A DNA stretch of 64,000 nucleotides. It comes from Lentilactobacillus senioris (GTDB lineage: Bacteria > Bacillota > Bacilli > Lactobacillales > Lactobacillaceae). The notes under the pieces were generated by a model that searched no databases, was not told the origin of the DNA, and worked only from the letters and a program-made list of their open reading frames with translations. Below are positions 1-64,000 of this stretch, in pieces. Each line of letters opens with the position of its first letter. The stretch's first letter is position 1. The DNA is taken from contig NZ_JAPQEZ010000004.1 in assembly GCF_026798195.1 (NCBI RefSeq), positions 124,283 to 188,282 of the forward strand, given 5' to 3'. Made by a program: the position numbers and the translations under genes.

Positions 1-230
<230 letters not shown>

Positions 231-237
231 AATAGTT

Positions 238-265
238 AAGGAATCCAATTAAGGATTCCTTTTTT
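238..265 (+). terminator. Rho-independent terminator after nagB
   Basis: A 9-bp stem (AAGGAATCC / GGATTCCTT) with a 6-nt loop is followed by a T run. Confidence 0.85.
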
Positions 266-345
266 GGTGATTTAGCTGTATGCTTTATCGTATGTTATAA
301 TTTGATGACTGGTAAAAAGCCAATTGTTGGAGGTATCAAGAATTA

Positions 346-1122
346 ATGAAAAGGTTCGGAATTAGATTGTTATTAACAATGTCCGTGTTAATAGGCGCTT
401 TGACTGGGGGAGCTTCAATTAAGTCTCAAGCATCTGCAGAAACAGATTTTATTGAAAGTATTAAAAAACCGGTAGTGTCAGTTAGTCATAAAAATCATTT
501 GTATGCATCAGTGATGATGGCTCAAGCGATTTTAGAAAGTGATTGGGGACAATCTGATTTAGCAGTTTCCGGAAATAATTATTTTGGAATCAAAGGTAGT
601 TATCATGGTCAGTCAGTGATGATGGCTACAGCTGAATATTCGGGTAAGGGTAAGCGATATTTTACTAATGCTAACTTCAAGAAGTATCCTGATGCTACGG
701 CATCTATCCAAGATAATGCTGATTTATTACGTCACGGAACCGACACGGATCCTAACTATTATTCAGGTACTTGGACTGATAGCACCGTAAATTATCGGGA
801 TGCAGCATCTGCTTTAGCCGCTACGTATGCTACCGACATGGCATATGGCAATAAGCTAACTAAACTAATTCAAAAGTATGATTTGACTAAGTTAGACACT
901 AGCGCAAGTTCTTTAGATATTGAAAAACAAATTGCAGCTTCCGTGAAGGATAGCATTAATAAAAAAAGCGTTAAAAAAGTTAAGGTTAAAACTAAAACCG
1001 CTAAGGTGTCAAAAGTGCCTAAAGTAGATTTAAGTAATTTTGATAAAACCAGAGCCACTTTTAAAATAAACAACCAAAAGGTAAAATTGAAACCAATTAC
1101 CCCAATTATCAAGCTTAACTAA
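346..1122 (+). CDS. Secreted glucosaminidase, glycoside hydrolase family 73
   Basis: A peptidoglycan hydrolase predicted to cut the GlcNAc-MurNAc backbone outside the cell. Residues 1-31 form a signal peptide (basic start, hydrophobic core, cleavage likely after QASA). Residues 35-180 are the GH73 domain with the catalytic acid in AILESDWGQS (Glu64) and the family's NNYFGIKG block. The C-terminal 70 residues are rich in Lys and Val without recognisable LysM or SH3 repeats; such a basic tail could hold the enzyme to anionic wall polymers (inference). The start has a good site, TTGGAGG, 12 nt upstream. A TATAAT lies at 296-301 but no clear -35 is seen. It stands alone between nagB and a TagH-type ATPase. 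Confidence 0.88.
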   Translation: MKRFGIRLLLTMSVLIGALTGGASIKSQASAETDFIESIKKPVVSVSHKNHLYASVMMAQAILESDWGQSDLAVSGNNYFGIKGSYHGQSVMMATAEYSGKGKRYFTNANFKKYPDATASIQDNADLLRHGTDTDPNYYSGTWTDSTVNYRDAASALAATYATDMAYGNKLTKLIQKYDLTKLDTSASSLDIEKQIAASVKDSINKKSVKKVKVKTKTAKVSKVPKVDLSNFDKTRATFKINNQKVKLKPITPIIKLN

Positions 1123-1154
1123 TTATTAAGAGCTAGCAAAATTTCACTTAAACG

Positions 1155-1184
1155 TTAATTAAGCACTCGGAGTTCTGGTATAAT
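1155..1184 (+). promoter_or_regulatory. Predicted sigma-A promoter of the tagH-like gene
   Basis: -35 TTAATT at 1155-1160, 18-bp spacer and a perfect TATAAT at 1179-1184, preceded by TGG (extended -10). The ATG follows at 1225. Confidence 0.55.
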
Positions 1185-1224
1185 ACTAAACGATTAAACT
1201 ATATAGTGATGTAGGAAGAGTAAA

Positions 1225-2289
1225 ATGGCAGCTGAATATAAAATTAAAGTTGAAAATGTTACAAAAGAATATGAACTATTTAAGACTCAATCTGAAAAAA
1301 TGCGTTCGTTTTTCTCGTTAAATAACGGTAACGTCCCTCATTTTTGGTCATTAATGGGTATTTCGTTGACCATAATGCCTGGAGAGGCAATTGGGCTAAT
1401 TGGGGTTAATGGTTCTGGTAAATCTACACTCTCTAATATTATTTCCGGAATTATTCCTCAAACAACTGGTTACGTTGATGTTCAAGGAGAAACTTCCATC
1501 GTTGCCATTAACGCTGGTTTAAGAAATAATTTAACTGGCCGAGAAAATATTCGGTTGAAATCCTTAATGCAAGGGCTAACAAATGAACAGATTGACGAAT
1601 TAATGCCTGATATTATTGCATTTGCTGATATTGGCGATTTTGTGGATCAACCAGTTAAGAGTTATTCAAGTGGGATGAAGTCTCGATTGGGCTTTTCTAT
1701 TGCGGTGCATATCGATCCTGATATTTTAATTATTGATGAAGCCCTATCTGTTGGAGACGACACTTTCTACCAAAAATGTGTTGATAAAATTAATGAATTT
1801 AAACAAGAAGGCAAAACCATCGTGTTTGTCAGTCACTCGTTAAAACAAATTGAATTGTTGTGTGATCGGGTAGCCTGGATTAACTATGGTAAACTGCGGG
1901 CGGTTGGTGAAACTAAAGAAGTAACTGGTGAATATCGAAAGTTTATCAAGTGGTTCCGGAATCTATCTAAAAAAGAAAAGGCCAAGTTCCAAAAGGAACA
2001 AAAAAATATTCAAAAGAACTTTAGTATTCAAGCTTACCAAAAAGAAATTACTGAAGAACATCAACAAGCTAATCCAGAAGATAAAAACGTTGCTAGTGAG
2101 GTTCATAAATTATTTTATGGATCAGTAATCAGTGAAAAAATGTCATTAGCAAATAAAATTTTAACCGTAGCAGTCTTAGTAGCGTTAATCTTTTTCTGTT
2201 TAGTAAACGTTTCTGGTTATTCAATCACTAGTGTGATAAGTGATCCTTCACTAATTTTACATCCATTACAACACTTAAACGTTCCTTAA
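1225..2289 (+). CDS. tagH: ABC transporter ATP-binding protein, TagH-like (teichoic acid/polysaccharide export)
   Basis: ATPase subunit of the family that exports wall teichoic acid or polysaccharide through a TagG permease. Visible motifs are Walker A GVNGSGKST (60-68), signature SYSSGMKSRL (about 147-155) and Walker B ILIIDEAL (167-174), all in the TagH/Wzt arrangement. Residues 240-305 are charged and probably coiled. One transmembrane helix lies near 310-330, followed by a short external tail without the long SH3-like extension of B. subtilis TagH. The partner permease TagG is not next to it, which is unusual, because the pair is normally an operon. A terminator overlaps the stop. Function by family; substrate unproven. 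Confidence 0.82.
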   Translation: MAAEYKIKVENVTKEYELFKTQSEKMRSFFSLNNGNVPHFWSLMGISLTIMPGEAIGLIGVNGSGKSTLSNIISGIIPQTTGYVDVQGETSIVAINAGLRNNLTGRENIRLKSLMQGLTNEQIDELMPDIIAFADIGDFVDQPVKSYSSGMKSRLGFSIAVHIDPDILIIDEALSVGDDTFYQKCVDKINEFKQEGKTIVFVSHSLKQIELLCDRVAWINYGKLRAVGETKEVTGEYRKFIKWFRNLSKKEKAKFQKEQKNIQKNFSIQAYQKEITEEHQQANPEDKNVASEVHKLFYGSVISEKMSLANKILTVAVLVALIFFCLVNVSGYSITSVISDPSLILHPLQHLNVP

Positions 2290-2302
2290 GGGACGTTTTT
2301 TT
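2279..2302 (+). terminator. Rho-independent terminator overlapping the tagH-like stop
   Basis: A 7-bp stem (ACGTTCC / GGGACGT, one G-T pair) with a TTAA loop and seven Ts. The stem begins in the last codons of the gene. Confidence 0.7.
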
Positions 2303-2311
2303 AAACAATAA

Positions 2312-2340
2312 TTGACATCGCTTTCATAATAAGGTATATT
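2312..2340 (+). promoter_or_regulatory. Near-consensus sigma-A promoter
   Basis: A perfect -35 TTGACA (2312-2317), 17-bp spacer and TATATT (2335-2340). It is among the strongest-looking promoters in the window. Transcription would start near 2347 and meet a terminator about 70 nt later, before the next gene. Confidence 0.8.
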
Positions 2341-2346
2341 AGTTGT

Positions 2347-2421
2347 AGGGTAATAATATACCTTTTAATCAATTCTCTTTCTCTCTAAAAATGGTGGTCA
2401 AGTTGACCTCCGTTTTTTTTT
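2347..2421 (+). ncRNA. Candidate small RNA or attenuated leader (about 75 nt)
   Basis: The sequence between the promoter at 2312-2340 and the hairpin GGTGGTCA-AGT-TGACCTCC (one mismatch) followed by nine Ts at 2389-2421 holds no ORF with a ribosome site. It contains pyrimidine-rich CTCTTTCTCTCT ahead of the hairpin. Either this is a free small RNA or it is a leader that conditionally stops transcription before the 102-aa gene at 2456. I recognise no known riboswitch. The choice is inference. Confidence 0.5.
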
Positions 2422-2455
2422 CGTATATCATCATAAATTGGAAGGGGCGACAAGC

Positions 2456-2764
2456 TTGAAAAGTCATGAAATTCTCACTTTGATCGAAGAAATAAAGTTA
2501 AATGATGATGACACTTACATTGAAATTAGTAACATGGTGCAAAATGGTCGAGCAGAGTTAGCTGCTGAACGAGGATTCATTAAAAGCGTTCGGATTTTAC
2601 AATTAAACATTCCTCATTCTGCTCATGTTGCTAAGTATGAAAACTGGGTTAATGAAAATTTTGAGATGCCTACAGAAGCAATGGATCATTTTGAACGGTG
2701 GACTAGAACTCCAGAAGCGCAGGCGGAAGTAGATATCATTTTAAAAGAAAATCATTTAAGTTAA
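2456..2764 (+). CDS. Conserved hypothetical protein, 102 aa
   Basis: Small soluble protein with no membrane segment or signal peptide. I do not recognise the family. It is acidic in the first third (EEIKLNDDD) and carries Trp- and Phe-containing stretches near the C-terminus (NWVNENFEMP, HFERWTRTPE). I chose the TTG start at 2456 because a strong site, GGAAGGGG, sits 8 nt upstream; an in-frame TTG 18 nt earlier lies before that site. The gene comes after a promoter plus terminator (2312-2421) and before a strong bidirectional terminator, so its expression may depend on read-through. Function unknown. Confidence 0.6.
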   Translation: MKSHEILTLIEEIKLNDDDTYIEISNMVQNGRAELAAERGFIKSVRILQLNIPHSAHVAKYENWVNENFEMPTEAMDHFERWTRTPEAQAEVDIILKENHLS

Positions 2765-2784
2765 AAATAGTTAATTGATAGATT

Positions 2785-2821
2785 AAAAGCGGGAACTAGC
2801 ATAATGCTAGTTCCCGCTTTT
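2785..2821. terminator. Strong bidirectional terminator
   Basis: A perfect 17-bp stem (AAAAGCGGGAACTAGCA with its complement), loop TAA, with A and T runs on both sides. It serves the + gene ending at 2764 and the - gene ending at 2835. Confidence 0.9.
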
Positions 2822-2834
2822 GGGGTTTTAAATA

Positions 2835-3143
2835 TTAAAGGTTAATTTCACTAGGTAGTGCAATAATTTGTTCATCCCCATTATCATAAACTACTACGGT
2901 TCTGGGAAATTGATTTTGAAAGGGATAAGGAGTATCAAAGGTAGCAACTACATCTCCATTGATTAAGTAATCGTACGAAAGATGATTACTAGAATTAATT
3001 AAATTAAACTTGATAAGATTAGTCATTGGAAATCTGCCCTGCATATAGTTATCTAGCATGTACCAAATAAAGTCAATTGCTTCGTCTGGTAAAGAATTAA
3101 CGACTTCATAACTTGCATAGCGGGGATTTTGATTTGAAAACAT
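2835..3143 (-). CDS. DUF960-like protein, 102 aa
   Basis: Small cytoplasmic protein. The opening pattern MFSNQNPRYASYEVVNSLP, then an I/F-x-W-x-M-x-D segment and a KFNL/HLSYDY stretch resemble the DUF960 family of Firmicutes, whose role is unknown. The start is placed at 3143 because AAAGGAG lies about 10 nt upstream; a longer frame running back into licD has no ribosome site. It follows the LicD gene by about 25 nt on the same strand and ends at a shared terminator, so the two are probably co-transcribed. Family call moderate; function unknown. Confidence 0.6.
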   Translation of the reverse strand: MFSNQNPRYASYEVVNSLPDEAIDFIWYMLDNYMQGRFPMTNLIKFNLINSSNHLSYDYLINGDVVATFDTPYPFQNQFPRTVVVYDNGDEQIIALPSEINL

Positions 3144-3168
3144 AATGAAAAACTCCTTTCGAAAATAA

Positions 3169-3999
3169 TTAAGCAAAAAATTCTTGATTATTGATAATTA
3201 AGTGGTTGATATGTTTAGCTGATTGTTGGCTTTCAGGTGGTAAAGCCATATAATCGCCGTACATATTAATCAATATATTGTTGTAATCACTAGAAACAGT
3301 TAATAACATATCTTCAAACGGTACTAGTTCGGTATTGGTAATTTGATGATAGGTCATTATTTCTTTATCATAACTATATTGAGATGCCATGTTTTTGAAT
3401 TGGGTATCTGCCCAGATATCCTCACTATTATATTGTTGCATCAAAGCTAATCTACGCTTTTTGAGCTCTAAAACAGCTTGGCGTTGTTCAGTAGATAAGT
3501 CAGAGATCAAATGCCGCATGGGGGTATCTATTACGTTGTAATGGAGCTTGAGCAATAAACGATTATCTAAACGTTTAATATCAGAAATTTGTTTTTTGAG
3601 TTGAGAAGTAGAATTAGGAATTTGATCTAATGGAAAAATGTCTAAAAAGACACCTTTACGTGCATAATTGAAGTTATTTTTTTCTTCAATAAACGTATGT
3701 TGATTAAGTAATTTAGCGTAGCTTAAACCATAATTTTCATCAGAGAAAGGAGTTTGTAAAAAATACGGTTCAGAAGCCAAAATATCTGGAGCTTTGGCCA
3801 AAAAAATTTCATAATCTGATCGTAACATGGCAACATCAAGATCATCATCCCAAGGAATAAAACCATGATGGCGGATAGCTCCCAATAGAGTTCCGCCGGT
3901 AGCAATGTACGGAAGCCTAAGTTGTTCGCAAACTTTTACAAACGCTTTTAACGTTTCAAGTTCAGCTTGGTGAATTAGGCTAATCATTGTGGTGGTCAT
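3169..3999 (-). CDS. LicD family phosphotransferase
   Basis: 276 residues. LicD proteins belong to the nucleotidyltransferase fold and attach phosphocholine or related groups to teichoic acids and glycans. The defining block is at 35-57: GGTLLGAIRHHGFIPWDDD then DVAM, with the Asp cluster expected to bind metal. A second block, GVFLDIFPLD, is also typical. No signal or membrane helix is seen, so the protein acts in the cytoplasm on precursors. It leads a two-gene unit with a DUF960-like gene. No choline uptake gene is near, so the donor may not be CDP-choline (inference). Confidence 0.85.
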   Translation of the reverse strand: MTTTMISLIHQAELETLKAFVKVCEQLRLPYIATGGTLLGAIRHHGFIPWDDDLDVAMLRSDYEIFLAKAPDILASEPYFLQTPFSDENYGLSYAKLLNQHTFIEEKNNFNYARKGVFLDIFPLDQIPNSTSQLKKQISDIKRLDNRLLLKLHYNVIDTPMRHLISDLSTEQRQAVLELKKRRLALMQQYNSEDIWADTQFKNMASQYSYDKEIMTYHQITNTELVPFEDMLLTVSSDYNNILINMYGDYMALPPESQQSAKHINHLIINNQEFFA

Positions 4000-4088
4000 A
4001 CTTATCTCCTTAATAGTATTAATGGTTAAATTATACTACAAGACTAAAGGTTTCCGGGATTTAATCAATTCAAATAGCGTTATTAGAC

Positions 4089-4117
4089 TTGTAAGCTAGA
4101 GATGGAGACTATATAAT
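4089..4117 (+). promoter_or_regulatory. Predicted promoter of the marR-like gene
   Basis: -35 TTGTAA (4089-4094), 17-bp spacer and a perfect TATAAT (4112-4117), 47 nt before the start codon. Confidence 0.65.
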
Positions 4118-4164
4118 GAAGAATAGTATGACGTTTAATTAATTTTTTAGAATGGTGGATTGTA

Positions 4165-4623
4165 ATGGGTAATATTAATGACGCATTGCTTAAAGAAGCA
4201 ATTGAAGTTTATTTGACATCGCTAAAGTATTTGGATAATTTTGTTTCCGAACCTGCGAAAGCTTATGGGTTATCTTTTGAGCAATACCTAATTCTGCACA
4301 CGATTGCAACTCGGGAAAAGGTATCTTTAATGGACATCGCCAATGAACGTCAGGTAACACGAAGTGCGATTTCCCGCCAGATAAAAGTTTTGCTAAATCA
4401 TGATTATATCTATCAAGAACCAGCTCAAAGTGATCGAAGAAGATTATACTTACATCTATCTGATGAAGGGCAAGAAGTTGAAAAGAAGGTTACTGATATT
4501 GTAGCTGCTCGCTTTGATGATTGGATTAATGATTACGGTTCAAAACGTGCCAGGGACATTATTGATTTCATTAAAGATTTTGCTAATCGTAAAATGGGTG
4601 ACATAAAAAAAATTAACGAATAA
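4165..4623 (+). CDS. MarR family transcriptional regulator
   Basis: 152-residue winged-helix protein of usual MarR length. The recognition region reads VTRSAISRQIKVLLNHDYI, followed by a wing with the conserved DRR. It should act as a homodimer on a palindromic site and respond to a small ligand or oxidant. It has its own promoter and terminator and no co-directional target gene, so it is monocistronic and its regulon cannot be told from the neighbourhood. The only Cys-like redox feature of OhrR (an early Cys) is missing, which argues against an organic-peroxide sensor. Confidence 0.85.
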   Translation: MGNINDALLKEAIEVYLTSLKYLDNFVSEPAKAYGLSFEQYLILHTIATREKVSLMDIANERQVTRSAISRQIKVLLNHDYIYQEPAQSDRRRLYLHLSDEGQEVEKKVTDIVAARFDDWINDYGSKRARDIIDFIKDFANRKMGDIKKINE

Positions 4624-4647
4624 AAAACCGGCGATTGCCGGTTTTTT
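4622..4647 (+). terminator. Rho-independent terminator after the marR-like gene
   Basis: An 11-bp stem (AAAAAACCGGC / GCCGGTTTTTT), loop GATT, T run. Confidence 0.9.
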
Positions 4648-4783
4648 ATTTGGAATTATAAGTTCGCTATCCAGATTTGATGTTGTCATACAGCGGTGAA
4701 ATCTGGTATTAGTTACTAATGTTATCATATGAAGATCAGCTTAAAAAAAGCTTAAAGTATAATTAAATGTGTTATTTATAATA

Positions 4784-5086
4784 TTAAAAGCCACTGAATA
4801 CGATATCGTTACCAGTTAAATTCAAAACATAAAGAAATAGCATAATGCCATTAAGAACAAATGAAACCACAATTATTCCGTATTTAAATGTGTAAGGATG
4901 ATAACCATCATTCCAAAATTTACTTTTACGTTGGCCTTTATAAGAAATTACTAGGGATAGCAGAAATAATACCGTAACTGCTTGTAGAATTATTCCAACA
5001 ATAAAAATAGAATGGGTTAAGATTTTTAATTGTAGAAAATAAAATCCTAACGTAATGAAATCAATGATAATTGCAATTAAAGACAT
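4784..5086 (-). CDS. Small membrane protein, 100 aa, unknown
   Basis: About three transmembrane helices (residues 3-30, 30-50 and 70-93), with a polar loop KGQRKSKFWNDGYHPYTFKYG between the second and third. I do not recognise the family. The start ATG at 5086 has a modest GGGGGAC site upstream. It is a single gene on the minus strand, separated from the marR-like gene by 160 nt that contain an 8-bp inverted repeat. Nothing in the context tells its role. Confidence 0.6.
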   Translation of the reverse strand: MSLIAIIIDFITLGFYFLQLKILTHSIFIVGIILQAVTVLFLLSLVISYKGQRKSKFWNDGYHPYTFKYGIIVVSFVLNGIMLFLYVLNLTGNDIVFSGF

Positions 5087-5229
5087 ACTTATAAGTCCCC
5101 CGTTTATTTATTTACTGAGTAATATTAAACGGCATAATTAGTTAAAAAGCCAATCAATTGGTTAATTATAATAAAGATTTAATTCAATTACATAAATCAA
5201 GCAATTTCATAATTTACAGTGACAGCTGA

Positions 5230-5273
5230 TTCCCGCTAACGGAATCGAACCGTTATCTACCACCAGGACGGGA
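5230..5273 (-). other. tRNA-like fragment (T arm plus acceptor stem, anticodon arm missing)
   Basis: On the minus strand a perfect T arm (AACGG-TTCGATT-CCGTT) is followed by GCGGGA and A. A matching 5' strand TCCCGT lies only 13 nt before the T arm (six pairs, one G-T). A full tRNA would need about 30 more nt for the D and anticodon arms. It is most simply a tRNA pseudogene with an internal deletion, or the 3' piece of a tRNA left as an attachment-site scar. The amino acid cannot be told. Confidence 0.5.
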
Positions 5274-5287
5274 TAGTTAGGTAAATT

Positions 5288-6208
5288 TTAAGCTTCTTTA
5301 GAAATAATGACACGGCCAGCGTGTGGTTTTTCTAAAACGGAATGGCCTTCCCGAACGCCAGCTAAGGTGAAGGGGAGAACTAAACCAACTTTAATGGTTA
5401 ATTTGTTTTCAGCCAGCAAATCCACGATAGTTTGAAGAGCCTCAGCGTTGGAGACATCTTTGGTGGGGCCGATATGGTTAACCTCAACTCCTTTATCAGT
5501 ATCAGGTTCATCATTAGCTACGGTGGCAATAATTCCACCAGGCTTAACCATGACGACATCTTCGGCACTAGAAGCACCATTCATTGCTGAATTAATAACG
5601 AGATCTGCCTTATCTTTTAAAATTTGGGCAGGATCTTGTTTATCATAAGCTACGTATTCGTTAATTCCTATGGATTTCACGTAAGCTTCATTGCGACTAG
5701 AACCAATACCAATCACCTGATCACCAAAGTTTAGGGCTAGTTGGGCAGCTAAAGAACCCACACCACCAGAGACCCCTTTGACAATTACTGTTTGACCGGG
5801 TTTAGTTTTTCCAAAGTAATGAAGAGCATTATAAGCTGTTATTCCTGGAGTTACAATAGCCGCGGCAGTTTCAAATGAAATAGTAGCTGGAATAATAACC
5901 GTACTATTTTCGCTACTAGTGGCATATTCAGAGTAAGCGTGACGACCATGGGCTACCACTCGATCACCTGATTTAAATTTAGCAACTGCTGAGCCTACTT
6001 CCTTAACAACCCCAGCTACGTCGAAGCCAGGAATTCGAAGCTTGGTAGTTGCACCGAAAACTCCGGCTCTTTGAGAACGCTCGAAGTTGTTTAAGCCAAA
6101 CGCTTTAGTTTCAATTAAAATATCTGTTTCTTTTAATGTAGGGACAGCCACGTCGTATTCTTCAAATACTTCTGGGCCACCATTATGATCATATCCAAAA
6201 GCTTGCAT
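5288..6208 (-). CDS. NADP-dependent oxidoreductase, quinone-reductase-like MDR family
   Basis: 306-residue zinc-free medium-chain dehydrogenase/reductase. Seen: the GroES-like N-terminal half with PGFDVAGVV and GDRVVAHG, then a Rossmann half with VSGGVGSLAAQLA, the NADPH-binding glycine motif of quinone reductases, and GIGSSRNEA after it. No structural or catalytic zinc ligands are present. Family members reduce quinones or enones with NADPH. The start at 6208 has AGGAGG about 9 nt upstream. It lies downstream of pox on the same strand but behind a terminator, so it should have its own transcript. Substrate unknown. Confidence 0.85.
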   Translation of the reverse strand: MQAFGYDHNGGPEVFEEYDVAVPTLKETDILIETKAFGLNNFERSQRAGVFGATTKLRIPGFDVAGVVKEVGSAVAKFKSGDRVVAHGRHAYSEYATSSENSTVIIPATISFETAAAIVTPGITAYNALHYFGKTKPGQTVIVKGVSGGVGSLAAQLALNFGDQVIGIGSSRNEAYVKSIGINEYVAYDKQDPAQILKDKADLVINSAMNGASSAEDVVMVKPGGIIATVANDEPDTDKGVEVNHIGPTKDVSNAEALQTIVDLLAENKLTIKVGLVLPFTLAGVREGHSVLEKPHAGRVIISKEA

Positions 6209-6280
6209 AGTGAAATCCTCCTGTTTGCTTAATTGCCTAAATTGTATGGGATTACAATGGTTAATTCAATTATTTGGATT

Positions 6281-6319
6281 AAAAAAGGACAATCTAGTTA
6301 TGAATACTAGCTTGTCCTT
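6281..6319 (-). terminator. Rho-independent terminator after pox
   Basis: On the minus strand a stem AAGGACAA-CTAGT / ACTAG-TTGTCCTT with small internal asymmetry is followed by six Ts. Confidence 0.85.
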
Positions 6320-6332
6320 AAGTAGTTAATAT

Positions 6333-8072
6333 TTATTCATCAAGTAGGTCTTGAAGGGCAGGTTGGTCAAATAAGTTAGAAATTCGATTGTAGTTATCAA
6401 TAGTATCTTGGTCAAATTGACTAGGATCAATTGGCATAAAACTAGTATCCGCTGGATCTACGTTTTTAATTTTAGCATCAATTAAAATTGGTTTAGTGTT
6501 CCCGGCTTGTTGGAGTTCATTGATCTTAGCAAATGCTTCTGCTAATGACTTTCGATCGGATACCTTGATTCCAATGGCTCCCATACTGTCAGCAAAGCCA
6601 GCCCAATCAGCACCGATGAAATTAATACCATAAGGTTCTTGGGCAGCTTGAATTTTTTCGTGTTGAATAAATCCAAACACTTTGTTTTCTAGCACGACAT
6701 TAATGATTGGTAAGTCATATTGGACCTGGGTAAGTAAATCTTGCATAACCATAGCAAAACCACCATCACCAGCGATATTAAAGACTTGACTATCAGGATA
6801 GCTTAATTGACCAGCAATTGCGGCTGGAAGACCGTAGCCCATCGTTCCAAACCAAGCTGACATAGATAGTTTTTGGTTCTTATTAAGTGGTAGTTGGCGA
6901 ATAGCCCACATTAAATTATTACCAACGTCAAGGCCAAAGACAGCATCGTCGGAGGCATTTTCCTTGATAGCACGGATAACGGCTTCTGGAGCTAATCCGT
7001 CACTATCATCGTCTGCTACCTTGTCTAGCCAAGCATCCCAGTTACGCTTATCTTCTTGAGCGGCCTTGAGGAATGGGGTAGTAGGAATAGCTTCACCTTT
7101 TTGGTTTAATTTCTGGAAGAATTTCTTGCCATCTGCTAATACAGCTAGATCAACATCTCGTTGCTTACCAAGGTCAGCTAGAGCATTATTAATTTGGACA
7201 AATTTAATTCCTGATGGTAAGAAGCGGCTAAATGGATAGTTGGTTCCGGCCAAAATGATTAAATCAGCATCCTGGGTAACTTCAAAAGCAGGCTTGGTAC
7301 CTAAACGGCCACGGGAACCCATAAAGTTAGGATGATCGGTAGGCATTACGCCAGTAGCAGGAGCTGTGGAAACGACTGGAACACTGAACTTTTCAGAAAA
7401 TGTAATAACTTCATTGCGAGCATTCTTCATTCCTAAACCTACCCACAAAACTGGGTGCTTAGCTGCTTTTAGCATGTCATAAACATCATCTACAGCCTGA
7501 TCATTAATAACTTCCTCAGATACTCCATTAATAACGTTAGTTGATTTAAATGGTTCAAAGTCAATTTCTTCACCAGAGAGATCATCAGGAATAATTACTA
7601 CTGCTGGTCCTTTGTGCTGGTAAGCATACCGAATGGCTTGATCCATAATGTATGGAATTTGCTCAGGGTTAGTAGCTTGCTTATGAAAATCGGTGAGATC
7701 CGCAAACATTGGATCTTGATCCATTTCTTGGAAATAATAAGTATTCATAACGGATGTAGCAGACTGACCAATAATAGCAACTACAGGAACATGGTCCATT
7801 TTGGCATCGTAAAGACCATTGAAAAGGTGGGTGGCGCCGGGGCCGGCTGAACCAAAACTAACTCCTACTTTACCAGTTAGTTTGGCGTCCGCAGTGGCTG
7901 CAAGAGCACCAACTTCTTCGTGGCGAACTTGAATATATTTGATGTGGTCACGTTCTTGATAAAGACCGTCAACAGTATTATTAATTGAGTCAGCGGTAAT
8001 TCCGTAAATGTGGTCAACATCCCAACTTTCTAATACTTTAGCTAGAGCTTGACCTGCATTCATTTTTGTCAT
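6333..8072 (-). CDS. pox: Pyruvate oxidase (thiamine diphosphate/FAD)
   Basis: Oxidises pyruvate with O2 and phosphate to acetyl-phosphate, CO2 and H2O2 in the cytoplasm. At 579 residues it has the standard family length. Order: PYR domain with the ThDP-activating Glu in VRHEEVGALA (52-53), central FAD-binding domain (190-340), and PP domain with GDGGFAM starting at 435 and the metal-ligand Asn in LENKVFGF (about 463). The overall text is closer to L. plantarum-type POX than to acetolactate synthase, whose VcsGPGatN signature is replaced here by FGSAGPGATH. Strong site GAGGAG before the ATG. Monocistronic, with its own terminator. An inverted repeat overlaps the promoter region. Confidence 0.93.
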   Translation of the reverse strand: MTKMNAGQALAKVLESWDVDHIYGITADSINNTVDGLYQERDHIKYIQVRHEEVGALAATADAKLTGKVGVSFGSAGPGATHLFNGLYDAKMDHVPVVAIIGQSATSVMNTYYFQEMDQDPMFADLTDFHKQATNPEQIPYIMDQAIRYAYQHKGPAVVIIPDDLSGEEIDFEPFKSTNVINGVSEEVINDQAVDDVYDMLKAAKHPVLWVGLGMKNARNEVITFSEKFSVPVVSTAPATGVMPTDHPNFMGSRGRLGTKPAFEVTQDADLIILAGTNYPFSRFLPSGIKFVQINNALADLGKQRDVDLAVLADGKKFFQKLNQKGEAIPTTPFLKAAQEDKRNWDAWLDKVADDDSDGLAPEAVIRAIKENASDDAVFGLDVGNNLMWAIRQLPLNKNQKLSMSAWFGTMGYGLPAAIAGQLSYPDSQVFNIAGDGGFAMVMQDLLTQVQYDLPIINVVLENKVFGFIQHEKIQAAQEPYGINFIGADWAGFADSMGAIGIKVSDRKSLAEAFAKINELQQAGNTKPILIDAKIKNVDPADTSFMPIDPSQFDQDTIDNYNRISNLFDQPALQDLLDE

Positions 8073-8115
8073 AATAATCCACTCCTCAGAATAAAATTAT
8101 TTTTGCTTGTTTTTT

Positions 8116-8137
8116 GTAAGTACGTTTTATAACTTAC
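8116..8137. promoter_or_regulatory. Inverted repeat upstream of pox (possible operator)
   Basis: GTAAGT (8116-8121) and ACTTAC (8132-8137) are separated by 10 bp, about 45 bp before the pox start codon. On the minus strand they flank a TTATAA that could be part of the -10. A binding site is inferred from position only. Confidence 0.35.
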
Positions 8138-8238
8138 TCCATTTGTCTAAGAAATGCAATGATTTTATTCACAAAAAATAACTTTAATGACGAAAACGTA
8201 TATTTACAGGCACTTTCAGTGTTAAATTGATTGTGAAG

Positions 8239-8571
8239 TTAAGGCTTGATGTATGCGTAACCTTCACTTTGTTTGCAGGCTAATTCTACTACTCCGACGG
8301 GGACCACTTGGAGATTAGCTTGTAATGAATCGGTTTTAATATCTCGTTGAACTAGGGAATTATTACATACTGCTACCATAATTCCCATGTTAGTTAACTG
8401 GCTTAAATTAATGTCGCTGTTTTTAACAACAGCGCTAACCGCGGAACCGTTAACTAAAACTTCTATCGTTCCAGCAGTTTTAGTCGATTGCATCCATTCA
8501 TGCATATGATTTACATTACTAAGTAATGTCGGCCATTTGTTGATTTCATCAATGTGAAAAATAGTATTCAT
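8239..8571 (-). CDS. DsrE/DsrF-like family protein, 110 aa
   Basis: Small cytoplasmic protein with the DsrE-like layout: NTIFHIDEINKW at the N-terminus, a middle GTIEVLVNGSAVSAVVK strand-loop-strand, MGIMVAVCNNSLVQR with one conserved-looking Cys, then VVPVGVVELACKQSEGYAYIKP ending in a second Cys. DsrE-fold proteins bind or transfer sulfur or act as small binding proteins; the role of this short form is unknown. I start it at 8571, where GGAGGA sits 5 nt upstream, rather than at 8595. It is divergent from the isochorismatase-like gene and shares its upstream region. Confidence 0.72.
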   Translation of the reverse strand: MNTIFHIDEINKWPTLLSNVNHMHEWMQSTKTAGTIEVLVNGSAVSAVVKNSDINLSQLTNMGIMVAVCNNSLVQRDIKTDSLQANLQVVPVGVVELACKQSEGYAYIKP

Positions 8572-8588
8572 AGGATTCCTCCATGTAT

Positions 8589-8618
8589 TTGACAAAGCGT
8601 CTTATCAATAATCATAAT
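8589..8618 (+). promoter_or_regulatory. Predicted promoter of the isochorismatase-like gene
   Basis: -35 TTGACA (8589-8594), 18-bp spacer and CATAAT (8613-8618). It overlaps the ribosome site of the divergent DsrE-like gene. Confidence 0.6.
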
Positions 8619-8678
8619 CTATGGTATCTTAATATTAATTAGTGTAACCCATTTATCAATTTTTGGAGGAGATTTGAA

Positions 8679-9206
8679 ATGCAATCAGCAGTTTTAGTAA
8701 TTGATATGACTAATGATTTTTTGACTGGTAAACTAAAGAACGATCGGGCATTAAAAACGATTCAACCAATTAATGATTTGGTAAATAAAGCTCGAAAAAA
8801 ATCTGTTCCAGTTATTTATGTTTCTGATGCACATTATTCAGCCGACCATGAATTGAAAATTTGGGGAGAACACAGCATGAAGGGCACGTGGGGGAGTCAA
8901 ATTACTACGGAACTGACTCCGCAAGATGGTGATTACTCATTAGAAAAGCGAACTTATAGTGCTTTTTTTGAAACGGGATTGGATTCTCTTTTGCGTGAAT
9001 TAAATGTGGATAACCTCATTTTGACTGGGGTGGTTACTAATATTTGCATTCAACATTCCGCTGCAGATGCTTGTTTACGAGGTTATGAGATTACAGTACC
9101 TACTGAAACTACTGAGGCATTAAACGATAAAGATTATAAGCATGCGTTAAATTATATTAAGACTATGTATGGTGGTAAAATTATTTCTAGTACTGAGTTG
9201 CTTTAA
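8679..9206 (+). CDS. Isochorismatase-family cysteine hydrolase (nicotinamidase-like)
   Basis: 175 residues, cytoplasmic. The triad expected for the family is visible: Asp in LVIDMTNDF (residue 9), Lys in LEKRTYSAFFETGL, and Cys in LTGVVTNICIQHSAADA. A DAHYSADHE...EHSMKGTW segment sits where nicotinamidases hold their metal ligands. It may hydrolyse nicotinamide or another amide; I cannot choose between nicotinamidase and a generic member. Strong site TTTGGAGGAG before the ATG. Monocistronic: own promoter, own terminator. The nearest neighbours are the pox and lctO genes. Confidence 0.85.
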   Translation: MQSAVLVIDMTNDFLTGKLKNDRALKTIQPINDLVNKARKKSVPVIYVSDAHYSADHELKIWGEHSMKGTWGSQITTELTPQDGDYSLEKRTYSAFFETGLDSLLRELNVDNLILTGVVTNICIQHSAADACLRGYEITVPTETTEALNDKDYKHALNYIKTMYGGKIISSTELL

Positions 9207-9220
9207 AAAAATAAATTAGT

Positions 9221-9257
9221 AAAACCCGCTGACTTGTAAAGAGTTAGCGGTTTTTTT
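9221..9257 (+). terminator. Rho-independent terminator after the isochorismatase-like gene
   Basis: Stem CCGCTGACT / AGTTAGCGG (9 pairs, including one G-T), flanked by A and T runs. Confidence 0.85.
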
Positions 9258-9291
9258 AGTGACAATGAATAGCAAAATAATAAAAAAGATA

Positions 9292-9320
9292 TTGCTTATT
9301 AAAAGTAAGTGAACTAGAAT
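9292..9320 (+). promoter_or_regulatory. Predicted promoter of lctO
   Basis: -35 TTGCTT (9292-9297), 17-bp spacer and TAGAAT (9315-9320), 33 nt before the start codon. Confidence 0.6.
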
Positions 9321-9352
9321 GACCTTAGTAAAATTTATTAGGAGGCTGTATT

Positions 9353-10462
9353 ATGACAGTTGTTAATGGATATGAACAAAGCGATCGTGAAGAACACATC
9401 AACGTTTTAAACTTAGAATCATTGGAAAAGCGGGCTAAAGAAATTATCCCTACCGGTGGATTCGGCTACATAGTTGGTGGTTCTGAAGATGATTGGACAT
9501 TGGCTCAAAACCGCAAGGCATTTACTCACAAGCAAATTTATCCAAGAACTCTGGCTAATATTGATAATCCAGATATAAGCACTAACGTATTTGGCATTGA
9601 TTTGAAGACTCCGGTAATGATGGCACCATTAGCTGCTCAAGGTTTGGCCCATTCTAAGGGGGAAGTAGATACGGCCAAGGCATTTGCTAATGAGGGGGCT
9701 TTGATGGCTCAGAGTACTTATTCTTCAGCATCTATTGCTGATACTGCAGCAGCTGGAGAGGGCGCTCCTCAATTTTTCCAACTTTACATGAGTAAAGATT
9801 GGAAGTTTAACGAAGCGATTTTAGATGAAGCTAAAAAGGCGGGAGTAAAGGGAATTATTTTAACCGCTGATGCCACTGTTGATGGTTATCGAGAAGCCGA
9901 TATTATTAACGACTTCCAATTCCCAATTCCAATGGCTAACTTGGAAAAATTCAGCGAAGGCGCTGGTAAAGGTCAAGGAATTGCCGAAATTTATGCAGCT
10001 GCTGCACAAAAGATTAGTCCTGATGATGTCAGAAGAATTGCTGAATACAGTGATCTACCAGTCATTGTAAAGGGAATTCAAACTCCAGAAGATGCTGAAT
10101 TAGCAATTGGAGCTGGAGCAGCAGGAATTTACGTTTCTAACCATGGTGGCCGTCAATTGAATGGCGGTCCAGCCTCATTTGACGCCTTAAGTGCTATTGC
10201 TGACTCCGTGGCAGGTAGAGTACCAATTATCTTTGATAGTGGTGTTCGTCGTGGTTCTGATGTCTTTAAGGCTTTAGCAGCTGGTGCTGACCTAGTAGCT
10301 TTAGGCAGACCATTTGTTTATGCCTTAGCATTGGGTGGTGCATTAGGTGTCCAAGATGCCATTCAAGAATTAAACCATGAATTTGCTACTACCATGCAAT
10401 TGGCAGGTACCAAGACGATTGATGAAGTTAAGCAATCCAAATTAGCAGATTTTAAGTATTAA
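9353..10462 (+). CDS. lctO: L-lactate oxidase (FMN-dependent alpha-hydroxyacid oxidase)
   Basis: Oxidises L-lactate with O2 to pyruvate and H2O2. The 369-residue FMN TIM barrel aligns closely with Aerococcus lactate oxidase. From memory of that enzyme, its active-site residues Tyr40, Tyr146, Arg181, His265 and Arg268 all fall one position earlier here: Tyr39 (GGFGYI), Tyr145 (QLYMSKD), Arg180 (DGYREAD), His264 and Arg267 (VSNHGGRQL). The phosphate-binding end DSGVRRGSDVFKALAAGAD is intact. Site TAGGAGG precedes the ATG. Own promoter and terminator. Together with pox it would form a lactate-to-acetyl-phosphate route yielding two H2O2 per lactate. Other hydroxyacid oxidases are possible but less likely. 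Confidence 0.92.
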   Translation: MTVVNGYEQSDREEHINVLNLESLEKRAKEIIPTGGFGYIVGGSEDDWTLAQNRKAFTHKQIYPRTLANIDNPDISTNVFGIDLKTPVMMAPLAAQGLAHSKGEVDTAKAFANEGALMAQSTYSSASIADTAAAGEGAPQFFQLYMSKDWKFNEAILDEAKKAGVKGIILTADATVDGYREADIINDFQFPIPMANLEKFSEGAGKGQGIAEIYAAAAQKISPDDVRRIAEYSDLPVIVKGIQTPEDAELAIGAGAAGIYVSNHGGRQLNGGPASFDALSAIADSVAGRVPIIFDSGVRRGSDVFKALAAGADLVALGRPFVYALALGGALGVQDAIQELNHEFATTMQLAGTKTIDEVKQSKLADFKY

Positions 10463-10488
10463 AAAAACAGCCTAAGGGCTGTTTTTTA
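10462..10488 (+). terminator. Rho-independent terminator after lctO
   Basis: An 11-bp stem (AAAAAACAGCC / GGCTGTTTTTT), loop TAAG, T run. Confidence 0.9.
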
Positions 10489-10496
10489 TTTTGGTA

Positions 10497-10610
10497 TTAA
10501 CTCCAACGACTTTTTTTAGATGGTAAAAGCATTAAATTTATAAATAGCATCAATTTAGGGTCAGTAATAGATTGGACAATAGCAATAAACAGTATGCCTG
10601 TGAGAGTCAC
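10497..10610 (-). CDS. Possible small membrane peptide or gene remnant, 37 aa
   Basis: An open frame on the minus strand from GTG at 10610 to TAA at 10497 reads like the end of a membrane protein: one hydrophobic stretch GILFIAIVQSIT, then MLFINLMLLP, then a basic end SKKSRWS. It lies in an otherwise empty 220-nt gap. There is no clear ribosome site and the frame closes just upstream, so a remnant of a longer gene is as likely as a real peptide. Confidence 0.25.
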   Translation of the reverse strand: MTLTGILFIAIVQSITDPKLMLFINLMLLPSKKSRWS

Positions 10611-10686
10611 TAGTGAACTTTGCTTAAATTATTAAATCATCCTAGTTTATGCCATAATAAGATTAGCTAGATTAGGAGGTGGAATG

Positions 10687-11577
10687 ATGAAATATACTGT
10701 CCTTTATAATCAATCTGCGGGTAAGGCTGACAGTGAAAAACGAGCTCAGCAATTTAAAGTTTTGGCCCAAGCTACACAACATAAAGTGGTATTAGTGGGG
10801 ACCACTAGTAGAGAACAAGCAATAAAATATATTCAGGAAAATATAGATAATATAAAAACGTTGGTGGTGGTCGGCGGAGATGGCTCAATTAATACAGTAT
10901 TCTCCGCTTTGATTTCAATGAAAGCTAGTCCAGTAATTGGAATTTTGCCAGGTGGAACGGTCAATAATTTCGCTAGAGCCATGAATATTCCATTAGACAA
11001 TGAAAAGGCTACGAAGGTAATTTTGAACGGAAAGGGGATTACTACCGATTTACTTCATAGTGATCAACGGGCTATTGCTAGCAGTTTAACTTTAGGAACT
11101 GTTGCAGAAATGGCAAAAGGAGTGCGACAAGAAGAAAAACAACGCTGGGGATCATTAACCTATCTGGTTAATGGGATTAAAAAGCTAGTAACTACTAAGC
11201 CGGCGTCCATCCAGATTAAGGCAGGTGAACAAATCCACCAATTTAATACTAGGTTTTTACTGATTACCACTACTAGTTCGATAGGTGGTTTTACTAAGTT
11301 TAACCCAGAAGTTGGTGTTGACGATCATCAAATTCATATTACTATTTTAAAACGCTTTTCTCCGTGGCGAATAATGGGATACTTTAGTTATTTTATTACT
11401 GGCCAAATTCGGAAACTTAATGATGCTAGTTATTTAAAATTAGAACAGGCTAACATTAGTAGCTTGGATGATAAGAAGGTGGCGGTGCGAATTGATGGGG
11501 ATGAAGCGGGGGAACTGCCGGTCAATTTATACGTAAAGAAGCAATTTATTAAAATTATTGTGCCTGAATCAGATTAA
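10687..11577 (+). CDS. Diacylglycerol/lipid kinase family protein (YegS/DgkB-like)
   Basis: 296 residues. Phosphorylates a lipid alcohol such as diacylglycerol with ATP at the membrane face. Seen: the nucleotide-binding VVVGGDGSINTVFSAL motif, followed by GILPGGTVNNFARAM, both hallmarks of the DAGK catalytic domain. The C-terminal beta domain carries DDHQIHITILKR and RIDGDEAGELPV. There are two adjacent ATGs; the second (10687) is 7 nt from AGGAGG and the first only 4, so I take the second. Monocistronic. Its promoter is not obvious. B. subtilis DgkB recycles diacylglycerol from lipoteichoic acid synthesis, a plausible role here (inference). Confidence 0.87.
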   Translation: MKYTVLYNQSAGKADSEKRAQQFKVLAQATQHKVVLVGTTSREQAIKYIQENIDNIKTLVVVGGDGSINTVFSALISMKASPVIGILPGGTVNNFARAMNIPLDNEKATKVILNGKGITTDLLHSDQRAIASSLTLGTVAEMAKGVRQEEKQRWGSLTYLVNGIKKLVTTKPASIQIKAGEQIHQFNTRFLLITTTSSIGGFTKFNPEVGVDDHQIHITILKRFSPWRIMGYFSYFITGQIRKLNDASYLKLEQANISSLDDKKVAVRIDGDEAGELPVNLYVKKQFIKIIVPESD

Positions 11578-11591
11578 AGTACCATAAAATT

Positions 11592-11616
11592 AAAAACACT
11601 TGATGAAGTGCTTTTA
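11592..11616 (+). terminator. Weak terminator-like hairpin
   Basis: AAACACTT / AAGTGCTTT with one mismatch and a 4-nt loop, then TTTT. Confidence 0.5.
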
Positions 11617-11737
11617 ATACTACATAGAATGGCGAGTTAGTGATAGATTTAATTATAATGTTATAGTTTGAACTCAAGGAACTGTCATCTGATTGGTTCC
11701 AAATATTTTAAGTAACAATTTAAAAGGGGACCTAGCA

Positions 11738-11863
11738 ATGAAGCTATTAGAAACTAAACACGTTACTGTTGAAGCACGAAAGACCACAATTAAAGAAAAA
11801 ATAGAAGCTACTATTGTTATTCTAATTTTAGCCGCCTTTATAACTTGGAAGGTGATGCAATAA
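11738..11863 (+). CDS. Small single-span membrane protein, 41 aa
   Basis: Too short for most gene callers. The peptide has a basic, charged first half (MKLLETKHVTVEARKTTIKE) and one hydrophobic helix, ATIVILILAAFITWKV. A good site, AAGGGGA, lies 8 nt before the ATG. Its stop overlaps the start of the next frame (TAATG), so the two were translationally coupled. The next frame is broken by a TGA. Pairs of this kind occur in small mobile-element cargo, and the position next to the 3' end of ssrA fits that. I do not recognise its function. Confidence 0.6.
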   Translation: MKLLETKHVTVEARKTTIKEKIEATIVILILAAFITWKVMQ

Positions 11864-12054
11864 TGTCAACTAAACAAACACTTGCTAATAGTAAATGAAT
11901 TTCTAAAAATAAAGAACACGCAAAATATTTAAGCGATCGTTCTAGGTCGCGCAGTTTTATTAAAAAGCAAGCAATACTTGAAGATATTAAAGAATTTGAA
12001 CAGTTACTAAGCGATCGTAAGGTACTGCTTGAAAATCAAAATAAAGACGCCTAA
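11863..12054 (+). pseudogene. Small basic/charged protein gene interrupted by in-frame TGA
   Basis: The frame begins at the ATG overlapping the previous stop and reads MSTKQTLANSK, then TGA (11896-11898), then 51 more sense codons: ISKNKEHAKYLSDRSRSRS and onward, ending NQNKDA and TAA at 12052. The second part has good coding texture and no start codon of its own, so the two pieces were one 63-codon gene. TGA probably replaced TGG (Trp), one base away. The product would be highly charged and perhaps helical. A real terminator follows. Whether it is still expressed by read-through cannot be told. Confidence 0.65.
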
Positions 12055-12067
12055 ACAGCGTCTTTTT
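12043..12067 (+). terminator. Rho-independent terminator after the broken small gene
   Basis: Stem AAAGACGC / GCGTCTTT with a 7-nt loop and a T run. It overlaps the stop codon region. Confidence 0.85.
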
Positions 12068-12083
12068 AAATTTTGCGCACAAA

Positions 12084-12139
12084 TTTTTGCACGTGCAAAA
12101 AACGTGCATGATCCATCAGCGTTCTTATGGCTTCTTATG
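12084..12139. repeat. Palindrome and tandem repeat beside ssrA
   Basis: An 18-bp perfect palindrome TTTTTGCACGTGCAAAAA (12084-12101) is followed by ACGTGCAT, a partial copy of its centre. Then comes a direct repeat TTCTTATG at 12122-12129 and 12132-12139. No coding sequence covers it. Such clustered repeats next to a tmRNA 3' end resemble recombinase arm sites (inference). Confidence 0.4.
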
Positions 12140-12149
12140 TTTTCTAAAA

Positions 12150-12197
12150 ATAAAAAAATAGCCTAAACCCTTGATATAAAAGGATTTAGGTTTTTTT
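12150..12197. terminator. Bidirectional terminator at the ssrA 3' side
   Basis: CCTAAACCC (12162-12170) and GGATTTAGG (12182-12190) form 8 of 9 pairs. T runs lie on both outer sides. On the minus strand it ends the tmRNA transcript. Confidence 0.8.
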
Positions 12198-12222
12198 AAA
12201 ATGTTTCTTATTGTTACTAAAA

Positions 12223-12590
12223 TGGAGTCGGCGGGAGTTGAACCCGCGTCCGAGCATATCGCCACCTGAACGTCTACGTTCATAGATTTACTATTTAAAT
12301 TTCACTAATAAAAACGCCATAAATCAAGGCTCTCGTTATTAGCTAATCTGATTAGTCTCTTCAATTGACTTCAGATGGGAGCCAATTGCGTAAGCCCACT
12401 TATTTATAGGACCCAGATCTATCTCATGGGCGAAGATAGGAGGATCTACGTTAAGCGCTTATTAGGCAGCTAAAGCGTAAGAGTTTGAATTATTTTTTGC
12501 AGTTATAATTTTAAACTGGGTGGTTTAACGTGGCACCGCACGAAACGCAGTCCAGGCTCGACCTATACCCGTCGAATCCATAACGACCCC
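12223..12590 (-). ncRNA. ssrA: Transfer-messenger RNA (tmRNA)
   Basis: About 368 nt. The ends pair as a tRNA acceptor (GGGGTCG / CGACTCC plus discriminator A), with a T arm GGCGGGAGTTGAACCCGCGTCC on the plus strand. The conserved 5' block TTATGGATTCGACGGG is present. The tag reading frame starts at GCA and encodes AKNNSNSYALAA before TAA TAA, a lactobacillus-type degradation tag. CCA is not encoded. tmRNA with SmpB frees ribosomes stalled on broken mRNAs. The predicted promoter lies at 12607-12634. Its 3' end is a classic integration site, and the adjacent region looks like a scar. Confidence 0.96.
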
Positions 12591-12606
12591 AAAATGTATC
12601 TATGTA

Positions 12607-12634
12607 ATTGTAGCACATTTTGGAGAAATAGCAA
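12607..12634 (-). promoter_or_regulatory. Predicted ssrA promoter
   Basis: On the minus strand: -35 TTGCTA (12634-12629), 16-bp spacer, TACAAT (12612-12607), 17 nt before the RNA 5' end. Confidence 0.6.
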
Positions 12635-12638
12635 AAAA

Positions 12639-13412
12639 TTAGATTAAATCAAAGTGTTTGAGACCATTAACGATGCCGTGATCTGTATTAGCTGTGGTTA
12701 CAAATTCGGCGTATGGCTTAACATGGTCTAAGGCGTTCCCCATTGCTACGGCATGATCTACGAAGTCAAGCATTGGGATATCATTGTTACCATCACCGAA
12801 TGCATAAGTAGGAATGCCTTCTAAACCAGCATTTTTAATTAATTCTTGGATTCCGTTACTCTTAGAATTGCCCTTAATAACAATGTCCATGCTAGAGGGG
12901 GTATTACGATAAAAAGTAAATTGATCGCCAAATTTATTGCGATAATCTTCATCGTGTCCCTTAGTCATTACCAACATCATGTAAACGGGATTAGTTTGCC
13001 AGAATTCTTCTGCTCCAACTGGAGGGACCGTGCTATTAACAGAATCATAAGCTCTTTGAGCAAAGTCCGTGTTAAAGTTAATACGAGCTCCCTTGTTATT
13101 TAAGACAACAATGGATTCGTCAAAGGTTTTAGCATATTCAGCTAACTCACTGGCTTGTTGATTTGAGAAGGTTGCTTCATATACTGGTTTACCTTCATGA
13201 ACCACAAAATCGCCATTAGCAGAAACTACCGTAGAAATTCCAGTAATTGCCATAACATTGGGAATTTCGAATAGATTGCGTCCAGTTGAAATCACCGGTA
13301 AAATGTTATTAGATGCTAGTTGATGCATTGCATCTGACACTTCAGGATCAACTTTAGTTTGAGCGTTCAGCAGTGTATTATCCAGGTCAAAAAAGGTGAG
13401 TGCTTTGTACAT
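12639..13412 (-). CDS. HAD superfamily hydrolase, Cof-type phosphatase
   Basis: 257 residues, cytoplasmic. The HAD nucleophile and acid/base Asps stand in FFDLDNTLLN (Asp9, Asp11), motif II is ISTGRN, and motif IV is FGDGNNDIPML near the C-terminus. The inserted cap (about 85-190) is the Cof/type IIB kind, so the substrate is probably a sugar phosphate, FMN or a similar metabolite; it cannot be named. A site AAGGAAGG precedes the ATG. It is transcribed toward ssrA with no terminator between, so some read-through into ssrA is possible. Confidence 0.85.
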   Translation of the reverse strand: MYKALTFFDLDNTLLNAQTKVDPEVSDAMHQLASNNILPVISTGRNLFEIPNVMAITGISTVVSANGDFVVHEGKPVYEATFSNQQASELAEYAKTFDESIVVLNNKGARINFNTDFAQRAYDSVNSTVPPVGAEEFWQTNPVYMMLVMTKGHDEDYRNKFGDQFTFYRNTPSSMDIVIKGNSKSNGIQELIKNAGLEGIPTYAFGDGNNDIPMLDFVDHAVAMGNALDHVKPYAEFVTTANTDHGIVNGLKHFDLI

Positions 13413-13541
13413 AAGATAAGGACCTTCCTTTAATTAAATTAACAATAAGTATTAGTTTCAATTTTAGCATAATTATTCGCTTAGTTTGTTAACATATTGC
13501 GCTAATTATTGGTAAAATAAAGATAAATGGGGTGGAAAATT

Positions 13542-14228
13542 ATGAATAAGACAACGATAGCCGATGAAAATACTAAACCGTTTTTTGTTCGGCTTCGTAA
13601 GATTCCTGGTGACCATTGGTACCTACCAGAAAAAGGCAACACTAAAAATAAACAAAAAATGCCTAAAAACTACCTAACTCGTGATTTTAGTATTAATCAA
13701 ATTAGTTTTTTTAATAATCAAGTTTGGTATTATTTTGAGGGAGAAAACGAATCGGGATGGCTTGCAAAGCGTAATATTAGTAAATCCTTCAGGAGGTTAG
13801 CAGTAGAACCATTGAAGCAACAAACGGCTACTGATTTAGATAATTATGTAGCTGCGCTGATGATGTTGTTTAACTATGCGGATAAACCAATGACTGAAGA
13901 TAAGTTAAGACAATGGGTTCAAAATTGGCACGACAATTCTCATAAATTATTAGATCTAAGTGAATTAATTATTAACCAAACAAATTCGATTCGCGATTTG
14001 AATAAAGCTGACTTTCGTCAATTAAACCGTCAATTGTTAAGAGGAAGACCAATCTTATTACGAGTTAATGGATTAGATAATCTTAAATCTAATGTAATTG
14101 TATTAACTGGCTTTAATCGCAAATTATATTACTATAACAATCCATGGTCTGGTAAATTAGAAGTGATATCACAAAAACACTTAAAACATTTTTGGAAAAA
14201 TGGCTCATATGAAGCTATTAGTTATTAA
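13542..14228 (+). CDS. C39-like peptidase-fold protein, probably inactive
   Basis: 228 residues. I start at 13542, where GGGGTGG stands upstream. The N-terminal 75 residues look like an SH3/GW-type module (VWYYFEGENESGWLAKRNI). The rest follows the C39-like layout: ALMMLFNYADKPMTEDKL, then a RPILLRVNGLD strand, then IVLTGFNRKLYYYNNPWSGKL. In active relatives a Cys precedes the first helix and a His precedes the VTGY strand; here those places read DLDNYVAA and KSNVIVLTGF, so both catalytic residues seem lost. No signal peptide is seen. It sits 12 nt before a two-component system and may belong to that operon. A binding or sensing role is speculation. Confidence 0.6.
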   Translation: MNKTTIADENTKPFFVRLRKIPGDHWYLPEKGNTKNKQKMPKNYLTRDFSINQISFFNNQVWYYFEGENESGWLAKRNISKSFRRLAVEPLKQQTATDLDNYVAALMMLFNYADKPMTEDKLRQWVQNWHDNSHKLLDLSELIINQTNSIRDLNKADFRQLNRQLLRGRPILLRVNGLDNLKSNVIVLTGFNRKLYYYNNPWSGKLEVISQKHLKHFWKNGSYEAISY

Positions 14229-14240
14229 GGAGAGTAAATA

Positions 14241-14954
14241 ATGAAGGTATTAATGGTAGAAGATAATAAATCAGTATCAGAAATGATGGCAATGTTTTTC
14301 CAAAAAGAAGGCTGGGATGTAACCTACGCCTATGATGGAGAAGAGGCCGTAGATAAGTTTAAGAAGGAAGCCGATGATTGGGATATCATTACTTTAGATT
14401 TAAACTTACCTAAAAAAGATGGGATGCAGGTGGCCAAAGAAATTCGTGAAATTTCTGAAATTGTTCCAATTATTATGCTAACAGCTCGTGATTCTGACAG
14501 TGAACAAGTATTAGGATTTGAAATGGGAGCTGATGATTACGTTACCAAGCCCTTTAGTCCTATCACTTTAATTGCTCGGATGAAGGCGGTTCGACGTCGT
14601 TCAAGTGGCTCCAATGGGGTGTCTGATGGCAATGAAGATGGATTTGATGTAGTAACTGAGAATTTCAAGATGAACAGTGGTACTCGAGAAGCTTATTTAA
14701 ATGACAAGTTAATTCCAGATTTAACCCCTAAGGAATTTGATTTGTTAAAAGCGATGGCTAAGAAACCTCGTCAAGTATTTACCCGTGAAAAATTACTGCA
14801 AGAAGTATGGGATTATGAATACTATGGAGATGAACGAACCGTAGACGCCCATGTTAAAAAATTACGTTCTAAAATTGAAAAAGCGGGGCCTCAAGTTATT
14901 CAAACCGTTTGGGGAGTGGGCTACAAGTTCGATGATTCTGAGGCTGCTAAGTAA
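14241..14954 (+). CDS. Two-component response regulator, OmpR/PhoB family
   Basis: 237 residues. Receiver domain (1-120) with the acidic pocket VEDN, phospho-acceptor Asp53 (ITLDLNLPKKDG), Thr81 (MLTARD) and Lys103 (VTKPF). The C-terminal winged helix (140-230) contains LTPKEFDLLKAMA and ERTVDAHVKKLRSKI. Site AAGGAGAG before the ATG. Its stop overlaps the kinase start (TAATG), so the two are coupled. The pair resembles the ArlRS/LlrF-type systems of lactic acid bacteria, but the signal is not identifiable. Confidence 0.92.
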   Translation: MKVLMVEDNKSVSEMMAMFFQKEGWDVTYAYDGEEAVDKFKKEADDWDIITLDLNLPKKDGMQVAKEIREISEIVPIIMLTARDSDSEQVLGFEMGADDYVTKPFSPITLIARMKAVRRRSSGSNGVSDGNEDGFDVVTENFKMNSGTREAYLNDKLIPDLTPKEFDLLKAMAKKPRQVFTREKLLQEVWDYEYYGDERTVDAHVKKLRSKIEKAGPQVIQTVWGVGYKFDDSEAAK

Positions 14955-16408
14955 TGAAATTAATTTATCAGCAAGTTCTTTCGTTTTTTGCGGTTATTGC
15001 CGTAACGATTTTACTGCTGGGAATTTCTTTTAGCAGAATGACTAAGTCATTTATGTATAACAATAAGTGGGATCAGTTAGAACGTTATTCAGACGGCTTA
15101 GTCGAGCAATCACTTACGGCTAATCAGAAAACGGGTAAAACTGCTTTTAGTGTAGAAAAGTTAGATAATTATGAGTCTTTTTTAAAAAATCAATCAATCC
15201 ATTTTACTGTGTATAAACCTAGTGAAAAACCACTCTATCCCAAAAATCAGGAAGCTGATAAGATAACTTATTCAGAATGGAAACGACTCAGAAATAACCA
15301 AATGATTCGAAAAACAAATGCCATTACAGAAGAAAATAAAGATACTCACCCGGCGATGATTGAAATTTTAAAACCATATTACTATAACAATAAACTTTTG
15401 GCGGTTATTGGGGTGGGATCATATACGTCTGAAGTGGACTCTAATCTTAACAAAATTAATCGAGATTTAGTTAAAGCACTAATTATTTCCTTGATTGTGG
15501 CAATGATCATTAGTTTCTTTATATCTAGACGATTAAATCGCAGAATTAACGTACTACGGGATGCGGCTAATCAGGTTACCAAGGGCAATTATCGAATTAG
15601 GTTAGTTAATCAAGGAAAAGATGAAATTGATGAATTAACTACTGATTTTAACCATATGACTGAAAATCTAGAAAAATCAGCAGATGAAATTCAACGCCAA
15701 GAAGAACGGCGTCAAGAATTTTTGGCGGATGCTGCTCATGAGATGCGAACGCCATTAACTACAATTAACGGTATTTTAGAAGGCTTTAAGTATGATATTA
15801 TTCCTGAAGATGCACGGGATAAAAGTTTGGACTTAATGATGAACGAAACTCAACGCCTAATTCGATTAGTTAATGAAAATTTGGATTACGAAAAAATCCG
15901 TTCTAATACTATTTCGTTACATGAAACTAATTTTAATGCTTATGATGCTATGCAACAGTTACCAGGACAAATTTCAGCTAAAGCTAAAGCCGCCAACGAT
16001 AAAATCGTAATTGATGCGCCTAAAAATTTCCCGGTCTATGCGGATTACGATCGATTTGTCCAAATTATGGTTAACATCAGCACTAATGCCATTCAGTTCA
16101 CCAAAGATGGAGTCATCACCGTTAAAGGGTTTAGAAATCAAGAAGATAACGCTGCCGTGTTAGCAATTAGTGATACTGGGATTGGGATGTCTAATGAACA
16201 GGCTCAAAATATTTTTGAACGCTACTATAAAGCTGATGCTTCTAGAAGAAGTGGCAAGTACGGCGAATCTGGATTAGGCTTAGCGATTGTTCATCAATTA
16301 GTGGAACAACATGGTGGAACCATCGAAGTAAGCTCCGAACTAGGCGTCGGAACTACATTTACAATTACTTTCCCAGATGAAAATAGTAAAGATTCGGATA
16401 ATGAATAA
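14954..16408 (+). CDS. Sensor histidine kinase
   Basis: 484 residues, membrane-bound. TM1 at about 7-26, an external sensor region (30-170), TM2 at 172-190, HAMP (191-243), then HisKA with phospho-accepting His262 in AAHEMRTPLTT. The ATPase domain has the N box NISTNAIQF, G1 SDTGIGMS, F box ERYYKAD and G2 GESGLGLAIVHQL. All catalytic boxes are present, so the enzyme should be active. It phosphorylates the regulator encoded just before it. The sensor region has no recognised fold. The transcript continues to the gap before pgi, where I see no strong terminator. Confidence 0.92.
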   Translation: MKLIYQQVLSFFAVIAVTILLLGISFSRMTKSFMYNNKWDQLERYSDGLVEQSLTANQKTGKTAFSVEKLDNYESFLKNQSIHFTVYKPSEKPLYPKNQEADKITYSEWKRLRNNQMIRKTNAITEENKDTHPAMIEILKPYYYNNKLLAVIGVGSYTSEVDSNLNKINRDLVKALIISLIVAMIISFFISRRLNRRINVLRDAANQVTKGNYRIRLVNQGKDEIDELTTDFNHMTENLEKSADEIQRQEERRQEFLADAAHEMRTPLTTINGILEGFKYDIIPEDARDKSLDLMMNETQRLIRLVNENLDYEKIRSNTISLHETNFNAYDAMQQLPGQISAKAKAANDKIVIDAPKNFPVYADYDRFVQIMVNISTNAIQFTKDGVITVKGFRNQEDNAAVLAISDTGIGMSNEQAQNIFERYYKADASRRSGKYGESGLGLAIVHQLVEQHGGTIEVSSELGVGTTFTITFPDENSKDSDNE

Positions 16409-16428
16409 AAAGGTATATACCAAATTTC

Positions 16429-16466
16429 TGTAAACGGTTAATTTTTGTGTTTTATTGTAGTAAAAT
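16429..16466 (+). promoter_or_regulatory. Predicted pgi promoter with a partial cre-like site
   Basis: -35 TTAATT (16438-16443), 17-bp spacer, TAAAAT (16461-16466). TGTAAACGGTTAAT (16429-16442) overlaps the -35. Its left half fits the CcpA operator, but the final CA is replaced by AT, so a functional cre is uncertain. Confidence 0.4.
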
Positions 16467-16508
16467 AGGGTTGTTAAATTAAATAACATAAAGTAAGGAT
16501 TGATATAA

Positions 16509-17843
16509 ATGGCATATTTGAACTTTGATAGCTCCAAGTTAACAAAATTTGTTCATGACAATGAATTAGCAGAAATGCAAGCAATGGTAAATGCTGCTGA
16601 TTCTGAATTACGAAACGGTACCGGTGCTGGTAGCGATTTTCGTGACTGGTTAGACCTTCCTACTAATTATGATCACGAAGAATTTGATCGCATTAAAAAA
16701 GCTGCTGCTAAGATTAACCAAGATTCTAAATATTTAATTACAATTGGAATTGGTGGTTCTTACTTAGGTGCCCAAATGGCATTAGACTTCTTACACAATA
16801 ATTTCTACACTCGTGAAGAAGAAACTACTCAAGTAGTTTTTGCCGGTAATTCATTAAGTTCTACTTACTTACAAGATTTAATCGAATTAGTGGGAGACGC
16901 TGATTTTTCTATCAATATTATTTCTAAATCAGGGACTACTACTGAACCTGCAGTAGCTTTCCGGGTGTTTAAGGAAATTTTGATTGCTAAGTATGGCGAA
17001 GAAGAAGCTAACAAGCGAATCTACGCTACTACTGATGCTAATCGTGGTGCTCTTAAAGAAGAAGCCGATGCTAATGGCTGGGAAACTTTTGTAATTCCAG
17101 ATGGCGTTGGTGGTCGTTTCTCAGTGTTAACTGCTGTTGGCTTACTTCCAATTGCTGTTTCTGGTTCTGACATCGATGAGTTGATGAAGGGTGCTCGTGA
17201 TGCACAAAATGAATATGTTGATGCTGATTTAACTAATAATGAAGCTTATCAATATGCAGCCTTGAGAAATATTTTGTATCGTAAAGGGTTTACTACTGAA
17301 TTATTGGAAAACTATGAACCTAATATGCGAATGTTCTCAGAATGGTGGAAACAATTAATGGGTGAATCTGAAGGTAAAGACCAAAAGGGCATTTATCCAT
17401 CATCAGCTAACTTCACTACTGACTTACATTCACTAGGACAATATATTCAAGAAGGGTTACGTAACCTATTTGAAACAGTAGTTAAAGTAGACAAACCAAC
17501 TAAAGATATTAAGATTCCTAGTCAAGACGGCAACTTAGATGGCCTGGAATATCTTCAAGGCAAGTCAATGGATTGGGTTAACACAAAGGCTTATGAAGGG
17601 GTTGTGTTAGCACATACTGACGGTGGTGTTCCGGTTATGACCGTTCATATTCCAGATCAATCCGCTTATACTTTAGGTTATACTATTTACTTCTTCGAAG
17701 TGGCTGTAGGAATTTCTGGTTACTTAAATGGAATTAATCCATTTAACCAACCCGGAGTGGAAGCTTATAAGACTAATATGTTTGGCTTGTTAGGTAAACC
17801 CGGCTATGAAGAAATTGGTAAAAAATTAAACGATCAACTTTAA
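16509..17843 (+). CDS. pgi: Glucose-6-phosphate isomerase
   Basis: 444 residues, the length of the short Firmicute form. Interconverts glucose-6-phosphate and fructose-6-phosphate. Seen: the sugar-isomerase phosphate loop [25 protein letters not shown], the catalytic-region [16 protein letters not shown], and the C-terminal [14 protein letters not shown] family signature. Site AGTAAGGA lies about 9 nt before the ATG. Monocistronic and ending in a strong terminator. In heterofermenters the enzyme mainly feeds fructose-6-phosphate into glucose-6-phosphate or cell-wall precursors. Confidence 0.96.
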
Positions 17844-17846
17844 ACT

Positions 17847-17880
17847 AAAAAAAGATCCTGCATTTGCAGGATCTTTTTTT
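17847..17880. terminator. Bidirectional terminator between pgi and the ClC gene
   Basis: Stem AAAAAAGATCCTGC / GCAGGATCTTTTTT, loop ATTT. It overlaps the last base of the opposing ClC stop. Confidence 0.9.
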
Positions 17881-19423
17881 AGTTATTTAATTGTTGAATA
17901 GCATAAATAATATCTTTTTTAGCAGTGAAGCTTTGTTTTTGGGGCACCGAAACTATCAACGTGTCTCCCGGGCGAATGAGGGTGTTTCCGTTAGGAATTA
18001 GCAATTTTTCTCCTCGCTGGATTTTTACCAGTAAACAGTTTTTTGGCCAGGGAAGTTCTTTAACATAAAATGGTTCAATTTGATTAGATTCAAAGACCGG
18101 CACCTGAATTTCAGTAGGATTACCAACATGACCAATATTGCTTGGTACCAATCTTTCTCGTAATTCAGCATAGATTGGTTTACCGTTTAATAAGTCATCA
18201 ATTCCGTAAGCCACTAAACTTAAAACCGCTAACGGCATTAAATGTTCTAAGGAACCTACCATTTCAGTGACTAATAATATAGCGGTAAATGGTGCTTTAC
18301 CGATAGCGGTAAAATAACCGGCCATCGAAATGATAATTAAGTTGTACACGTATTGAGGAGCAAGTAAGTTGAGTTGGCTCATTCCTACTCCATAAATGGC
18401 CCCAATAATAGCGCCTAATGATAAGATAGGAAGAAAAATTCCACCTGGTAATCCCGAACCATAAGATAACATGGAAAAAGCAAAGCGTACTAGCAAAAGA
18501 ATAACTAAAGTCATTAAAGAGTAATTAACGGTATTAAAACTTAAGATGATTCCATTACCGCCCCCCAACCACGTAGGGTGCCAAATCCCCAATGGAATTA
18601 AAGCGGCAAAAGGAATCAAGCCCCACAATAACTTAGGAACCCAGATGAATAACTTATAAAAATCGGTTTGGTGGAGAAGTACCCACTGATATATACGGCC
18701 TAAAACTCCAAGAAGTATTCCTAGTAGAATTAGATGCCAGTATTGAGAAATGGGAAGGGAGTGTTGGTAGTGCAGGCTTAATACAGGCTGCATTCCGAAG
18801 ATATATAAAGAAACCAAATTGGCACTCACGGCACTAGCTAATGATGTAAGCCAGACTGGATAAGAAAAATTATGATAAACTTCTTCTAGGACAAACATGG
18901 TGCCTGCAATAGGAGCGTTAAATGCAGCTGATAGCCCACCAGCAGCCCCAGCAGCGATCATTATTCTTCTGTCAGATCCGTGATTGTCTAAAAATTTGGC
19001 AGCCCCTTGACCAACAGCGGCTCCCAGTTGAATAGAAGGGCCCTCGCGACCAAGAGCTAAACCTGGACCAATTGCGAGAACTCCACCGACTAGTTTGCGC
19101 CAGAGAACTGACCACCAATTGTAGTCAAGCTCATCATCTAATTGAGCTTCTACTTGAGGGATTCCTGAGCCACTAATGTTTGGTTGTTGTTTGATTAAAA
19201 GGCCAGTAATGATGGTGGCCGTCAGAATCCATATCAAGAGGGTGAGTAAAGACAACCAGTTCCCATGCTGAATGGATCTAAACAGTTGCTGAGATTGTTT
19301 AAGTGAAATTTCAATTCCGTATCTAAAAAGATCAGCAACTATTCCGGCAAAAAAACCAATGAGGAGTCCGTTGGCTATGTAGCGAACTTTACCATAATTG
19401 AAATGAAAATAATTTGTAGACAT
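17879..19423 (-). CDS. ClC family chloride channel/H+ antiporter with TrkA-C domain
   Basis: 514 residues, about ten membrane helices. The ClC selectivity motifs are present in order: GSGIPQVE, GREGPSIQLGAA (gating Glu) and the GGIFLPIL segment. The inner proton-path Glu is likely in LEEVYHNF, which favours a Cl-/H+ exchanger over a pure channel. Residues about 450-510 form a TrkA-C domain (GEKLLIPNGNTLIRPGDTLIVSV), a cytoplasmic ligand-binding module that can gate transport. Such antiporters help acid tolerance in lactic acid bacteria. ATG at 19423 with AAGGACGG upstream. Monocistronic. Confidence 0.92.
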   Translation of the reverse strand: MSTNYFHFNYGKVRYIANGLLIGFFAGIVADLFRYGIEISLKQSQQLFRSIQHGNWLSLLTLLIWILTATIITGLLIKQQPNISGSGIPQVEAQLDDELDYNWWSVLWRKLVGGVLAIGPGLALGREGPSIQLGAAVGQGAAKFLDNHGSDRRIMIAAGAAGGLSAAFNAPIAGTMFVLEEVYHNFSYPVWLTSLASAVSANLVSLYIFGMQPVLSLHYQHSLPISQYWHLILLGILLGVLGRIYQWVLLHQTDFYKLFIWVPKLLWGLIPFAALIPLGIWHPTWLGGGNGIILSFNTVNYSLMTLVILLLVRFAFSMLSYGSGLPGGIFLPILSLGAIIGAIYGVGMSQLNLLAPQYVYNLIIISMAGYFTAIGKAPFTAILLVTEMVGSLEHLMPLAVLSLVAYGIDDLLNGKPIYAELRERLVPSNIGHVGNPTEIQVPVFESNQIEPFYVKELPWPKNCLLVKIQRGEKLLIPNGNTLIRPGDTLIVSVPQKQSFTAKKDIIYAIQQLNN

Positions 19424-19500
19424 GGCAACCGTCCTTAATTAAATTTGAACAATACAATTATTATAGTAGAAAATGCTAATGGAATACAAATAACGAAACA

Positions 19501-19538
19501 AAAAGCCAGGAAAACAGTAGAATTGTTTTCCTGGCCTT
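19501..19538 (-). terminator. Terminator of the tRNA-Glu transcript
   Basis: On the minus strand AAGGCCAGGAAAACA pairs with TGTTTTCCTGGCTT (one bulge), loop ATTCTAC, followed by Ts. Confidence 0.85.
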
Positions 19539-19543
19539 AATTA

Positions 19544-19617
19544 TCACCCGCACGGGGCTCGAACCCGTAACTCCGCCTTGAGAGGGCGACGTCTTAAACC
19601 AGTTTGACCAGCGGGCA
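19544..19617 (-). tRNA. tRNA-Glu (anticodon CTC)
   Basis: Minus-strand cloverleaf of 74 nt: acceptor TGCCCGC / GCGGGTG (two wobble pairs), D arm GTC...GAC, anticodon stem TCGCC / GGCGG with loop CTCTCAA, and T arm ACGGG-TTCGAGC-CCCGT. Anticodon CTC reads GAG. The 3' CCA is not encoded. Most lactobacilli manage with tRNA-Glu(TTC) alone, so this is a second isoacceptor; the TTC form is outside the window. Confidence 0.9.
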
Positions 19618-19744
19618 ATGCTTTCAAACTACTATAATAGTTTAGCTGATTTGCTGCCTGCTTGTCAATGTCTTTTAATTTTTATCATTAGAATTATTGA
19701 CAAAGATATATTATTTAGCTAATATTATTAGATGTAATATTCAT

Positions 19745-19817
19745 TGGGTATTCGCCAAATTGGTAAGGCAGCGGACTCTGAATCCGTAATTTACTGGTTC
19801 GAGCCCAGTATACCCAA
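19745..19817 (+). tRNA. tRNA-Gln (anticodon CTG)
   Basis: 73-nt cloverleaf: acceptor TGGGTAT / ATACCCA (7 pairs), D arm GCC...GGC, anticodon stem CGGA-region with loop CTCTGAA, T arm ACTGG-TTCGAGC-CCAGT, discriminator A, no encoded CCA. Anticodon CTG reads CAG. It is divergent from tRNA-Glu(CTC), 127 bp away, and has its own terminator. Confidence 0.92.
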
Positions 19818-19829
19818 TCTTAAGTTATC

Positions 19830-19875
19830 AGCCGTTCTTGTAAGCTTGTAAAAAGCCTATGAGGACGGCTTTTTG
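19830..19875 (+). terminator. Terminator after tRNA-Gln
   Basis: AGCCGTTC / GGACGGCT (8 pairs, one G-T) with a long 25-nt loop, then TTTTTG. Confidence 0.65.
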
Positions 19876-19955
19876 TTTGGTTAGCATTGTCATTAGTTGT
19901 TACCTGTTTTCAGTAAAGGGGGAGCTTTGGGGAGAGCTTAAAAACTTTTTCTGGC

Positions 19956-19983
19956 TTGACTCTTATATAAACAGTTCTAAGAT
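19956..19983 (+). promoter_or_regulatory. Possible promoter of a small RNA
   Basis: TTGACT (19956-19961), 16-bp spacer, TAAGAT (19978-19983), about 80 nt before a strong hairpin and with no credible gene following. Confidence 0.4.
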
Positions 19984-19989
19984 TTTGAT

Positions 19990-20068
19990 TCAATCTTTTA
20001 GAAATTATCAAAGTAAATTAAAAAGAGACTCTAACACATTTTCTTGTGCGGCAGTCTCTTTTTACTGA
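19990..20068 (+). ncRNA. Candidate small RNA ending in a terminator hairpin
   Basis: From a possible start near 19990 the sequence runs to a hairpin whose outer stem AAAAAGAGACT / AGTCTCTTTTT (11 pairs) and inner ACACA / TGTGC region span about 20021-20064 and end in five Ts. An open frame crosses this region, but it starts inside the tRNA terminator and has no ribosome site, so I treat the stretch as non-coding. The rest of the 280-nt gap after tRNA-Gln holds nothing else I recognise. Confidence 0.4.
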
Positions 20069-20100
20069 CTCAGAGTAGCTTATATTACAACCTAATTAGG

Positions 20101-20433
20101 TTAGCTGTTGAAATATGAAGCAAAAACACCTGCAAAAATAAGAACATATAAAATAATAAAAATAATATAAATGGCAAATTGTACTAATCCAGCACGGTTC
20201 CAAGTAGCTTGAACTTGCTTAAAGGTTTTCACGTCCTTATAATCACCTTTTTGCCAGGCCCACTCGTTACCCTTAAAACCAGTAACAAAAATCCAAACAA
20301 TATTAACAAGGGGGATTAAATTAAGTAATGGCAAATACGTTTTATTACCAATTCCCCAAACCCAGTTAAACATGAAGGCCCCCCAGTTCCAGCCTTTAAT
20401 TTCTTGGGGAGTTTCTTTTCCAGTCTCTTGCAT
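20101..20433 (-). CDS. Small membrane protein with EIKGWNWGAF motif, 110 aa
   Basis: The polar N-terminus is followed by KGWNWGAFMFNWVWGIGNKTYLP, then hydrophobic helices at about 45-60 and 80-105, with NEWAWQKGDYKDV between. This pattern recurs in small Firmicute membrane proteins of unknown function, sometimes wrongly annotated as ribonuclease G. I start at 20433, where GGGAG sits 8 nt upstream, rather than at the ATG at 20448. It is transcribed alone; no terminator is obvious on its 3' side except the sRNA-like hairpin on the other strand at 20021-20064, which also works in reverse. Confidence 0.7.
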   Translation of the reverse strand: MQETGKETPQEIKGWNWGAFMFNWVWGIGNKTYLPLLNLIPLVNIVWIFVTGFKGNEWAWQKGDYKDVKTFKQVQATWNRAGLVQFAIYIIFIILYVLIFAGVFASYFNS

Positions 20434-20552
20434 ATCAGTTTCTCCCATCCTAGATTAAACTCTCAAATTTATGTAAGTAACTAATTTTAATTAGGCTACC
20501 AACAATAACTATAATAGCACAATTGTCTTAACTATTTAGATAATTAAGTAAT

Positions 20553-20574
20553 AAAAAAACGCCTATACAGGCGT
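20553..20574 (-). terminator. Rho-independent terminator
   Basis: On the minus strand ACGCCT / AGGCGT with a 4-nt loop, then seven Ts. It ends the 109-aa gene at 20581. Confidence 0.8.
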
Positions 20575-20580
20575 CGTAGT

Positions 20581-20910
20581 TTATTCAAATGACAATTCCA
20601 CCATATATTTACCAGAATCTCTTAAATGACCAGTAGTGACCCATAGTTCGTCATAACTTTGATCATTTTGTTTAGTGAAATCATAGAAGTAATCTAATAA
20701 ATTACTATTGGTGCTAATAAAATCCGGTGACATTCTAGTTACCACAATTTCATGATCGGGAAAGTACATTTGAGCATTACCCACTGCTACTGTATCGTCG
20801 ATAAACATACGGACGGCATTAGTATAATCGGCAGCCGAAATAACTACGTTTTTGGGGTGGCTCTTAATATAGGTAAGAACTTGAAAAATCGAGTCCGAAT
20901 TACTTAACAT
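20581..20910 (-). CDS. Hypothetical protein, 109 aa
   Basis: Soluble protein, family not recognised. It alternates predicted strands and helices: ISAADYTNAVRMFIDD, then HEIVVTRMSPDFI, then DELWVTTGHLRDSGKYMVELSF at the end. No membrane helix, no Cys. The start has a strong site, GGAGG, 7 nt upstream, and the gene has its own terminator, so it is very likely real. It is next to, but divergent from, the multidrug ABC exporter. No function can be inferred. Confidence 0.6.
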   Translation of the reverse strand: MLSNSDSIFQVLTYIKSHPKNVVISAADYTNAVRMFIDDTVAVGNAQMYFPDHEIVVTRMSPDFISTNSNLLDYFYDFTKQNDQSYDELWVTTGHLRDSGKYMVELSFE

Positions 20911-21012
20911 TTTTGTCCTCCGCTGTTAGTATTCTCGATTCTATTTTAACAAAAATGCGACAGAAAAGTTAGGAAACAATTTTCTTCACATAAAATTACT
21001 TTAGATTTAAAA

Positions 21013-21026
21013 TTCCCATTAGGGAA
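21013..21026. promoter_or_regulatory. Palindrome upstream of the multidrug exporter
   Basis: TTCCC-ATTA-GGGAA lies about 25 bp upstream of a TATAAT at 21053-21058 that could serve the exporter genes. It may be an operator; no regulator gene is adjacent. Confidence 0.3.
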
Positions 21027-21113
21027 CCCTTTAATTTAAAAAATAAGAAGCGTATAATGGCTTAATGCTCCATTTTCTAATTAAAAACTCTGAAAGTATT
21101 TGGGGGTAACATA

Positions 21114-22859
21114 TTGTTTAAATTAGCAAAATCACGACTGAACTGGTGGGCCGTTTCTGGGGCCGTCGTGTTCATGATTTTACAGGTTGCTTGTGACTTG
21201 TACTTACCAACTGTAACGTCCAATATTGTTGATAAAGGGATTTCCCTTAACAATATTGGCTACATTTGTAACGAAGGCTTTCGAATGATCTTTGTTTCAT
21301 TTTTAGGATTATTAGCAGCAGCTGGCAATATTTATTTTGCAGCTACTCAATCTATGAAAATGGGACGTAATATTCGAAATGACTTGTTTAAAAAGGTAAT
21401 GAACTTTTCTGACGAAGATATGGATAAATTCGGAGAAGCTTCATTAGATACTCGAACTACTAATGACGTTGTTCAAATTCAAAACGTTATGGTTCAGATT
21501 TTAAGAATGATGTTGATGGCACCCATCATGTTAGTGGGGGCCGGGGTAATGGCATATGTTAAGAGCCCCCGTTTAACTACCATTTTCTTAATTTCATTAC
21601 CACTATTAGCAGTTCTAGTAGGGGCCATCATGTTTTTTGCGGTGCCGTTGTTTAAGAGCCTGCAAAAAAAGACTGATCGAATTAATTTGATCTTCCGAGA
21701 AGGTTTGACTGGTGTTCGTGTTATCCGTTCATTTAATCAAGACCAATTTGAACAGAATCGTTTTGATAAGGCTAACAAGGACTTTGCCCAAACCGGGATG
21801 AAGGTTTTCACGATCGTTTCCTTTGTTATGCCTGTCATGACCTTAATTTTAAGCTTAACCAATGCTGGTATCATTTGGTATGGTGGTAAATTAATTTCCT
21901 TCCAAGCTTTAGAAGTCGGGAACTTAATTTCATTTATGACTTATTCAGCTCAAATTTTAATTAGCTTTATGATGCTCTCAATGATCTTTGTCTTTATTCC
22001 TAGAGCTTCAGCTTCAGCTGCCCGGATTAATGAAGTGTTGGATGTTAAGGATTCTATTCAAGACCCAAGTAATTCGGTCCCTGTTCAAGAAATTAGTAAG
22101 GAAAACTCACTTGCATTTGATCACGTGAACTTCCGCTATACTAATGCTGAGCAATTAGCCTTAACCGATATTAATTTTAGTGCTAAGGCTGGTCAAACGG
22201 TGGCGATTATCGGGGGGACGGGTTCTGGTAAATCTACCTTGGTTAACTTAATTCCACGTCTATTTGATCCTGAAAGTGGTCAAATTTTGATTAACGGTAC
22301 GGCTAACAACCAAATGACTCAACATACGTTACACTCATTGATTTCAATTACTCAGCAAAAAGCAGTATTGTTCTCTGGCACCGTTCGAGAAAACATGAAA
22401 TTTGGAAAGCCTGATGCTACCGATGATGAAATTTGGCATGCATTAACAATCGCTCAGGCTGCTGATTTTATCACGGATGATAAGGGTGGTTTGGATTATG
22501 TGGTGGAACAAGATGGAGCTAACTTCTCGGGTGGTCAAAAACAGCGTTTGGTAATTGCCAGAACCATTTTGAAGAAAGCAGCTGTGTACATCTTTGATGA
22601 TTCGTTTTCTGCCTTGGACTTCAAGACCGATGCCGAATTACGAACTAGCTTGAAACAAGATAAACAAATTCAAAATGCTGTTAGTGTAATTGTGGCTCAA
22701 CGGATTTCGACGGTGGCTAGTGCTGATTTGATCCTGGTAATTGATGAAGGAAAAGTTGTGGGTCAAGGGACTCATGATGAGTTAGTGAAATCTAACAAAG
22801 TCTATCAAGATATCTTGAATTCCCAAATCAAGCAGGAGGTGACTACCGATGCGGAATAA
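21114..22859 (+). CDS. Multidrug ABC exporter subunit (LmrC-like), permease plus ATPase
   Basis: 581 residues: six-helix membrane domain (1-320) fused to an ATPase domain. Walker A is GGTGSGKST and the signature is FSGGQKQRLV, but Walker B ends VYIFDDSFSALD, with Asp where the catalytic Glu is expected. That is the mark of the degenerate-site subunit in heterodimeric exporters such as LmrCD or TM287/288. The start is TTG with GGGGG 7 nt upstream. Its 3' end overlaps the second subunit by 11 nt. The canonical catalytic site would need the Walker motifs of that partner, which is frameshifted here. Confidence 0.88.
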   Translation: MFKLAKSRLNWWAVSGAVVFMILQVACDLYLPTVTSNIVDKGISLNNIGYICNEGFRMIFVSFLGLLAAAGNIYFAATQSMKMGRNIRNDLFKKVMNFSDEDMDKFGEASLDTRTTNDVVQIQNVMVQILRMMLMAPIMLVGAGVMAYVKSPRLTTIFLISLPLLAVLVGAIMFFAVPLFKSLQKKTDRINLIFREGLTGVRVIRSFNQDQFEQNRFDKANKDFAQTGMKVFTIVSFVMPVMTLILSLTNAGIIWYGGKLISFQALEVGNLISFMTYSAQILISFMMLSMIFVFIPRASASAARINEVLDVKDSIQDPSNSVPVQEISKENSLAFDHVNFRYTNAEQLALTDINFSAKAGQTVAIIGGTGSGKSTLVNLIPRLFDPESGQILINGTANNQMTQHTLHSLISITQQKAVLFSGTVRENMKFGKPDATDDEIWHALTIAQAADFITDDKGGLDYVVEQDGANFSGGQKQRLVIARTILKKAAVYIFDDSFSALDFKTDAELRTSLKQDKQIQNAVSVIVAQRISTVASADLILVIDEGKVVGQGTHDELVKSNKVYQDILNSQIKQEVTTDAE

Positions 22860-24679
22860 TTCTAAAGCCGTAAGTAAGCCGAATAATTTTTGGCATGCCA
22901 CCGGGCGCTTAATTGGTTATACTAAACGCTGGATGCCAGGAATTGTTTTAGCCATTGTAATGGCAATCTTAGCAGTTTATCTTCAAATTGTAACCCCTAA
23001 AATTTTGGGAAAAGCTACTACTGAAATTTATACTGGAGTAATGGCGGGAACTGCTCAATTAAAAGTGGGGCTCGGAATTACTCATTTACCAATCAATTTT
23101 ACTAAAATCCTTCATAATTATTAGTGAAGTGATTATTCTCTATATTTTGGCTGGGCTTGCTCAACTGGTTCAACAAATTGTGATGTCTAGAATTTCTCAA
23201 AGTATTGTTTACCAAATGCGAAAAGACATGAAGGCTAAAATGGAACGGTTACCGATTTCATTTTATGATCAAAACTCTAACGGTGACATTATGTCTCGAG
23301 CAGTTAATGATATGGATAACATCAATACTATGTTACAATCCAGTTTAACTCAGTTAATCACTAGTTTCTTTATGTTCTTTGGTGTATTGTACATGATGCT
23401 TACAATCAGCTGGCAATTAACACTAGTTGCTTTAGCAACTGTTCCAGTCAGTGTTATTATTGTGGGAATTGTGGCTCCTAAATCTCAAAAATTCTTTGGT
23501 ACTCAACAAAAAGAATTGGGAAGTTTAAATGGGATGACCGAAGAAAATTATTCGGGCCACAATATTATCAAAACTTTTAATCGTGAAGAAACCACAATTG
23601 ATGACTTTGAAAAGCAAAACGAAAAATATTATCAAGCTTCTTGGAAAGCCCAATTTGTGTCTAGCTTCTTGTTTCCATTGATGAACCTGGTTAAAAACCT
23701 GGATTATGTCTTTGTAGCTGTAATTGGTGGGATTCAAGTAACGCGGGGACAAGTCACTTTGGGTAACATCCAAGCCTTCTTACAATACACTAACATGTTG
23801 TCACAACCTATTACCCAACTTGCTAGTCTAACTAACACCATTCAATCTACTGTAGCTTCTGCGGAACGTATTTTTGCTATTTTAGATGAACCTGAAATGA
23901 CAGATGAACCAGTAGACATTCCTGTGGATGCTAGTGATCATAGTATGATTAATTTTGAGAACGTGGAATTTTCATATGTACCTGAAAAACCATTAATTCA
24001 AAACTTTAATCTACGAGTTAATCCTGGTGAAATGGTGGCGATCGTTGGTCCTACCGGAGCTGGTAAAACCACTATTATTAACTTGCTAGAACGATTTTAT
24101 GATATTAAATCAGGATCTATCAAGATGCGGGGCAAAGATACTCGTGAAGAAAGTAGATCAGATTTGCGTTCGCACATGGCAATGGTATTACAGGATACTT
24201 GGCTGTTTACAGGAACCATTTATGACAATATTAAATACGGTAATGAAAACGCAACGGAAGAAGAAGTTTGTGCTGCAGCTCGTTCAGCCCATGCGGATAC
24301 GTTTATTCGTGAATTGCCTAATGGTTACCAAACGGTGTTAAATGAAAATGCTAGCAATATTTCGCAAGGTCAACGGCAATTGTTGACAATTGCTCGAGCA
24401 TTTTTGGCTAATCCAGAAATTTTGATTTTAGATGAAGCTACTTCTTCAGTTGATACTAGAACTGAAAAAATGATTCAAGACGCGATGGATAGTTTATCAG
24501 CGGGAAGAACCAGTTTTGTGGTGGCTCATCGACTTTCAACTATTCAAAGTGCTCAAAACATTGTGGTGATGAATCATGGTCAAATTATTGAAACTGGTAA
24601 TCACGATGTTTTAATGAAACAAAACGGTTTTTATGCTGATCTTTACAATTCTCAATTTATTGGTAACGATTTGGCATAG
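22849..24679 (+). pseudogene. Multidrug ABC exporter subunit (LmrD-like), frameshifted
   Basis: Residues 1-91 are in one frame, up to TAG at 23122-23124. The remaining 516 codons continue one base out of frame from about 23110. Joined, they give a normal 610-residue subunit: polar start, TM1 ALVLAIVMAILAVYL-like region, then the membrane domain and an ATPase with Walker A GPTGAGKTT, signature ISQGQRQLL and canonical Walker B EILILDEATSSVD. The second part opens with GTG at 23129 but has no ribosome site. A one-base indel near the AAAATCC/TTCATAATTATT run explains it. It may be a true inactivating mutation or a sequence error. Confidence 0.85.
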
Positions 24680-24682
24680 CTA

Positions 24683-24722
24683 AATAACGGCCAGCCTGAT
24701 TTGGGCTGTTCGTTATTTTTTT
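24683..24722 (+). terminator. Rho-independent terminator after the exporter operon
   Basis: Imperfect stem AATAACGGCCAGCC / GGGCTGTTCGTTATT, loop of about 6 nt, followed by seven Ts. Confidence 0.8.
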
Positions 24723-24727
24723 GTACA

Positions 24728-25768
24728 ATGAAAGAGGAGGTGACAGTTATCAACGAACAAGTAATGGATTATTTGCAGCAACTAATTGATCAAAACATAA
24801 TTCCAGGAGCTAGTGGAGCGATTATTAACGGTTCTCAAACCTTTTCGTTTCGGATTGGTGATCGATTGGCAATTCCCAAAAGAGAACCATTTTCCCGCCG
24901 AAGACCATTGTACGATATAGCTTCTATAACCAAGGTAGTGGGGACGGTACCGTTAATTTTGCAATTGATCGCTCAGAAACGATTGCAATTAACCGATTCA
25001 GTTAGTAAATTTTTACCTGAATGGCGGAGTGCTCAGGTAACTGTTAGACATTTACTCACTCATACTAGCGATATAATTGGATATATTCCTAATCGCAATT
25101 TTTTAACAGCTACTGAATTAACCACTGGACTTTTAGGATTAGCGGCTGGTGATAAATTAGGGCGGGAAGTTCGCTATCAAGACGTTAATTTTATCTTGTT
25201 GGGGTGGGTTGCAGAACAATTAACGGGCCAAAGTGTTCATGAAGCAATAACTAAACGAATTTTAACGCCGTTACGTTTACCCAATGCAACCTTTGTTCCA
25301 AGCGGTAGTCCATTAGATGTGATTCCTACTGAGTTAGACTCGCGCAGGGGATTAATTGTGGGGGAGGTCCATGATCCTAAGACTGCGATTTTAGGTAAAC
25401 ACAGTGGGGCTGCAGGTTTATTTGCATCATCAGCAGATCTGACCATTGTGGCTAAGTGGCTATTAGGGCAAATAAGTTATCCTGATGTTGTACCCGATGA
25501 ATTGATAACAGCATGCTTTGTTGATCAAACACCCATGCATACTAATAATCGATCGTTTGGCTGGGATTTACGGCAAGGAACGACTGGAAATTACATTGTT
25601 CATACGGGTTTTACGGGTCCTTTAATGGTAATTGATCGAGTTAATCAACGGGCGTTAGTTTTATTGACTAATCGGGTTAATTTATTTTCAACTCGGCAAG
25701 AGTATAAACAGTACCGAGAGCAGTTAACTCAAATTTTTATGCAAACAAAAAAGACTGAACCTCATTAA
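24728..25768 (+). CDS. Serine hydrolase, beta-lactamase/penicillin-binding family
   Basis: About 346 residues. Class C-like fold with SxxK in IASITKVV (nucleophile Ser), a YQD triad in REVRYQDVNFILLG in place of the usual YxN, and HTGFTG near the C-terminus in place of KTG. Family members are esterases or D-amino-peptidases; no signal peptide is seen, so it is probably cytoplasmic. The start is unclear. ATG at 24728 lies right behind a terminator and has no ribosome site, while a strong AGGAGG at 24735-24740 points to a non-standard ATC at 24749. An ATG at 24764 is too far away. The family is secure, the start is not. Confidence 0.82.
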   Translation: MKEEVTVINEQVMDYLQQLIDQNIIPGASGAIINGSQTFSFRIGDRLAIPKREPFSRRRPLYDIASITKVVGTVPLILQLIAQKRLQLTDSVSKFLPEWRSAQVTVRHLLTHTSDIIGYIPNRNFLTATELTTGLLGLAAGDKLGREVRYQDVNFILLGWVAEQLTGQSVHEAITKRILTPLRLPNATFVPSGSPLDVIPTELDSRRGLIVGEVHDPKTAILGKHSGAAGLFASSADLTIVAKWLLGQISYPDVVPDELITACFVDQTPMHTNNRSFGWDLRQGTTGNYIVHTGFTGPLMVIDRVNQRALVLLTNRVNLFSTRQEYKQYREQLTQIFMQTKKTEPH

Positions 25769-25786
25769 GAAGTTCAGTCTTTTTTA
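25747..25786. terminator. Bidirectional terminator between the serine hydrolase gene and gatD
   Basis: AAAAAAGACTGAAC / GTTCAGTCTTTTTT with a loop of about 11 nt. A and T runs lie on both sides. Confidence 0.85.
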
Positions 25787-25789
25787 ATT

Positions 25790-26494
25790 TTAATACGTTG
25801 CTGGAATGGTAACTTTTTCTGCAGCAGATAAGTCAGCATCTGGATACCGACGTTTTAGTGCATTGATCAAAATATGCTTAGCTAATTCACCATTGCGGGC
25901 CAAAATTGGTCCGTGGAAGTAAGTGCAGTAAGTATTCTTATAAATAGCACCTTCAACGCCATCTTCACCATTGTTACCATGACCTTCAAGAACGTTACCA
26001 AGGGGACGTTCATTTTCACCTAAGAAGGTAATGCCCTGGTGATTTTCAAACCCATGATACTTATCCCCAGTTTCTTGGTTTTGAATTACAATATCACCAA
26101 TGAAACGGTTATCTTCTTGTTTTTCGGTGTAGTGATCTAATGCCCCAATTCCGGGAATCTTTTCACCATCAGCTCCTACATAGTAGTGGCCTAACAACTG
26201 GAAACCACCACAGATAGCTAAAACGGAGCCATTATCTTCAATAAAATTGGTTAGATCGGTCTTTTTAGTTTGGATATCCTTAGAGACGATGGTCTGTTCA
26301 AAATCTTGACCACCACCAAAAACGACAATGTCAAATTTATCGGGATCAAAACGGTCGTCTAAACTAACTAGTTCTGATGTGACTTCAATGCCCATTTGTT
26401 TGCCAAAGTATTGAAGTACTAAGATATTACCAATATCCCCGTAAGGATTCATTAAGTCACCATAAAGATGGGCAACGTTTAAATGATATTGCAT
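25790..26494 (-). CDS. gatD: Lipid II isoglutaminyl synthase, glutaminase subunit GatD
   Basis: 234 residues, cobyric-acid-synthase-like glutamine amidotransferase. Supplies ammonia to MurT to amidate D-Glu of lipid II to D-isoglutamine. The catalytic Cys95 is in VLAICGGFQLLG and the likely His194 in TYFHGPILARN. The N-terminal HLYGDLMNPYGDIGNI block is characteristic. It overlaps the murT stop by 1 nt and ends at a shared terminator. The two-gene unit murT-gatD is the usual arrangement. Confidence 0.94.
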   Translation of the reverse strand: MQYHLNVAHLYGDLMNPYGDIGNILVLQYFGKQMGIEVTSELVSLDDRFDPDKFDIVVFGGGQDFEQTIVSKDIQTKKTDLTNFIEDNGSVLAICGGFQLLGHYYVGADGEKIPGIGALDHYTEKQEDNRFIGDIVIQNQETGDKYHGFENHQGITFLGENERPLGNVLEGHGNNGEDGVEGAIYKNTYCTYFHGPILARNGELAKHILINALKRRYPDADLSAAEKVTIPATY

Positions 26495-27840
26495 TATTCC
26501 ATGCCTCCCTCAATAAAACCTTTGCTAGCAAAAATTTTCCGCAATTGTAACATAGCCGTGTAGGTTGCGCAAATATATACCTTTTTAGTAGGAAGATCAT
26601 CAATCATTTCGACTACTTTATCTAAATCAGGTTCCACCATGTGATCTGCTTCTGGGACCCCAGCCACTTGTAAGCGGAAGGTAATATCCTTATAGCGTTC
26701 ACCACCAGTGATATATTTTTTAATATTCAACTGAGTTAGACGTTCAAAATCACCGTCCCAAATCCAACTAGTATCGATCCCGTCAGCGTAGTTAGCATTT
26801 AACAAACCAATAAATGAAATCGGATCTTTATCGGTTGCAATTGTATCTAATACTTGGTTTAAGCCAACCGGATTTTTTACTAAGATTAAAGTAACTAGTT
26901 TGTCATTGACCTTAATTTCTTCTTGACGGCCAAAAATGCGTTCATCTCGTTGAAAAGCTTTTTGAGCTTGAGCTGGTGTAACTCCCATAAATCGACCGAC
27001 AGCGTAGGCAGCCAGTGCGTTGTAAATATTATAAACGCCACCGATTTCAATCTTCATGGGTTCGCCGTCAATTTCAAAAGTAGAAGATGTAGGCGTTAAT
27101 TCAGTTAATTTGTTGACCTGATAATTTAATTCTGGGCGTTTGTAACCACAATGAGGACAGAAGTATTTACCTAAGTTAGCATAGGTAATAAAGTTATAAT
27201 GTAAAATATGTTGACAACGGGGACATAATACCCCGTCCGTATTAGGAGTAGCCTTAATATCACTATCTGCTTGGTTATTAAAACCATAGTAAATCATAGG
27301 GTTTGGTAGGTTAACTGAATGGAAAATAGGGGCATCTCCATTAGCAATTACCGTAGCGTTGGGTGCTAAAGCAACTCCATCTAAAATTTTCTTGTAGGTG
27401 GTGTAAATTTCACCATAGCGATCCATTTGATCTCGGAAAATATTAGTGAACACAAATGCTTTGGGTTTGATGTGTTGCGTAACTTTAATAACGTTAGCTT
27501 CATCAACTTCTAAAACTGCTAGTGGGCGTTCATTTCTACCGCGCTTAGCAGTTAAAAAGGTAGTAACGATTCCTTGTTCCATGTTAGAACCGGAAGGGTT
27601 AGTAAGGACGTTATCGTATTTTTCTTTTAAAACTGAAACCGTTAAAGCCGTCGTCAAGGTTTTACCATTAGTACCGGTAATTACAATGACATCGTAGTTT
27701 TTACCTAATTCATCTAAAATATTAGGATCTAGTTTTAACGTGATTTTACCAGGAAGCGAGCTGCCTCCATTGCGAAAAGTATGCAAAAACCAGTAAGAAC
27801 CTTTACCGGCAGCGGTTGCAATTGAACTTTGTAATGACAT
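26494..27840 (-). CDS. murT: Lipid II isoglutaminyl synthase, Mur ligase-like subunit MurT
   Basis: 448 residues. Partner of GatD; activates the D-Glu carboxylate of lipid II with ATP. Mur ligase P-loop ITGTNGKT at 55-61. A four-Cys zinc ribbon (Cys206, Cys209, Cys228, Cys231, in VLCPRCQ and YFCPHCGY) sits in the central domain, as in other MurT proteins. The C-terminal DUF1727 part has the NANYADGIDTSWIWDGDFE block with the catalytic Asp. The site before the ATG at 27840 is AGAGGAG. It leads a two-gene operon, divergent from tdk. Confidence 0.94.
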   Translation of the reverse strand: MSLQSSIATAAGKGSYWFLHTFRNGGSSLPGKITLKLDPNILDELGKNYDVIVITGTNGKTLTTALTVSVLKEKYDNVLTNPSGSNMEQGIVTTFLTAKRGRNERPLAVLEVDEANVIKVTQHIKPKAFVFTNIFRDQMDRYGEIYTTYKKILDGVALAPNATVIANGDAPIFHSVNLPNPMIYYGFNNQADSDIKATPNTDGVLCPRCQHILHYNFITYANLGKYFCPHCGYKRPELNYQVNKLTELTPTSSTFEIDGEPMKIEIGGVYNIYNALAAYAVGRFMGVTPAQAQKAFQRDERIFGRQEEIKVNDKLVTLILVKNPVGLNQVLDTIATDKDPISFIGLLNANYADGIDTSWIWDGDFERLTQLNIKKYITGGERYKDITFRLQVAGVPEADHMVEPDLDKVVEMIDDLPTKKVYICATYTAMLQLRKIFASKGFIEGGME

Positions 27841-27941
27841 TACTATCTGCTCCTCTAACTATTAGTCAGCGATTGTTCATCAAAATGATAGTTTACCATA
27901 AAAAGAACAATATTTTCTGGTTTTACTAATAACTTTGTACA

Positions 27942-27958
27942 ATTCAAATAATTTGAAT
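27942..27958. promoter_or_regulatory. Perfect inverted repeat between murT and tdk
   Basis: ATTCAAA-TAA-TTTGAAT lies in the 199-bp divergent gap, about 100 bp from the murT start and 82 bp from the tdk start. AT-rich, so chance is possible. Confidence 0.35.
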
Positions 27959-28039
27959 GGTAGAAAGCAGAAAAGTTATCGAAATCTAGGGGTATTTTCT
28001 GTATAATAAAAAACGAGTACGCAAAGAAAGGTGATCAAC

Positions 28040-28609
28040 GTGGCGCAATTATTTTATCGATATGGAGCAATGAATAGTGGTAAGACTATTGAAATTATTA
28101 AGGTAGCTCACAACTATGAAGAACAAGACAAAAGTGTCATTATTATGACTAGTGCAATTGATACTCGGGAAAAAGAAGGAATGATTGAATCCCGCATCGG
28201 CCTCGAACGAGAAGCTTATTCAATTGCTGATGATACGAATATCTTTGAAGAAGTTCAAGCAATTGATAGTCATGCTAGTTGTGTATTAATTGATGAAGCT
28301 CAATTTTTAACTAAACAACATGTTTTACAATTGACTAAAATTGTTGATGAATTAAATATTCCAGTAATTGCTTTTGGATTGAAAAACGATTTTCAAAACC
28401 ATTTATTTGAAGGCTCACAAGCATTATTGTTGTATGCAGATAAAATAGAAGAAATGAAAACAATTTGTTGGTTCTGTGGCAAAAAAGCCATTATGAATCT
28501 GCGAATCCACGATGGTAAACCAGTATACGAAGGCGAACAAATTCAAATGGGGGGTAATGAGTCATATTACCCAGTTTGTCGCCGACACTACAATCATCCC
28601 TTACTATAA
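28040..28609 (+). CDS. tdk: Thymidine kinase
   Basis: 189 residues. Phosphorylates thymidine with ATP (salvage). P-loop in YGAMNSGKT, Walker [10 protein letters not shown], and a zinc-binding C-terminal lasso with ICWFCGKKA and PVCRRHY. I start at the GTG at 28040, because it gives the conserved N-terminus [15 protein letters not shown] and has AAAGGTG upstream; the earlier GTG at 28031 does not. TATAAT at 28001-28006 is a plausible -10. First gene of the tdk-prfA-prmC-sua5 cluster. Confidence 0.95.
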
Positions 28610-28630
28610 GGATAGTAGAAAGGATTAATA

Positions 28631-29713
28631 ATGGACGAAATTTTTGATAAACTACAGGCGGTTGTTGACCGTTATGATGAACTAAATGAATTAATCAGTG
28701 ATCCAGAAATTATTTCTGACACTCAACGTTTTATGAAACTCTCTAAAGAAGAAGCTGACTTACGAGAAACAGTAGCAACTTTTAATCACTACAAGGAAGT
28801 AAGCTCACAATTAGATGATGATGAAACTATGCTTCGTGAAGAAAGCGATGCAGAATTAGAAGCCATGTTAAAAGAAGAAATCGCTGATTTACGTAGTGAA
28901 AAAGCTGATTTGGAAGATAAATTAAAGGTCTTATTATTGCCTAAAGATCCTAATGACGACAAAAACATTATTATGGAAATTCACGGTGCTGCTGGTGGAG
29001 ACGAAGGTAGTTTGTTTGCTGCGGATCTCTTTAATATGTATTCTCGTTACGCTGAAAAGCAGGGCTGGAAGGTTGAAATTGTGGATCGAAGTGATACCGA
29101 AGTTGGTGGTTTTAAGGAAATCGTCCTTATGATCACTGGAAACAACGTTTATTCCAAACTTAAGTTTGAAAACGGTGCTCACCGAGTTCAAAGAATTCCA
29201 TCAACTGAATCTGCTGGTCGGGTGCACACCTCAACTGCTACGGTAGGAGTAATGCCAGAAGCCGAAGACGTGGATATTGATATTGATCCTAAGGATATCC
29301 GTACGGATGTGTATCGTTCTTCTGGGGCTGGTGGTCAGCATATTAACAAAACTTCATCAGCGGTACGAATGACGCATTTGCCAACTGGAATTGTGGTTGC
29401 TATGCAAGATGAACGTTCTCAACAACAAAACCGGGCCAAGGCCATGCAAATCTTGCGGGCTCGAGTTTATGACTACTACGCACAACAAGAACAAGACCAA
29501 TATAACGCTGAACGTAAATCAGCTGTCGGAACTGGTGATCGTTCTGAACGTATTAGAACCTATAATTTCCCTCAAAATCGGGTTACTGATCATCGAATTG
29601 GTTTAACTTTAAATAAGTTAGACCGGGTAATGAACGGGGAATTAGACGAAATTATCGATGCTTTAATTGTTTCTGATCAAGCACAAAAACTTGAAAATTT
29701 GAACAATGAATAA
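28631..29713 (+). CDS. prfA: Peptide chain release factor 1
   Basis: 360 residues, the usual length. Reads UAA and UAG and triggers peptide release. Residues 1-100 form the helical domain 1. The stop-codon reading motif is PST (190-192, PxT of RF1), then the GGQ catalytic loop [10 protein letters not shown] (234-236), whose Gln is methylated by PrmC. It is coupled to prmC: the stop codon and the prmC start overlap by 8 nt. The site AGAAAGGA lies before the ATG. Confidence 0.97.
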
Positions 29714-30560
29714 GCCAGAAAAACCAACTTTTTTTCAAGCCCGACAGTGGGGTATTGCTGAATTAACTGATCAAAAGATGGGTGATCATTTTGATGTTGA
29801 TTTTATTTTAGAGCAGCGATTAAATTTAACTGCGGTGGAATTACTGACACGATATCAACAATCGATGGCGATGAATGATTGGCAACAATTTCAATCAGAT
29901 ATAGCTAAGCTGTTAGCGGGGATGCCACCACAGTATGTAATTGGCCGGACCAGTTTTTATGAATTACCAATTAAGGTCAATCAAGCGACTTTGATTCCTA
30001 GAGTAGAAACGGCTGAACTAGTTGAGTGGATTTTAACTGATAATAAAAACGATCCGAAGTCTGTACTAGACATTGGGACCGGTAGCGGTGCAATTGCAAT
30101 TGCTCTAAAAGTTAATCGGCAGAATTGGTCAATGTTAGCTTCAGATATTTCAGCTACTGCGTTGAATATTGCTGAAGAAAATGCGATTAATAATCAAGTT
30201 AACATTAATTTTGTCCAAAGTGATGTGTTTACCTCAATTGAGGAACGGTTTGACATTATTGTTTCTAATCCGCCCTATATTGATGTAGCAGAAAAACCGT
30301 TAATGGATCAACGAGTGCTAGAATTTGAACCTGAAACGGCATTATTTGCTTTGGATAACGGGTTAGCTATTTATCAACAAATTATTGATAATTTAGCGGA
30401 GCATTTAACTCAAAACGGGCAATTATATTTAGAAATTGGTTTTAAACAGGGTGACGCAGTGGCAAAAATGTTACGGCAGAAATTCCCAACGGCTCAGATC
30501 GAAGTTCGCAAGGATGTTGCTGACAAGCCACGAATGATTCGGATGAAGATGGGGCGATAA
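29706..30560 (+). CDS. prmC: Release factor glutamine methyltransferase
   Basis: 284 residues. Methylates the Gln of the GGQ loop of release factors with S-adenosylmethionine. The N-terminal helical domain is followed by a Rossmann methyltransferase with [15 protein letters not shown] and the diagnostic NPPY in [10 protein letters not shown]. The start overlaps the prfA end, and the sua5 ATG follows its stop by 1 nt, so this is a tight operon. Confidence 0.95.
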
Positions 30561-30561
30561 A

Positions 30562-31605
30562 ATGCAAACTAAGACACTAAATCTTGAAACAATAAATGAG
30601 GCTGCTGATTTAATTAAGGCCGGACAGTTAGTTGCTTTTCCAACGGAAACGGTTTATGGATTAGGGGCTGACGCAACTAATGAAGCAGCAGTTAAACAAG
30701 TCTACCTAGCCAAAGGGCGACCAAGTGATAATCCCTTAATTGTTCACGTAGCTGATATTGATACTGTAAAAGAATATGCAGCTGATTTAAGCTCGGATGC
30801 GTTAAAGTTGATGGCTACATTTTGGCCGGGACCTTTAACTTTAATTTTTAAATTAAAACCAAACGTGTTATCTCCAGCAGTTACTGGTGGTTTGGACACG
30901 GCGGCATTTAGATTTCCGGATAATCAAGCGACATTATCATTGATTCGGACCGCAGGAGTACCGATGGTAGGCCCTTCTGCGAACACTTCTGGTAAGCCCA
31001 GTCCCACAACTGCTGAGCACGTCTTGCATGATTTGGACGGTAAAATTGCGGCGGTGGTTGATGATGGTCCTACTAGAGTGGGAGTTGAATCTACAGTTTT
31101 AGATATGTCAGTGGAAACGCCAACTATCCTGCGACCAGGTGGAGTTAGCAAAGGTGAAATTGAAGCCGTGTTAAACCATCCAATAAATGATGAACAACAT
31201 CATGTTGGTATTAAGGAAGTTCCTAAAGCACCAGGAATGAAATATAAACACTACGCTCCTAATGCACAAGTTTATATCGTTGATCAACCGACTGACTGGC
31301 CTGCAGTTGCTCGTTGGATTAATCATCATCCTCAAGAAGTTGTGGGAGTCATGGGAACTGATGATGTTATCAACCATATTGATTGGCCTGATAATGCTCG
31401 GGTGGTATCCTTAGGTGTTGATGTTCAAAGTGCTAGTCATCATTTGTTTGAGGAACTGCGTGAATTTGATAATCACGCTGAAATTAAATCAATTTTTACT
31501 CAAGCCTTTTCAACGGATGGCTTGGGAGAAGCCTATATGAATCGGTTGAATAAGTCAGCCGGGCAAAGTCATTTTGATAAACAAATGATGGAAAACACTG
31601 ATTAA
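30562..31605 (+). CDS. ywlC: Threonylcarbamoyl-AMP synthase (Sua5/YwlC)
   Basis: 347 residues, the long Sua5 form. Makes threonylcarbamoyl-AMP from threonine, bicarbonate and ATP for the t6A37 modification of ANN-decoding tRNAs. The YrdC domain (1-205) contains the KxR...SxN elements: FPTETVYGLGADA, KGRPSDNPLIVHV and VGPSANTSGKPSPT. After a linker, APGMKYKHYAPNA starts the C-terminal Sua5 domain (240-345). Many relatives have glyA between this gene and upp; here upp follows directly. Confidence 0.94.
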   Translation: MQTKTLNLETINEAADLIKAGQLVAFPTETVYGLGADATNEAAVKQVYLAKGRPSDNPLIVHVADIDTVKEYAADLSSDALKLMATFWPGPLTLIFKLKPNVLSPAVTGGLDTAAFRFPDNQATLSLIRTAGVPMVGPSANTSGKPSPTTAEHVLHDLDGKIAAVVDDGPTRVGVESTVLDMSVETPTILRPGGVSKGEIEAVLNHPINDEQHHVGIKEVPKAPGMKYKHYAPNAQVYIVDQPTDWPAVARWINHHPQEVVGVMGTDDVINHIDWPDNARVVSLGVDVQSASHHLFEELREFDNHAEIKSIFTQAFSTDGLGEAYMNRLNKSAGQSHFDKQMMENTD

Positions 31606-31657
31606 ATTGGTGAAGATTATGATACAATAGTATGAAATAAAAAAGGAGTGAATGAGT

Positions 31658-32287
31658 TTGGGTAAGTTTCAGGTTATGGATCATCCGTTAATTCAACATA
31701 AATTAACAATGATTAGAGACAAAAATTGTGGTACTAAAGAATTTCGGGAAGTTGTTAATGAAATCGCAACTTTAATGGCTTTTGAGGTTTCTCGTGATAT
31801 GCCATTAGAAGATGTTGATGTTCAAACTCCTGAAGGAATTGCCCATGCTAAACAAATTTCTGGCAAGAAAGTTGCAATTGTACCAATTTTACGAGCCGGA
31901 ATTGGTATGGTTGACGGAATTTTGAATTTAATTCCAGCCGCTAAAGTTGGCCATATTGGAATGTATCGTGATGAAGATACATTTGAACCTCACGAATATT
32001 TCGTAAAACTACCGTCAGATATTGAACAACGCCAAGTTTTTGTTGTTGATCCAATGCTGGCTACCGGTGGATCAGCCATTATGGCTATTGATGCCTTGAA
32101 AAAACGTGGGGCAAGCAACATTAAATTTGTTTGTTTAGTTGCAGCTCCTGAAGGGGTAGCCGCATTGCAAGAAGCTCACCCAGATGTAGATATCTATACA
32201 GCTGCTTTAGATGAAGGCCTTAATGATCAAGGCTACATTATTCCTGGCCTAGGCGATGCTGGTGATCGACTTTTTGGAACTAAATAA
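31658..32287 (+). CDS. upp: Uracil phosphoribosyltransferase
   Basis: 209 residues. Forms UMP from uracil and PRPP (pyrimidine salvage). The PRPP loop is [17 protein letters not shown], and the uracil-binding end [17 protein letters not shown] is intact. TTG at 31658 is chosen as the start: AGGAG is 8 nt upstream, whereas the in-frame ATG at 31652 is too close to it, and [16 protein letters not shown] is the common family N-terminus. Own promoter likely (ATACAAT before it). A terminator separates it from the atp operon. Confidence 0.95.
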
Positions 32288-32297
32288 AAGTAAATTC

Positions 32298-32334
32298 AAG
32301 AAAAGGACATCTTATGATGTCTTTTTCTTTTTTT
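32298..32334 (+). terminator. Rho-independent terminator after upp
   Basis: AAGAAAAGGACATC / GATGTCTTTTTCTT, loop TTAT, with a long T run. Confidence 0.85.
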
Positions 32335-32452
32335 ATTGACAAATATTGATCAAACATTGGTATGCATTTTTTTGTTCCGTTTTTGTATATATATTCATTA
32401 TGTTACCGTTTTCTTGTAATTTAAAAACATATTCCCAATTTGTTAATTTGCT

Positions 32453-32481
32453 TTGAACTTTGGTCTAGTTGGTGGTATTAT
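32453..32481 (+). promoter_or_regulatory. Predicted promoter of the atp operon
   Basis: TTGAAC (32453-32458), 17-bp spacer, TATTAT (32476-32481), about 113 nt before atpB. The 306-nt gap between upp and atpB holds this and the upp terminator only; I see no atpI gene. Confidence 0.5.
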
Positions 32482-32593
32482 TTCAAGTGTATTTGATCGC
32501 CGGTCTGGGGCAAATACTCGCATAATGAATTCGATTTGGTTTTACCATCTTGACTGACGTTGCGAAATCTATAATAGAAAGGGGTGAGAACCT

Positions 32594-33307
32594 ATGGGAG
32601 AACCTACTTCTACTTTTACGTTTCTGGGATTAACGTTTAACGTTGGGAATCTAGTCTCAATTACCGTTGCTTGTTTGCTGGTATTGGGACTCGTTTTTGC
32701 ATTATCACGGCAAGTGACGTTAAAACCGGGTAAAAGGCAGAATGTTTTAGAGTTTATGATTGATTTTACCAACGGAATTGTAAAAGGATCGGTTTCGGGT
32801 GAAACTGGTAAGCAGCTAGGATTATGGGCGTTCACGCTATTTTTCTTCATTTTAATTGCTAACTTACAAGGACTATTCTTGCATGTTGATATCTCTGGTG
32901 TCGTCTATGTGAAAAGTCCAACAGCTGATCCGTTAATTACCTTGACGTTATCATTAATGACGCTGACTTTTGCTGAATTTATGGGAGTCCAAAAGTTAGG
33001 GTATAAGGATCATTTCACTAATTACCTTAAACCATTTGCGCCTTTTATCGTTCTTAATGTGTTCGAAGAATTAGCGAACTTCTTGACGTTAGGACTTCGT
33101 TTATTCGGGAACATTTATTCCGGTGAAATGCTTTTGGGCATGATCACTAGTTTGGCAACTAAAGGAGGTCCATTAACTTGGATTGCCGTGTTGCCGGTAG
33201 AAATGGTTTGGCAAGGCTTCTCAGTCTTTCTTGGGTGTATTCAAGCGTATGTGTTTGTTACACTATCATCTGTATATATTTCTCGGAAAATTGAAATCGA
33301 GGAATAA
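32594..33307 (+). CDS. atpB: ATP synthase Fo subunit a
   Basis: 237 residues, five or six membrane helices. Forms the proton half-channels against the c-ring. The essential Arg is in the helix TLGLRLFGNIYSGEML. The Gln/Glu pair near the C-terminus (EMVWQGFSVFLGCIQAYVF) is also typical. ATG with AAAGGGGTGAG upstream. First gene of the eight-gene ATP synthase operon; atpI is absent in front. In lactic acid bacteria the enzyme mainly works as a proton-pumping ATPase that keeps the cytoplasm from acidifying. Confidence 0.96.
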   Translation: MGEPTSTFTFLGLTFNVGNLVSITVACLLVLGLVFALSRQVTLKPGKRQNVLEFMIDFTNGIVKGSVSGETGKQLGLWAFTLFFFILIANLQGLFLHVDISGVVYVKSPTADPLITLTLSLMTLTFAEFMGVQKLGYKDHFTNYLKPFAPFIVLNVFEELANFLTLGLRLFGNIYSGEMLLGMITSLATKGGPLTWIAVLPVEMVWQGFSVFLGCIQAYVFVTLSSVYISRKIEIEE

Positions 33308-33328
33308 AAATTTAGGAGGTTTTTTATT

Positions 33329-33541
33329 ATGGGTGTAATTGCAGCTGCTATTTGTATGTTTGGTGCCGCTATCGGTGCGTGTGTTGGTGATGCTATGGTT
33401 ATTTCAAAGACTTTGGAAGGCATGACTCGCCAACCAGAATTATCTGGTCAATTACGGACTACAATGTTTATTGGTGTTGGTCTTGTTGAAGCTATGCCAA
33501 TTATTTCCTTCGTTGTGGCATTGTTACTTATGAACAAGTAA
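33329..33541 (+). CDS. atpE: ATP synthase Fo subunit c
   Basis: 70 residues, a two-helix hairpin. The polar loop carries the RQPE sequence (TRQPELSGQ), and the ion-carrying Glu lies in the second helix, [13 protein letters not shown]. The helix environment (VEAMPII) fits a proton-translocating ring rather than a sodium one. TTTAGGAGG precedes the ATG. Confidence 0.96.
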
Positions 33542-33575
33542 TAATTTTAAATTTAAACGAAGGAGGTGCCAATAG

Positions 33576-34080
33576 ATGTTTACGTTTTCTGTAGTTGGAG
33601 CTCAACTTTATTATGGTGATATGCTCTATATCATGGTCAGTTTTCTAATCTTAATGTGGTTAATCAAAGTTTTGGCTTGGAAACCAATCACTAAGATGAT
33701 GAAAGACCGATCTGATAAAATCGCCAATGATATTGATTCTGCTGAAAAGTCTAAGGCTGATGCTTCAAAACTTGCCAGTCAACGACAAGCTGAATTGGCG
33801 AATACTCGTCAAGAAGCAACTGGTATCATCAATGATGCAAAGCAAACTGGTCAAAAACAACACGATCAAATTATTGAAGATGCTCACAATGATGCTGCTA
33901 ACATGAAAATCGCCGCAGAAAAGGATATCGAGCAACAACGACAAGAAGCTTTGGCTAACTCTAAGAAAGACGTTGCAAGTCTATCTATTGATATTGCTTC
34001 CAAGATCATTACCAAAGAACTTAATGCGGATGATCAAAAAGCGCTCATTGATTCTTATATCGAAGGGTTGGGAAAGCCAA

Positions 34081-34094
<14 letters not shown>
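33576..34094 (+). CDS. atpF: ATP synthase Fo subunit b
   Basis: 172 residues. One N-terminal membrane helix (MLYIMVSFLILMWLIKVL) followed by a long charged helix that makes the peripheral stalk dimer, ending in the delta-binding tail. The GAGGTG site lies before the ATG. The stop overlaps the atpH start by 14 nt, so translation is coupled. Confidence 0.94.
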
Positions 34095-36188
<2,094 letters not shown>

Positions 36189-36205
36189 AAAGGAGGGCGA
36201 GAATA

Positions 36206-37111
36206 ATGGGCGCATCGTTAAACGATGTCAAACATCGAATTGCATCTACTAAAAAAACACGGCAGATTACCAATGCGATGGAAATGGTTTCACAATCAAA
36301 GTTAAACCAAATTCTCAAGCATACCAAGAATTATGATATGTATGCTAGCCAAGTTAAATCCGTCGTTTATCATTTGGCGCAAGCCCACATGTTCGACGAT
36401 TTGGCTAAATCCTCAGATCAAGATGCAGCAGCAAATACGACTAAACGAAGTGCTTACTTGGTGATTACTTCTGATCGTGGAATGGTTGGTAGCTATAATA
36501 GTAACGTCTTGCGTGAAACTAACCAATTCATTAAAGAACATAGCCAAGGAAATGACTACCAGATTTTAGCAGTTGGTGGAACTGGTGCTGATTTTTACAA
36601 AAAGCAGGGCGCTAACGTAACGTTTGAATATCGTGGAGTTAGTGATGTTCCTACTTTTGATGAAATTAGAAGCATTGTTAAAACATTAACAACTCGCTTT
36701 GAGGATAATCAATTTGATGAACTTTATGTTTGCTATGAACATTTTGTTAACCGAATTACCTCAACATTCCGGGCTGAAAAAATGTTACCAATTGATGGTG
36801 AGGCTTTGAATACTGAAGCTTCTAAATCAGTTGAAGTGGTAAACATGAATACTGAATATGATGTAGAACCATCTAACCAAGCAGTTTTAGATGCCATTTT
36901 ACCGCAATATTCTGAAAGCTTAGTTTACGGTGCCATTTTGGATGCTAAGACTGCCGAACATGCATCTAGTTCAACCGCTATGAAGTCAGCTTCTGATAAT
37001 GCTGATGATTTAATTGGCCGTTTGGAACTACAATTTAACCGTGCTCGGCAAGCTGCTATCACTACTGAAATCACCGAAATTACCGGTGGTCAAGAAGCGC
37101 TTAGTCAATAG
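36206..37111 (+). CDS. atpG: ATP synthase F1 subunit gamma
   Basis: 301 residues. The rotor shaft: two long terminal helices (N-terminal [26 protein letters not shown]-terminal [28 protein letters not shown]) around a Rossmann-like domain starting [21 protein letters not shown] upstream of the ATG. The order alpha-gamma-beta is the standard one. Confidence 0.96.
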
Positions 37112-37125
37112 TTAAATTTTTATAA

Positions 37126-38556
<1,431 letters not shown>

Positions 38557-38568
38557 GGAGGGATTTAA

Positions 38569-38985
38569 ATGGCTGAAAATTCAGTTATTGAAGTTAGTAT
38601 TGTAACTCCTGATGGTAAAGTTTACGAAGAAAATGCAAAAATGTTAGTTGTCACTACTAAAGTAGGACAATTAGGGATTATGGGAGACCATGTTCCCTTA
38701 ATTGCCAATTTAGATGTTGATCAAGCACGAGTTGAACGTGATGGTAATACTGACATAGTTGCTGTTAATGGTGGCTTTATTGAATTTGCAGATAATCATG
38801 CAACCATTGTTGCTGATTCGGCTGAAAATCAAAGCGATATTGATGTGGCCCGGGCTGAAAACGCCAAGAGTCGTGCTGAAAAACATATTCAAGAAGCAAA
38901 AGCTAAAAACGATACCGATAGCTTGGCGAGAGCTCAAGTGGCATTGCGTAAGGCAATTAACCGAATTAACACTTCTAAAATTTAA
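38569..38985 (+). CDS. atpC: ATP synthase F1 subunit epsilon
   Basis: 138 residues: N-terminal beta sandwich (VSIVTPDGKVYEENAKML, GQLGIMGDHVPLIANLD) and C-terminal helical hairpin with RAENAKSRAEKHIQEAK and ALRKAINRINTSK. The C-terminal helices can block ATP hydrolysis. AAGGAGGG site. The operon ends here in a 21-bp terminator. Confidence 0.95.
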   Translation: MAENSVIEVSIVTPDGKVYEENAKMLVVTTKVGQLGIMGDHVPLIANLDVDQARVERDGNTDIVAVNGGFIEFADNHATIVADSAENQSDIDVARAENAKSRAEKHIQEAKAKNDTDSLARAQVALRKAINRINTSKI

Positions 38986-39005
38986 CAACTAAATTAATGT
39001 CAACT

Positions 39006-39058
39006 AAAAGTCCCGTCAAAGATTTATTTTAAATCTTTGACGGGACTTTTCTTTTTGT
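39006..39058 (+). terminator. Strong terminator of the atp operon
   Basis: Perfect 21-bp stem (39006-39026 / 39030-39050), 3-nt loop, followed by a T-rich tail. Confidence 0.92.
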
Positions 39059-39132
39059 TAAGAGTTCAAAAAAAGGCTGATTTGAAAACCTTTATGTGGT
39101 ATATTGAGAACGTTAGCTGGAGGATTAAAAGA

Positions 39133-39363
39133 ATGAAAATAATTGGAATTCAAGCACTGATAACCTTAATTTCTTACGTAGGATTTATTGGACTTACTTT
39201 TTGGAGTATTCAAGATTTACATATTGAACGGTTTATTCCAATGCGAGCAACACAGGGGAAATTATTAATTGTTTTGTTGTCCGTAGTAATTGGTTATGGT
39301 ACTAGTTCATTTTTTCTCTCGTTAATTGATAATATTCGAAATTTAATTTTTCTTGTAAAATAA
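39133..39363 (+). CDS. DUF1146 family small membrane protein
   Basis: 76 residues with two membrane helices (4-25 and 45-68). The family (YwzB) is commonly found between atpC and murA in Firmicutes, and here it is in exactly that place. I start at ATG 39133 with GGAGG 9 nt upstream; a longer frame begins inside the atp terminator. Function unknown. Confidence 0.85.
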
Positions 39364-39379
39364 CCTGGAGGTATTTATT

Positions 39380-40684
39380 TTGGAAAAAATCATTGTACAT
39401 GGTGGTAATCGGTTGACGGGAACAGTCCATATTGATGGCGCTAAAAATGCTGTTTTACCGATTCAAGCAGCTATGATTTTAGCTAGCGAAGGTACGAGTG
39501 AATTATCAAACGTTCCACTTTTATCAGATGTATACCTAATGAATAAGGTTCTTGAGTTTGTTAATATTGACGTTGATTTTGATGAAGACAAAAATACAAT
39601 CACGTTTGATGCTACTAAAGAGTTGTCTAGCGAAGCGCCCTTTGAATATGTTGCTAAAATGCGTGCTTCTATTGTAGTAATGGGACCATTATTGGCTCGT
39701 CTTGGCCATGCCAAAGTAGCAATGCCAGGTGGTTGTGCGATCGGTTCACGTCCAATTGACCTTCACTTGAAGGGACTTCAAGCTTTAGGTGCTGATATTA
39801 GTCAACACGATGGTTATGTTGAAGCTTCTGCTCCTAATGGTTTAACCGGGGCAACTATTTATTTGGATTTTCCAAGCGTGGGAGCTACCCAAAATATCAT
39901 GATGGCAGCTACTTTAGCCAAAGGAACCACCATCATTCAAAATGTTGCTAGAGAACCGGAAATTGTTGATTTGGCCAATGTTTTAAACAAAATGGGAGCT
40001 AAAGTTTACGGTGCCGGAACTGAACAACTTCGAATTGAAGGGGTTGCCAAAATGCACGGTACGAACCACCGAGTAGTACAAGACCGGATTGAAGCTGGTA
40101 CTTTTATGATTGCCGCAGCTTTAACTCAAGGAGACGTTTTAATTGAAGGCGCAATCGCTGAACATAATAAACCTTTAATTTCTAAGATGATGGAAATGGG
40201 AGTTCAAGTCATTGAAACCAATGATGGAATTCGAATTGTTGGTCCCAAAGAATTAAAAGCAACTGATGTAAAAACCATGCCACACCCAGGATTTCCAACG
40301 GATATGCAACCACAGATGACGATTTTGCAATTGGCTGCTAAGGGAAGTAGCTCAATGACCGAAAATGTTTTTGAAAATCGGTTTATGCACTTAGAAGAAT
40401 TAAGACGGATGAATGCTCAATACACTATTTCTGGCAAAACAGTGGTAATGGACGGTCCTACTGATTTTAATGGTGCTGAAGTTGCCGCAACTGACTTAAG
40501 AGCTGCTGCTGCATTAGTATTGGCCGGCTTAGTTGCAAAGGGATATACGCAAGTTCGTAATCTAAATTATTTGGATCGTGGTTACCATGATTTTCATAAA
40601 AAGTTAGAAGCTTTAGGCGCTGAAATTAAGCGCGTAGAAGTTAGTGACGAACAAGTAGTGATCAATAACCCAGTCGCTAAATAA
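39380..40684 (+). CDS. murA: UDP-N-acetylglucosamine 1-carboxyvinyltransferase
   Basis: 434 residues. First committed step of peptidoglycan synthesis: enolpyruvyl transfer from PEP to UDP-GlcNAc. The catalytic loop [17 protein letters not shown] has the fosfomycin-reactive Cys. [13 protein letters not shown] at the start and PTDMQPQM near 305 are family blocks. The start is TTG, with CTGGAGG upstream. Co-transcribed with the DUF1146 gene. Ends at a terminator. Confidence 0.95.
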
Positions 40685-40690
40685 TTTTTT

Positions 40691-40718
40691 AAGGCCGAGA
40701 TTATTCTCGGCCTTTTAT
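40691..40718 (+). terminator. Rho-independent terminator after murA
   Basis: Perfect 10-bp stem AAGGCCGAGA / TCTCGGCCTT, loop TTAT, T run. Confidence 0.9.
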
Positions 40719-40801
40719 TTATAGAACATTAAACATGTTAAGGGCTTGAATATGATATAATTATTGATTGAGATTAAAGAACTTTTGGAGGACTTTCTTA
40801 G

Positions 40802-41818
40802 ATGGCAAAAGATATTGGAATTGATTTAGGAACGGCTAACGTACTTATTTACGTTGCTGGTAAAGGAATCGTGTTAAATGAGCCATCGGTGGTTGCAATT
40901 GACACTAAAACAGGTAAAGTGCTAGCCGTTGGTGAGGAAGCTTATAAAATGGTTGGTAGAACGCCAAGCAACATTCGGGCAATTCGTCCGTTACGCGACG
41001 GGGTTATTTCAGACTTTGATATCACCGAAGAAATGTTAACTTATTTTATTAATAAATTAAACGTGAAAGGGTTTATGTCACGTCCTAAGATTATGATTTG
41101 TGCACCTACAAACGTTACGGAAATTGAAAGAAATGCGATTACTCAAGCCGCAGAAAAAGCTGGTGGTGGTACTGTCTACCTGGAAGAAGAACCTAAAGTT
41201 GCCGCTGTGGGTGCAGGAATGGATATTTTCCAACCACGGGGTAACATGGTAATTGATATGGGTGGTGGAACTAGTGATATCGCCGTCTTATCATTAGGCG
41301 ATGTAGTCTCCAGTAAATCAATTAGAGTTGCTGGTGATAAAATGAATTCTGAAATTGTAGCCTACATCAAGCAACACCATGGATTACAAATTGGTGAACA
41401 CACAGCTGAAAAAATTAAAATTGAGATTGGAACCGCTAGACCTTCAGAAGATAATGTAAAAGAAATGGAAGTGCGGGGCCGAGATACGGTTAGCGGAATG
41501 CCTAGAGCAGTTACTATTACTAGTAATGAAATTGCGGAGGCAATCCAAGACACCATTCAGTTAATTATTGACGGGGCCAAAGAAGTGTTAGAAGTTACAC
41601 CTCCAGAATTAGCTTCTGATATTGTTGATCGAGGAGTAATGTTAACTGGTGGTGGAGCTTTATTGGCTGATATTGACCAAGTCATTGCGGATGCTTTGAG
41701 CTTGCCAGTGATTATTTCTGAAAATCCATTAGATAATGTTGCTAAGGGAGCCGGAATTTTATTGGAACATTATAATAAAGATGGTAAACCAAAGGCTAAA
41801 GTTGAAAAGAGCAAATAA
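40802..41818 (+). CDS. mreB: Rod shape-determining protein, MreB/Mbl family
   Basis: 338 residues, actin-like filament protein that guides lateral wall synthesis. ATP-binding blocks: DIGIDLGTANVLIYV (phosphate 1), VIDMGGGTSDIAVLSLG (phosphate 2), and MLTGGGALLADID (adenosine motif). The amphipathic membrane tail cannot be judged by eye. ATG with TTGGAGG upstream and TATAAT about 40 nt before. First of an operon of mreB, yidD, DUF2969, rodA and gcvH-like genes. Whether this is the mreB or mbl paralogue is not decided. Confidence 0.94.
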   Translation: MAKDIGIDLGTANVLIYVAGKGIVLNEPSVVAIDTKTGKVLAVGEEAYKMVGRTPSNIRAIRPLRDGVISDFDITEEMLTYFINKLNVKGFMSRPKIMICAPTNVTEIERNAITQAAEKAGGGTVYLEEEPKVAAVGAGMDIFQPRGNMVIDMGGGTSDIAVLSLGDVVSSKSIRVAGDKMNSEIVAYIKQHHGLQIGEHTAEKIKIEIGTARPSEDNVKEMEVRGRDTVSGMPRAVTITSNEIAEAIQDTIQLIIDGAKEVLEVTPPELASDIVDRGVMLTGGGALLADIDQVIADALSLPVIISENPLDNVAKGAGILLEHYNKDGKPKAKVEKSK

Positions 41819-41828
41819 GAGGTAAATC

Positions 41829-42101
41829 TTGAAAAAGATAATGATTGGGATGGTTCATGGCTATCAACGGTATATTTCACCGTTATTTCCACCGTCATGT
41901 CGTTATTACCCAACTTGCAGCAACTATATGATTCAAGCCATTCAAAAACACGGTGTCATTAAAGGGATTTTAATGGGCAGTGCTAGAATTTTACGGTGTC
42001 ATCCCTTTGTTAAGGGCGGATATGATCCGGTGCCAGATCATTTTTCTTTACGGAGAAATAAAGAGGCTGCAAGTAAGTATCGAAAAGAAATGCGACTATA
42101 A
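41829..42101 (+). CDS. yidD: Membrane protein insertion efficiency factor YidD
   Basis: 90 residues. The family block [22 protein letters not shown] with three Cys, then the [10 protein letters not shown] end, is diagnostic. It sits under the membrane and aids YidC-dependent insertion. Start is TTG with AGAGGTAAA upstream, 10 nt after the mreB stop. Confidence 0.93.
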
Positions 42102-42120
42102 TTACAAGTAGGAGTTGTAA

Positions 42121-42342
42121 ATGAGTAAAGCAAAAAAGAGTATTGAAGTAGAAATTACTGAAAAAAAAGCGGGAGATGGCAAAACAGTTTCCGAAGTATA
42201 TATTTGGAAACAATTTCTTGGTAACGTTAGAGAAAACGATAATAAGTTTTTAATGACCACCGCAAAAAATGAAAGCTTTAAGGTTAATAGCTTCGATGAA
42301 GGTATTCAAGAACTTATCAAGGAATTTCACTTGCATCATTAG
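42121..42342 (+). CDS. DUF2969 family protein
   Basis: 73 residues, soluble, Lys-rich start (MSKAKKSIEVEITEKKAG), then EVYIWKQFLGNVREND and a C-terminal FDEGIQELIKEFHLHH. The family occurs in lactobacilli at this place, between yidD and rodA. Function unknown. Site GTAGGAG before the ATG. Confidence 0.8.
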   Translation: MSKAKKSIEVEITEKKAGDGKTVSEVYIWKQFLGNVRENDNKFLMTTAKNESFKVNSFDEGIQELIKEFHLHH

Positions 42343-42363
42343 AAGTGGAAAGGAAGTGACGGT

Positions 42364-43566
42364 TTGGAAAATACACGTAGTCGAAAAGATGAAGATGAGT
42401 CACGAATTGATTGGGGCATAGTTTTTTGTGTTTTAATGCTAGCATTAATTGGCTTAGGATCAATTTATGTAGCAGCTTCGCATGACTCTAGTTCTACTAG
42501 TGTGGTTAAAGCGGTATCTTCTCAATTAATTTGGTATGTACTGGGAGTTATTGCGGTTGTTATAATCATGCAATTTGACTCAGAGCAGTTATGGAAGATT
42601 GCTCCTTACGTTTATTGGCTTGGTGTGGGCTTATTGGTAGCCGTGTTATTTTTCTACAGTCGCGCTTATGCGGCCAACACGGGTGCCAAAAGTTGGTTTG
42701 CACTGGGACCATTTACGTTTCAACCCTCTGAAGTTATGAAACCGGCCTATATTTTAATGATGGCCAAGGTAATCGTCAAACATAATGATGAAAATCCGCT
42801 GAGAACCATTAAAAGTGATTGGATTCTGTTAGGTAAAATGGCGCTTTGGACGTTACCAGTTGTTGTGCTATTAAAACTCCAAAATGACTTTGGGACCATG
42901 CTGGTTTTCTTTGCTATTTTGGGAGGCTTAATTCTAGTATCCGGCATTACCTGGAAAATTATTTTGCCGGCTTTTATAATTATTGCTGGAATTGGGGGAA
43001 CTGCCCTTAGTCTGGTGGTTACTGATTCCGGTCGAAAAATTTTGGAACACTTTGGTTTTCAAGCATACCAATTCTCCCGGGTAGATACTTGGTTACATCC
43101 GTCATCGGATACTACTAATCAGGGATATCAATTATGGCAAAGTATCAAGGCCATTGGCTCTGGTGGATTATTTGGTAGTGGCTTTAATAAATCTCATGTT
43201 TACGTACCAGTTCGGGAATCAGATATGATTTTTTCCGTAATTGGCGAAAACTTTGGTTTTATAGGTAGTGCTGTTTTAATTTTATTGTATTTGTTGTTAA
43301 TTTATCAAATGATCAAAGTAACATTTGATACCCGAAATGTTTTTTATGCTTATATCTCTACCGGGGTAATTATGATGATTATTTTCCATGTATTTGAAAA
43401 TGTGGGGATGAGTATTGGTCTATTACCATTAACGGGGATCCCATTGCCTTTCGTAAGTGCGGGGGGTTCTGCTTTAATTGGAAACATGATCGGGATTGGA
43501 TTAATTATGTCAATGCAGTATCATAATAAGAGTTACATGTTTGGCCAAGATAAAGAATTTTCTTAG
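42364..43566 (+). CDS. rodA: Peptidoglycan glycosyltransferase, RodA/FtsW (SEDS) family
   Basis: 400 residues, about ten membrane helices. SEDS polymerases extend glycan strands together with a class B PBP. The SEDS blocks are visible: TFQPSEVMKPAYILMMAK, the DFGTMLVFF loop with the catalytic Asp, and GIPLPFVSAGGSALIGNMIGIG near the end. The link to mreB in the same operon favours RodA over FtsW. The start is TTG with GGAAAGGAAGTG upstream. Confidence 0.93.
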   Translation: MENTRSRKDEDESRIDWGIVFCVLMLALIGLGSIYVAASHDSSSTSVVKAVSSQLIWYVLGVIAVVIIMQFDSEQLWKIAPYVYWLGVGLLVAVLFFYSRAYAANTGAKSWFALGPFTFQPSEVMKPAYILMMAKVIVKHNDENPLRTIKSDWILLGKMALWTLPVVVLLKLQNDFGTMLVFFAILGGLILVSGITWKIILPAFIIIAGIGGTALSLVVTDSGRKILEHFGFQAYQFSRVDTWLHPSSDTTNQGYQLWQSIKAIGSGGLFGSGFNKSHVYVPVRESDMIFSVIGENFGFIGSAVLILLYLLLIYQMIKVTFDTRNVFYAYISTGVIMMIIFHVFENVGMSIGLLPLTGIPLPFVSAGGSALIGNMIGIGLIMSMQYHNKSYMFGQDKEFS

Positions 43567-43578
43567 GAGGCAGAAATC

Positions 43579-43872
43579 ATGGAAACAAAATATTATTGGA
43601 TGAATGAAGTTGACGGAGTAACCACAATTGGACTAAGTCAAACTGGACGAGATGAGTTTGGTAACATTAGCTTTGCAACTCTTCCTAAGGTAGACAGCGA
43701 CTTAGCTGAAGGGGATACGCTATTAAACATCGAAGCTGATAAAGCCGTTTCAGATTTGGCTACGCCGGTGGCTGGCAAAGTGATTGAAATTAACCAAGAA
43801 CTTAAAGCTAATCCGGATTTGTTAAATAGCGATGATCAAAGCATTTCATGGATTGCCAAAATTAAGGCTTGA
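43579..43872 (+). CDS. GcvH-like lipoyl-domain protein
   Basis: 97 residues. The lipoyl-accepting Lys55 is in LLNIEADKAVSDLATPVAGKV, matching glycine-cleavage H protein (usual form ES.KA). It is shorter than GcvH (about 125 residues), with the N-terminus trimmed. No gcvT or gcvP genes are near, so a glycine-cleavage role is unlikely; in several Gram-positives a free H-like protein acts as lipoyl relay for LipL or works with a sirtuin-macrodomain pair. Neither is in this window. Last gene of the rodA operon; the Met T-box promoter overlaps its stop. Confidence 0.82.
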   Translation: METKYYWMNEVDGVTTIGLSQTGRDEFGNISFATLPKVDSDLAEGDTLLNIEADKAVSDLATPVAGKVIEINQELKANPDLLNSDDQSISWIAKIKA

Positions 43873-43897
43873 CGAATAAATATAATTTAAGTAGAAT
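43869..43897 (+). promoter_or_regulatory. Predicted promoter of the Met T-box leader
   Basis: TTGACG (43869-43874), overlapping the GcvH-like stop, 17-bp spacer, TAGAAT (43892-43897). Identical hexamers and spacing drive the Val T-box at 62555. Confidence 0.65.
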
Positions 43898-43903
43898 TGG
43901 ACC

Positions 43904-44187
43904 CAATAATTATTAAGAGCAAATGAAAAGATGAGTAGAAAATGAAAAGTCGTTTAGAGAGCTTGGTCAGGTGAAAGCAAGCCGATGGAAATTTTCGAAT
44001 ATGGTCTTTGATATTGCGTTTATTGATGAACTTGCGCAAGTAAATTAATAATGGTTGACGTTCATTACTACGTTATTAAAGAACTTTTTAAGGCTGAATT
44101 TAAAAATTCAGTAAACAAAGGTGGTACCGCGAGGTCTTTCGCCCTTTGATTGCAGTTAGCAATCTGGGTGAAAGGCCTTTTTTTATT
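43904..44187 (+). ncRNA. T-box riboswitch, methionine (specifier ATG)
   Basis: The T-box core AAAGGTGGTACCGCG is at 44117-44131. The terminator stem AGGTCTTTCGCCC...GGGTGAAAGGCC with seven Ts follows (about 44132-44187). The antiterminator would use the T-box core. Stem I shows the AG-rich apex (GAGAGCTTGGTCAGGTGAAAGCAAGCC) and a specifier loop TCGAATATGG with ATG at 44001-44003. Uncharged tRNA-Met should open the switch. The genes it controls, metNPQ, import methionine, which agrees. Confidence 0.92.
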
Positions 44188-44209
44188 TCAACGGTTAAGA
44201 GGTGAGATC

Positions 44210-45256
44210 ATGATTGAATTTAAGCACGTTTCTAAAGTGTATCAAAAGCAAAGTACGAAATTAGTAGCGAACGATGACGTTAATTTTATAATTCCTAATG
44301 GACAAATTTTTGGATTAATTGGTTTTTCAGGAGCTGGTAAAAGTACTTTAGTTAGGCTTTTAGCTGGATTAGAGGTTCCTACCAGTGGGGAAATTTTAAT
44401 TGATAATGTGAACCTACATGAATTAAGGGGGAAAGCTCTTCGGCAAAAACGCCAGAAAATTGGCATGATTTTTCAACATTTTAATCTGTTATGGTCTCGT
44501 ACGGTAATTCAAAATGTAATGTTGCCCCTAGAAATTGCCGGAGTCCCAAAAGCCAAGCGTACGCAACGAGCATTAGAACTATTAGAATTGGTAGGGCTAG
44601 CAGATAAAACTACCGCGTATCCAGTAGAATTATCGGGTGGGCAAAAACAGCGAGTAGGCATTGCCCGGGCGTTAGCTAACAAACCGGATATTTTAATTTC
44701 TGATGAAGCTACCAGTGCCTTAGATCCAGAAACTACTAATGAAATTTTAGATTTATTGGTGGACATTAATCGCAGACTAGAACTAACAATTTTACTGATT
44801 ACTCATGAAATGCATGCAGTAGCTAAGGCCTGCCAGAAAGTAGCGGTTATGCAAGTGGGCAAAATAGTGGAAAGAGGTAGAGTTAGTGACGTCTTTAAGC
44901 ATCCCCAACAAGCAATTACCAAGCAATTTGTTAACGAGGAATTTCATGATAATTTCAATACTTCAGACTTGGAGCTAGCTGCTAGAACTGATTTGGCTAA
45001 GGGACAAATTGTTAGACTTACTTTTCACGGTACTCAAGCTAGTCTACCAATTGTTAGTGATGTTATTCAGCAATTTACGCAACTTACCGTTAATATTTTT
45101 CAAGGCAGTATTAAACAAACCAGAGATGGTGCGATTGGAATGTTAGATTTAGAATTAATTGGTTCAGATACTGAAGTCACTAAGGTGTTAGATTATTTAG
45201 CGACTAAGGACGTAGAAAGTGAGGTGCTTAAAGATGATGGACACCACCGGAATTAA
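44210..45256 (+). CDS. metN: Methionine ABC transporter, ATP-binding protein
   Basis: 348 residues. Walker A GFSGAGKST, signature LSGGQKQRVGIARA, Walker B ILISDEATSALD. Residues about 260-345 form the C2/NIL regulatory domain (NIFQGSIKQTRDGAIGMLDLEL), which binds methionine and inhibits transport. ATG at 44210 with AGAGGTGA 5 nt upstream; the open frame continues back into the T-box terminator but that part is not coding. It overlaps metP by 23 nt. Confidence 0.94.
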   Translation: MIEFKHVSKVYQKQSTKLVANDDVNFIIPNGQIFGLIGFSGAGKSTLVRLLAGLEVPTSGEILIDNVNLHELRGKALRQKRQKIGMIFQHFNLLWSRTVIQNVMLPLEIAGVPKAKRTQRALELLELVGLADKTTAYPVELSGGQKQRVGIARALANKPDILISDEATSALDPETTNEILDLLVDINRRLELTILLITHEMHAVAKACQKVAVMQVGKIVERGRVSDVFKHPQQAITKQFVNEEFHDNFNTSDLELAARTDLAKGQIVRLTFHGTQASLPIVSDVIQQFTQLTVNIFQGSIKQTRDGAIGMLDLELIGSDTEVTKVLDYLATKDVESEVLKDDGHHRN

Positions 45257-45929
45257 ATCCTATTTTCAATTTCAAAATGTTGACTGGCAAGCAATGCAAT
45301 CAGCTACATGGGAAACCGTCTGGATGACGGTGGTAGCAGCTATTTTGGTAATTATTATTGGTCTACTATTAGGATTACTTTTATATCAAACACGTAAATC
45401 AAATAGTTGGATATTAAGAATTTTGAATTGGATCGTTAGCTTATTAGTAAATGTGTTTCGTTCCATACCATTCATTATTCTGATTGTTTTGTTGTTACCA
45501 GTAACTAAAGACATCATCGGCACTATTATTGGCCCTAAGGCGGCTATTCCTTCGTTGGTAATAAGCGCCGCACCTTTTTACGCTAGAATGGTTGAGGCTA
45601 ATCTACGCGATATCGATTCTGGAGTAATTGAAGCGGCTACCACAATGGGGGCTTCTACTTGGGAAATTATTATTAAAGTATTACTGCCGGAAAGTAAGCC
45701 GGCTTTAATTGCTGGAGCTACAGTAACCACCATTTCGTTGATTTCATATTCGGCGATGGCTGGAGCAATTGGCGCGGGTGGTCTTGGTAATTTGGCGTAT
45801 TTAGATGGATTTCAATCTAATAATAATACCGTCACGTTAGTAGCCACGGTGATTATTGCTTGCATCGTCTTTATAGTTCAGTTTATAAGTGATCGTTGGG
45901 TAAAAGCGATTGATAAACGGACAATTTAA
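45234..45929 (+). CDS. metP: Methionine ABC transporter, permease
   Basis: 231 residues, five membrane helices. The permease signature is EAATTMGASTWEIIIKVLLPES (EAA loop). It pairs with MetN at the membrane. The start is ATG 45234 (a second ATG follows directly) with GAGGTG 7 nt upstream inside the metN end. The homologue is also called MetI. Confidence 0.93.
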   Translation: MMDTTGIKSYFQFQNVDWQAMQSATWETVWMTVVAAILVIIIGLLLGLLLYQTRKSNSWILRILNWIVSLLVNVFRSIPFIILIVLLLPVTKDIIGTIIGPKAAIPSLVISAAPFYARMVEANLRDIDSGVIEAATTMGASTWEIIIKVLLPESKPALIAGATVTTISLISYSAMAGAIGAGGLGNLAYLDGFQSNNNTVTLVATVIIACIVFIVQFISDRWVKAIDKRTI

Positions 45930-45946
45930 ATATTGGAGGAATTTAC

Positions 45947-46771
45947 ATGAAAAAAAGATATTTAGCCGTTATTGGATTAAGTCTGGCACTTTTGTTAACC
46001 GGCTGTGGTAAATCTAATCAGAGTAAGTCTCAAACAACTTTAACCGTAGGGGCTTCTAATATTCCTCACTCTCAAATTTTGCAACATGTTAAACCAGAAT
46101 TAAAGAAGGAAGGTATTGACCTTAAAATCGTTACTTTTCAAGATTATGTAATGCCTAACAAAGCTTTGGCTAGTAAATCTTTAGATGCTAATTACTTTCA
46201 ACATGCACCATTCTTGAAACAATGGAATCAAGATAACCATCAAAATTTGGTGAACGTAGGCAGCATTCATTTAGAGCCTATTGGGGTTTATTCTAAAAAA
46301 GTTAAAAATATAAAGGATTTAAAACCCAACTCGACTGTTTTAGTTAGTAATAGTACCGCTGATTATGGACGAGTACTTCAACTATTTAAGGATGCGGGAC
46401 TAATTACATTGAAAAAAGGCGTAGATGTCACGACTGCTAACTTTGATGACATTGCAAGTAATCCTAAGCATTTAAAATTTAAACATAATTATGAACCTAA
46501 ATTAATGGCTCAGATTTATCAAAGTGGGGAAGGAGATGCGGTAGTTATTAATTCTAACTATGCTGTTCAAGCTAAGTTAGATCCTAGAAAGGACGCTATT
46601 GCTTTAGAAAAAAATACTTCACCATATGCTAATATTATTGCGGTGAGAAAAGCAGATCAGGATAAACCAGCCATTAAAAAGTTGGTTCAAGCATTAAAAT
46701 CTAAGAGTACCCAAAATTGGATTAGCCAAAATTACAAAGGGGCAGTCTTACCAATTTCAGAAACTAAATAA
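45947..46771 (+). CDS. metQ: Methionine-binding lipoprotein
   Basis: 274 residues. Lipoprotein signal with lipobox LLTGC (Cys20), then the NlpA/MetQ family domain (TLTVGASNIPHSQILQHVKPELKKEGIDL, NYFQHAPFLKQWNQD). The third gene of the Met-responsive transporter; the site TTGGAGG lies before the ATG. A terminator follows. Substrate L- or D-methionine by family and by the Met T-box. Confidence 0.93.
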   Translation: MKKRYLAVIGLSLALLLTGCGKSNQSKSQTTLTVGASNIPHSQILQHVKPELKKEGIDLKIVTFQDYVMPNKALASKSLDANYFQHAPFLKQWNQDNHQNLVNVGSIHLEPIGVYSKKVKNIKDLKPNSTVLVSNSTADYGRVLQLFKDAGLITLKKGVDVTTANFDDIASNPKHLKFKHNYEPKLMAQIYQSGEGDAVVINSNYAVQAKLDPRKDAIALEKNTSPYANIIAVRKADQDKPAIKKLVQALKSKSTQNWISQNYKGAVLPISETK

Positions 46772-46777
46772 AGAATA

Positions 46778-46811
46778 AAAAATCGAAAGAGTAAATCTTT
46801 CGATTTTTTTG
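46778..46811 (+). terminator. Rho-independent terminator after metQ
   Basis: AAAAATCGAAAGA / TCTTTCGATTTTT, loop GTAAA, T run. Confidence 0.88.
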
Positions 46812-46843
46812 TTGACTAGGTAAGGCTAACACTTTATAGTTAG
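46812..46843 (+). promoter_or_regulatory. Promoter and likely operator of the GntR/ABC operon
   Basis: TTGACT (46812-46817), 17-bp spacer, TATAGT (46835-46840). The inverted repeat CTAAC (46826-46830) / GTTAG (46839-46843) straddles the -10, the usual place for a GntR-type repressor. Autoregulation is inferred. Confidence 0.55.
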
Positions 46844-46878
46844 TTACATAAGTGATTAACCAAATAAGGAGGGGTGAA

Positions 46879-47250
46879 ATGTTCGATTTTGATTTTAATA
46901 GTGGTGAACCAATTTACCGTCAAGTTGCGGAGCAAATTGAAGAGGCAATTATTAATGGTAGCTTTTCTGAGGGAACGCAAGTGCCGTCCACCACAGAAAT
47001 ATCGAACCAATTCCATATCAACCCAGCAACCGTCTTAAAGGGAATGAATATGTTAGTAGCCAATGGTTTAATTGAAAAAAAGCGGGGAGTCGGCATGTTT
47101 GTCGTCCCAGGAGCTCAAGAGACAGTCAGAACCGCCAGAAGAGCTACATTTTATGAAAAAGAAATTCAAGCTTTAGTTAAACAAGCTAAAAGTTTAAGTA
47201 TTTCAGAATCGGAACTACTAAAAATGATATCTAAGGGGTACGAACAATGA
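46879..47250 (+). CDS. GntR family transcriptional regulator, YtrA subfamily
   Basis: 123 residues, short as in YtrA. N-terminal winged helix (EPIYRQVAEQIEEAIINGSF, VPSTTEISNQFHINPATVLKGMNML) with a short helical dimer part instead of a ligand domain. The ATG at 46879 has AAGGAGGGG upstream. It starts a three-gene unit with an ABC ATPase (4-nt overlap, ATGA) and permease, the standard YtrA arrangement; such regulators repress their own exporter operons and often respond to cell-wall-active compounds. Confidence 0.9.
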   Translation: MFDFDFNSGEPIYRQVAEQIEEAIINGSFSEGTQVPSTTEISNQFHINPATVLKGMNMLVANGLIEKKRGVGMFVVPGAQETVRTARRATFYEKEIQALVKQAKSLSISESELLKMISKGYEQ

Positions 47251-48125
47251 GTGTTTTAGATGTGAGCCATATTAGTAAATCATTTGGCAACAAAACAGTT
47301 TTAAACGATGTTAGTTTAAGTTTTAGCGGTAATAAAATTTATGGATTATTAGGCCGTAATGGGGCTGGAAAAAGTACTCTGCTAAATATAATAACTAATC
47401 GCTTATTGCCTAATGGTGGTAAAGTCACCATTAATGGTGATTCTGTTAATAACAATGATGAAGCGTTGAGCCACTTATTTTTAATGAGTGAAGTTAATAT
47501 GTACAACAATGGCACTAAACTTAGCAAAATTATTGATGACACAGAATTGTTATATGGATCATTGGATCGAAACTTAGCTACTGAATTGGCTGCCAAGTTT
47601 GAATTGGATTTAACCCAAAGGTTTGGGAAATTATCCACTGGTTACCGTTCTATTTTTAAATTAATTCTAGCATTGTGTTTACCAGTAGAATACGTTTTGC
47701 TAGACGAACCAGTTTTAGGATTAGATGCTAGTCACCGAGAATTATTTTATTCTGAAATGTTAAAAACGTATGCTGATCGGCCTCGCAATTTTATTATTTC
47801 TACTCATTTGATTGAAGAAATTGCTACCATTATTAGTGATGTGATTGTATTAGATCATGGTCATGTCTTACTTCATGATACGGCTGAAAATGTTTTAGCG
47901 CAGTCGGTAGTTGTAGTGGGACCTAAGACGGAAGTAGAACAATATACTCAAGATTTAAACGTGATTGGTAAGGAATCCATTGGCCAGTTAGCAGCATTTT
48001 ATATTTATGGTGAATTAAATGATAAGCCTATTCCAGATACAGTTAAAATTTCACCAGTTGATCTACAAAAGATTTTTATCTTTTTAACAAATTATACGAA
48101 CGGAGGTAACGAGAGTGAAAAATAG
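47247..48125 (+). CDS. ABC transporter ATP-binding protein
   Basis: 292 residues. Walker A GRNGAGKST, Walker B YVLLDEPVLGLD. The signature is unusual: LSTGYRSIFKL instead of LSGGQ, as is common in this YtrB/YtrE-like group. The C-terminal 70 residues extend beyond the ATPase fold. It overlaps the gntR stop and the permease start (11 nt), so all three are coupled. Probably exports or removes a peptide or antibiotic; substrate unknown. Confidence 0.88.
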   Translation: MSVLDVSHISKSFGNKTVLNDVSLSFSGNKIYGLLGRNGAGKSTLLNIITNRLLPNGGKVTINGDSVNNNDEALSHLFLMSEVNMYNNGTKLSKIIDDTELLYGSLDRNLATELAAKFELDLTQRFGKLSTGYRSIFKLILALCLPVEYVLLDEPVLGLDASHRELFYSEMLKTYADRPRNFIISTHLIEEIATIISDVIVLDHGHVLLHDTAENVLAQSVVVVGPKTEVEQYTQDLNVIGKESIGQLAAFYIYGELNDKPIPDTVKISPVDLQKIFIFLTNYTNGGNESEK

Positions 48126-48876
48126 GGTAGTTTCGCAATATTTATTTCAAAGACATATTAAATCACTAATTCTGGCGTACATATACGCTATTGTTATATT
48201 AATTGTTATGCCGCTTATGTTTGCAATTATTAGTGGATCTTTTGGAACTTTTTCAATTGGCAATACTTTTAAAGGAATTGATACAGGACTTATTACTACC
48301 TTTATTTTAGGTGGAATGGCGTTATTATCGTATGAAGATTATAAATTTTTAATTCAAAATAGTATTTCACGAAATACTTTCTTTAAAAATCAGGTGAGTT
48401 CGTTTGGATTTATTATTTTAATTGGGGCGATGTTTGATGAATTATATTCTTTGATTACTCGTTTCTTTTTAGGAGGAACTACTCTTTACCAAAGTTGGTA
48501 TGGCAATTTTATTACTAATGCAACTTTAAGTGAATTAATGGGATTTTTATATCATATTTTGTGGTTATTAGCTGTAGTTGCAACTGGTTTGGCAGTGGGA
48601 TCTTTTCTATCATTATTCTCCAAAAAAGTGCAACGCTTAATCATTATTGGTAGTTTTGTTGCCTTTGTAGTATTATTAGGAATTATTTTTTCTGCTAGTA
48701 ATAGAAATACCATTGCGGTGACATGGATTGCTGATTTTGCTAAATTTATTTTGGGTTATCAAGGACAAGAAATTGTTACACCAATCTTTTTGATGTTATT
48801 TTATGTTATTTGGTCAGTAATAATGGTATTGATTAGTAGAATTTTTTATAATCGTAAACAAATCAAACGAGTTTAA
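48115..48876 (+). CDS. ABC transporter permease
   Basis: 253 residues with about six membrane helices (20-45, 60-75, 95-115, 145-165, 180-200 and 225-245). No extracellular domain. Start GTG at 48115 with ACGGAGG upstream within the ATPase gene. Partner of the preceding ATPase. A bidirectional terminator follows. Sequence gives no substrate. Confidence 0.82.
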   Translation: MKNRVVSQYLFQRHIKSLILAYIYAIVILIVMPLMFAIISGSFGTFSIGNTFKGIDTGLITTFILGGMALLSYEDYKFLIQNSISRNTFFKNQVSSFGFIILIGAMFDELYSLITRFFLGGTTLYQSWYGNFITNATLSELMGFLYHILWLLAVVATGLAVGSFLSLFSKKVQRLIIIGSFVAFVVLLGIIFSASNRNTIAVTWIADFAKFILGYQGQEIVTPIFLMLFYVIWSVIMVLISRIFYNRKQIKRV

Positions 48877-48880
48877 ATAA

Positions 48881-48922
48881 AAAACGGGATTCGATACTCA
48901 AAGGTATTGAATCCCGTTTTGA
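48881..48922. terminator. Bidirectional terminator
   Basis: A 17-bp stem (AAAACGGGATTCGATAC with its complement, one G-T pair) and 6-nt loop between the permease and the opposing DUF975 gene. Confidence 0.88.
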
Positions 48923-48931
48923 TTTGATTAA

Positions 48932-49639
48932 TTAACTAGCTAGCTGAATATTAGCATCAGCAATCAGATGCCGATAGAAGTTAGAATACGTAGCCGAAGC
49001 ATAAGGAATTACCCAAATTAATCCAATTCCTAATGTTAGAAAGCCTAAAAGATACCAACCAATAAAACTAATTTGTAAGACGAAGTAATCCCACTTGTGA
49101 CCGTTCATTAGTCGACGACTTTCGGTAATGCAGTCTAAGTAACTAACGTTTTGATCACCAGCATCTACATGGCTCTTGTAAACTAAAAAGGCTTGGGAAT
49201 AAGAATATCCTTTAATAATACCGGGAATAACCAATAATAAAGACCATAAGAATATAAAGATGGTTTTTAAAACAAAGATAGCTAATGTAGACGTAAAGTA
49301 CTTTTTGGTGAACACCATAAAGCTAGTTTTAGCTGGACTAGATGGTTGCTGGTTGGAATTTAACCAGTCTAGGTAACCATATGATGCTGCTACAGCTACA
49401 AATGTGGATAGGGTAGATAATAGAAAAATAATAACTTGATACTTACCACCAAAATTAACAACGACGTTATCTCCACTATTTAACTGTTCTTGAGTTTGAT
49501 AGTAACTCTGAACCATAGTACTTAAAACATTAAAGATGTAGACTCCTAAGGCCATTAAAATAGCAACACCCCATTTGTGGGAAAATAGGCGCTTGACCTC
49601 TTGCTTTAATTGCCCGCGGACAATATCTTCTGTATTCAT
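48932..49639 (-). CDS. DUF975 family membrane protein
   Basis: 235 residues, about six membrane helices. The start (VRGQLKQEVKRLFSHKWGVAILMALG) and the YSQAFLVYKSH...ITESRRLMNGHKWDYFVLQISFIGWYLLG block are typical of DUF975, a Firmicute membrane family of unknown role. AGGAGGAT site before the ATG at 49639. Monocistronic and divergent from ddl. Confidence 0.88.
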   Translation of the reverse strand: MNTEDIVRGQLKQEVKRLFSHKWGVAILMALGVYIFNVLSTMVQSYYQTQEQLNSGDNVVVNFGGKYQVIIFLLSTLSTFVAVAASYGYLDWLNSNQQPSSPAKTSFMVFTKKYFTSTLAIFVLKTIFIFLWSLLLVIPGIIKGYSYSQAFLVYKSHVDAGDQNVSYLDCITESRRLMNGHKWDYFVLQISFIGWYLLGFLTLGIGLIWVIPYASATYSNFYRHLIADANIQLAS

Positions 49640-49782
49640 AAACGATCCTCCTCAATGCTTAATTTTACCATAGTTAAGAAATTATGATAAATAGTGCTTG
49701 TTTTTGACTGTTAGACGTTCATTAAGGTAAAATTCATGTTATACTTAAGATTCTGAAATATATACGAATAGGATGAGAAATC

Positions 49783-50907
49783 ATGGAAAATAAAGAAAAG
49801 TTACGAGTAGCACTCTTATTTGGGGGAAACTCCTCTGAACACGATGTTTCAAAGCGTTCTGCACATAATATTTACGATGCAATGGACAAGGATAAATATG
49901 ATGTGGCTTTATTCTTAATGACTAAAAACGGGATCTTTTTATCTGAAGAAGCTTCTAAACGAGTTTTTGAAGGCGAACCCGAAGATCAAGTGGTAGCTGA
50001 AGAACTTCCTAAATTAGACATGAGTAATCCATTAGCTCCGATTATTAACTTGGGTAACACGGAAAATATTGACGTCTTTTTCCCAATTATTCACGGTAAT
50101 TTAGGTGAAGATGGTACTATTCAAGGCCTACTAAGATTACTTAATAAACCTTATGTAGGAAGTGAAGTTTTAGGTTCTGCTATGTCATTTGATAAGGATA
50201 TTACTAAAAAGATCCTTAATCTTGCTAACGTTAGAAACACTAATTACGTTTTACTAACCCCTCAAACTGCAGAACGGTATACTTATTCAGAATTAGCCGA
50301 CAAATTAACCCCAACACTATTTGTTAAGCCAGCTAACCAAGGCTCCTCTGTGGGGATTCACATGGTTACTTCCGAAGCTGAGTATGCTACAGCATTAGAA
50401 GATGCTTTTAGATATGATGACAAAGTATTGGTGGAAGAAGCTGTACGAGGACCAGAAGAATTAGAAATTTCTATTCTGGGTAATTACCACCCAATTGCAT
50501 CAGTTGTTGGGGCTATCAAAGTTCCTGTAGAAGATGAATTCTATACTTATGACAATAAGTTTGTGGATGCCAGTCAAGTTATTTTTGATATTCCAGTTGA
50601 TGTGCCAGTGGAATTATCTCAAGAAATTACGGAAATGGGCTTGAATGCATTTAAAGCCTTAGGTTTACGCGGGCTTGCTCGAATTGATTTCTTAGTTTCT
50701 GAAGATGGAGTTCCTTACTTGGGTGAGGTTAATACCTTGCCAGGCTTTACCAATATTAGTTTATACCCTCAAATGTGGGAAAAATCTGGTATTTCATATG
50801 TTGAATTGATCGATCGGTTAATCCAACTAGCGCAAGATGAACACGATCATCAAGCTAAAATTCTTCATGATTTTAAGGCTTTAGATCCTAAAGATCAAGA
50901 TATCTAA
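49783..50907 (+). CDS. ddl: D-alanine--D-alanine (probably D-lactate) ligase
   Basis: 374 residues. Ligates D-Ala to a second D-residue for the peptidoglycan stem. ATP-grasp blocks: LFGGNSSEHDVSKRSA, FPIIHGNLGEDGTIQG, FVKPANQGSSVGI, LARIDFLVSEDGVPYLGEVNTLPGFT. In the substrate-choice loop YDNKFVDASQVIF, Phe260 stands where D-Ala-D-Ala enzymes have Tyr. Phe at this place is known from Leuconostoc and lactobacilli to give D-Ala-D-Lac and vancomycin resistance. ATG with GATGAGA upstream is a weak site. A terminator follows. Confidence 0.94.
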   Translation: MENKEKLRVALLFGGNSSEHDVSKRSAHNIYDAMDKDKYDVALFLMTKNGIFLSEEASKRVFEGEPEDQVVAEELPKLDMSNPLAPIINLGNTENIDVFFPIIHGNLGEDGTIQGLLRLLNKPYVGSEVLGSAMSFDKDITKKILNLANVRNTNYVLLTPQTAERYTYSELADKLTPTLFVKPANQGSSVGIHMVTSEAEYATALEDAFRYDDKVLVEEAVRGPEELEISILGNYHPIASVVGAIKVPVEDEFYTYDNKFVDASQVIFDIPVDVPVELSQEITEMGLNAFKALGLRGLARIDFLVSEDGVPYLGEVNTLPGFTNISLYPQMWEKSGISYVELIDRLIQLAQDEHDHQAKILHDFKALDPKDQDI

Positions 50908-50920
50908 GTATGTTAAAATT

Positions 50921-50947
50921 GAGACGATACTAATCGTCTCTTTTTTT
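50921..50947 (+). terminator. Rho-independent terminator after ddl
   Basis: An 8-bp stem GAGACGAT / ATCGTCTC, loop ACTA, with seven Ts. The T run touches the ribosome site of the next gene. Confidence 0.88.
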
Positions 50948-50958
50948 GGAGGAAAATT

Positions 50959-52377
50959 GTGCAAGTAAAGATCAGTTTAAACAAAACTGAATTAATGTTA
51001 CTAGCTTTGGTCGCTACTTTGGGACAGTGGCTCAATGGTCTAAAGTGTACTTGGAATTTTTTAATTTTGGGTATTTTTGGAATCATCATTATTTGGTTAG
51101 CCTTCATTGGTCAACGAATGTTAGCTAAATTTGAAAAAGACAAATGGGGGGTAATTAGTTTAGGAATTATGGCCCTCTTACCATTTAATTTTTTAGGGCT
51201 ACTAGCTGAAGTGCTGACGTACGTTCCAATTAGTGGCAGTGTCATTTTATTTTTAAATAATCATTTTAAATTGGTAATTAGCTTGGGAATTATCCTTACT
51301 ATTATTATTTGGTTAATACTAGCTGTTATGTTAGCTCGATTTTGGCATACTACAATCCAATTACAAATTAGGCAACTGATAAAAAATATAGGTCTGTATT
51401 TAGGTTGGCTAGTAGGGTTAACTGGAATTTTATTACTTACTGCTGAAATATTCAAAACTCAATGGATAACTGCTGTTTTAAACGGGGGATTAATCTTAGG
51501 ATTGTCTGTAGGCCAACTATGGCTTTTAATTCACGTTTGGGCAGGTGGTAACTTAATTCAATACGATGATAATTCATGGGTTAGCTTAATTATTGGTGCT
51601 ACAGCGGTTGGATTAGGGTTTAACTTAACTAATATGATGCACAGTTTTCCCCAAGAAATCATTGCTCATCGCGGGGTATATCAAAAAAATGAACTCCCCA
51701 ACACCATTTCTGCGTTAACCCAAACAAGCCAACAAAAATTTGACTTTGTTGAAATGGATGTCCGAGAAACTAAAGATCACCAATTTATTTGTCAGCATGA
51801 CGATGAGTTTCATTGGGGCGTCAATCATGCTGATCAAGTGGAAAACCTAACTTTAAAGCAAATTAAGCAACATAGTAAAGTTGATTTGTTTAAAGATTAT
51901 ATATCCGTGGCTAATCAAAAGCACCAACGATTATTGGTAGAAATTAAGCCTGGTAATGTCAATTCCAGATTTGCTGGACGAGATTTCATTCATCAATTTA
52001 AAACACAAATGAAACAAAATAATGGCATGGTTCATTCGATGGAGTTAAGCTACTTGCAACAAATTAAACAAATTACTGATGAAGTACCGGTCGGATTAGT
52101 ATTGACTATTAACACTGGTAACGTAATGAATAAACCAGTTGATTTTTATTCGGTGCAGGCTTTTACCCTAAATCCAGCATTTGTCCAACAAGCTAATCAA
52201 CATAAGCGTCCAATTTATGTTTGGACGGTTCGACGATCAATTCAATCGTTGATTTTAAAAACAATACCGATAACGGGACAAATTACAGATATTGGCAAAA
52301 CGGTTCGTTACTTAAGATTTCCCCACTCTTTAGGACAAGAAATGTTTTTAGTGGCAACCGCGTGGAATTATCTTTGA
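50959..52377 (+). CDS. Membrane-anchored glycerophosphodiester phosphodiesterase
   Basis: 472 residues: six or seven membrane helices (1-225) followed by a GDPD TIM barrel (230-460). Catalytic region: IIAHRGVYQKNELPNTISA (the HRG with His), FVEMDVRETKDHQFICQHDDEF (metal Glu/Asp and second His), and LLVEIKPGN (metal Glu). Cleaves glycerophosphodiesters, perhaps teichoic-acid fragments. Start GTG at 50959 with TTTGGAGG directly after the ddl terminator. It may be expressed only by read-through, or from a promoter inside ddl. Confidence 0.88.
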   Translation: MQVKISLNKTELMLLALVATLGQWLNGLKCTWNFLILGIFGIIIIWLAFIGQRMLAKFEKDKWGVISLGIMALLPFNFLGLLAEVLTYVPISGSVILFLNNHFKLVISLGIILTIIIWLILAVMLARFWHTTIQLQIRQLIKNIGLYLGWLVGLTGILLLTAEIFKTQWITAVLNGGLILGLSVGQLWLLIHVWAGGNLIQYDDNSWVSLIIGATAVGLGFNLTNMMHSFPQEIIAHRGVYQKNELPNTISALTQTSQQKFDFVEMDVRETKDHQFICQHDDEFHWGVNHADQVENLTLKQIKQHSKVDLFKDYISVANQKHQRLLVEIKPGNVNSRFAGRDFIHQFKTQMKQNNGMVHSMELSYLQQIKQITDEVPVGLVLTINTGNVMNKPVDFYSVQAFTLNPAFVQQANQHKRPIYVWTVRRSIQSLILKTIPITGQITDIGKTVRYLRFPHSLGQEMFLVATAWNYL

Positions 52378-52410
52378 TTTCCCGTATTTAACTAGTAGAG
52401 GTGATTTTTT

Positions 52411-52950
52411 ATGAATAGATGTGATTGGGCAATGAAAAGCCCGGCATTACTTTATTATCATGATGCACAGTGGGGTCAACCAGTAATGGATTCTAAGAAA
52501 TTATTTGCTGCCCTATGCTTAGAAATTTTTCAAGCAGGTTTATCTTGGGATACGGTTTTGAAATATAGATTGGGATTAGAAACGGTTCTTATGCATTTGG
52601 ACTACCAGCAGTTAGCTAAATGCAATGAACAGGATATTGCTGAGTGGATGAAAGATGATCGAATTATTCGCAACCAAGCTAAATTAGAAGCGATCGTTCA
52701 TAATGCTCAAGCTCTAGATAGTTGCAATGAATCATTCACTGAGCTGGTATGGCAACCGGTAAACTACGTTACAGTTGATCATCATTTGAAAGAATCAATG
52801 GCAGAATTAGACTACACAGAATTTGTAAAACCTTTTGTAAATAACTTTAAACAATTAGGCTTTATTCGTGTGGGGGATAAGACCGTATATAGTTTTTTAC
52901 AGGCCGTAGGGGTAGTTAATGATCATTTAGAATCGTGTACTTTTCGGTAA
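52411..52950 (+). CDS. tag: DNA-3-methyladenine glycosylase I
   Basis: 179 residues. Removes 3-methyladenine from alkylated DNA. The family's zinc site is recognisable: Cys4 in NRCDWA, His in YYHDAQWG, and DHLESC at the C-terminus. Catalytic Glu in LCLEIFQAGLSWDTVL. AGAGGTGA before the ATG. It lies 33 nt after the GDPD gene and is probably co-transcribed. Confidence 0.94.
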   Translation: MNRCDWAMKSPALLYYHDAQWGQPVMDSKKLFAALCLEIFQAGLSWDTVLKYRLGLETVLMHLDYQQLAKCNEQDIAEWMKDDRIIRNQAKLEAIVHNAQALDSCNESFTELVWQPVNYVTVDHHLKESMAELDYTEFVKPFVNNFKQLGFIRVGDKTVYSFLQAVGVVNDHLESCTFR

Positions 52951-52973
52951 ATAATATTAATTATTTTAATATG

Positions 52974-53002
52974 TTGACTATGCTTTTTAGTTATATTAAG
53001 AT
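52974..53002 (+). promoter_or_regulatory. Predicted promoter of the helix-turn-helix/TPR-like regulator gene
   Basis: TTGACT (52974-52979), 17-bp spacer, TAAGAT (52997-53002), 90 nt before the start codon. Confidence 0.55.
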
Positions 53003-53014
53003 AAAAGACGGAAA

Positions 53015-53034
53015 TGATGAAAACGATTTCATCA
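53015..53034. promoter_or_regulatory. Palindrome with a perfect cre match (CcpA site)
   Basis: TGATGAAAACGATTTCATCA is symmetrical with 8-bp arms. The core ATGAAAACGATTTCA (53017-53031) fits the catabolite response element WTGNAANCGNWNNCW at every position. It begins 13 bp after the -10, where CcpA binding would repress. An alternative is an operator for the downstream regulator. Confidence 0.65.
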
Positions 53035-53091
53035 ATTGCTATTTGAGGGGAAATCTAAACAAGAAATCTAAACAAATAGGAGTTGCCGTCA

Positions 53092-54003
53092 ATGAAAGTT
53101 AGTGGGGCTGCGATCAGAAATAGAAGGCTAAAATTAGGATTATCTCAACGGGAGTTAGCTATTGATATTTGCACTCAAGCCACTATTAGTACGATTGAAA
53201 ATAGTTGTGAATGTAAGAATAGTGAAACTTTAACTAAAATTTGTAACAAAATTGGGTTACTACCGGAAGAAATTACCAATAAATATATTTATGGTGAACG
53301 GATATTAAAAATAACCGAAATTCATCTATGCAATGATCGACTTGATTTAGCTGAAAAAAATTGGCAAAAAATCAAATGCCAACGACTTGATAATAGTAAA
53401 AATATTGATCGCTATAATTTATGTAAGGCTATTATTGGTTTGATTAGTAAAAATGATACGGATGAGGCCCTTTTTATTTTTAATGAAATCATTAGACGAA
53501 ATAACTTTTCTAATAACGAGCATTATATTGCCTGGTGCTTTGTTGGAATTGGACGTTCTTATATGCAGAAAGGTTATCTAGAGAGAGCCAATCAGTTTTA
53601 TAAAATTGCTTTAACCAAAATTAACGCAACTGCGTTACAAAAGCGAATGGATCTAGAACGAGTTATCGATATATACAATGTTATTGTTAAATCTGCAATT
53701 TTATCCCATAGTTATGAACTAGCTGCTCAAGCATCACAAATGGCTGTTAAATTACTATGGAAAAAGCAAAGTTTATACCGCTTGACCCAATTATTAGAAT
53801 TTAATTGCCAAGCTAATTGCTTATTAAAAAGGCCTAAACGGGCAAGTAAAATGGCATTGTTAGCATATTGGCATCGACAATTTAATGATGCGGCTGCTAA
53901 TATTAACGAACAAATCCCCAAAGTTTATTTGCCAACGGTTGATGAATTGGTTATGGATATTATGGACCAAATAAATGTGGATGAAGAAGTTAAAAATAAG
54001 TAA
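53092..54003 (+). CDS. Helix-turn-helix (XRE) regulator with TPR-like C-terminus, Rgg/PlcR-like
   Basis: 303 residues. N-terminal XRE domain (1-65: IRNRRLKLGLSQRELAIDICTQATISTIEN), then about 230 residues of helical TPR-like repeats (for example VGIGRSYMQKGYLERANQFYKIALTKI). This is the RRNPP/Rgg layout, where the repeats bind a short peptide pheromone. No pheromone ORF was recognised in the flanks. The ATG at 53092 has AGGAG 9 nt upstream. Cys are unusually many in the first 120 residues. A CcpA-type site in its leader suggests carbon control. It may instead be a non-peptide member. Confidence 0.78.
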   Translation: MKVSGAAIRNRRLKLGLSQRELAIDICTQATISTIENSCECKNSETLTKICNKIGLLPEEITNKYIYGERILKITEIHLCNDRLDLAEKNWQKIKCQRLDNSKNIDRYNLCKAIIGLISKNDTDEALFIFNEIIRRNNFSNNEHYIAWCFVGIGRSYMQKGYLERANQFYKIALTKINATALQKRMDLERVIDIYNVIVKSAILSHSYELAAQASQMAVKLLWKKQSLYRLTQLLEFNCQANCLLKRPKRASKMALLAYWHRQFNDAAANINEQIPKVYLPTVDELVMDIMDQINVDEEVKNK

Positions 54004-54005
54004 AT

Positions 54006-54041
54006 AAAAAACACTAACAAATAATTGTTAGTGGTTTTTTT
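54006..54041. terminator. Bidirectional terminator
   Basis: AAAAACACTAAC / GTTAGTGGTTTTT with an 8-nt loop, between converging genes. Confidence 0.85.
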
Positions 54042-54050
54042 AAATATGCA

Positions 54051-54533
54051 TTAATTTTCAGGTTTTTTAGCGGGGTGATTGTCCAAATCAGTTCTTACAA
54101 CTAAAACGTCACATAGGGCAGTTCGAGTTACAAATTCAGTGACAGAACCGATTAAGAGACGTTCTACGGCGTTTAACCCAGTGGCACCGATCATGATTAG
54201 GTCGATGTGCAAGTTACGTGGCAGATCTTTAGCAATTACGGATTTAGGAGCTCCATATTCAATTGAATAGTCGATCTCGTTCAGCCCAGCTTGGTGAGCT
54301 TCTTGAACGTATTTTTCTAGAGTTTCCTTAGCGGTATCCGTCACTTGTTCGACCATGGAAGTATCAAAACTAGAAATATTTTGAAATGCTCTCGTATCGA
54401 CAACGTGAACTAAATGAATAGTCGCTTGATTTCGAATCGCAACTGCGACGGCTTTCTTGAACGCCAATTCAGCTTCATAAGATCCATCGACAGGAACTAA
54501 AATCTGTTTATATTGTTGTAACATAGCACTCAC
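54051..54533 (-). CDS. Universal stress protein, UspA family
   Basis: 160 residues. The ATP-binding motif G-2x-G-9x-G-S is complete (GATGLNAVERLLIGSVTEFV), so this is an ATP-binding type. The N-terminus ILVPVDGSYEAELAFKKAV is typical. It acts as a cytoplasmic dimer in stress survival, with an unspecific role. GGGGTGA site before the ATG. Monocistronic. Confidence 0.9.
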   Translation of the reverse strand: MSAMLQQYKQILVPVDGSYEAELAFKKAVAVAIRNQATIHLVHVVDTRAFQNISSFDTSMVEQVTDTAKETLEKYVQEAHQAGLNEIDYSIEYGAPKSVIAKDLPRNLHIDLIMIGATGLNAVERLLIGSVTEFVTRTALCDVLVVRTDLDNHPAKKPEN

Positions 54534-54596
54534 CCCTATAGTTTTGTTACATTCATTGTACGTTATTTTAATGAAAATACAAAATATTAAAATCGA

Positions 54597-54884
54597 TTAT
54601 TTGATTTTTAAATGGTTAAATAGGATAAATTGAATAGCTGTAGCTGCTATGGTAGCGATTAATAAGACGATAATAATAAAGATAGAATTTTGTAAAAATA
54701 AAGCAATAACTCCCAATAACGCAGTTATTAAAAGGGAACTCCCTCCCCAAATAGCAATGTTTTGGACCACTGAATCAGTGGTAGGATCAAGTGACAAGAA
54801 AGGTTTGTTACGATGACTTATTAGATAACCACCAAGAAAGGCGGTAATACCAATGATAATTATAATTAAAATGTTGACTAACAT
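54597..54884 (-). CDS. Small membrane protein, 95 aa, unknown
   Basis: Three hydrophobic helices (2-22, 43-63 and 66-88) and a polar segment SHRNKPFLSLDPTTDSVV after the first. I start at 54884, where GGAGG lies 5 nt upstream, instead of 54896. It follows rarA by 12 nt on the same strand and probably shares its transcript. Family not recognised. Confidence 0.65.
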   Translation of the reverse strand: MLVNILIIIIIGITAFLGGYLISHRNKPFLSLDPTTDSVVQNIAIWGGSSLLITALLGVIALFLQNSIFIIIVLLIATIAATAIQFILFNHLKIK

Positions 54885-54896
54885 AAGTTCCTCCAA

Positions 54897-56177
54897 TTAA
54901 ATAGGTTTACCCTGAGCTTTTCTAAGCTGGTAATATTGTTGATTTAATGCGGTTTCATATTTGCCATTGGCTTTGGGTTGATAGTACTGATCAAATTTAA
55001 TTTTATCTGGTAGATACTGTTGTTTAACCCAATCATTAGGAAAATCATGTGGATACTTGTAGTCAATTCCACGGCCTAATTTAGCTGCTCCCTTATAATG
55101 TGCGTCTTTTAAGTAGGCCGGAATTTGACCGTAATTGCCATTTCTTAAGGTGGCAGTAGCTGCATCAATAGCTGATATACCAGAATTAGATTTAGGACTT
55201 AAGCATAGCTCAATAATAGCATCTGCTAAGGGAATTCTTGCCTCTGGTAACCCTAACTGTTTAGCTGCCGAAACCGCAGCAACTGTATGTTCACAGGCAT
55301 TAGGATTAGCTAAACCGACATCTTCATATGCGATTACTAATAAACGGCGCATTAAGGAAATTAAATCTCCAGTTTCAATTAACCGAGCAGCATAGTGTAA
55401 AGCCGCATCGGTATCAGATCCTCGGATGGATTTTTGCAGGGCGGAAATAACGTTGTAATGAGCATCGCCATCACGATCAGCATTAATCGCTTTTCGTTGG
55501 AGACATTCTTCAACGATGGAAAGATCAATATTAATGATGTCATCTCTGTTGGGAGTAGTTGATTTTACAGCTAGCTCTAACGCATTTAATGAAGACCTTA
55601 GATCACCATTAGTGGCCGTACTTAGGAATTGTAGCGCTTCATCCGATAATGTTACGTTGTAGTCTCCCAATCCATTGACTTTATCTATTAATGCACGTTG
55701 AATAGCCACTTGAATATCTTCCGGGGTAAGGGGATAAACTTCAAAAATTTGAGTTCTACTTCTAATGGCGGGATTGATACTAATGTAAGGATTTTCCGTG
55801 GTTGCACCGATTAAAATAATCGAACCGTTTTCTAAAAGGGGCAATAAAAAATCTTGTTTTACTTTGTCAAGACGATGAATTTCATCCAATAATAAAACTA
55901 CTGTGCCACTCATTTTAGCTTCTTCAGCAACGATTTGAAGTTCTTTTTTTCCATCAGTAGCAGCATTTAATTTACGAAAAGCATACTTAGATGAACCAGC
56001 AATTGCACTGGCAATGCTGGTTTTTCCAGTTCCAGGAGGACCATATAAAATCATAGAAGATAGTAGTTTGGCTTTTACCATGCGTTCAATAATTTTTCCC
56101 GGACCAACTAAGTGTTGCTGACCAACTACTTCACTAATCTGAGTAGGGCGCATTCTATAAGCCAGTGGTTGTTGCAT
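54897..56177 (-). CDS. rarA: Replication-associated recombination protein A (RarA/MgsA)
   Basis: 426 residues, AAA+ ATPase of the clamp-loader clade. Works at stalled replication forks. Walker A YGPPGTGKTS, Walker B LLLDEIHRLD, sensor 1 IGATTENPY, sensor 2/arginine region in SLMRRLLVIAYEDVGLANP. The C-terminal tetramerisation part ends HDFPNDWVKQQYLPD. AAGGAGGG before the ATG. Upstream member of a two-gene unit. Confidence 0.95.
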   Translation of the reverse strand: MQQPLAYRMRPTQISEVVGQQHLVGPGKIIERMVKAKLLSSMILYGPPGTGKTSIASAIAGSSKYAFRKLNAATDGKKELQIVAEEAKMSGTVVLLLDEIHRLDKVKQDFLLPLLENGSIILIGATTENPYISINPAIRSRTQIFEVYPLTPEDIQVAIQRALIDKVNGLGDYNVTLSDEALQFLSTATNGDLRSSLNALELAVKSTTPNRDDIINIDLSIVEECLQRKAINADRDGDAHYNVISALQKSIRGSDTDAALHYAARLIETGDLISLMRRLLVIAYEDVGLANPNACEHTVAAVSAAKQLGLPEARIPLADAIIELCLSPKSNSGISAIDAATATLRNGNYGQIPAYLKDAHYKGAAKLGRGIDYKYPHDFPNDWVKQQYLPDKIKFDQYYQPKANGKYETALNQQYYQLRKAQGKPI

Positions 56178-56236
56178 GTAAATCCCTCCTTAATCAACTT
56201 AACTGGTGCAAAGCAACATTATAACATTTTTGCTAA

Positions 56237-56270
56237 ATAAAAAAGTGTTTTGCCGTAGCAAAACACTTTA
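56237..56270 (-). terminator. Terminator after rpsD
   Basis: On the minus strand AAAGTGTTTTGC / GCAAAACACTTT, loop TACG, followed by Ts. Confidence 0.9.
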
Positions 56271-56284
56271 GAAAAGCTAATAAA

Positions 56285-56893
56285 TTATAGCTTGTTGTAG
56301 TATTCAACGATTAATGATTCGTCGATATCTGCATCAAGTTCATCACGTTCTGGTAAACGAACTAATGAACCTTCAAGCTTGTCTGCATCAAATGATACAT
56401 ATTGAGGACGACCAACAACAGCTTCAACGGCATCCTTAATTACTTGCATATCTTTTGATTTGTCACGAACGCTGATTACTTGGCCGACTTTAACTTCGTA
56501 TGAAGGAATATCAACACGTTTGCCATCAACAGTGATGTGACCATGGTTAACCAATTGACGAGCTTGACGACGAGTAGTAGCCAAACCTAAACGGTAAACC
56601 ACGTTGTCTAAACGTTGTTCCAAAAGAATCATGAAGTTAACACCGTGCTTGCCGTGACGGATCTTACCGGCACGAACGAAAGTGTTAGCGAATTGACGTT
56701 CAGTCAAACCGTACATGAAACGTAACTTTTGCTTTTCGCGAAGTTGCATTCCGTATTCTGAAAGTTTTGAACGACGACCTTGACCATGATCACCAGGTGC
56801 ATAAGGGCGACGAGCTAATTCTTTACCAGTACCTGATAAAGAAATTCCTAAACGACGTGAAATACGCCAACTTGGGCCTGTATATCTTGACAT
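56285..56893 (-). CDS. rpsD: 30S ribosomal protein S4
   Basis: 202 residues. A primary 16S rRNA-binding protein and 30S assembly nucleator. The start [25 protein letters not shown] and the S4 domain ([22 protein letters not shown]) are clear. No CxxC zinc motif in the N-terminus, so this is the zinc-free form. ATG at 56893 with GGAGGAA upstream; an earlier ATG at 56935 lies in the leader. Monocistronic with a 170-nt leader. Confidence 0.97.
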
Positions 56894-57065
56894 AAATAGA
56901 TTCCTCCAATATTTTGTTGGAGTAAAATAATCCATGTAGGTTTAGTATTCGTGCATGCTGCTTTGTAACTTTCGCTCAAGCAGCCGTTGAGTTACTAATC
57001 AACCCGTATTAAGGGCACCAACATGTTGACGAGCTTACCGCCTACTGCTGCATTATTTTACACAA
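56894..57065 (-). promoter_or_regulatory. rpsD 5' leader, likely S4 autoregulatory element
   Basis: A structured untranslated stretch of about 170 nt lies between the promoter and rpsD. On the minus strand it includes GCAGCAGTAGGCGGTAAGC, TGTTGGTGCCC and CAACGGCTGCTTGAGCGAAAG, with complementary pieces such as GCAGC...GCTGC. In Firmicutes such as B. subtilis, S4 represses its own mRNA through its leader. The identity is inferred from position and structure. Confidence 0.55.
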
Positions 57066-57070
57066 TGGAC

Positions 57071-57099
57071 ATTCTATAGGTTTTATTCAAAGTTGTCAA
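57071..57099 (-). promoter_or_regulatory. Predicted rpsD promoter
   Basis: On the minus strand TTGACA (57099-57094), 17-bp spacer, TAGAAT (57076-57071). It overlaps the last codons of the upstream msrC gene. Confidence 0.75.
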
Positions 57100-57550
57100 C
57101 GTGATTTAAGAAGACAGCTGCTAATTCTACAATTAAATCTTCATCATCCAGAGAAAATCTATCTATAATAGGAGAATCGATGTCTAACACTCCCAATAAA
57201 CGTTCATTTTTAATTAATGGGACCACAATTTCAGAATTTGAAGCGGCATCACAAGCAATATGACCTGGAAATTCATGAACGTTCTTGATACGCATGACGC
57301 TTTGTTGGGTAATAGCAGTACCACAGACGCCGTCACCATTTTTAATGTGCATGCAAGCTACCTTACCTTGAAAGGGGCCTAAAGTTAGTTCGTTATTAGC
57401 ATAATTATATAAGTAGAATCCAACCCAATTAATTTGATCAAAGGATTCATTGATTAGAGCCGAGGTGTTAGCCATATTGGCGATTAAGCTAGTTTCATTA
57501 GTTAATAAAGCATCTAATTGTTTACTGATTAAATGGTTAAGATTAGTCAT
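57083..57550 (-). CDS. msrC: Free methionine-R-sulfoxide reductase (GAF domain, fRMsr)
   Basis: 155 residues, a single GAF domain. Reduces free methionine-R-sulfoxide with thioredoxin. The three Cys of the family are present (Cys66 in KVACMHI, Cys76 in GVCGTA, Cys100 in HIACDAASNSEIVVP), spaced 10 and 24 apart as in E. coli fRMsr. The end LLGVLDIDSP is typical. Useful in a cell that makes H2O2. AAGGAGTA before the ATG. Its 3' end carries the rpsD promoter. Confidence 0.92.
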   Translation of the reverse strand: MTNLNHLISKQLDALLTNETSLIANMANTSALINESFDQINWVGFYLYNYANNELTLGPFQGKVACMHIKNGDGVCGTAITQQSVMRIKNVHEFPGHIACDAASNSEIVVPLIKNERLLGVLDIDSPIIDRFSLDDEDLIVELAAVFLNHVDNFE

Positions 57551-57706
57551 AATTCTTACTCCTTGCTTAAATTTACTGATTTGAATGGATTATACTATGA
57601 TATAATGCTTTTTAGATGCACTACAAATGAATTTATTAACAATACATAATAATTGTTTTGAATACTAATTCAAGCAAAACTTTTGATTTGAAGGACGGGA
57701 ACCAGA

Positions 57707-59452
57707 ATGCTGAATCTTTTGCTCATTATTATCACAGCTTGCGTACTTATTTATTTAGCGGTTGCTTTTTACCAACATCGAATTAACCAACAGGCTACCG
57801 CGATTTATGAAAACAAGAAGCCGTTATTTGATATTCCACTGGATGAAGAATTTGAATTGGCTCAAAATTTGAACTTAACAGGGGAATCTCAACGAAAATA
57901 CGATCAGCTATTAAGCCAATATAAAAATATTCACCAAAATTTGATTCCTAGTATTGATGATAAAGTTAAAGAGGTCAAAGAAGATACCAAAGGCGTTAAC
58001 TTTATTCTTTCTCGCCAAAAATGGACAGAAACCAATCAACTAATTGATGATGTTGAAGATCAAGTTAAAAGTATCCAAGCAGGATTAGTTCAGTTACAAG
58101 ACTTAGATAAGCAACATAATATTGCAATTACGGATTTAGAAAAACAGTATCAAGATTTACGACAACAACTATTGAAACAAAACGAAGAGTTAGGACCTAG
58201 TATTGATGCGCTAGAAAAAATGTTAGCTGACATTGAAGATCAATTCGATGAATTTACTACCTTAACTAAAAAAGGTGACCATGATAGTGCAGAAACCATT
58301 TTGTCTGAATTAAATACTACAACCAACCAGCTAAAAAATTATATGGAAATTATTCCGGGATTAAATCAAGAACTTCAAGTAGAATTTCCAGAACAAGTTC
58401 AAGAATTAGGGAAGGGTTATCAAACTCTGACACACCAAGGATTCAATTTTGAAAATGATACTTTTGAAACCCAATTAGAACAAGTGCAGACCCAAATTAA
58501 ACAAAATAATGATAATTTAGCGGCGTTAAACGTCAATGTAGCTCAAGATGTTAATACTGATATTTCTCATCGGATTGATCATCTTTACCAGTTCTTAGAA
58601 GATGCCATTGAAGATAAACAAGTGGTGGACGAACAGGTGACGGTGATTGCCAAATATATTGATCATTTACGTCGTCAAAATACGGATTTAACTCGTAAAT
58701 TAGAACGACTAAATATTGACTATGTTTTAGATCATAAAGAGATTGAAAATAATCGTCAGTATACCGAACAAATTCGGGCAATGGGTACTGAGGCTATGCG
58801 TCAAAAAGAAGCAATTCAACGTGGACAAGCTGTTTATAGTCGTATTCGAGCCGATCAACAGCAAATTATGCGTAACCTAGAACAAATTGAAGCTTCTCAA
58901 AAGGAACTCTATGATCAAGTGATTGATCTTCCCGCAGAAGAAGAAAAGGCGCGACAAACTTTGCGCAAGTTTGATTTAGAAATGCGTAACAAAAAACGAA
59001 GAGTGGATAACCACAACTTACCAGGCACACCCAGTGACTACAGTAGTAGCTTTAATGCGGTAATTAAAGAAATTGAACGATTAAGTCAAGCATTAAATCA
59101 ACCTAAAGTTGACGTAGAGGAAGTTTCTAAGCAGGAATTAATTATCCAATCCGATATGGATAATTTAGAAGAAATGACCACAAAATTAATTGATGATGCT
59201 GTATTAGCGGAACAATCATTGCAATTTGCTAACCGTTTTATTAATACTGATCCAGATATTGCCGCCGCTAGCAAAAAAGCTCACTTGGCATTTGATCACG
59301 ATTATAACTACACTAAGAGCCTGGCAACCATTGCTACTGCTCTAGAAAGTCAGTATCCAGGTTCGTATCAAAAAATAGAGCAAGAGTATTTTGCTACTAA
59401 GACACCGGCTAATACTGTGAAAACAGAATCAGAAGAAATTAATGAAGATTAA
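57707..59452 (+). CDS. ezrA: Septation ring formation regulator EzrA
   Basis: 581 residues. One N-terminal membrane helix (3-22) puts the long cytoplasmic region at the membrane; the remainder is almost all predicted spectrin-like coiled coil, rich in Gln, Glu and Leu. EzrA binds FtsZ and limits extra rings, and links division to PBP1. The order ezrA-cysteine desulfurase-thiI is usual in lactobacilli. ATG with GAAGGACGG upstream. Confidence 0.92.
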   Translation: MLNLLLIIITACVLIYLAVAFYQHRINQQATAIYENKKPLFDIPLDEEFELAQNLNLTGESQRKYDQLLSQYKNIHQNLIPSIDDKVKEVKEDTKGVNFILSRQKWTETNQLIDDVEDQVKSIQAGLVQLQDLDKQHNIAITDLEKQYQDLRQQLLKQNEELGPSIDALEKMLADIEDQFDEFTTLTKKGDHDSAETILSELNTTTNQLKNYMEIIPGLNQELQVEFPEQVQELGKGYQTLTHQGFNFENDTFETQLEQVQTQIKQNNDNLAALNVNVAQDVNTDISHRIDHLYQFLEDAIEDKQVVDEQVTVIAKYIDHLRRQNTDLTRKLERLNIDYVLDHKEIENNRQYTEQIRAMGTEAMRQKEAIQRGQAVYSRIRADQQQIMRNLEQIEASQKELYDQVIDLPAEEEKARQTLRKFDLEMRNKKRRVDNHNLPGTPSDYSSSFNAVIKEIERLSQALNQPKVDVEEVSKQELIIQSDMDNLEEMTTKLIDDAVLAEQSLQFANRFINTDPDIAAASKKAHLAFDHDYNYTKSLATIATALESQYPGSYQKIEQEYFATKTPANTVKTESEEINED

Positions 59453-59477
59453 AAACGTCCGAGAAGGACGTTTTTTT
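59451..59477 (+). terminator. Rho-independent terminator after ezrA
   Basis: AAACGTCC / GGACGTTT with a 5-nt loop, T run. The stem starts at the stop codon. Confidence 0.88.
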
Positions 59478-59607
59478 ATTTTAGAAAATAACGACTATAA
59501 TACTTTATCAACTTAATGAGGGATTTTTATTTTACCCAGAATGGTGTATCATAGTAATTCGTACAATTGTTGGAGTCGAACCAATGATTAATAAAAGAGG
59601 TTTTAAA

Positions 59608-60753
59608 ATGATTTATTTTGATAATAGTGCCACAACTCAGGCGTTACCTGAGGTTGTAGATACCTATTCAAAAGTAAGTGCTAAAATTTGGGGAAATCCA
59701 TCAAGTTTGCATAACTTTGGGGATCAGTCCTTTAACTTACTTGAACAATCTAGAAAACAAATTGCTGATCTGCTACAGGTTAACCCTGATGAAATTTATT
59801 TCACTAGTGGAGGAACTGAAGGCGATAACTGGGTTATTAAAGGGACAGCCATCGAAAAACGGGCTTACGGTAAACATTTGATTACCAGCTCCGTTGAACA
59901 CCCAGCTGTTCACAACACAATGCAACAATTAGAAAAATTAGGTTTTGATATCACTTATTTACCAGTTGATGAAGCGGGACAAGTTTCGGCAGCTGATTTA
60001 AAAGCGGCGATTCGTCCCGATACGATCTTGGTATCCATTATGGCAGTGAACAATGAAATTGGTACGATTCAACCATTAGCAGAAATTGCGGAAGTTTTAA
60101 AGCAATACCCTAAGATTCATTTCCACATCGATGCGGTTCAAGGAATTGGCAAGGGATTGCATTCTGAAATTTTTAATGAACGAGTAGATTTCGTAACTTT
60201 TTCTGGTCATAAATTCCATGCTCCCCGCGGAGTTGGCTTCATGTATAGCCGTCGGGGACGCAAGTTAGCTCCATTATTGACTGGTGGAGGTCAAGAAAAA
60301 AATCAACGAAGTGGAACCGAAAACGTACCGGCAATTGCAGCCATGGCTAAAGCTTTGCGGCTATTATTAGCTGATGAAGTTCAAACTAATGAAACTGAAA
60401 TAACAATTAGAAGAGCGATTGCAGACCACGTTAAACAATTTGAGAAGGTTACCTTGTTCTCACAAGACGATGAACGTTTTGCTCCACATATCCTGTGCTT
60501 TGCCATTCAAGGAGTCCGAGGAGAAACGATCGTTCATGCGTTTGAAGAACACGGAATTTATATTTCTACCACCAGTGCTTGTTCATCCAAAAAGCATATG
60601 GCTTCTAGTACGTTAGCAGCAATGAAGATACCTAGTGATTTATCAACGAGTGCGGTAAGAATTTCGTTAGGGGATCAAAATACCATGGCTGAGGCCGAGA
60701 CTTTCAACCAGGTGTTTGATGAATTGTATACTGAGTTTGACAAATTAAGTTAG
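59608..60753 (+). CDS. nifS: Cysteine desulfurase (NifS/IscS family)
   Basis: 381 residues, PLP enzyme taking sulfur from cysteine. The start MIYFDNSATTQALPEV is the family N-terminus. PLP Lys in FSGHKFHAPRG, the active-site Cys loop in STTSACSSKKHMASSTL and the conserved GGGQEKNQRSGTENV block are all present. It is next to thiI (9 nt), so the sulfur goes to tRNA thiolation. I start at 59608: AAAGAGG lies nearby, while ATG at 59584 lacks a site. Confidence 0.94.
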   Translation: MIYFDNSATTQALPEVVDTYSKVSAKIWGNPSSLHNFGDQSFNLLEQSRKQIADLLQVNPDEIYFTSGGTEGDNWVIKGTAIEKRAYGKHLITSSVEHPAVHNTMQQLEKLGFDITYLPVDEAGQVSAADLKAAIRPDTILVSIMAVNNEIGTIQPLAEIAEVLKQYPKIHFHIDAVQGIGKGLHSEIFNERVDFVTFSGHKFHAPRGVGFMYSRRGRKLAPLLTGGGQEKNQRSGTENVPAIAAMAKALRLLLADEVQTNETEITIRRAIADHVKQFEKVTLFSQDDERFAPHILCFAIQGVRGETIVHAFEEHGIYISTTSACSSKKHMASSTLAAMKIPSDLSTSAVRISLGDQNTMAEAETFNQVFDELYTEFDKLS

Positions 60754-60762
60754 GAGTTTGAA

Positions 60763-61980
60763 ATGCAATATACCGAAATTATGGTTCGTTACGGCGAGCT
60801 CTCTACGAAGGGGAAAAATCGAAAAGATTTTATTTACCGGCTTGGCATGAACGTTCGTTCAGTCTTAAAAGACCTTCCTGAAGTAGAAGTTAAAGCTCAA
60901 CGAGATCGACTACACGTTCAATTAAATGGTGCTAATGCTAGCGAAGTAATGAACCGTTTATCTCTAGTTTTTGGAATTGAAAACTTTTCACCATCAATTA
61001 AAATTGAAAAAAATATGACTGACATTAAACAAACTGTGTTGGAAATGGTTAAGCAACAATACCAGCCAGGAATGTCATTTAAAATCAATACTCGCCGTCA
61101 GGATAAGGACTTTGAGTTTGATACCAACCAAATTAACCTTCAATTAGGTGATTACGTCATTGATAATATTCCTGATATCAAGGTTTCAATGAAACAACCA
61201 GATATATCTGTCCGAGTTGAAATTCGTATGAACGGGGCTTATATTTCTTCTGAAACCATCAAAGGAGCTGGTGGCTTGCCAGTTGGTACTGGTGGGCATG
61301 CTACCATGATGCTTTCTGGCGGAATTGATTCTCCGGTCGCTAGTTATTTAGGGATGAAACGGGGCGTTAAAATTGATATGATTCATTTCTATAGTCCTCC
61401 ATATACTAGTGAACAAGCTTTGGCTAAAGCCAAAGAATTAACTGCCAAATTAGCTAAATTTGGTGGCAACATTCAATTTATTCAAGTACCATTTACCGAA
61501 GTTCAAGAAACAATCAAAGAAAAGGTACCTGAAGGGTACTTAATGACTATTCAACGCAGAATGATGCTGAGAATTGCTGCTGAAATTACTCGTCAACGCG
61601 GAGCTATGGGCATTTTCAATGGTGAATCATTAGGTCAAGTAGCTTCTCAAACACTAGAAAGTATGGCTGCTATTAACGATGTTACTACGTTACCAGTGCT
61701 GCGACCATTGATCTCCATGGATAAAACGGAAATCATTAAGATTGCAGAAAACATTGATACCTATGAACTCTCTATTTTGCCTTACGAAGATTGTTGTACT
61801 ATTTTTACTCCACCTTCGCCTAAAACTAGACCGAACTTAGAAAAATCTCGTAAATTTGAACAAAATATTGACGTTGAAGGCTTAATGCAACGGGCCATTG
61901 ATGGAATTAAGGTTACTGATATTGCCGCTACCGATGAATTTATGAATGCTGATGTAGAAGCATTTGCTGAATTGCTATAG
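60763..61980 (+). CDS. thiI: tRNA 4-thiouridine synthase
   Basis: 405 residues. Makes s4U8 in tRNA with sulfur from the desulfurase encoded just before it. Order: ferredoxin-like and THUMP domain (1-165), then PP-loop ATPase with [17 protein letters not shown]. There is no C-terminal rhodanese domain, as expected for the Gram-positive type. The CCTIFTPP block with two Cys lies near 345. TAGGAGTTTG before the ATG. Confidence 0.95.
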
Positions 61981-62052
61981 GGTTATTACTTGCTTCTTGA
62001 GCATATTTGGGCTATCTTATTGTTAATTAAAGGCAATAAGGAGTGAACTGGC

Positions 62053-62565
62053 ATGCAAATTACTATCGGTGGTCAAAGTGAATCATTATTTGGTAATCCC
62101 CCAGAAGTAGGAGACCAATTACCAAAGTTTAAAGTACAAAATGCTGAAGGCAACTGGGTGAAAACTGCGGACATTATTGGTAGGATTACTATGTTATCAA
62201 CTGTTCCTGACATTAATACCCCGGTTTGTAGTTTAGAAACCAAGCGTTTTAACAAAGAAGCTGATATGTATCCAGATGCACGGTTTATCACCGTATCAAA
62301 CAATACAATTGAACAACAACGGGATTGGTGTGCTGCTGAAGGAGTAGCTAATTTAAAGTTACTCTCTGATGAAGAGTTATCTTTAGGTTACGCAATGAAG
62401 GTTTATTTACCTAATAACGGTACTCTAGCTCGGACAATTTTCTTAGTTGATCAAACTGGCAAGATTGTATACCGACAAATTGTTCCTGAATTACATGATG
62501 AACCTGATTACAAGGAAGCCTTAGCTGCATTAAATCAAATCGCTCAACGGCGTGTTGACGATTAA
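62053..62565 (+). CDS. tpx: Thiol peroxidase
   Basis: 170 residues, atypical 2-Cys peroxiredoxin. Peroxidatic Cys59 in NTPVCSLETKRF, resolving Cys93 in RDWCAAEGV. Reduces H2O2 and alkyl peroxides with thioredoxin. Site AAGGAG before the ATG. The Val T-box promoter overlaps the last codons. No terminator is obvious after it. Relevant to the two H2O2-forming oxidases elsewhere in the window. Confidence 0.94.
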   Translation: MQITIGGQSESLFGNPPEVGDQLPKFKVQNAEGNWVKTADIIGRITMLSTVPDINTPVCSLETKRFNKEADMYPDARFITVSNNTIEQQRDWCAAEGVANLKLLSDEELSLGYAMKVYLPNNGTLARTIFLVDQTGKIVYRQIVPELHDEPDYKEALAALNQIAQRRVDD

Positions 62566-62583
62566 GAAATTTTTGGTTAGAAT
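62555..62583 (+). promoter_or_regulatory. Predicted promoter of the valS T-box leader
   Basis: TTGACG (62555-62560), 17-bp spacer, TAGAAT (62578-62583). The -35 lies inside the end of tpx. Confidence 0.65.
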
Positions 62584-62589
62584 TAAATT

Positions 62590-62812
62590 TGTCTTGAAGC
62601 GTTGAACAAGAGGAGTAAACCAGGTCTCTGCCCAGAAAGAAAATGGCTGCTGTGAATTTTCCGAAGAACTGGTTGAAGGTAGCTTGTGAGCTTTTGCAAT
62701 TTAGCACGGTTTAATCGGCCGTTAACAATGATTAATTAAGTGGAGTTTTTTAACTCAATTTAGGTGGTACCGCGAGCACTTCGTCCTATATGTTTGGACG
62801 GAGTGTTTTTAT
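62590..62812 (+). ncRNA. T-box riboswitch, valine (specifier GTA)
   Basis: T-box core AGGTGGTACCGCG at 62762-62774, then the terminator GAGCACTTCGTCC...GGACGGAGTGTTTTT (about 62775-62812). The 5' part shows GAGGAGTAAACCAGG with the matching CCGAAGAACTGGTTGAAGGTAGC, placing GTA (62679-62681) in the specifier loop. The valS start follows at 62834. Uncharged tRNA-Val should allow read-through. Confidence 0.92.
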
Positions 62813-62833
62813 TTTGGAAAGGAAAGTGACCAT

Positions 62834-64000
62834 ATGACTAAAGAAGTTGATATGTCAACTAAGTACAACCCAACAGAAGTTGAAGCTGGGCAATACCAAC
62901 GTTGGTTAGACGAAGATTTATTTAAACCCAGTGGAGATCAAAAAGCAAAACCTTATTCTATCGTTTTGCCACCCCCTAATGTAACTGGGAAGCTACATCT
63001 AGGTCATGCTTGGGATACAACATTACAAGACATGATTATCCGGCAAAAACGGATGCAAGGATTTGATACTCTCTGGTTACCAGGGATGGATCATGCCGGT
63101 ATTGCTACCCAAGCTAAAGTTGAAGCCCGATTAAAGGAACAGGGAATTAGTCGTTATGACTTAGGTCGCGAAAAATTCGTTGATAAAGTGTGGGAATGGA
63201 AGGACGAATACGCTGCTACCATTCATGCTCAATGGGCTAAGATGGGCTTATCCCTAGATTATGGTCACGAACGGTTTACCTTAGATGAAGGTCTTTCAAA
63301 GGCCGTTACTAAAGTGTTTGTTGATCTTTATAATAAAGGTTTAATTTACCGTGGTGAATACATCATCAACTGGGATCCGCAAGCCCGGACTGCATTATCA
63401 GATATTGAAGTAATTCACCAAGACGATGAAGGTGCTTTCTACCACGTTAAGTATCCATTTGCTGACGGCGTAACGTTCAATGGCAAGGACTATATTGAAA
63501 TTGCTACCACTCGTCCAGAAACTATGATGGGTGACGTTGCTGTTGCTGTCCACCCTAGTGATGAACGCTACAAAGAATTAGTGGGTAAGAAGGTTGTGGT
63601 TCCATTAGTAAATCGTGAAGTGCCAATCATTGCTGATCAATATGTTGATCCAGAGTTTGGAACTGGGATGGTTAAAATTACTCCTGCTCACGACCCTAAC
63701 GATTTTCAAGTTGGTAACCGCCATGACTTAGAACGAATTAATACCATGAACGAAGATGCCACCATGAACGAAAACGCTGGTAAGTATGAAGGTATGGATC
63801 GTTTTGAAGCTAGAAAAGCAATTGTTAAAGATCTACAAGATCAAGACTTAATGATTAACATTGATCCAATTGTGCATTCGGTAGGCCATTCAGAACGAAC
63901 CGGAGTCCAAGTAGAAGCTCGACTTTCTACTCAATGGTTCGTTAAGATGGGACCATTAGCTAAAATGGCATTGGATAATCAAAACACTGAAGACAAAGTT
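62834..64000 (+). CDS. valS: Valine--tRNA ligase (3' partial)
   Basis: Runs out of the window after 389 codons of about 880. Charges tRNA-Val. The class I signature HIGH appears as HLGHAWD after PPPNVTGK; the editing (CP1) domain starts about residue 190 with [18 protein letters not shown]. The KMSKS motif lies beyond the window. ATG with GAAAGGAAAGTG upstream. Controlled by the Val T-box. Confidence 0.96.

Follow-up and report, generated by a model that had tools for sequence, protein, structure and literature searches.

A probable prophage scar at the 3′ end of ssrA in Lentilactobacillus senioris

Comparison of the sequence immediately downstream of the tmRNA gene ssrA in Lentilactobacillus senioris with the corresponding regions of related genomes indicates that positions 11738–12235 of the window (the whole stretch of 64,000 nucleotides analyzed here, from assembly GCF_026798195.1, contig NZ_JAPQEZ010000004.1, positions 124,283 to 188,282) are very probably the remnant of a tyrosine-integrase prophage that had inserted into the 3′ end of this gene. 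The initial annotation of this stretch, made from the letters alone, had proposed the scar of an integrated element at this place on circumstantial grounds, and the elements that we find at ssrA in relatives lend this proposal support. Our comparison shows that elements do insert at ssrA in this genus, and also that an attachment arm can distinguish a scar from native flank after the integrase and the second core have gone. The remnant adds a case to a familiar class of scars, and the part of our analysis that is worth testing is the exchange of the ssrA terminator, as discussed below.

As ssrA is encoded on the minus strand, its downstream side faces lower coordinates, and the features relevant to our argument are arranged as follows:

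10684–11577, plus strand: intact left neighbor, which we take from its sequence to be a diacylglycerol-kinase-like gene
11738–11863, plus strand: small peptide of 41 aa with one membrane span
11863–12054, plus strand: broken gene of the phage family PHROG 2277, whose function is unknown, interrupted by an in-frame TGA at 11896–11898
12043–12065, plus strand: intrinsic terminator closing the broken gene
12063–12222: putative prophage attachment arm, now directly abutting ssrA, assigned by its similarity to an end of prophage B (see below)
12084–12101: 18-bp palindrome TTTTTGCACGTGCAAAAA inside the arm
12095–12111, plus strand: 17-mer GCAAAAAACGTGCATGA, shared with both arms of prophage B
12122–12139, plus strand: tandem TTCTTATG repeats of the arm (copies at 12122–12129 and 12132–12139)
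12162–12190, minus strand: arm-borne predicted intrinsic terminator following ssrA
12219–12235, plus strand: attachment core of 17 bp, formed by the 3′-terminal 13 nt of ssrA plus 4 nt of flanking sequence
12223–12590, minus strand: ssrA (tmRNA), tag AKNNSNSYALAA

Elsewhere in the window, we observe two T-box leaders on the plus strand, at 43914–44149 and 62593–62791.

The features on which the proposal of a scar had been built are all present. The pair of TTCTTATG repeats is found a single time in the window and in none of 100 shuffles; a third TTCTTAT lies at 12205–12211, and by itself this heptamer is not more frequent in the window than expected by chance (16 seen vs 21.6 expected). The palindrome is the sole match to its own pattern in the window at up to two mismatches, with 0.01 matches expected, and it is followed by the reported partial copy, ACGTGCA. 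In the related strain L. senioris DSM 24302, the palindrome is imperfect (GCGCGTGC), and what is conserved is thus a motif rather than a perfect palindrome. The small membrane peptide and the broken charged-protein gene were likewise correctly recognized, the start of the latter overlapping the stop of the former. That no integrase remains, and that there is no second copy of the ssrA end, also holds at the level of the whole genome, in which all nine integrase-family matches lie on contigs other than that of the window (C34), and the core occurs once. The window therefore carries neither the integrase nor the second core of an intact prophage or satellite; both have been lost here.

In a search of 41 genomes with positions 11578–12640, ssrA itself was matched in all 41, and beyond ssrA, long pieces (11578–11823 and 12063–12235) are common only to L. 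senioris DSM 24302 (G007; contig NZ_AYZR01000008.1, here C3), the nearest relative among the genomes compared. In two further genomes, the match extends past ssrA and takes in the terminator part of the flank, to about 12148 for G002 and about 12142 for G017. In DSM 24302, the pieces are split, with 11578–11823 found at C3:138473, 12063–12235 at C3:195835, and ssrA at C3:209163, such that the two shared pieces lie about 57 kb apart, together with second core copies of a prophage and of a satellite. The core sequence, AAAATGGAGTCGGCGGG, is identical to the 3′ end of ssrA and has three exact copies in C3, at 146562, 195991, and 209164, the last being ssrA itself. Between the first two lies an element of 49.4 kb (prophage B), with a 380-aa tyrosine integrase adjoining the first core, and with genes that we take from their sequences to be terminase, portal, tail, and lysin genes. 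Between the last two lies an element of 13.2 kb (satellite C, C3:195991–209164; L024, 990–14180), which carries a 393-aa integrase, a primase, and portal and head proteins, including a protein that matches head protease and major head families; it resembles the capsid-forming phage-inducible islands. An incomplete copy of the satellite (copy A) lies to the left of the first core; it shares 91% identity with satellite C over 3957 columns and 98% over its last 431 bases, and probing it with three integrases gave no match. The left neighbor of this array is the same kinase-like gene as in the window, and the left junction is common to both genomes. Among viral contigs, the core was matched three times in the DSM 24302 contig and once more inside a gene, with no tmRNA there, and the integrase of prophage B was matched by itself and by one distant relative.

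Our assignment of the sequence adjoining ssrA to a phage comes from the second shared piece. Positions 12063–12235 are 93% identical over 173 nt to C3:195835–196007 of DSM 24302. This stretch of DSM 24302 is the middle-core end of prophage B, and the match includes the palindrome region and the TTCTTATG repeats. As insertion at a core leaves the old host flank to the left of everything inserted, and as this match lies to the right of prophage B, against the middle core, we take it to be prophage B's own end, integrated at the same site. Furthermore, GCAAAAAACGTGCATGA, with at most one mismatch, is found at three places in the 24 genus genomes, namely both ends of prophage B and the window, while its reversed control pattern is found at zero places in the same 24 genomes. 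These observations support the view that the repeats and the palindrome belong to a prophage attachment arm, in which the palindrome at 12084–12101 is probably a recombinase-binding region. A similar architecture is seen in G017, where a prophage with an integrase 63% identical to that of prophage B sits at ssrA, and where the ssrA-facing arm has the same order as the window, that is, repeats, TTCTTAT, hairpin, TTCTTATTG, and core. The flank of the window taken alone gave no blastn match to G017, and the remaining likeness is therefore one of layout in a four-way alignment. We note that the integrase of prophage B lies on the opposite side of the core compared to G017 and to the phages EV3 and JNU_P5, which requires that the attachment cassette be turned relative to the integrase.

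The terminator alone was also considered as a mark of phage origin, and was dropped because G002 has it with no element found. There, a stretch of 75 nt adjoining ssrA shows 76% similarity to the arm's terminator part; the core was found once, and 12.8 kb of flank gave no integrase match. The 75-nt stretch may be either an older scar or native. A further hairpin stretch in G002 (L030, about 1308–1400), 86% similar over 79 nt to the ssrA terminator of the window, adjoins a tRNA-Ser gene, and phage JNU_P5 appears to use the 3′ end of tRNA-Ser as its core. When the 221 bases on the ssrA side were compared with a phage collection, 76 records were matched, none covering 80% of the query; the best 20 of these 76 match the terminator part, or the terminator together with the ssrA end, and the palindrome is matched by none of these best 20.

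Within the genus, the flank of ssrA could be read in 23 of the 24 genomes (three of these flanks being shorter than 500 bases, and G013 having none). Four of the 23 flanks have an integrase match, in each case with a second core: G003, G007, G014, and G017. The elements at ssrA measure 8.6 kb in G003, 11.5 kb in G014, and 53.5 kb in G017, and the integrases of the first two are 55–57% identical to that of satellite C. The comparison across strains that the initial annotation had called for thus reveals integrase-bearing elements at this locus, and not the same 600 bp conserved throughout the genus with no element ever inserted. The broader supposition that most ssrA flanks carry an integrase is not borne out, as 19 of the 23 are without a match to the three integrases used as probes, a set that may miss other integrase kinds; three of these 19 flanks are shorter than 500 bases, and the others span 12–20 kb. 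Two of the genomes with a single core nevertheless show similarity to arms found elsewhere. G016 has 179 bp that are 87% like the ssrA-side arm of the G014 element, followed from 2.5 kb onward by host sequence whose G014 counterpart is found past the element, and G019 has approximately 190 bp that are 78% like the G003 arm; we read both as further arm-only scars. In G012, a second core is located on another contig. In G017, we observe a short extra ssrA 3′ end (L033, about 8520–8600) beside a HAD-type gene that elsewhere adjoins ssrA, with the full ssrA (L032, 14092–14457) about 56 kb away, on the other strand, and next to other genes, such that either ssrA seems to have moved or the region seems to have been inverted.

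The two genes to the left of the arm differ in how readily they can be assigned to a phage. The broken ORF, translated across its stop codon, matches PHROG 2277 at an E-value of 1.4e-20, and intact relatives of it exist, whereas the 41-aa peptide has no Pfam or PHROG match; a residual phage gene beside the arm is thus recognized in one of the two ORFs. We read the peptide as a left-behind phage gene as well, and have chosen it as the left limit of the scar. A homologue of the peptide lies beside the same gene in DSM 24302 (83%), and a weak one (49%, E-value 3e-4) lies in G005, upstream of a PHROG 2277 relative and among apparently chromosomal genes. Relatives of the PHROG 2277 protein are found in 12 of the 23 other genus genomes at an E-value of at most 1, and in 10 at 1e-3 or better. 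With the G014 relative as query, tblastn against phages returned 22 records, 15 from Listeria phages and 7 from Streptococcus phages, all covering less than 80% of the query, and a plasmid search with a PHROG 2277 relative returned 6 records. The arrangement as a pair recurs, in that a small membrane ORF stands directly upstream of the relative at 11 of 20 viral-contig loci (several of which are near copies) vs 39 of 259 control ORFs (Fisher p 1e-4). Among the 11 genus loci, such an ORF was found at three, clearly in G021 and more weakly, 100-odd bases off, at two others, under a rule that missed the G005 peptide that is 49% identical to that of the window.

The surroundings of these relatives vary. 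In G021, the pair follows an endolysin-like gene on the same strand. Of the 22 phage records, three were inspected: Listeria phage B025, described below; LP-030-2, where the annotated relative is flanked by the integrase and lysin genes and has the same orientation; and the streptococcal phage smHBZ8, where it lies among replication genes. The pair of the window reads toward the core, and its direction differs from that in the Listeria phages. At 18 of the 20 viral-contig loci, a contig end is no more than 6 kb from the relative, and at 5 of the 20 an integrase match is within reach; as several of the contigs are short, and as so few loci have an integrase, we give little weight to the position of the relatives. 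Prophage B has no gene pair next to its arm. The terminator that closes the broken gene (12043–12065) is 89% identical over 36 nt to one on contig C36 of the same genome, which stands at the end of a prophage-like region, next to late-phage-like ORFs, and the stretch beside the C36 terminator is 86% identical over 218 columns to an end of prophage B. We also observe an apparent prophage on this contig (L035, 2475–9500), with an integrase at C36:40712–41872.

These data have to be weighed against other accounts of the same sequence. If 12063–12222 were native to this clade as the 3′ flank of ssrA, terminator included, with prophage B adjoining it by chance in DSM 24302, the similarity of the terminator part at ssrA of G002, where no element was found, would be readily explained, and this similarity, together with the hairpin adjoining tRNA-Ser, means that the terminator part alone could be host sequence. 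A native flank should, however, lie to the left of the inserts, whereas the arm in DSM 24302 lies to the right of prophage B, against the core; in addition, the 17-mer recurs at the other end of prophage B and otherwise, in 24 genomes, only in the window, and the hairpin beyond the far core in G003, G014, and G017 differs from that adjacent to ssrA. We thus consider a native origin of the whole arm to be highly improbable. We also think it unlikely that only the arm and core derive from a phage, the peptide and the PHROG 2277 gene being an unrelated host or cargo pair. Such an origin would fit the similar pair among apparently chromosomal genes in G005, the different direction in Listeria phage B025, the lack of a pair next to the arm of prophage B, and the lack of a family match for the peptide, but it sits poorly with the membership of the broken gene in PHROG 2277, with the similar pairs located after the endolysin-like gene in G021 and some 0.8–1.1 kb from attP of B025 (on the side away from the integrase), and with a terminator that is common to a prophage-like end in the same genome.

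The last of these accounts concerns the history of the remnant rather than its nature, which it would leave unaltered: the scar would have been made elsewhere, and would have arrived by recombination with a chromosome like that of L. senioris DSM 24302. Identity to this strain, calculated per 100 nt, is 64–81% over most of the kinase gene, and then rises to 91–98% at about 11384–11783, with 88–98% in the arm. The jump near the end of the kinase gene may reflect recent exchange of the left part between lineages, but the high identity is limited to two short tracts, and such sequence may be constrained; arrival by recombination therefore seems to us rather unlikely, if conceivable. The order of events is accordingly uncertain, and the nature of the remnant much less so.

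In the reading that we prefer, that of a prophage remnant, integration would have taken place across the 17-bp core, leaving ssrA intact and placing a phage arm, with recombinase-binding repeats and a terminator of its own, directly downstream of the gene. A later deletion would then have removed the integrase, the body of the phage, and the far core, leaving behind the gene pair (the PHROG 2277 member of which is now broken), its terminator, the arm, and the core. The hairpin of the arm would now end the ssrA transcript, and the hairpin at 12162–12190 is presumably used as a terminator in the cell.

This raises the question of what happened to the previous terminator. In G004, in which no element was found, the hairpin after ssrA closely resembles a hairpin that in G014 lies beyond the far core; this native-looking hairpin is 11.5 kb from ssrA, the sequence further on corresponds to G004, and a different hairpin, belonging to the G014 element, adjoins ssrA. 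In G003 and G017, too, two hairpins are seen, one adjoining ssrA and the other past the far core, though without an empty-site partner for comparison. In the phages EV3 and JNU_P5, a hairpin lies between the integrase and the core (the JNU_P5 core being our own reading), and no clear core was seen in phage Sha1. Under a simple rule, which missed the G004 hairpin that folding shows, a terminator-like hairpin is found within 260 nt in 17 of the 23 flanks vs 16 of 440 shuffles. Elements at ssrA thus seem to bring their own terminator. It is conceivable, though on balance we would sooner doubt than assert it, that the ssrA terminator is replaced by the arm-borne one, and that the arm of a decaying element thereby becomes indispensable for ssrA termination; a limited search of the literature turned up nothing on such an exchange. 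If true, a housekeeping RNA gene would here be served by a domesticated terminator of viral origin, the scar in the window, and the divergence of ssrA terminators among related species would be explained by repeated insertions. A swap of this kind could also explain why small arm scars persist.

Integration in tRNA and tmRNA genes is reportedly treated in a 2002 review, and our search for literature on prophages of L. senioris found no paper. The closest counterparts of the remnant are prophage B and satellite C of DSM 24302, which have the same core, a 93% identical arm, and the same gene as the window. These elements possess integrases and stand in tandem, whereas the window has one end only, and the genes to the left of its arm differ from those of prophage B. 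In Latilactobacillus sakei, two predicted intact prophages in the tmRNA gene are described (PMC9641780), and are mentioned again in an L. curvatus paper (PMC10688831). They represent lactobacillus tmRNA insertions like that of the window, but are predicted to be intact and belong to another genus; the word “terminator” is absent from the main text of PMC9641780. Lactobacillus phage EV3, which integrates at the 3′ end of tRNA-Leu (PMC4234937), has an integrase 51.6% identical to that of prophage B, with attP between lysin and integrase and a hairpin in the arm between integrase and core. It differs from prophage B in using tRNA-Leu rather than ssrA, and in having its integrase on the hairpin side of the core. 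With respect to the gene pair, the nearest parallel is Listeria phage B025, in which, as in the window, a small membrane ORF is followed by a charged-protein relative and by a hairpin resembling a terminator, close to the annotated attP. The B025 pair, which is unannotated, consists of a 45-aa membrane ORF followed by a 69-aa relative, opposite gp29 and gp30 (L079, 2819–3171), two annotations that may be mis-called. It stands on the side of attP away from the integrase, separated from attP by three annotated genes and approximately 0.8–1.1 kb, and its reading direction is away from that site, whereas the pair in the window reads toward its core.
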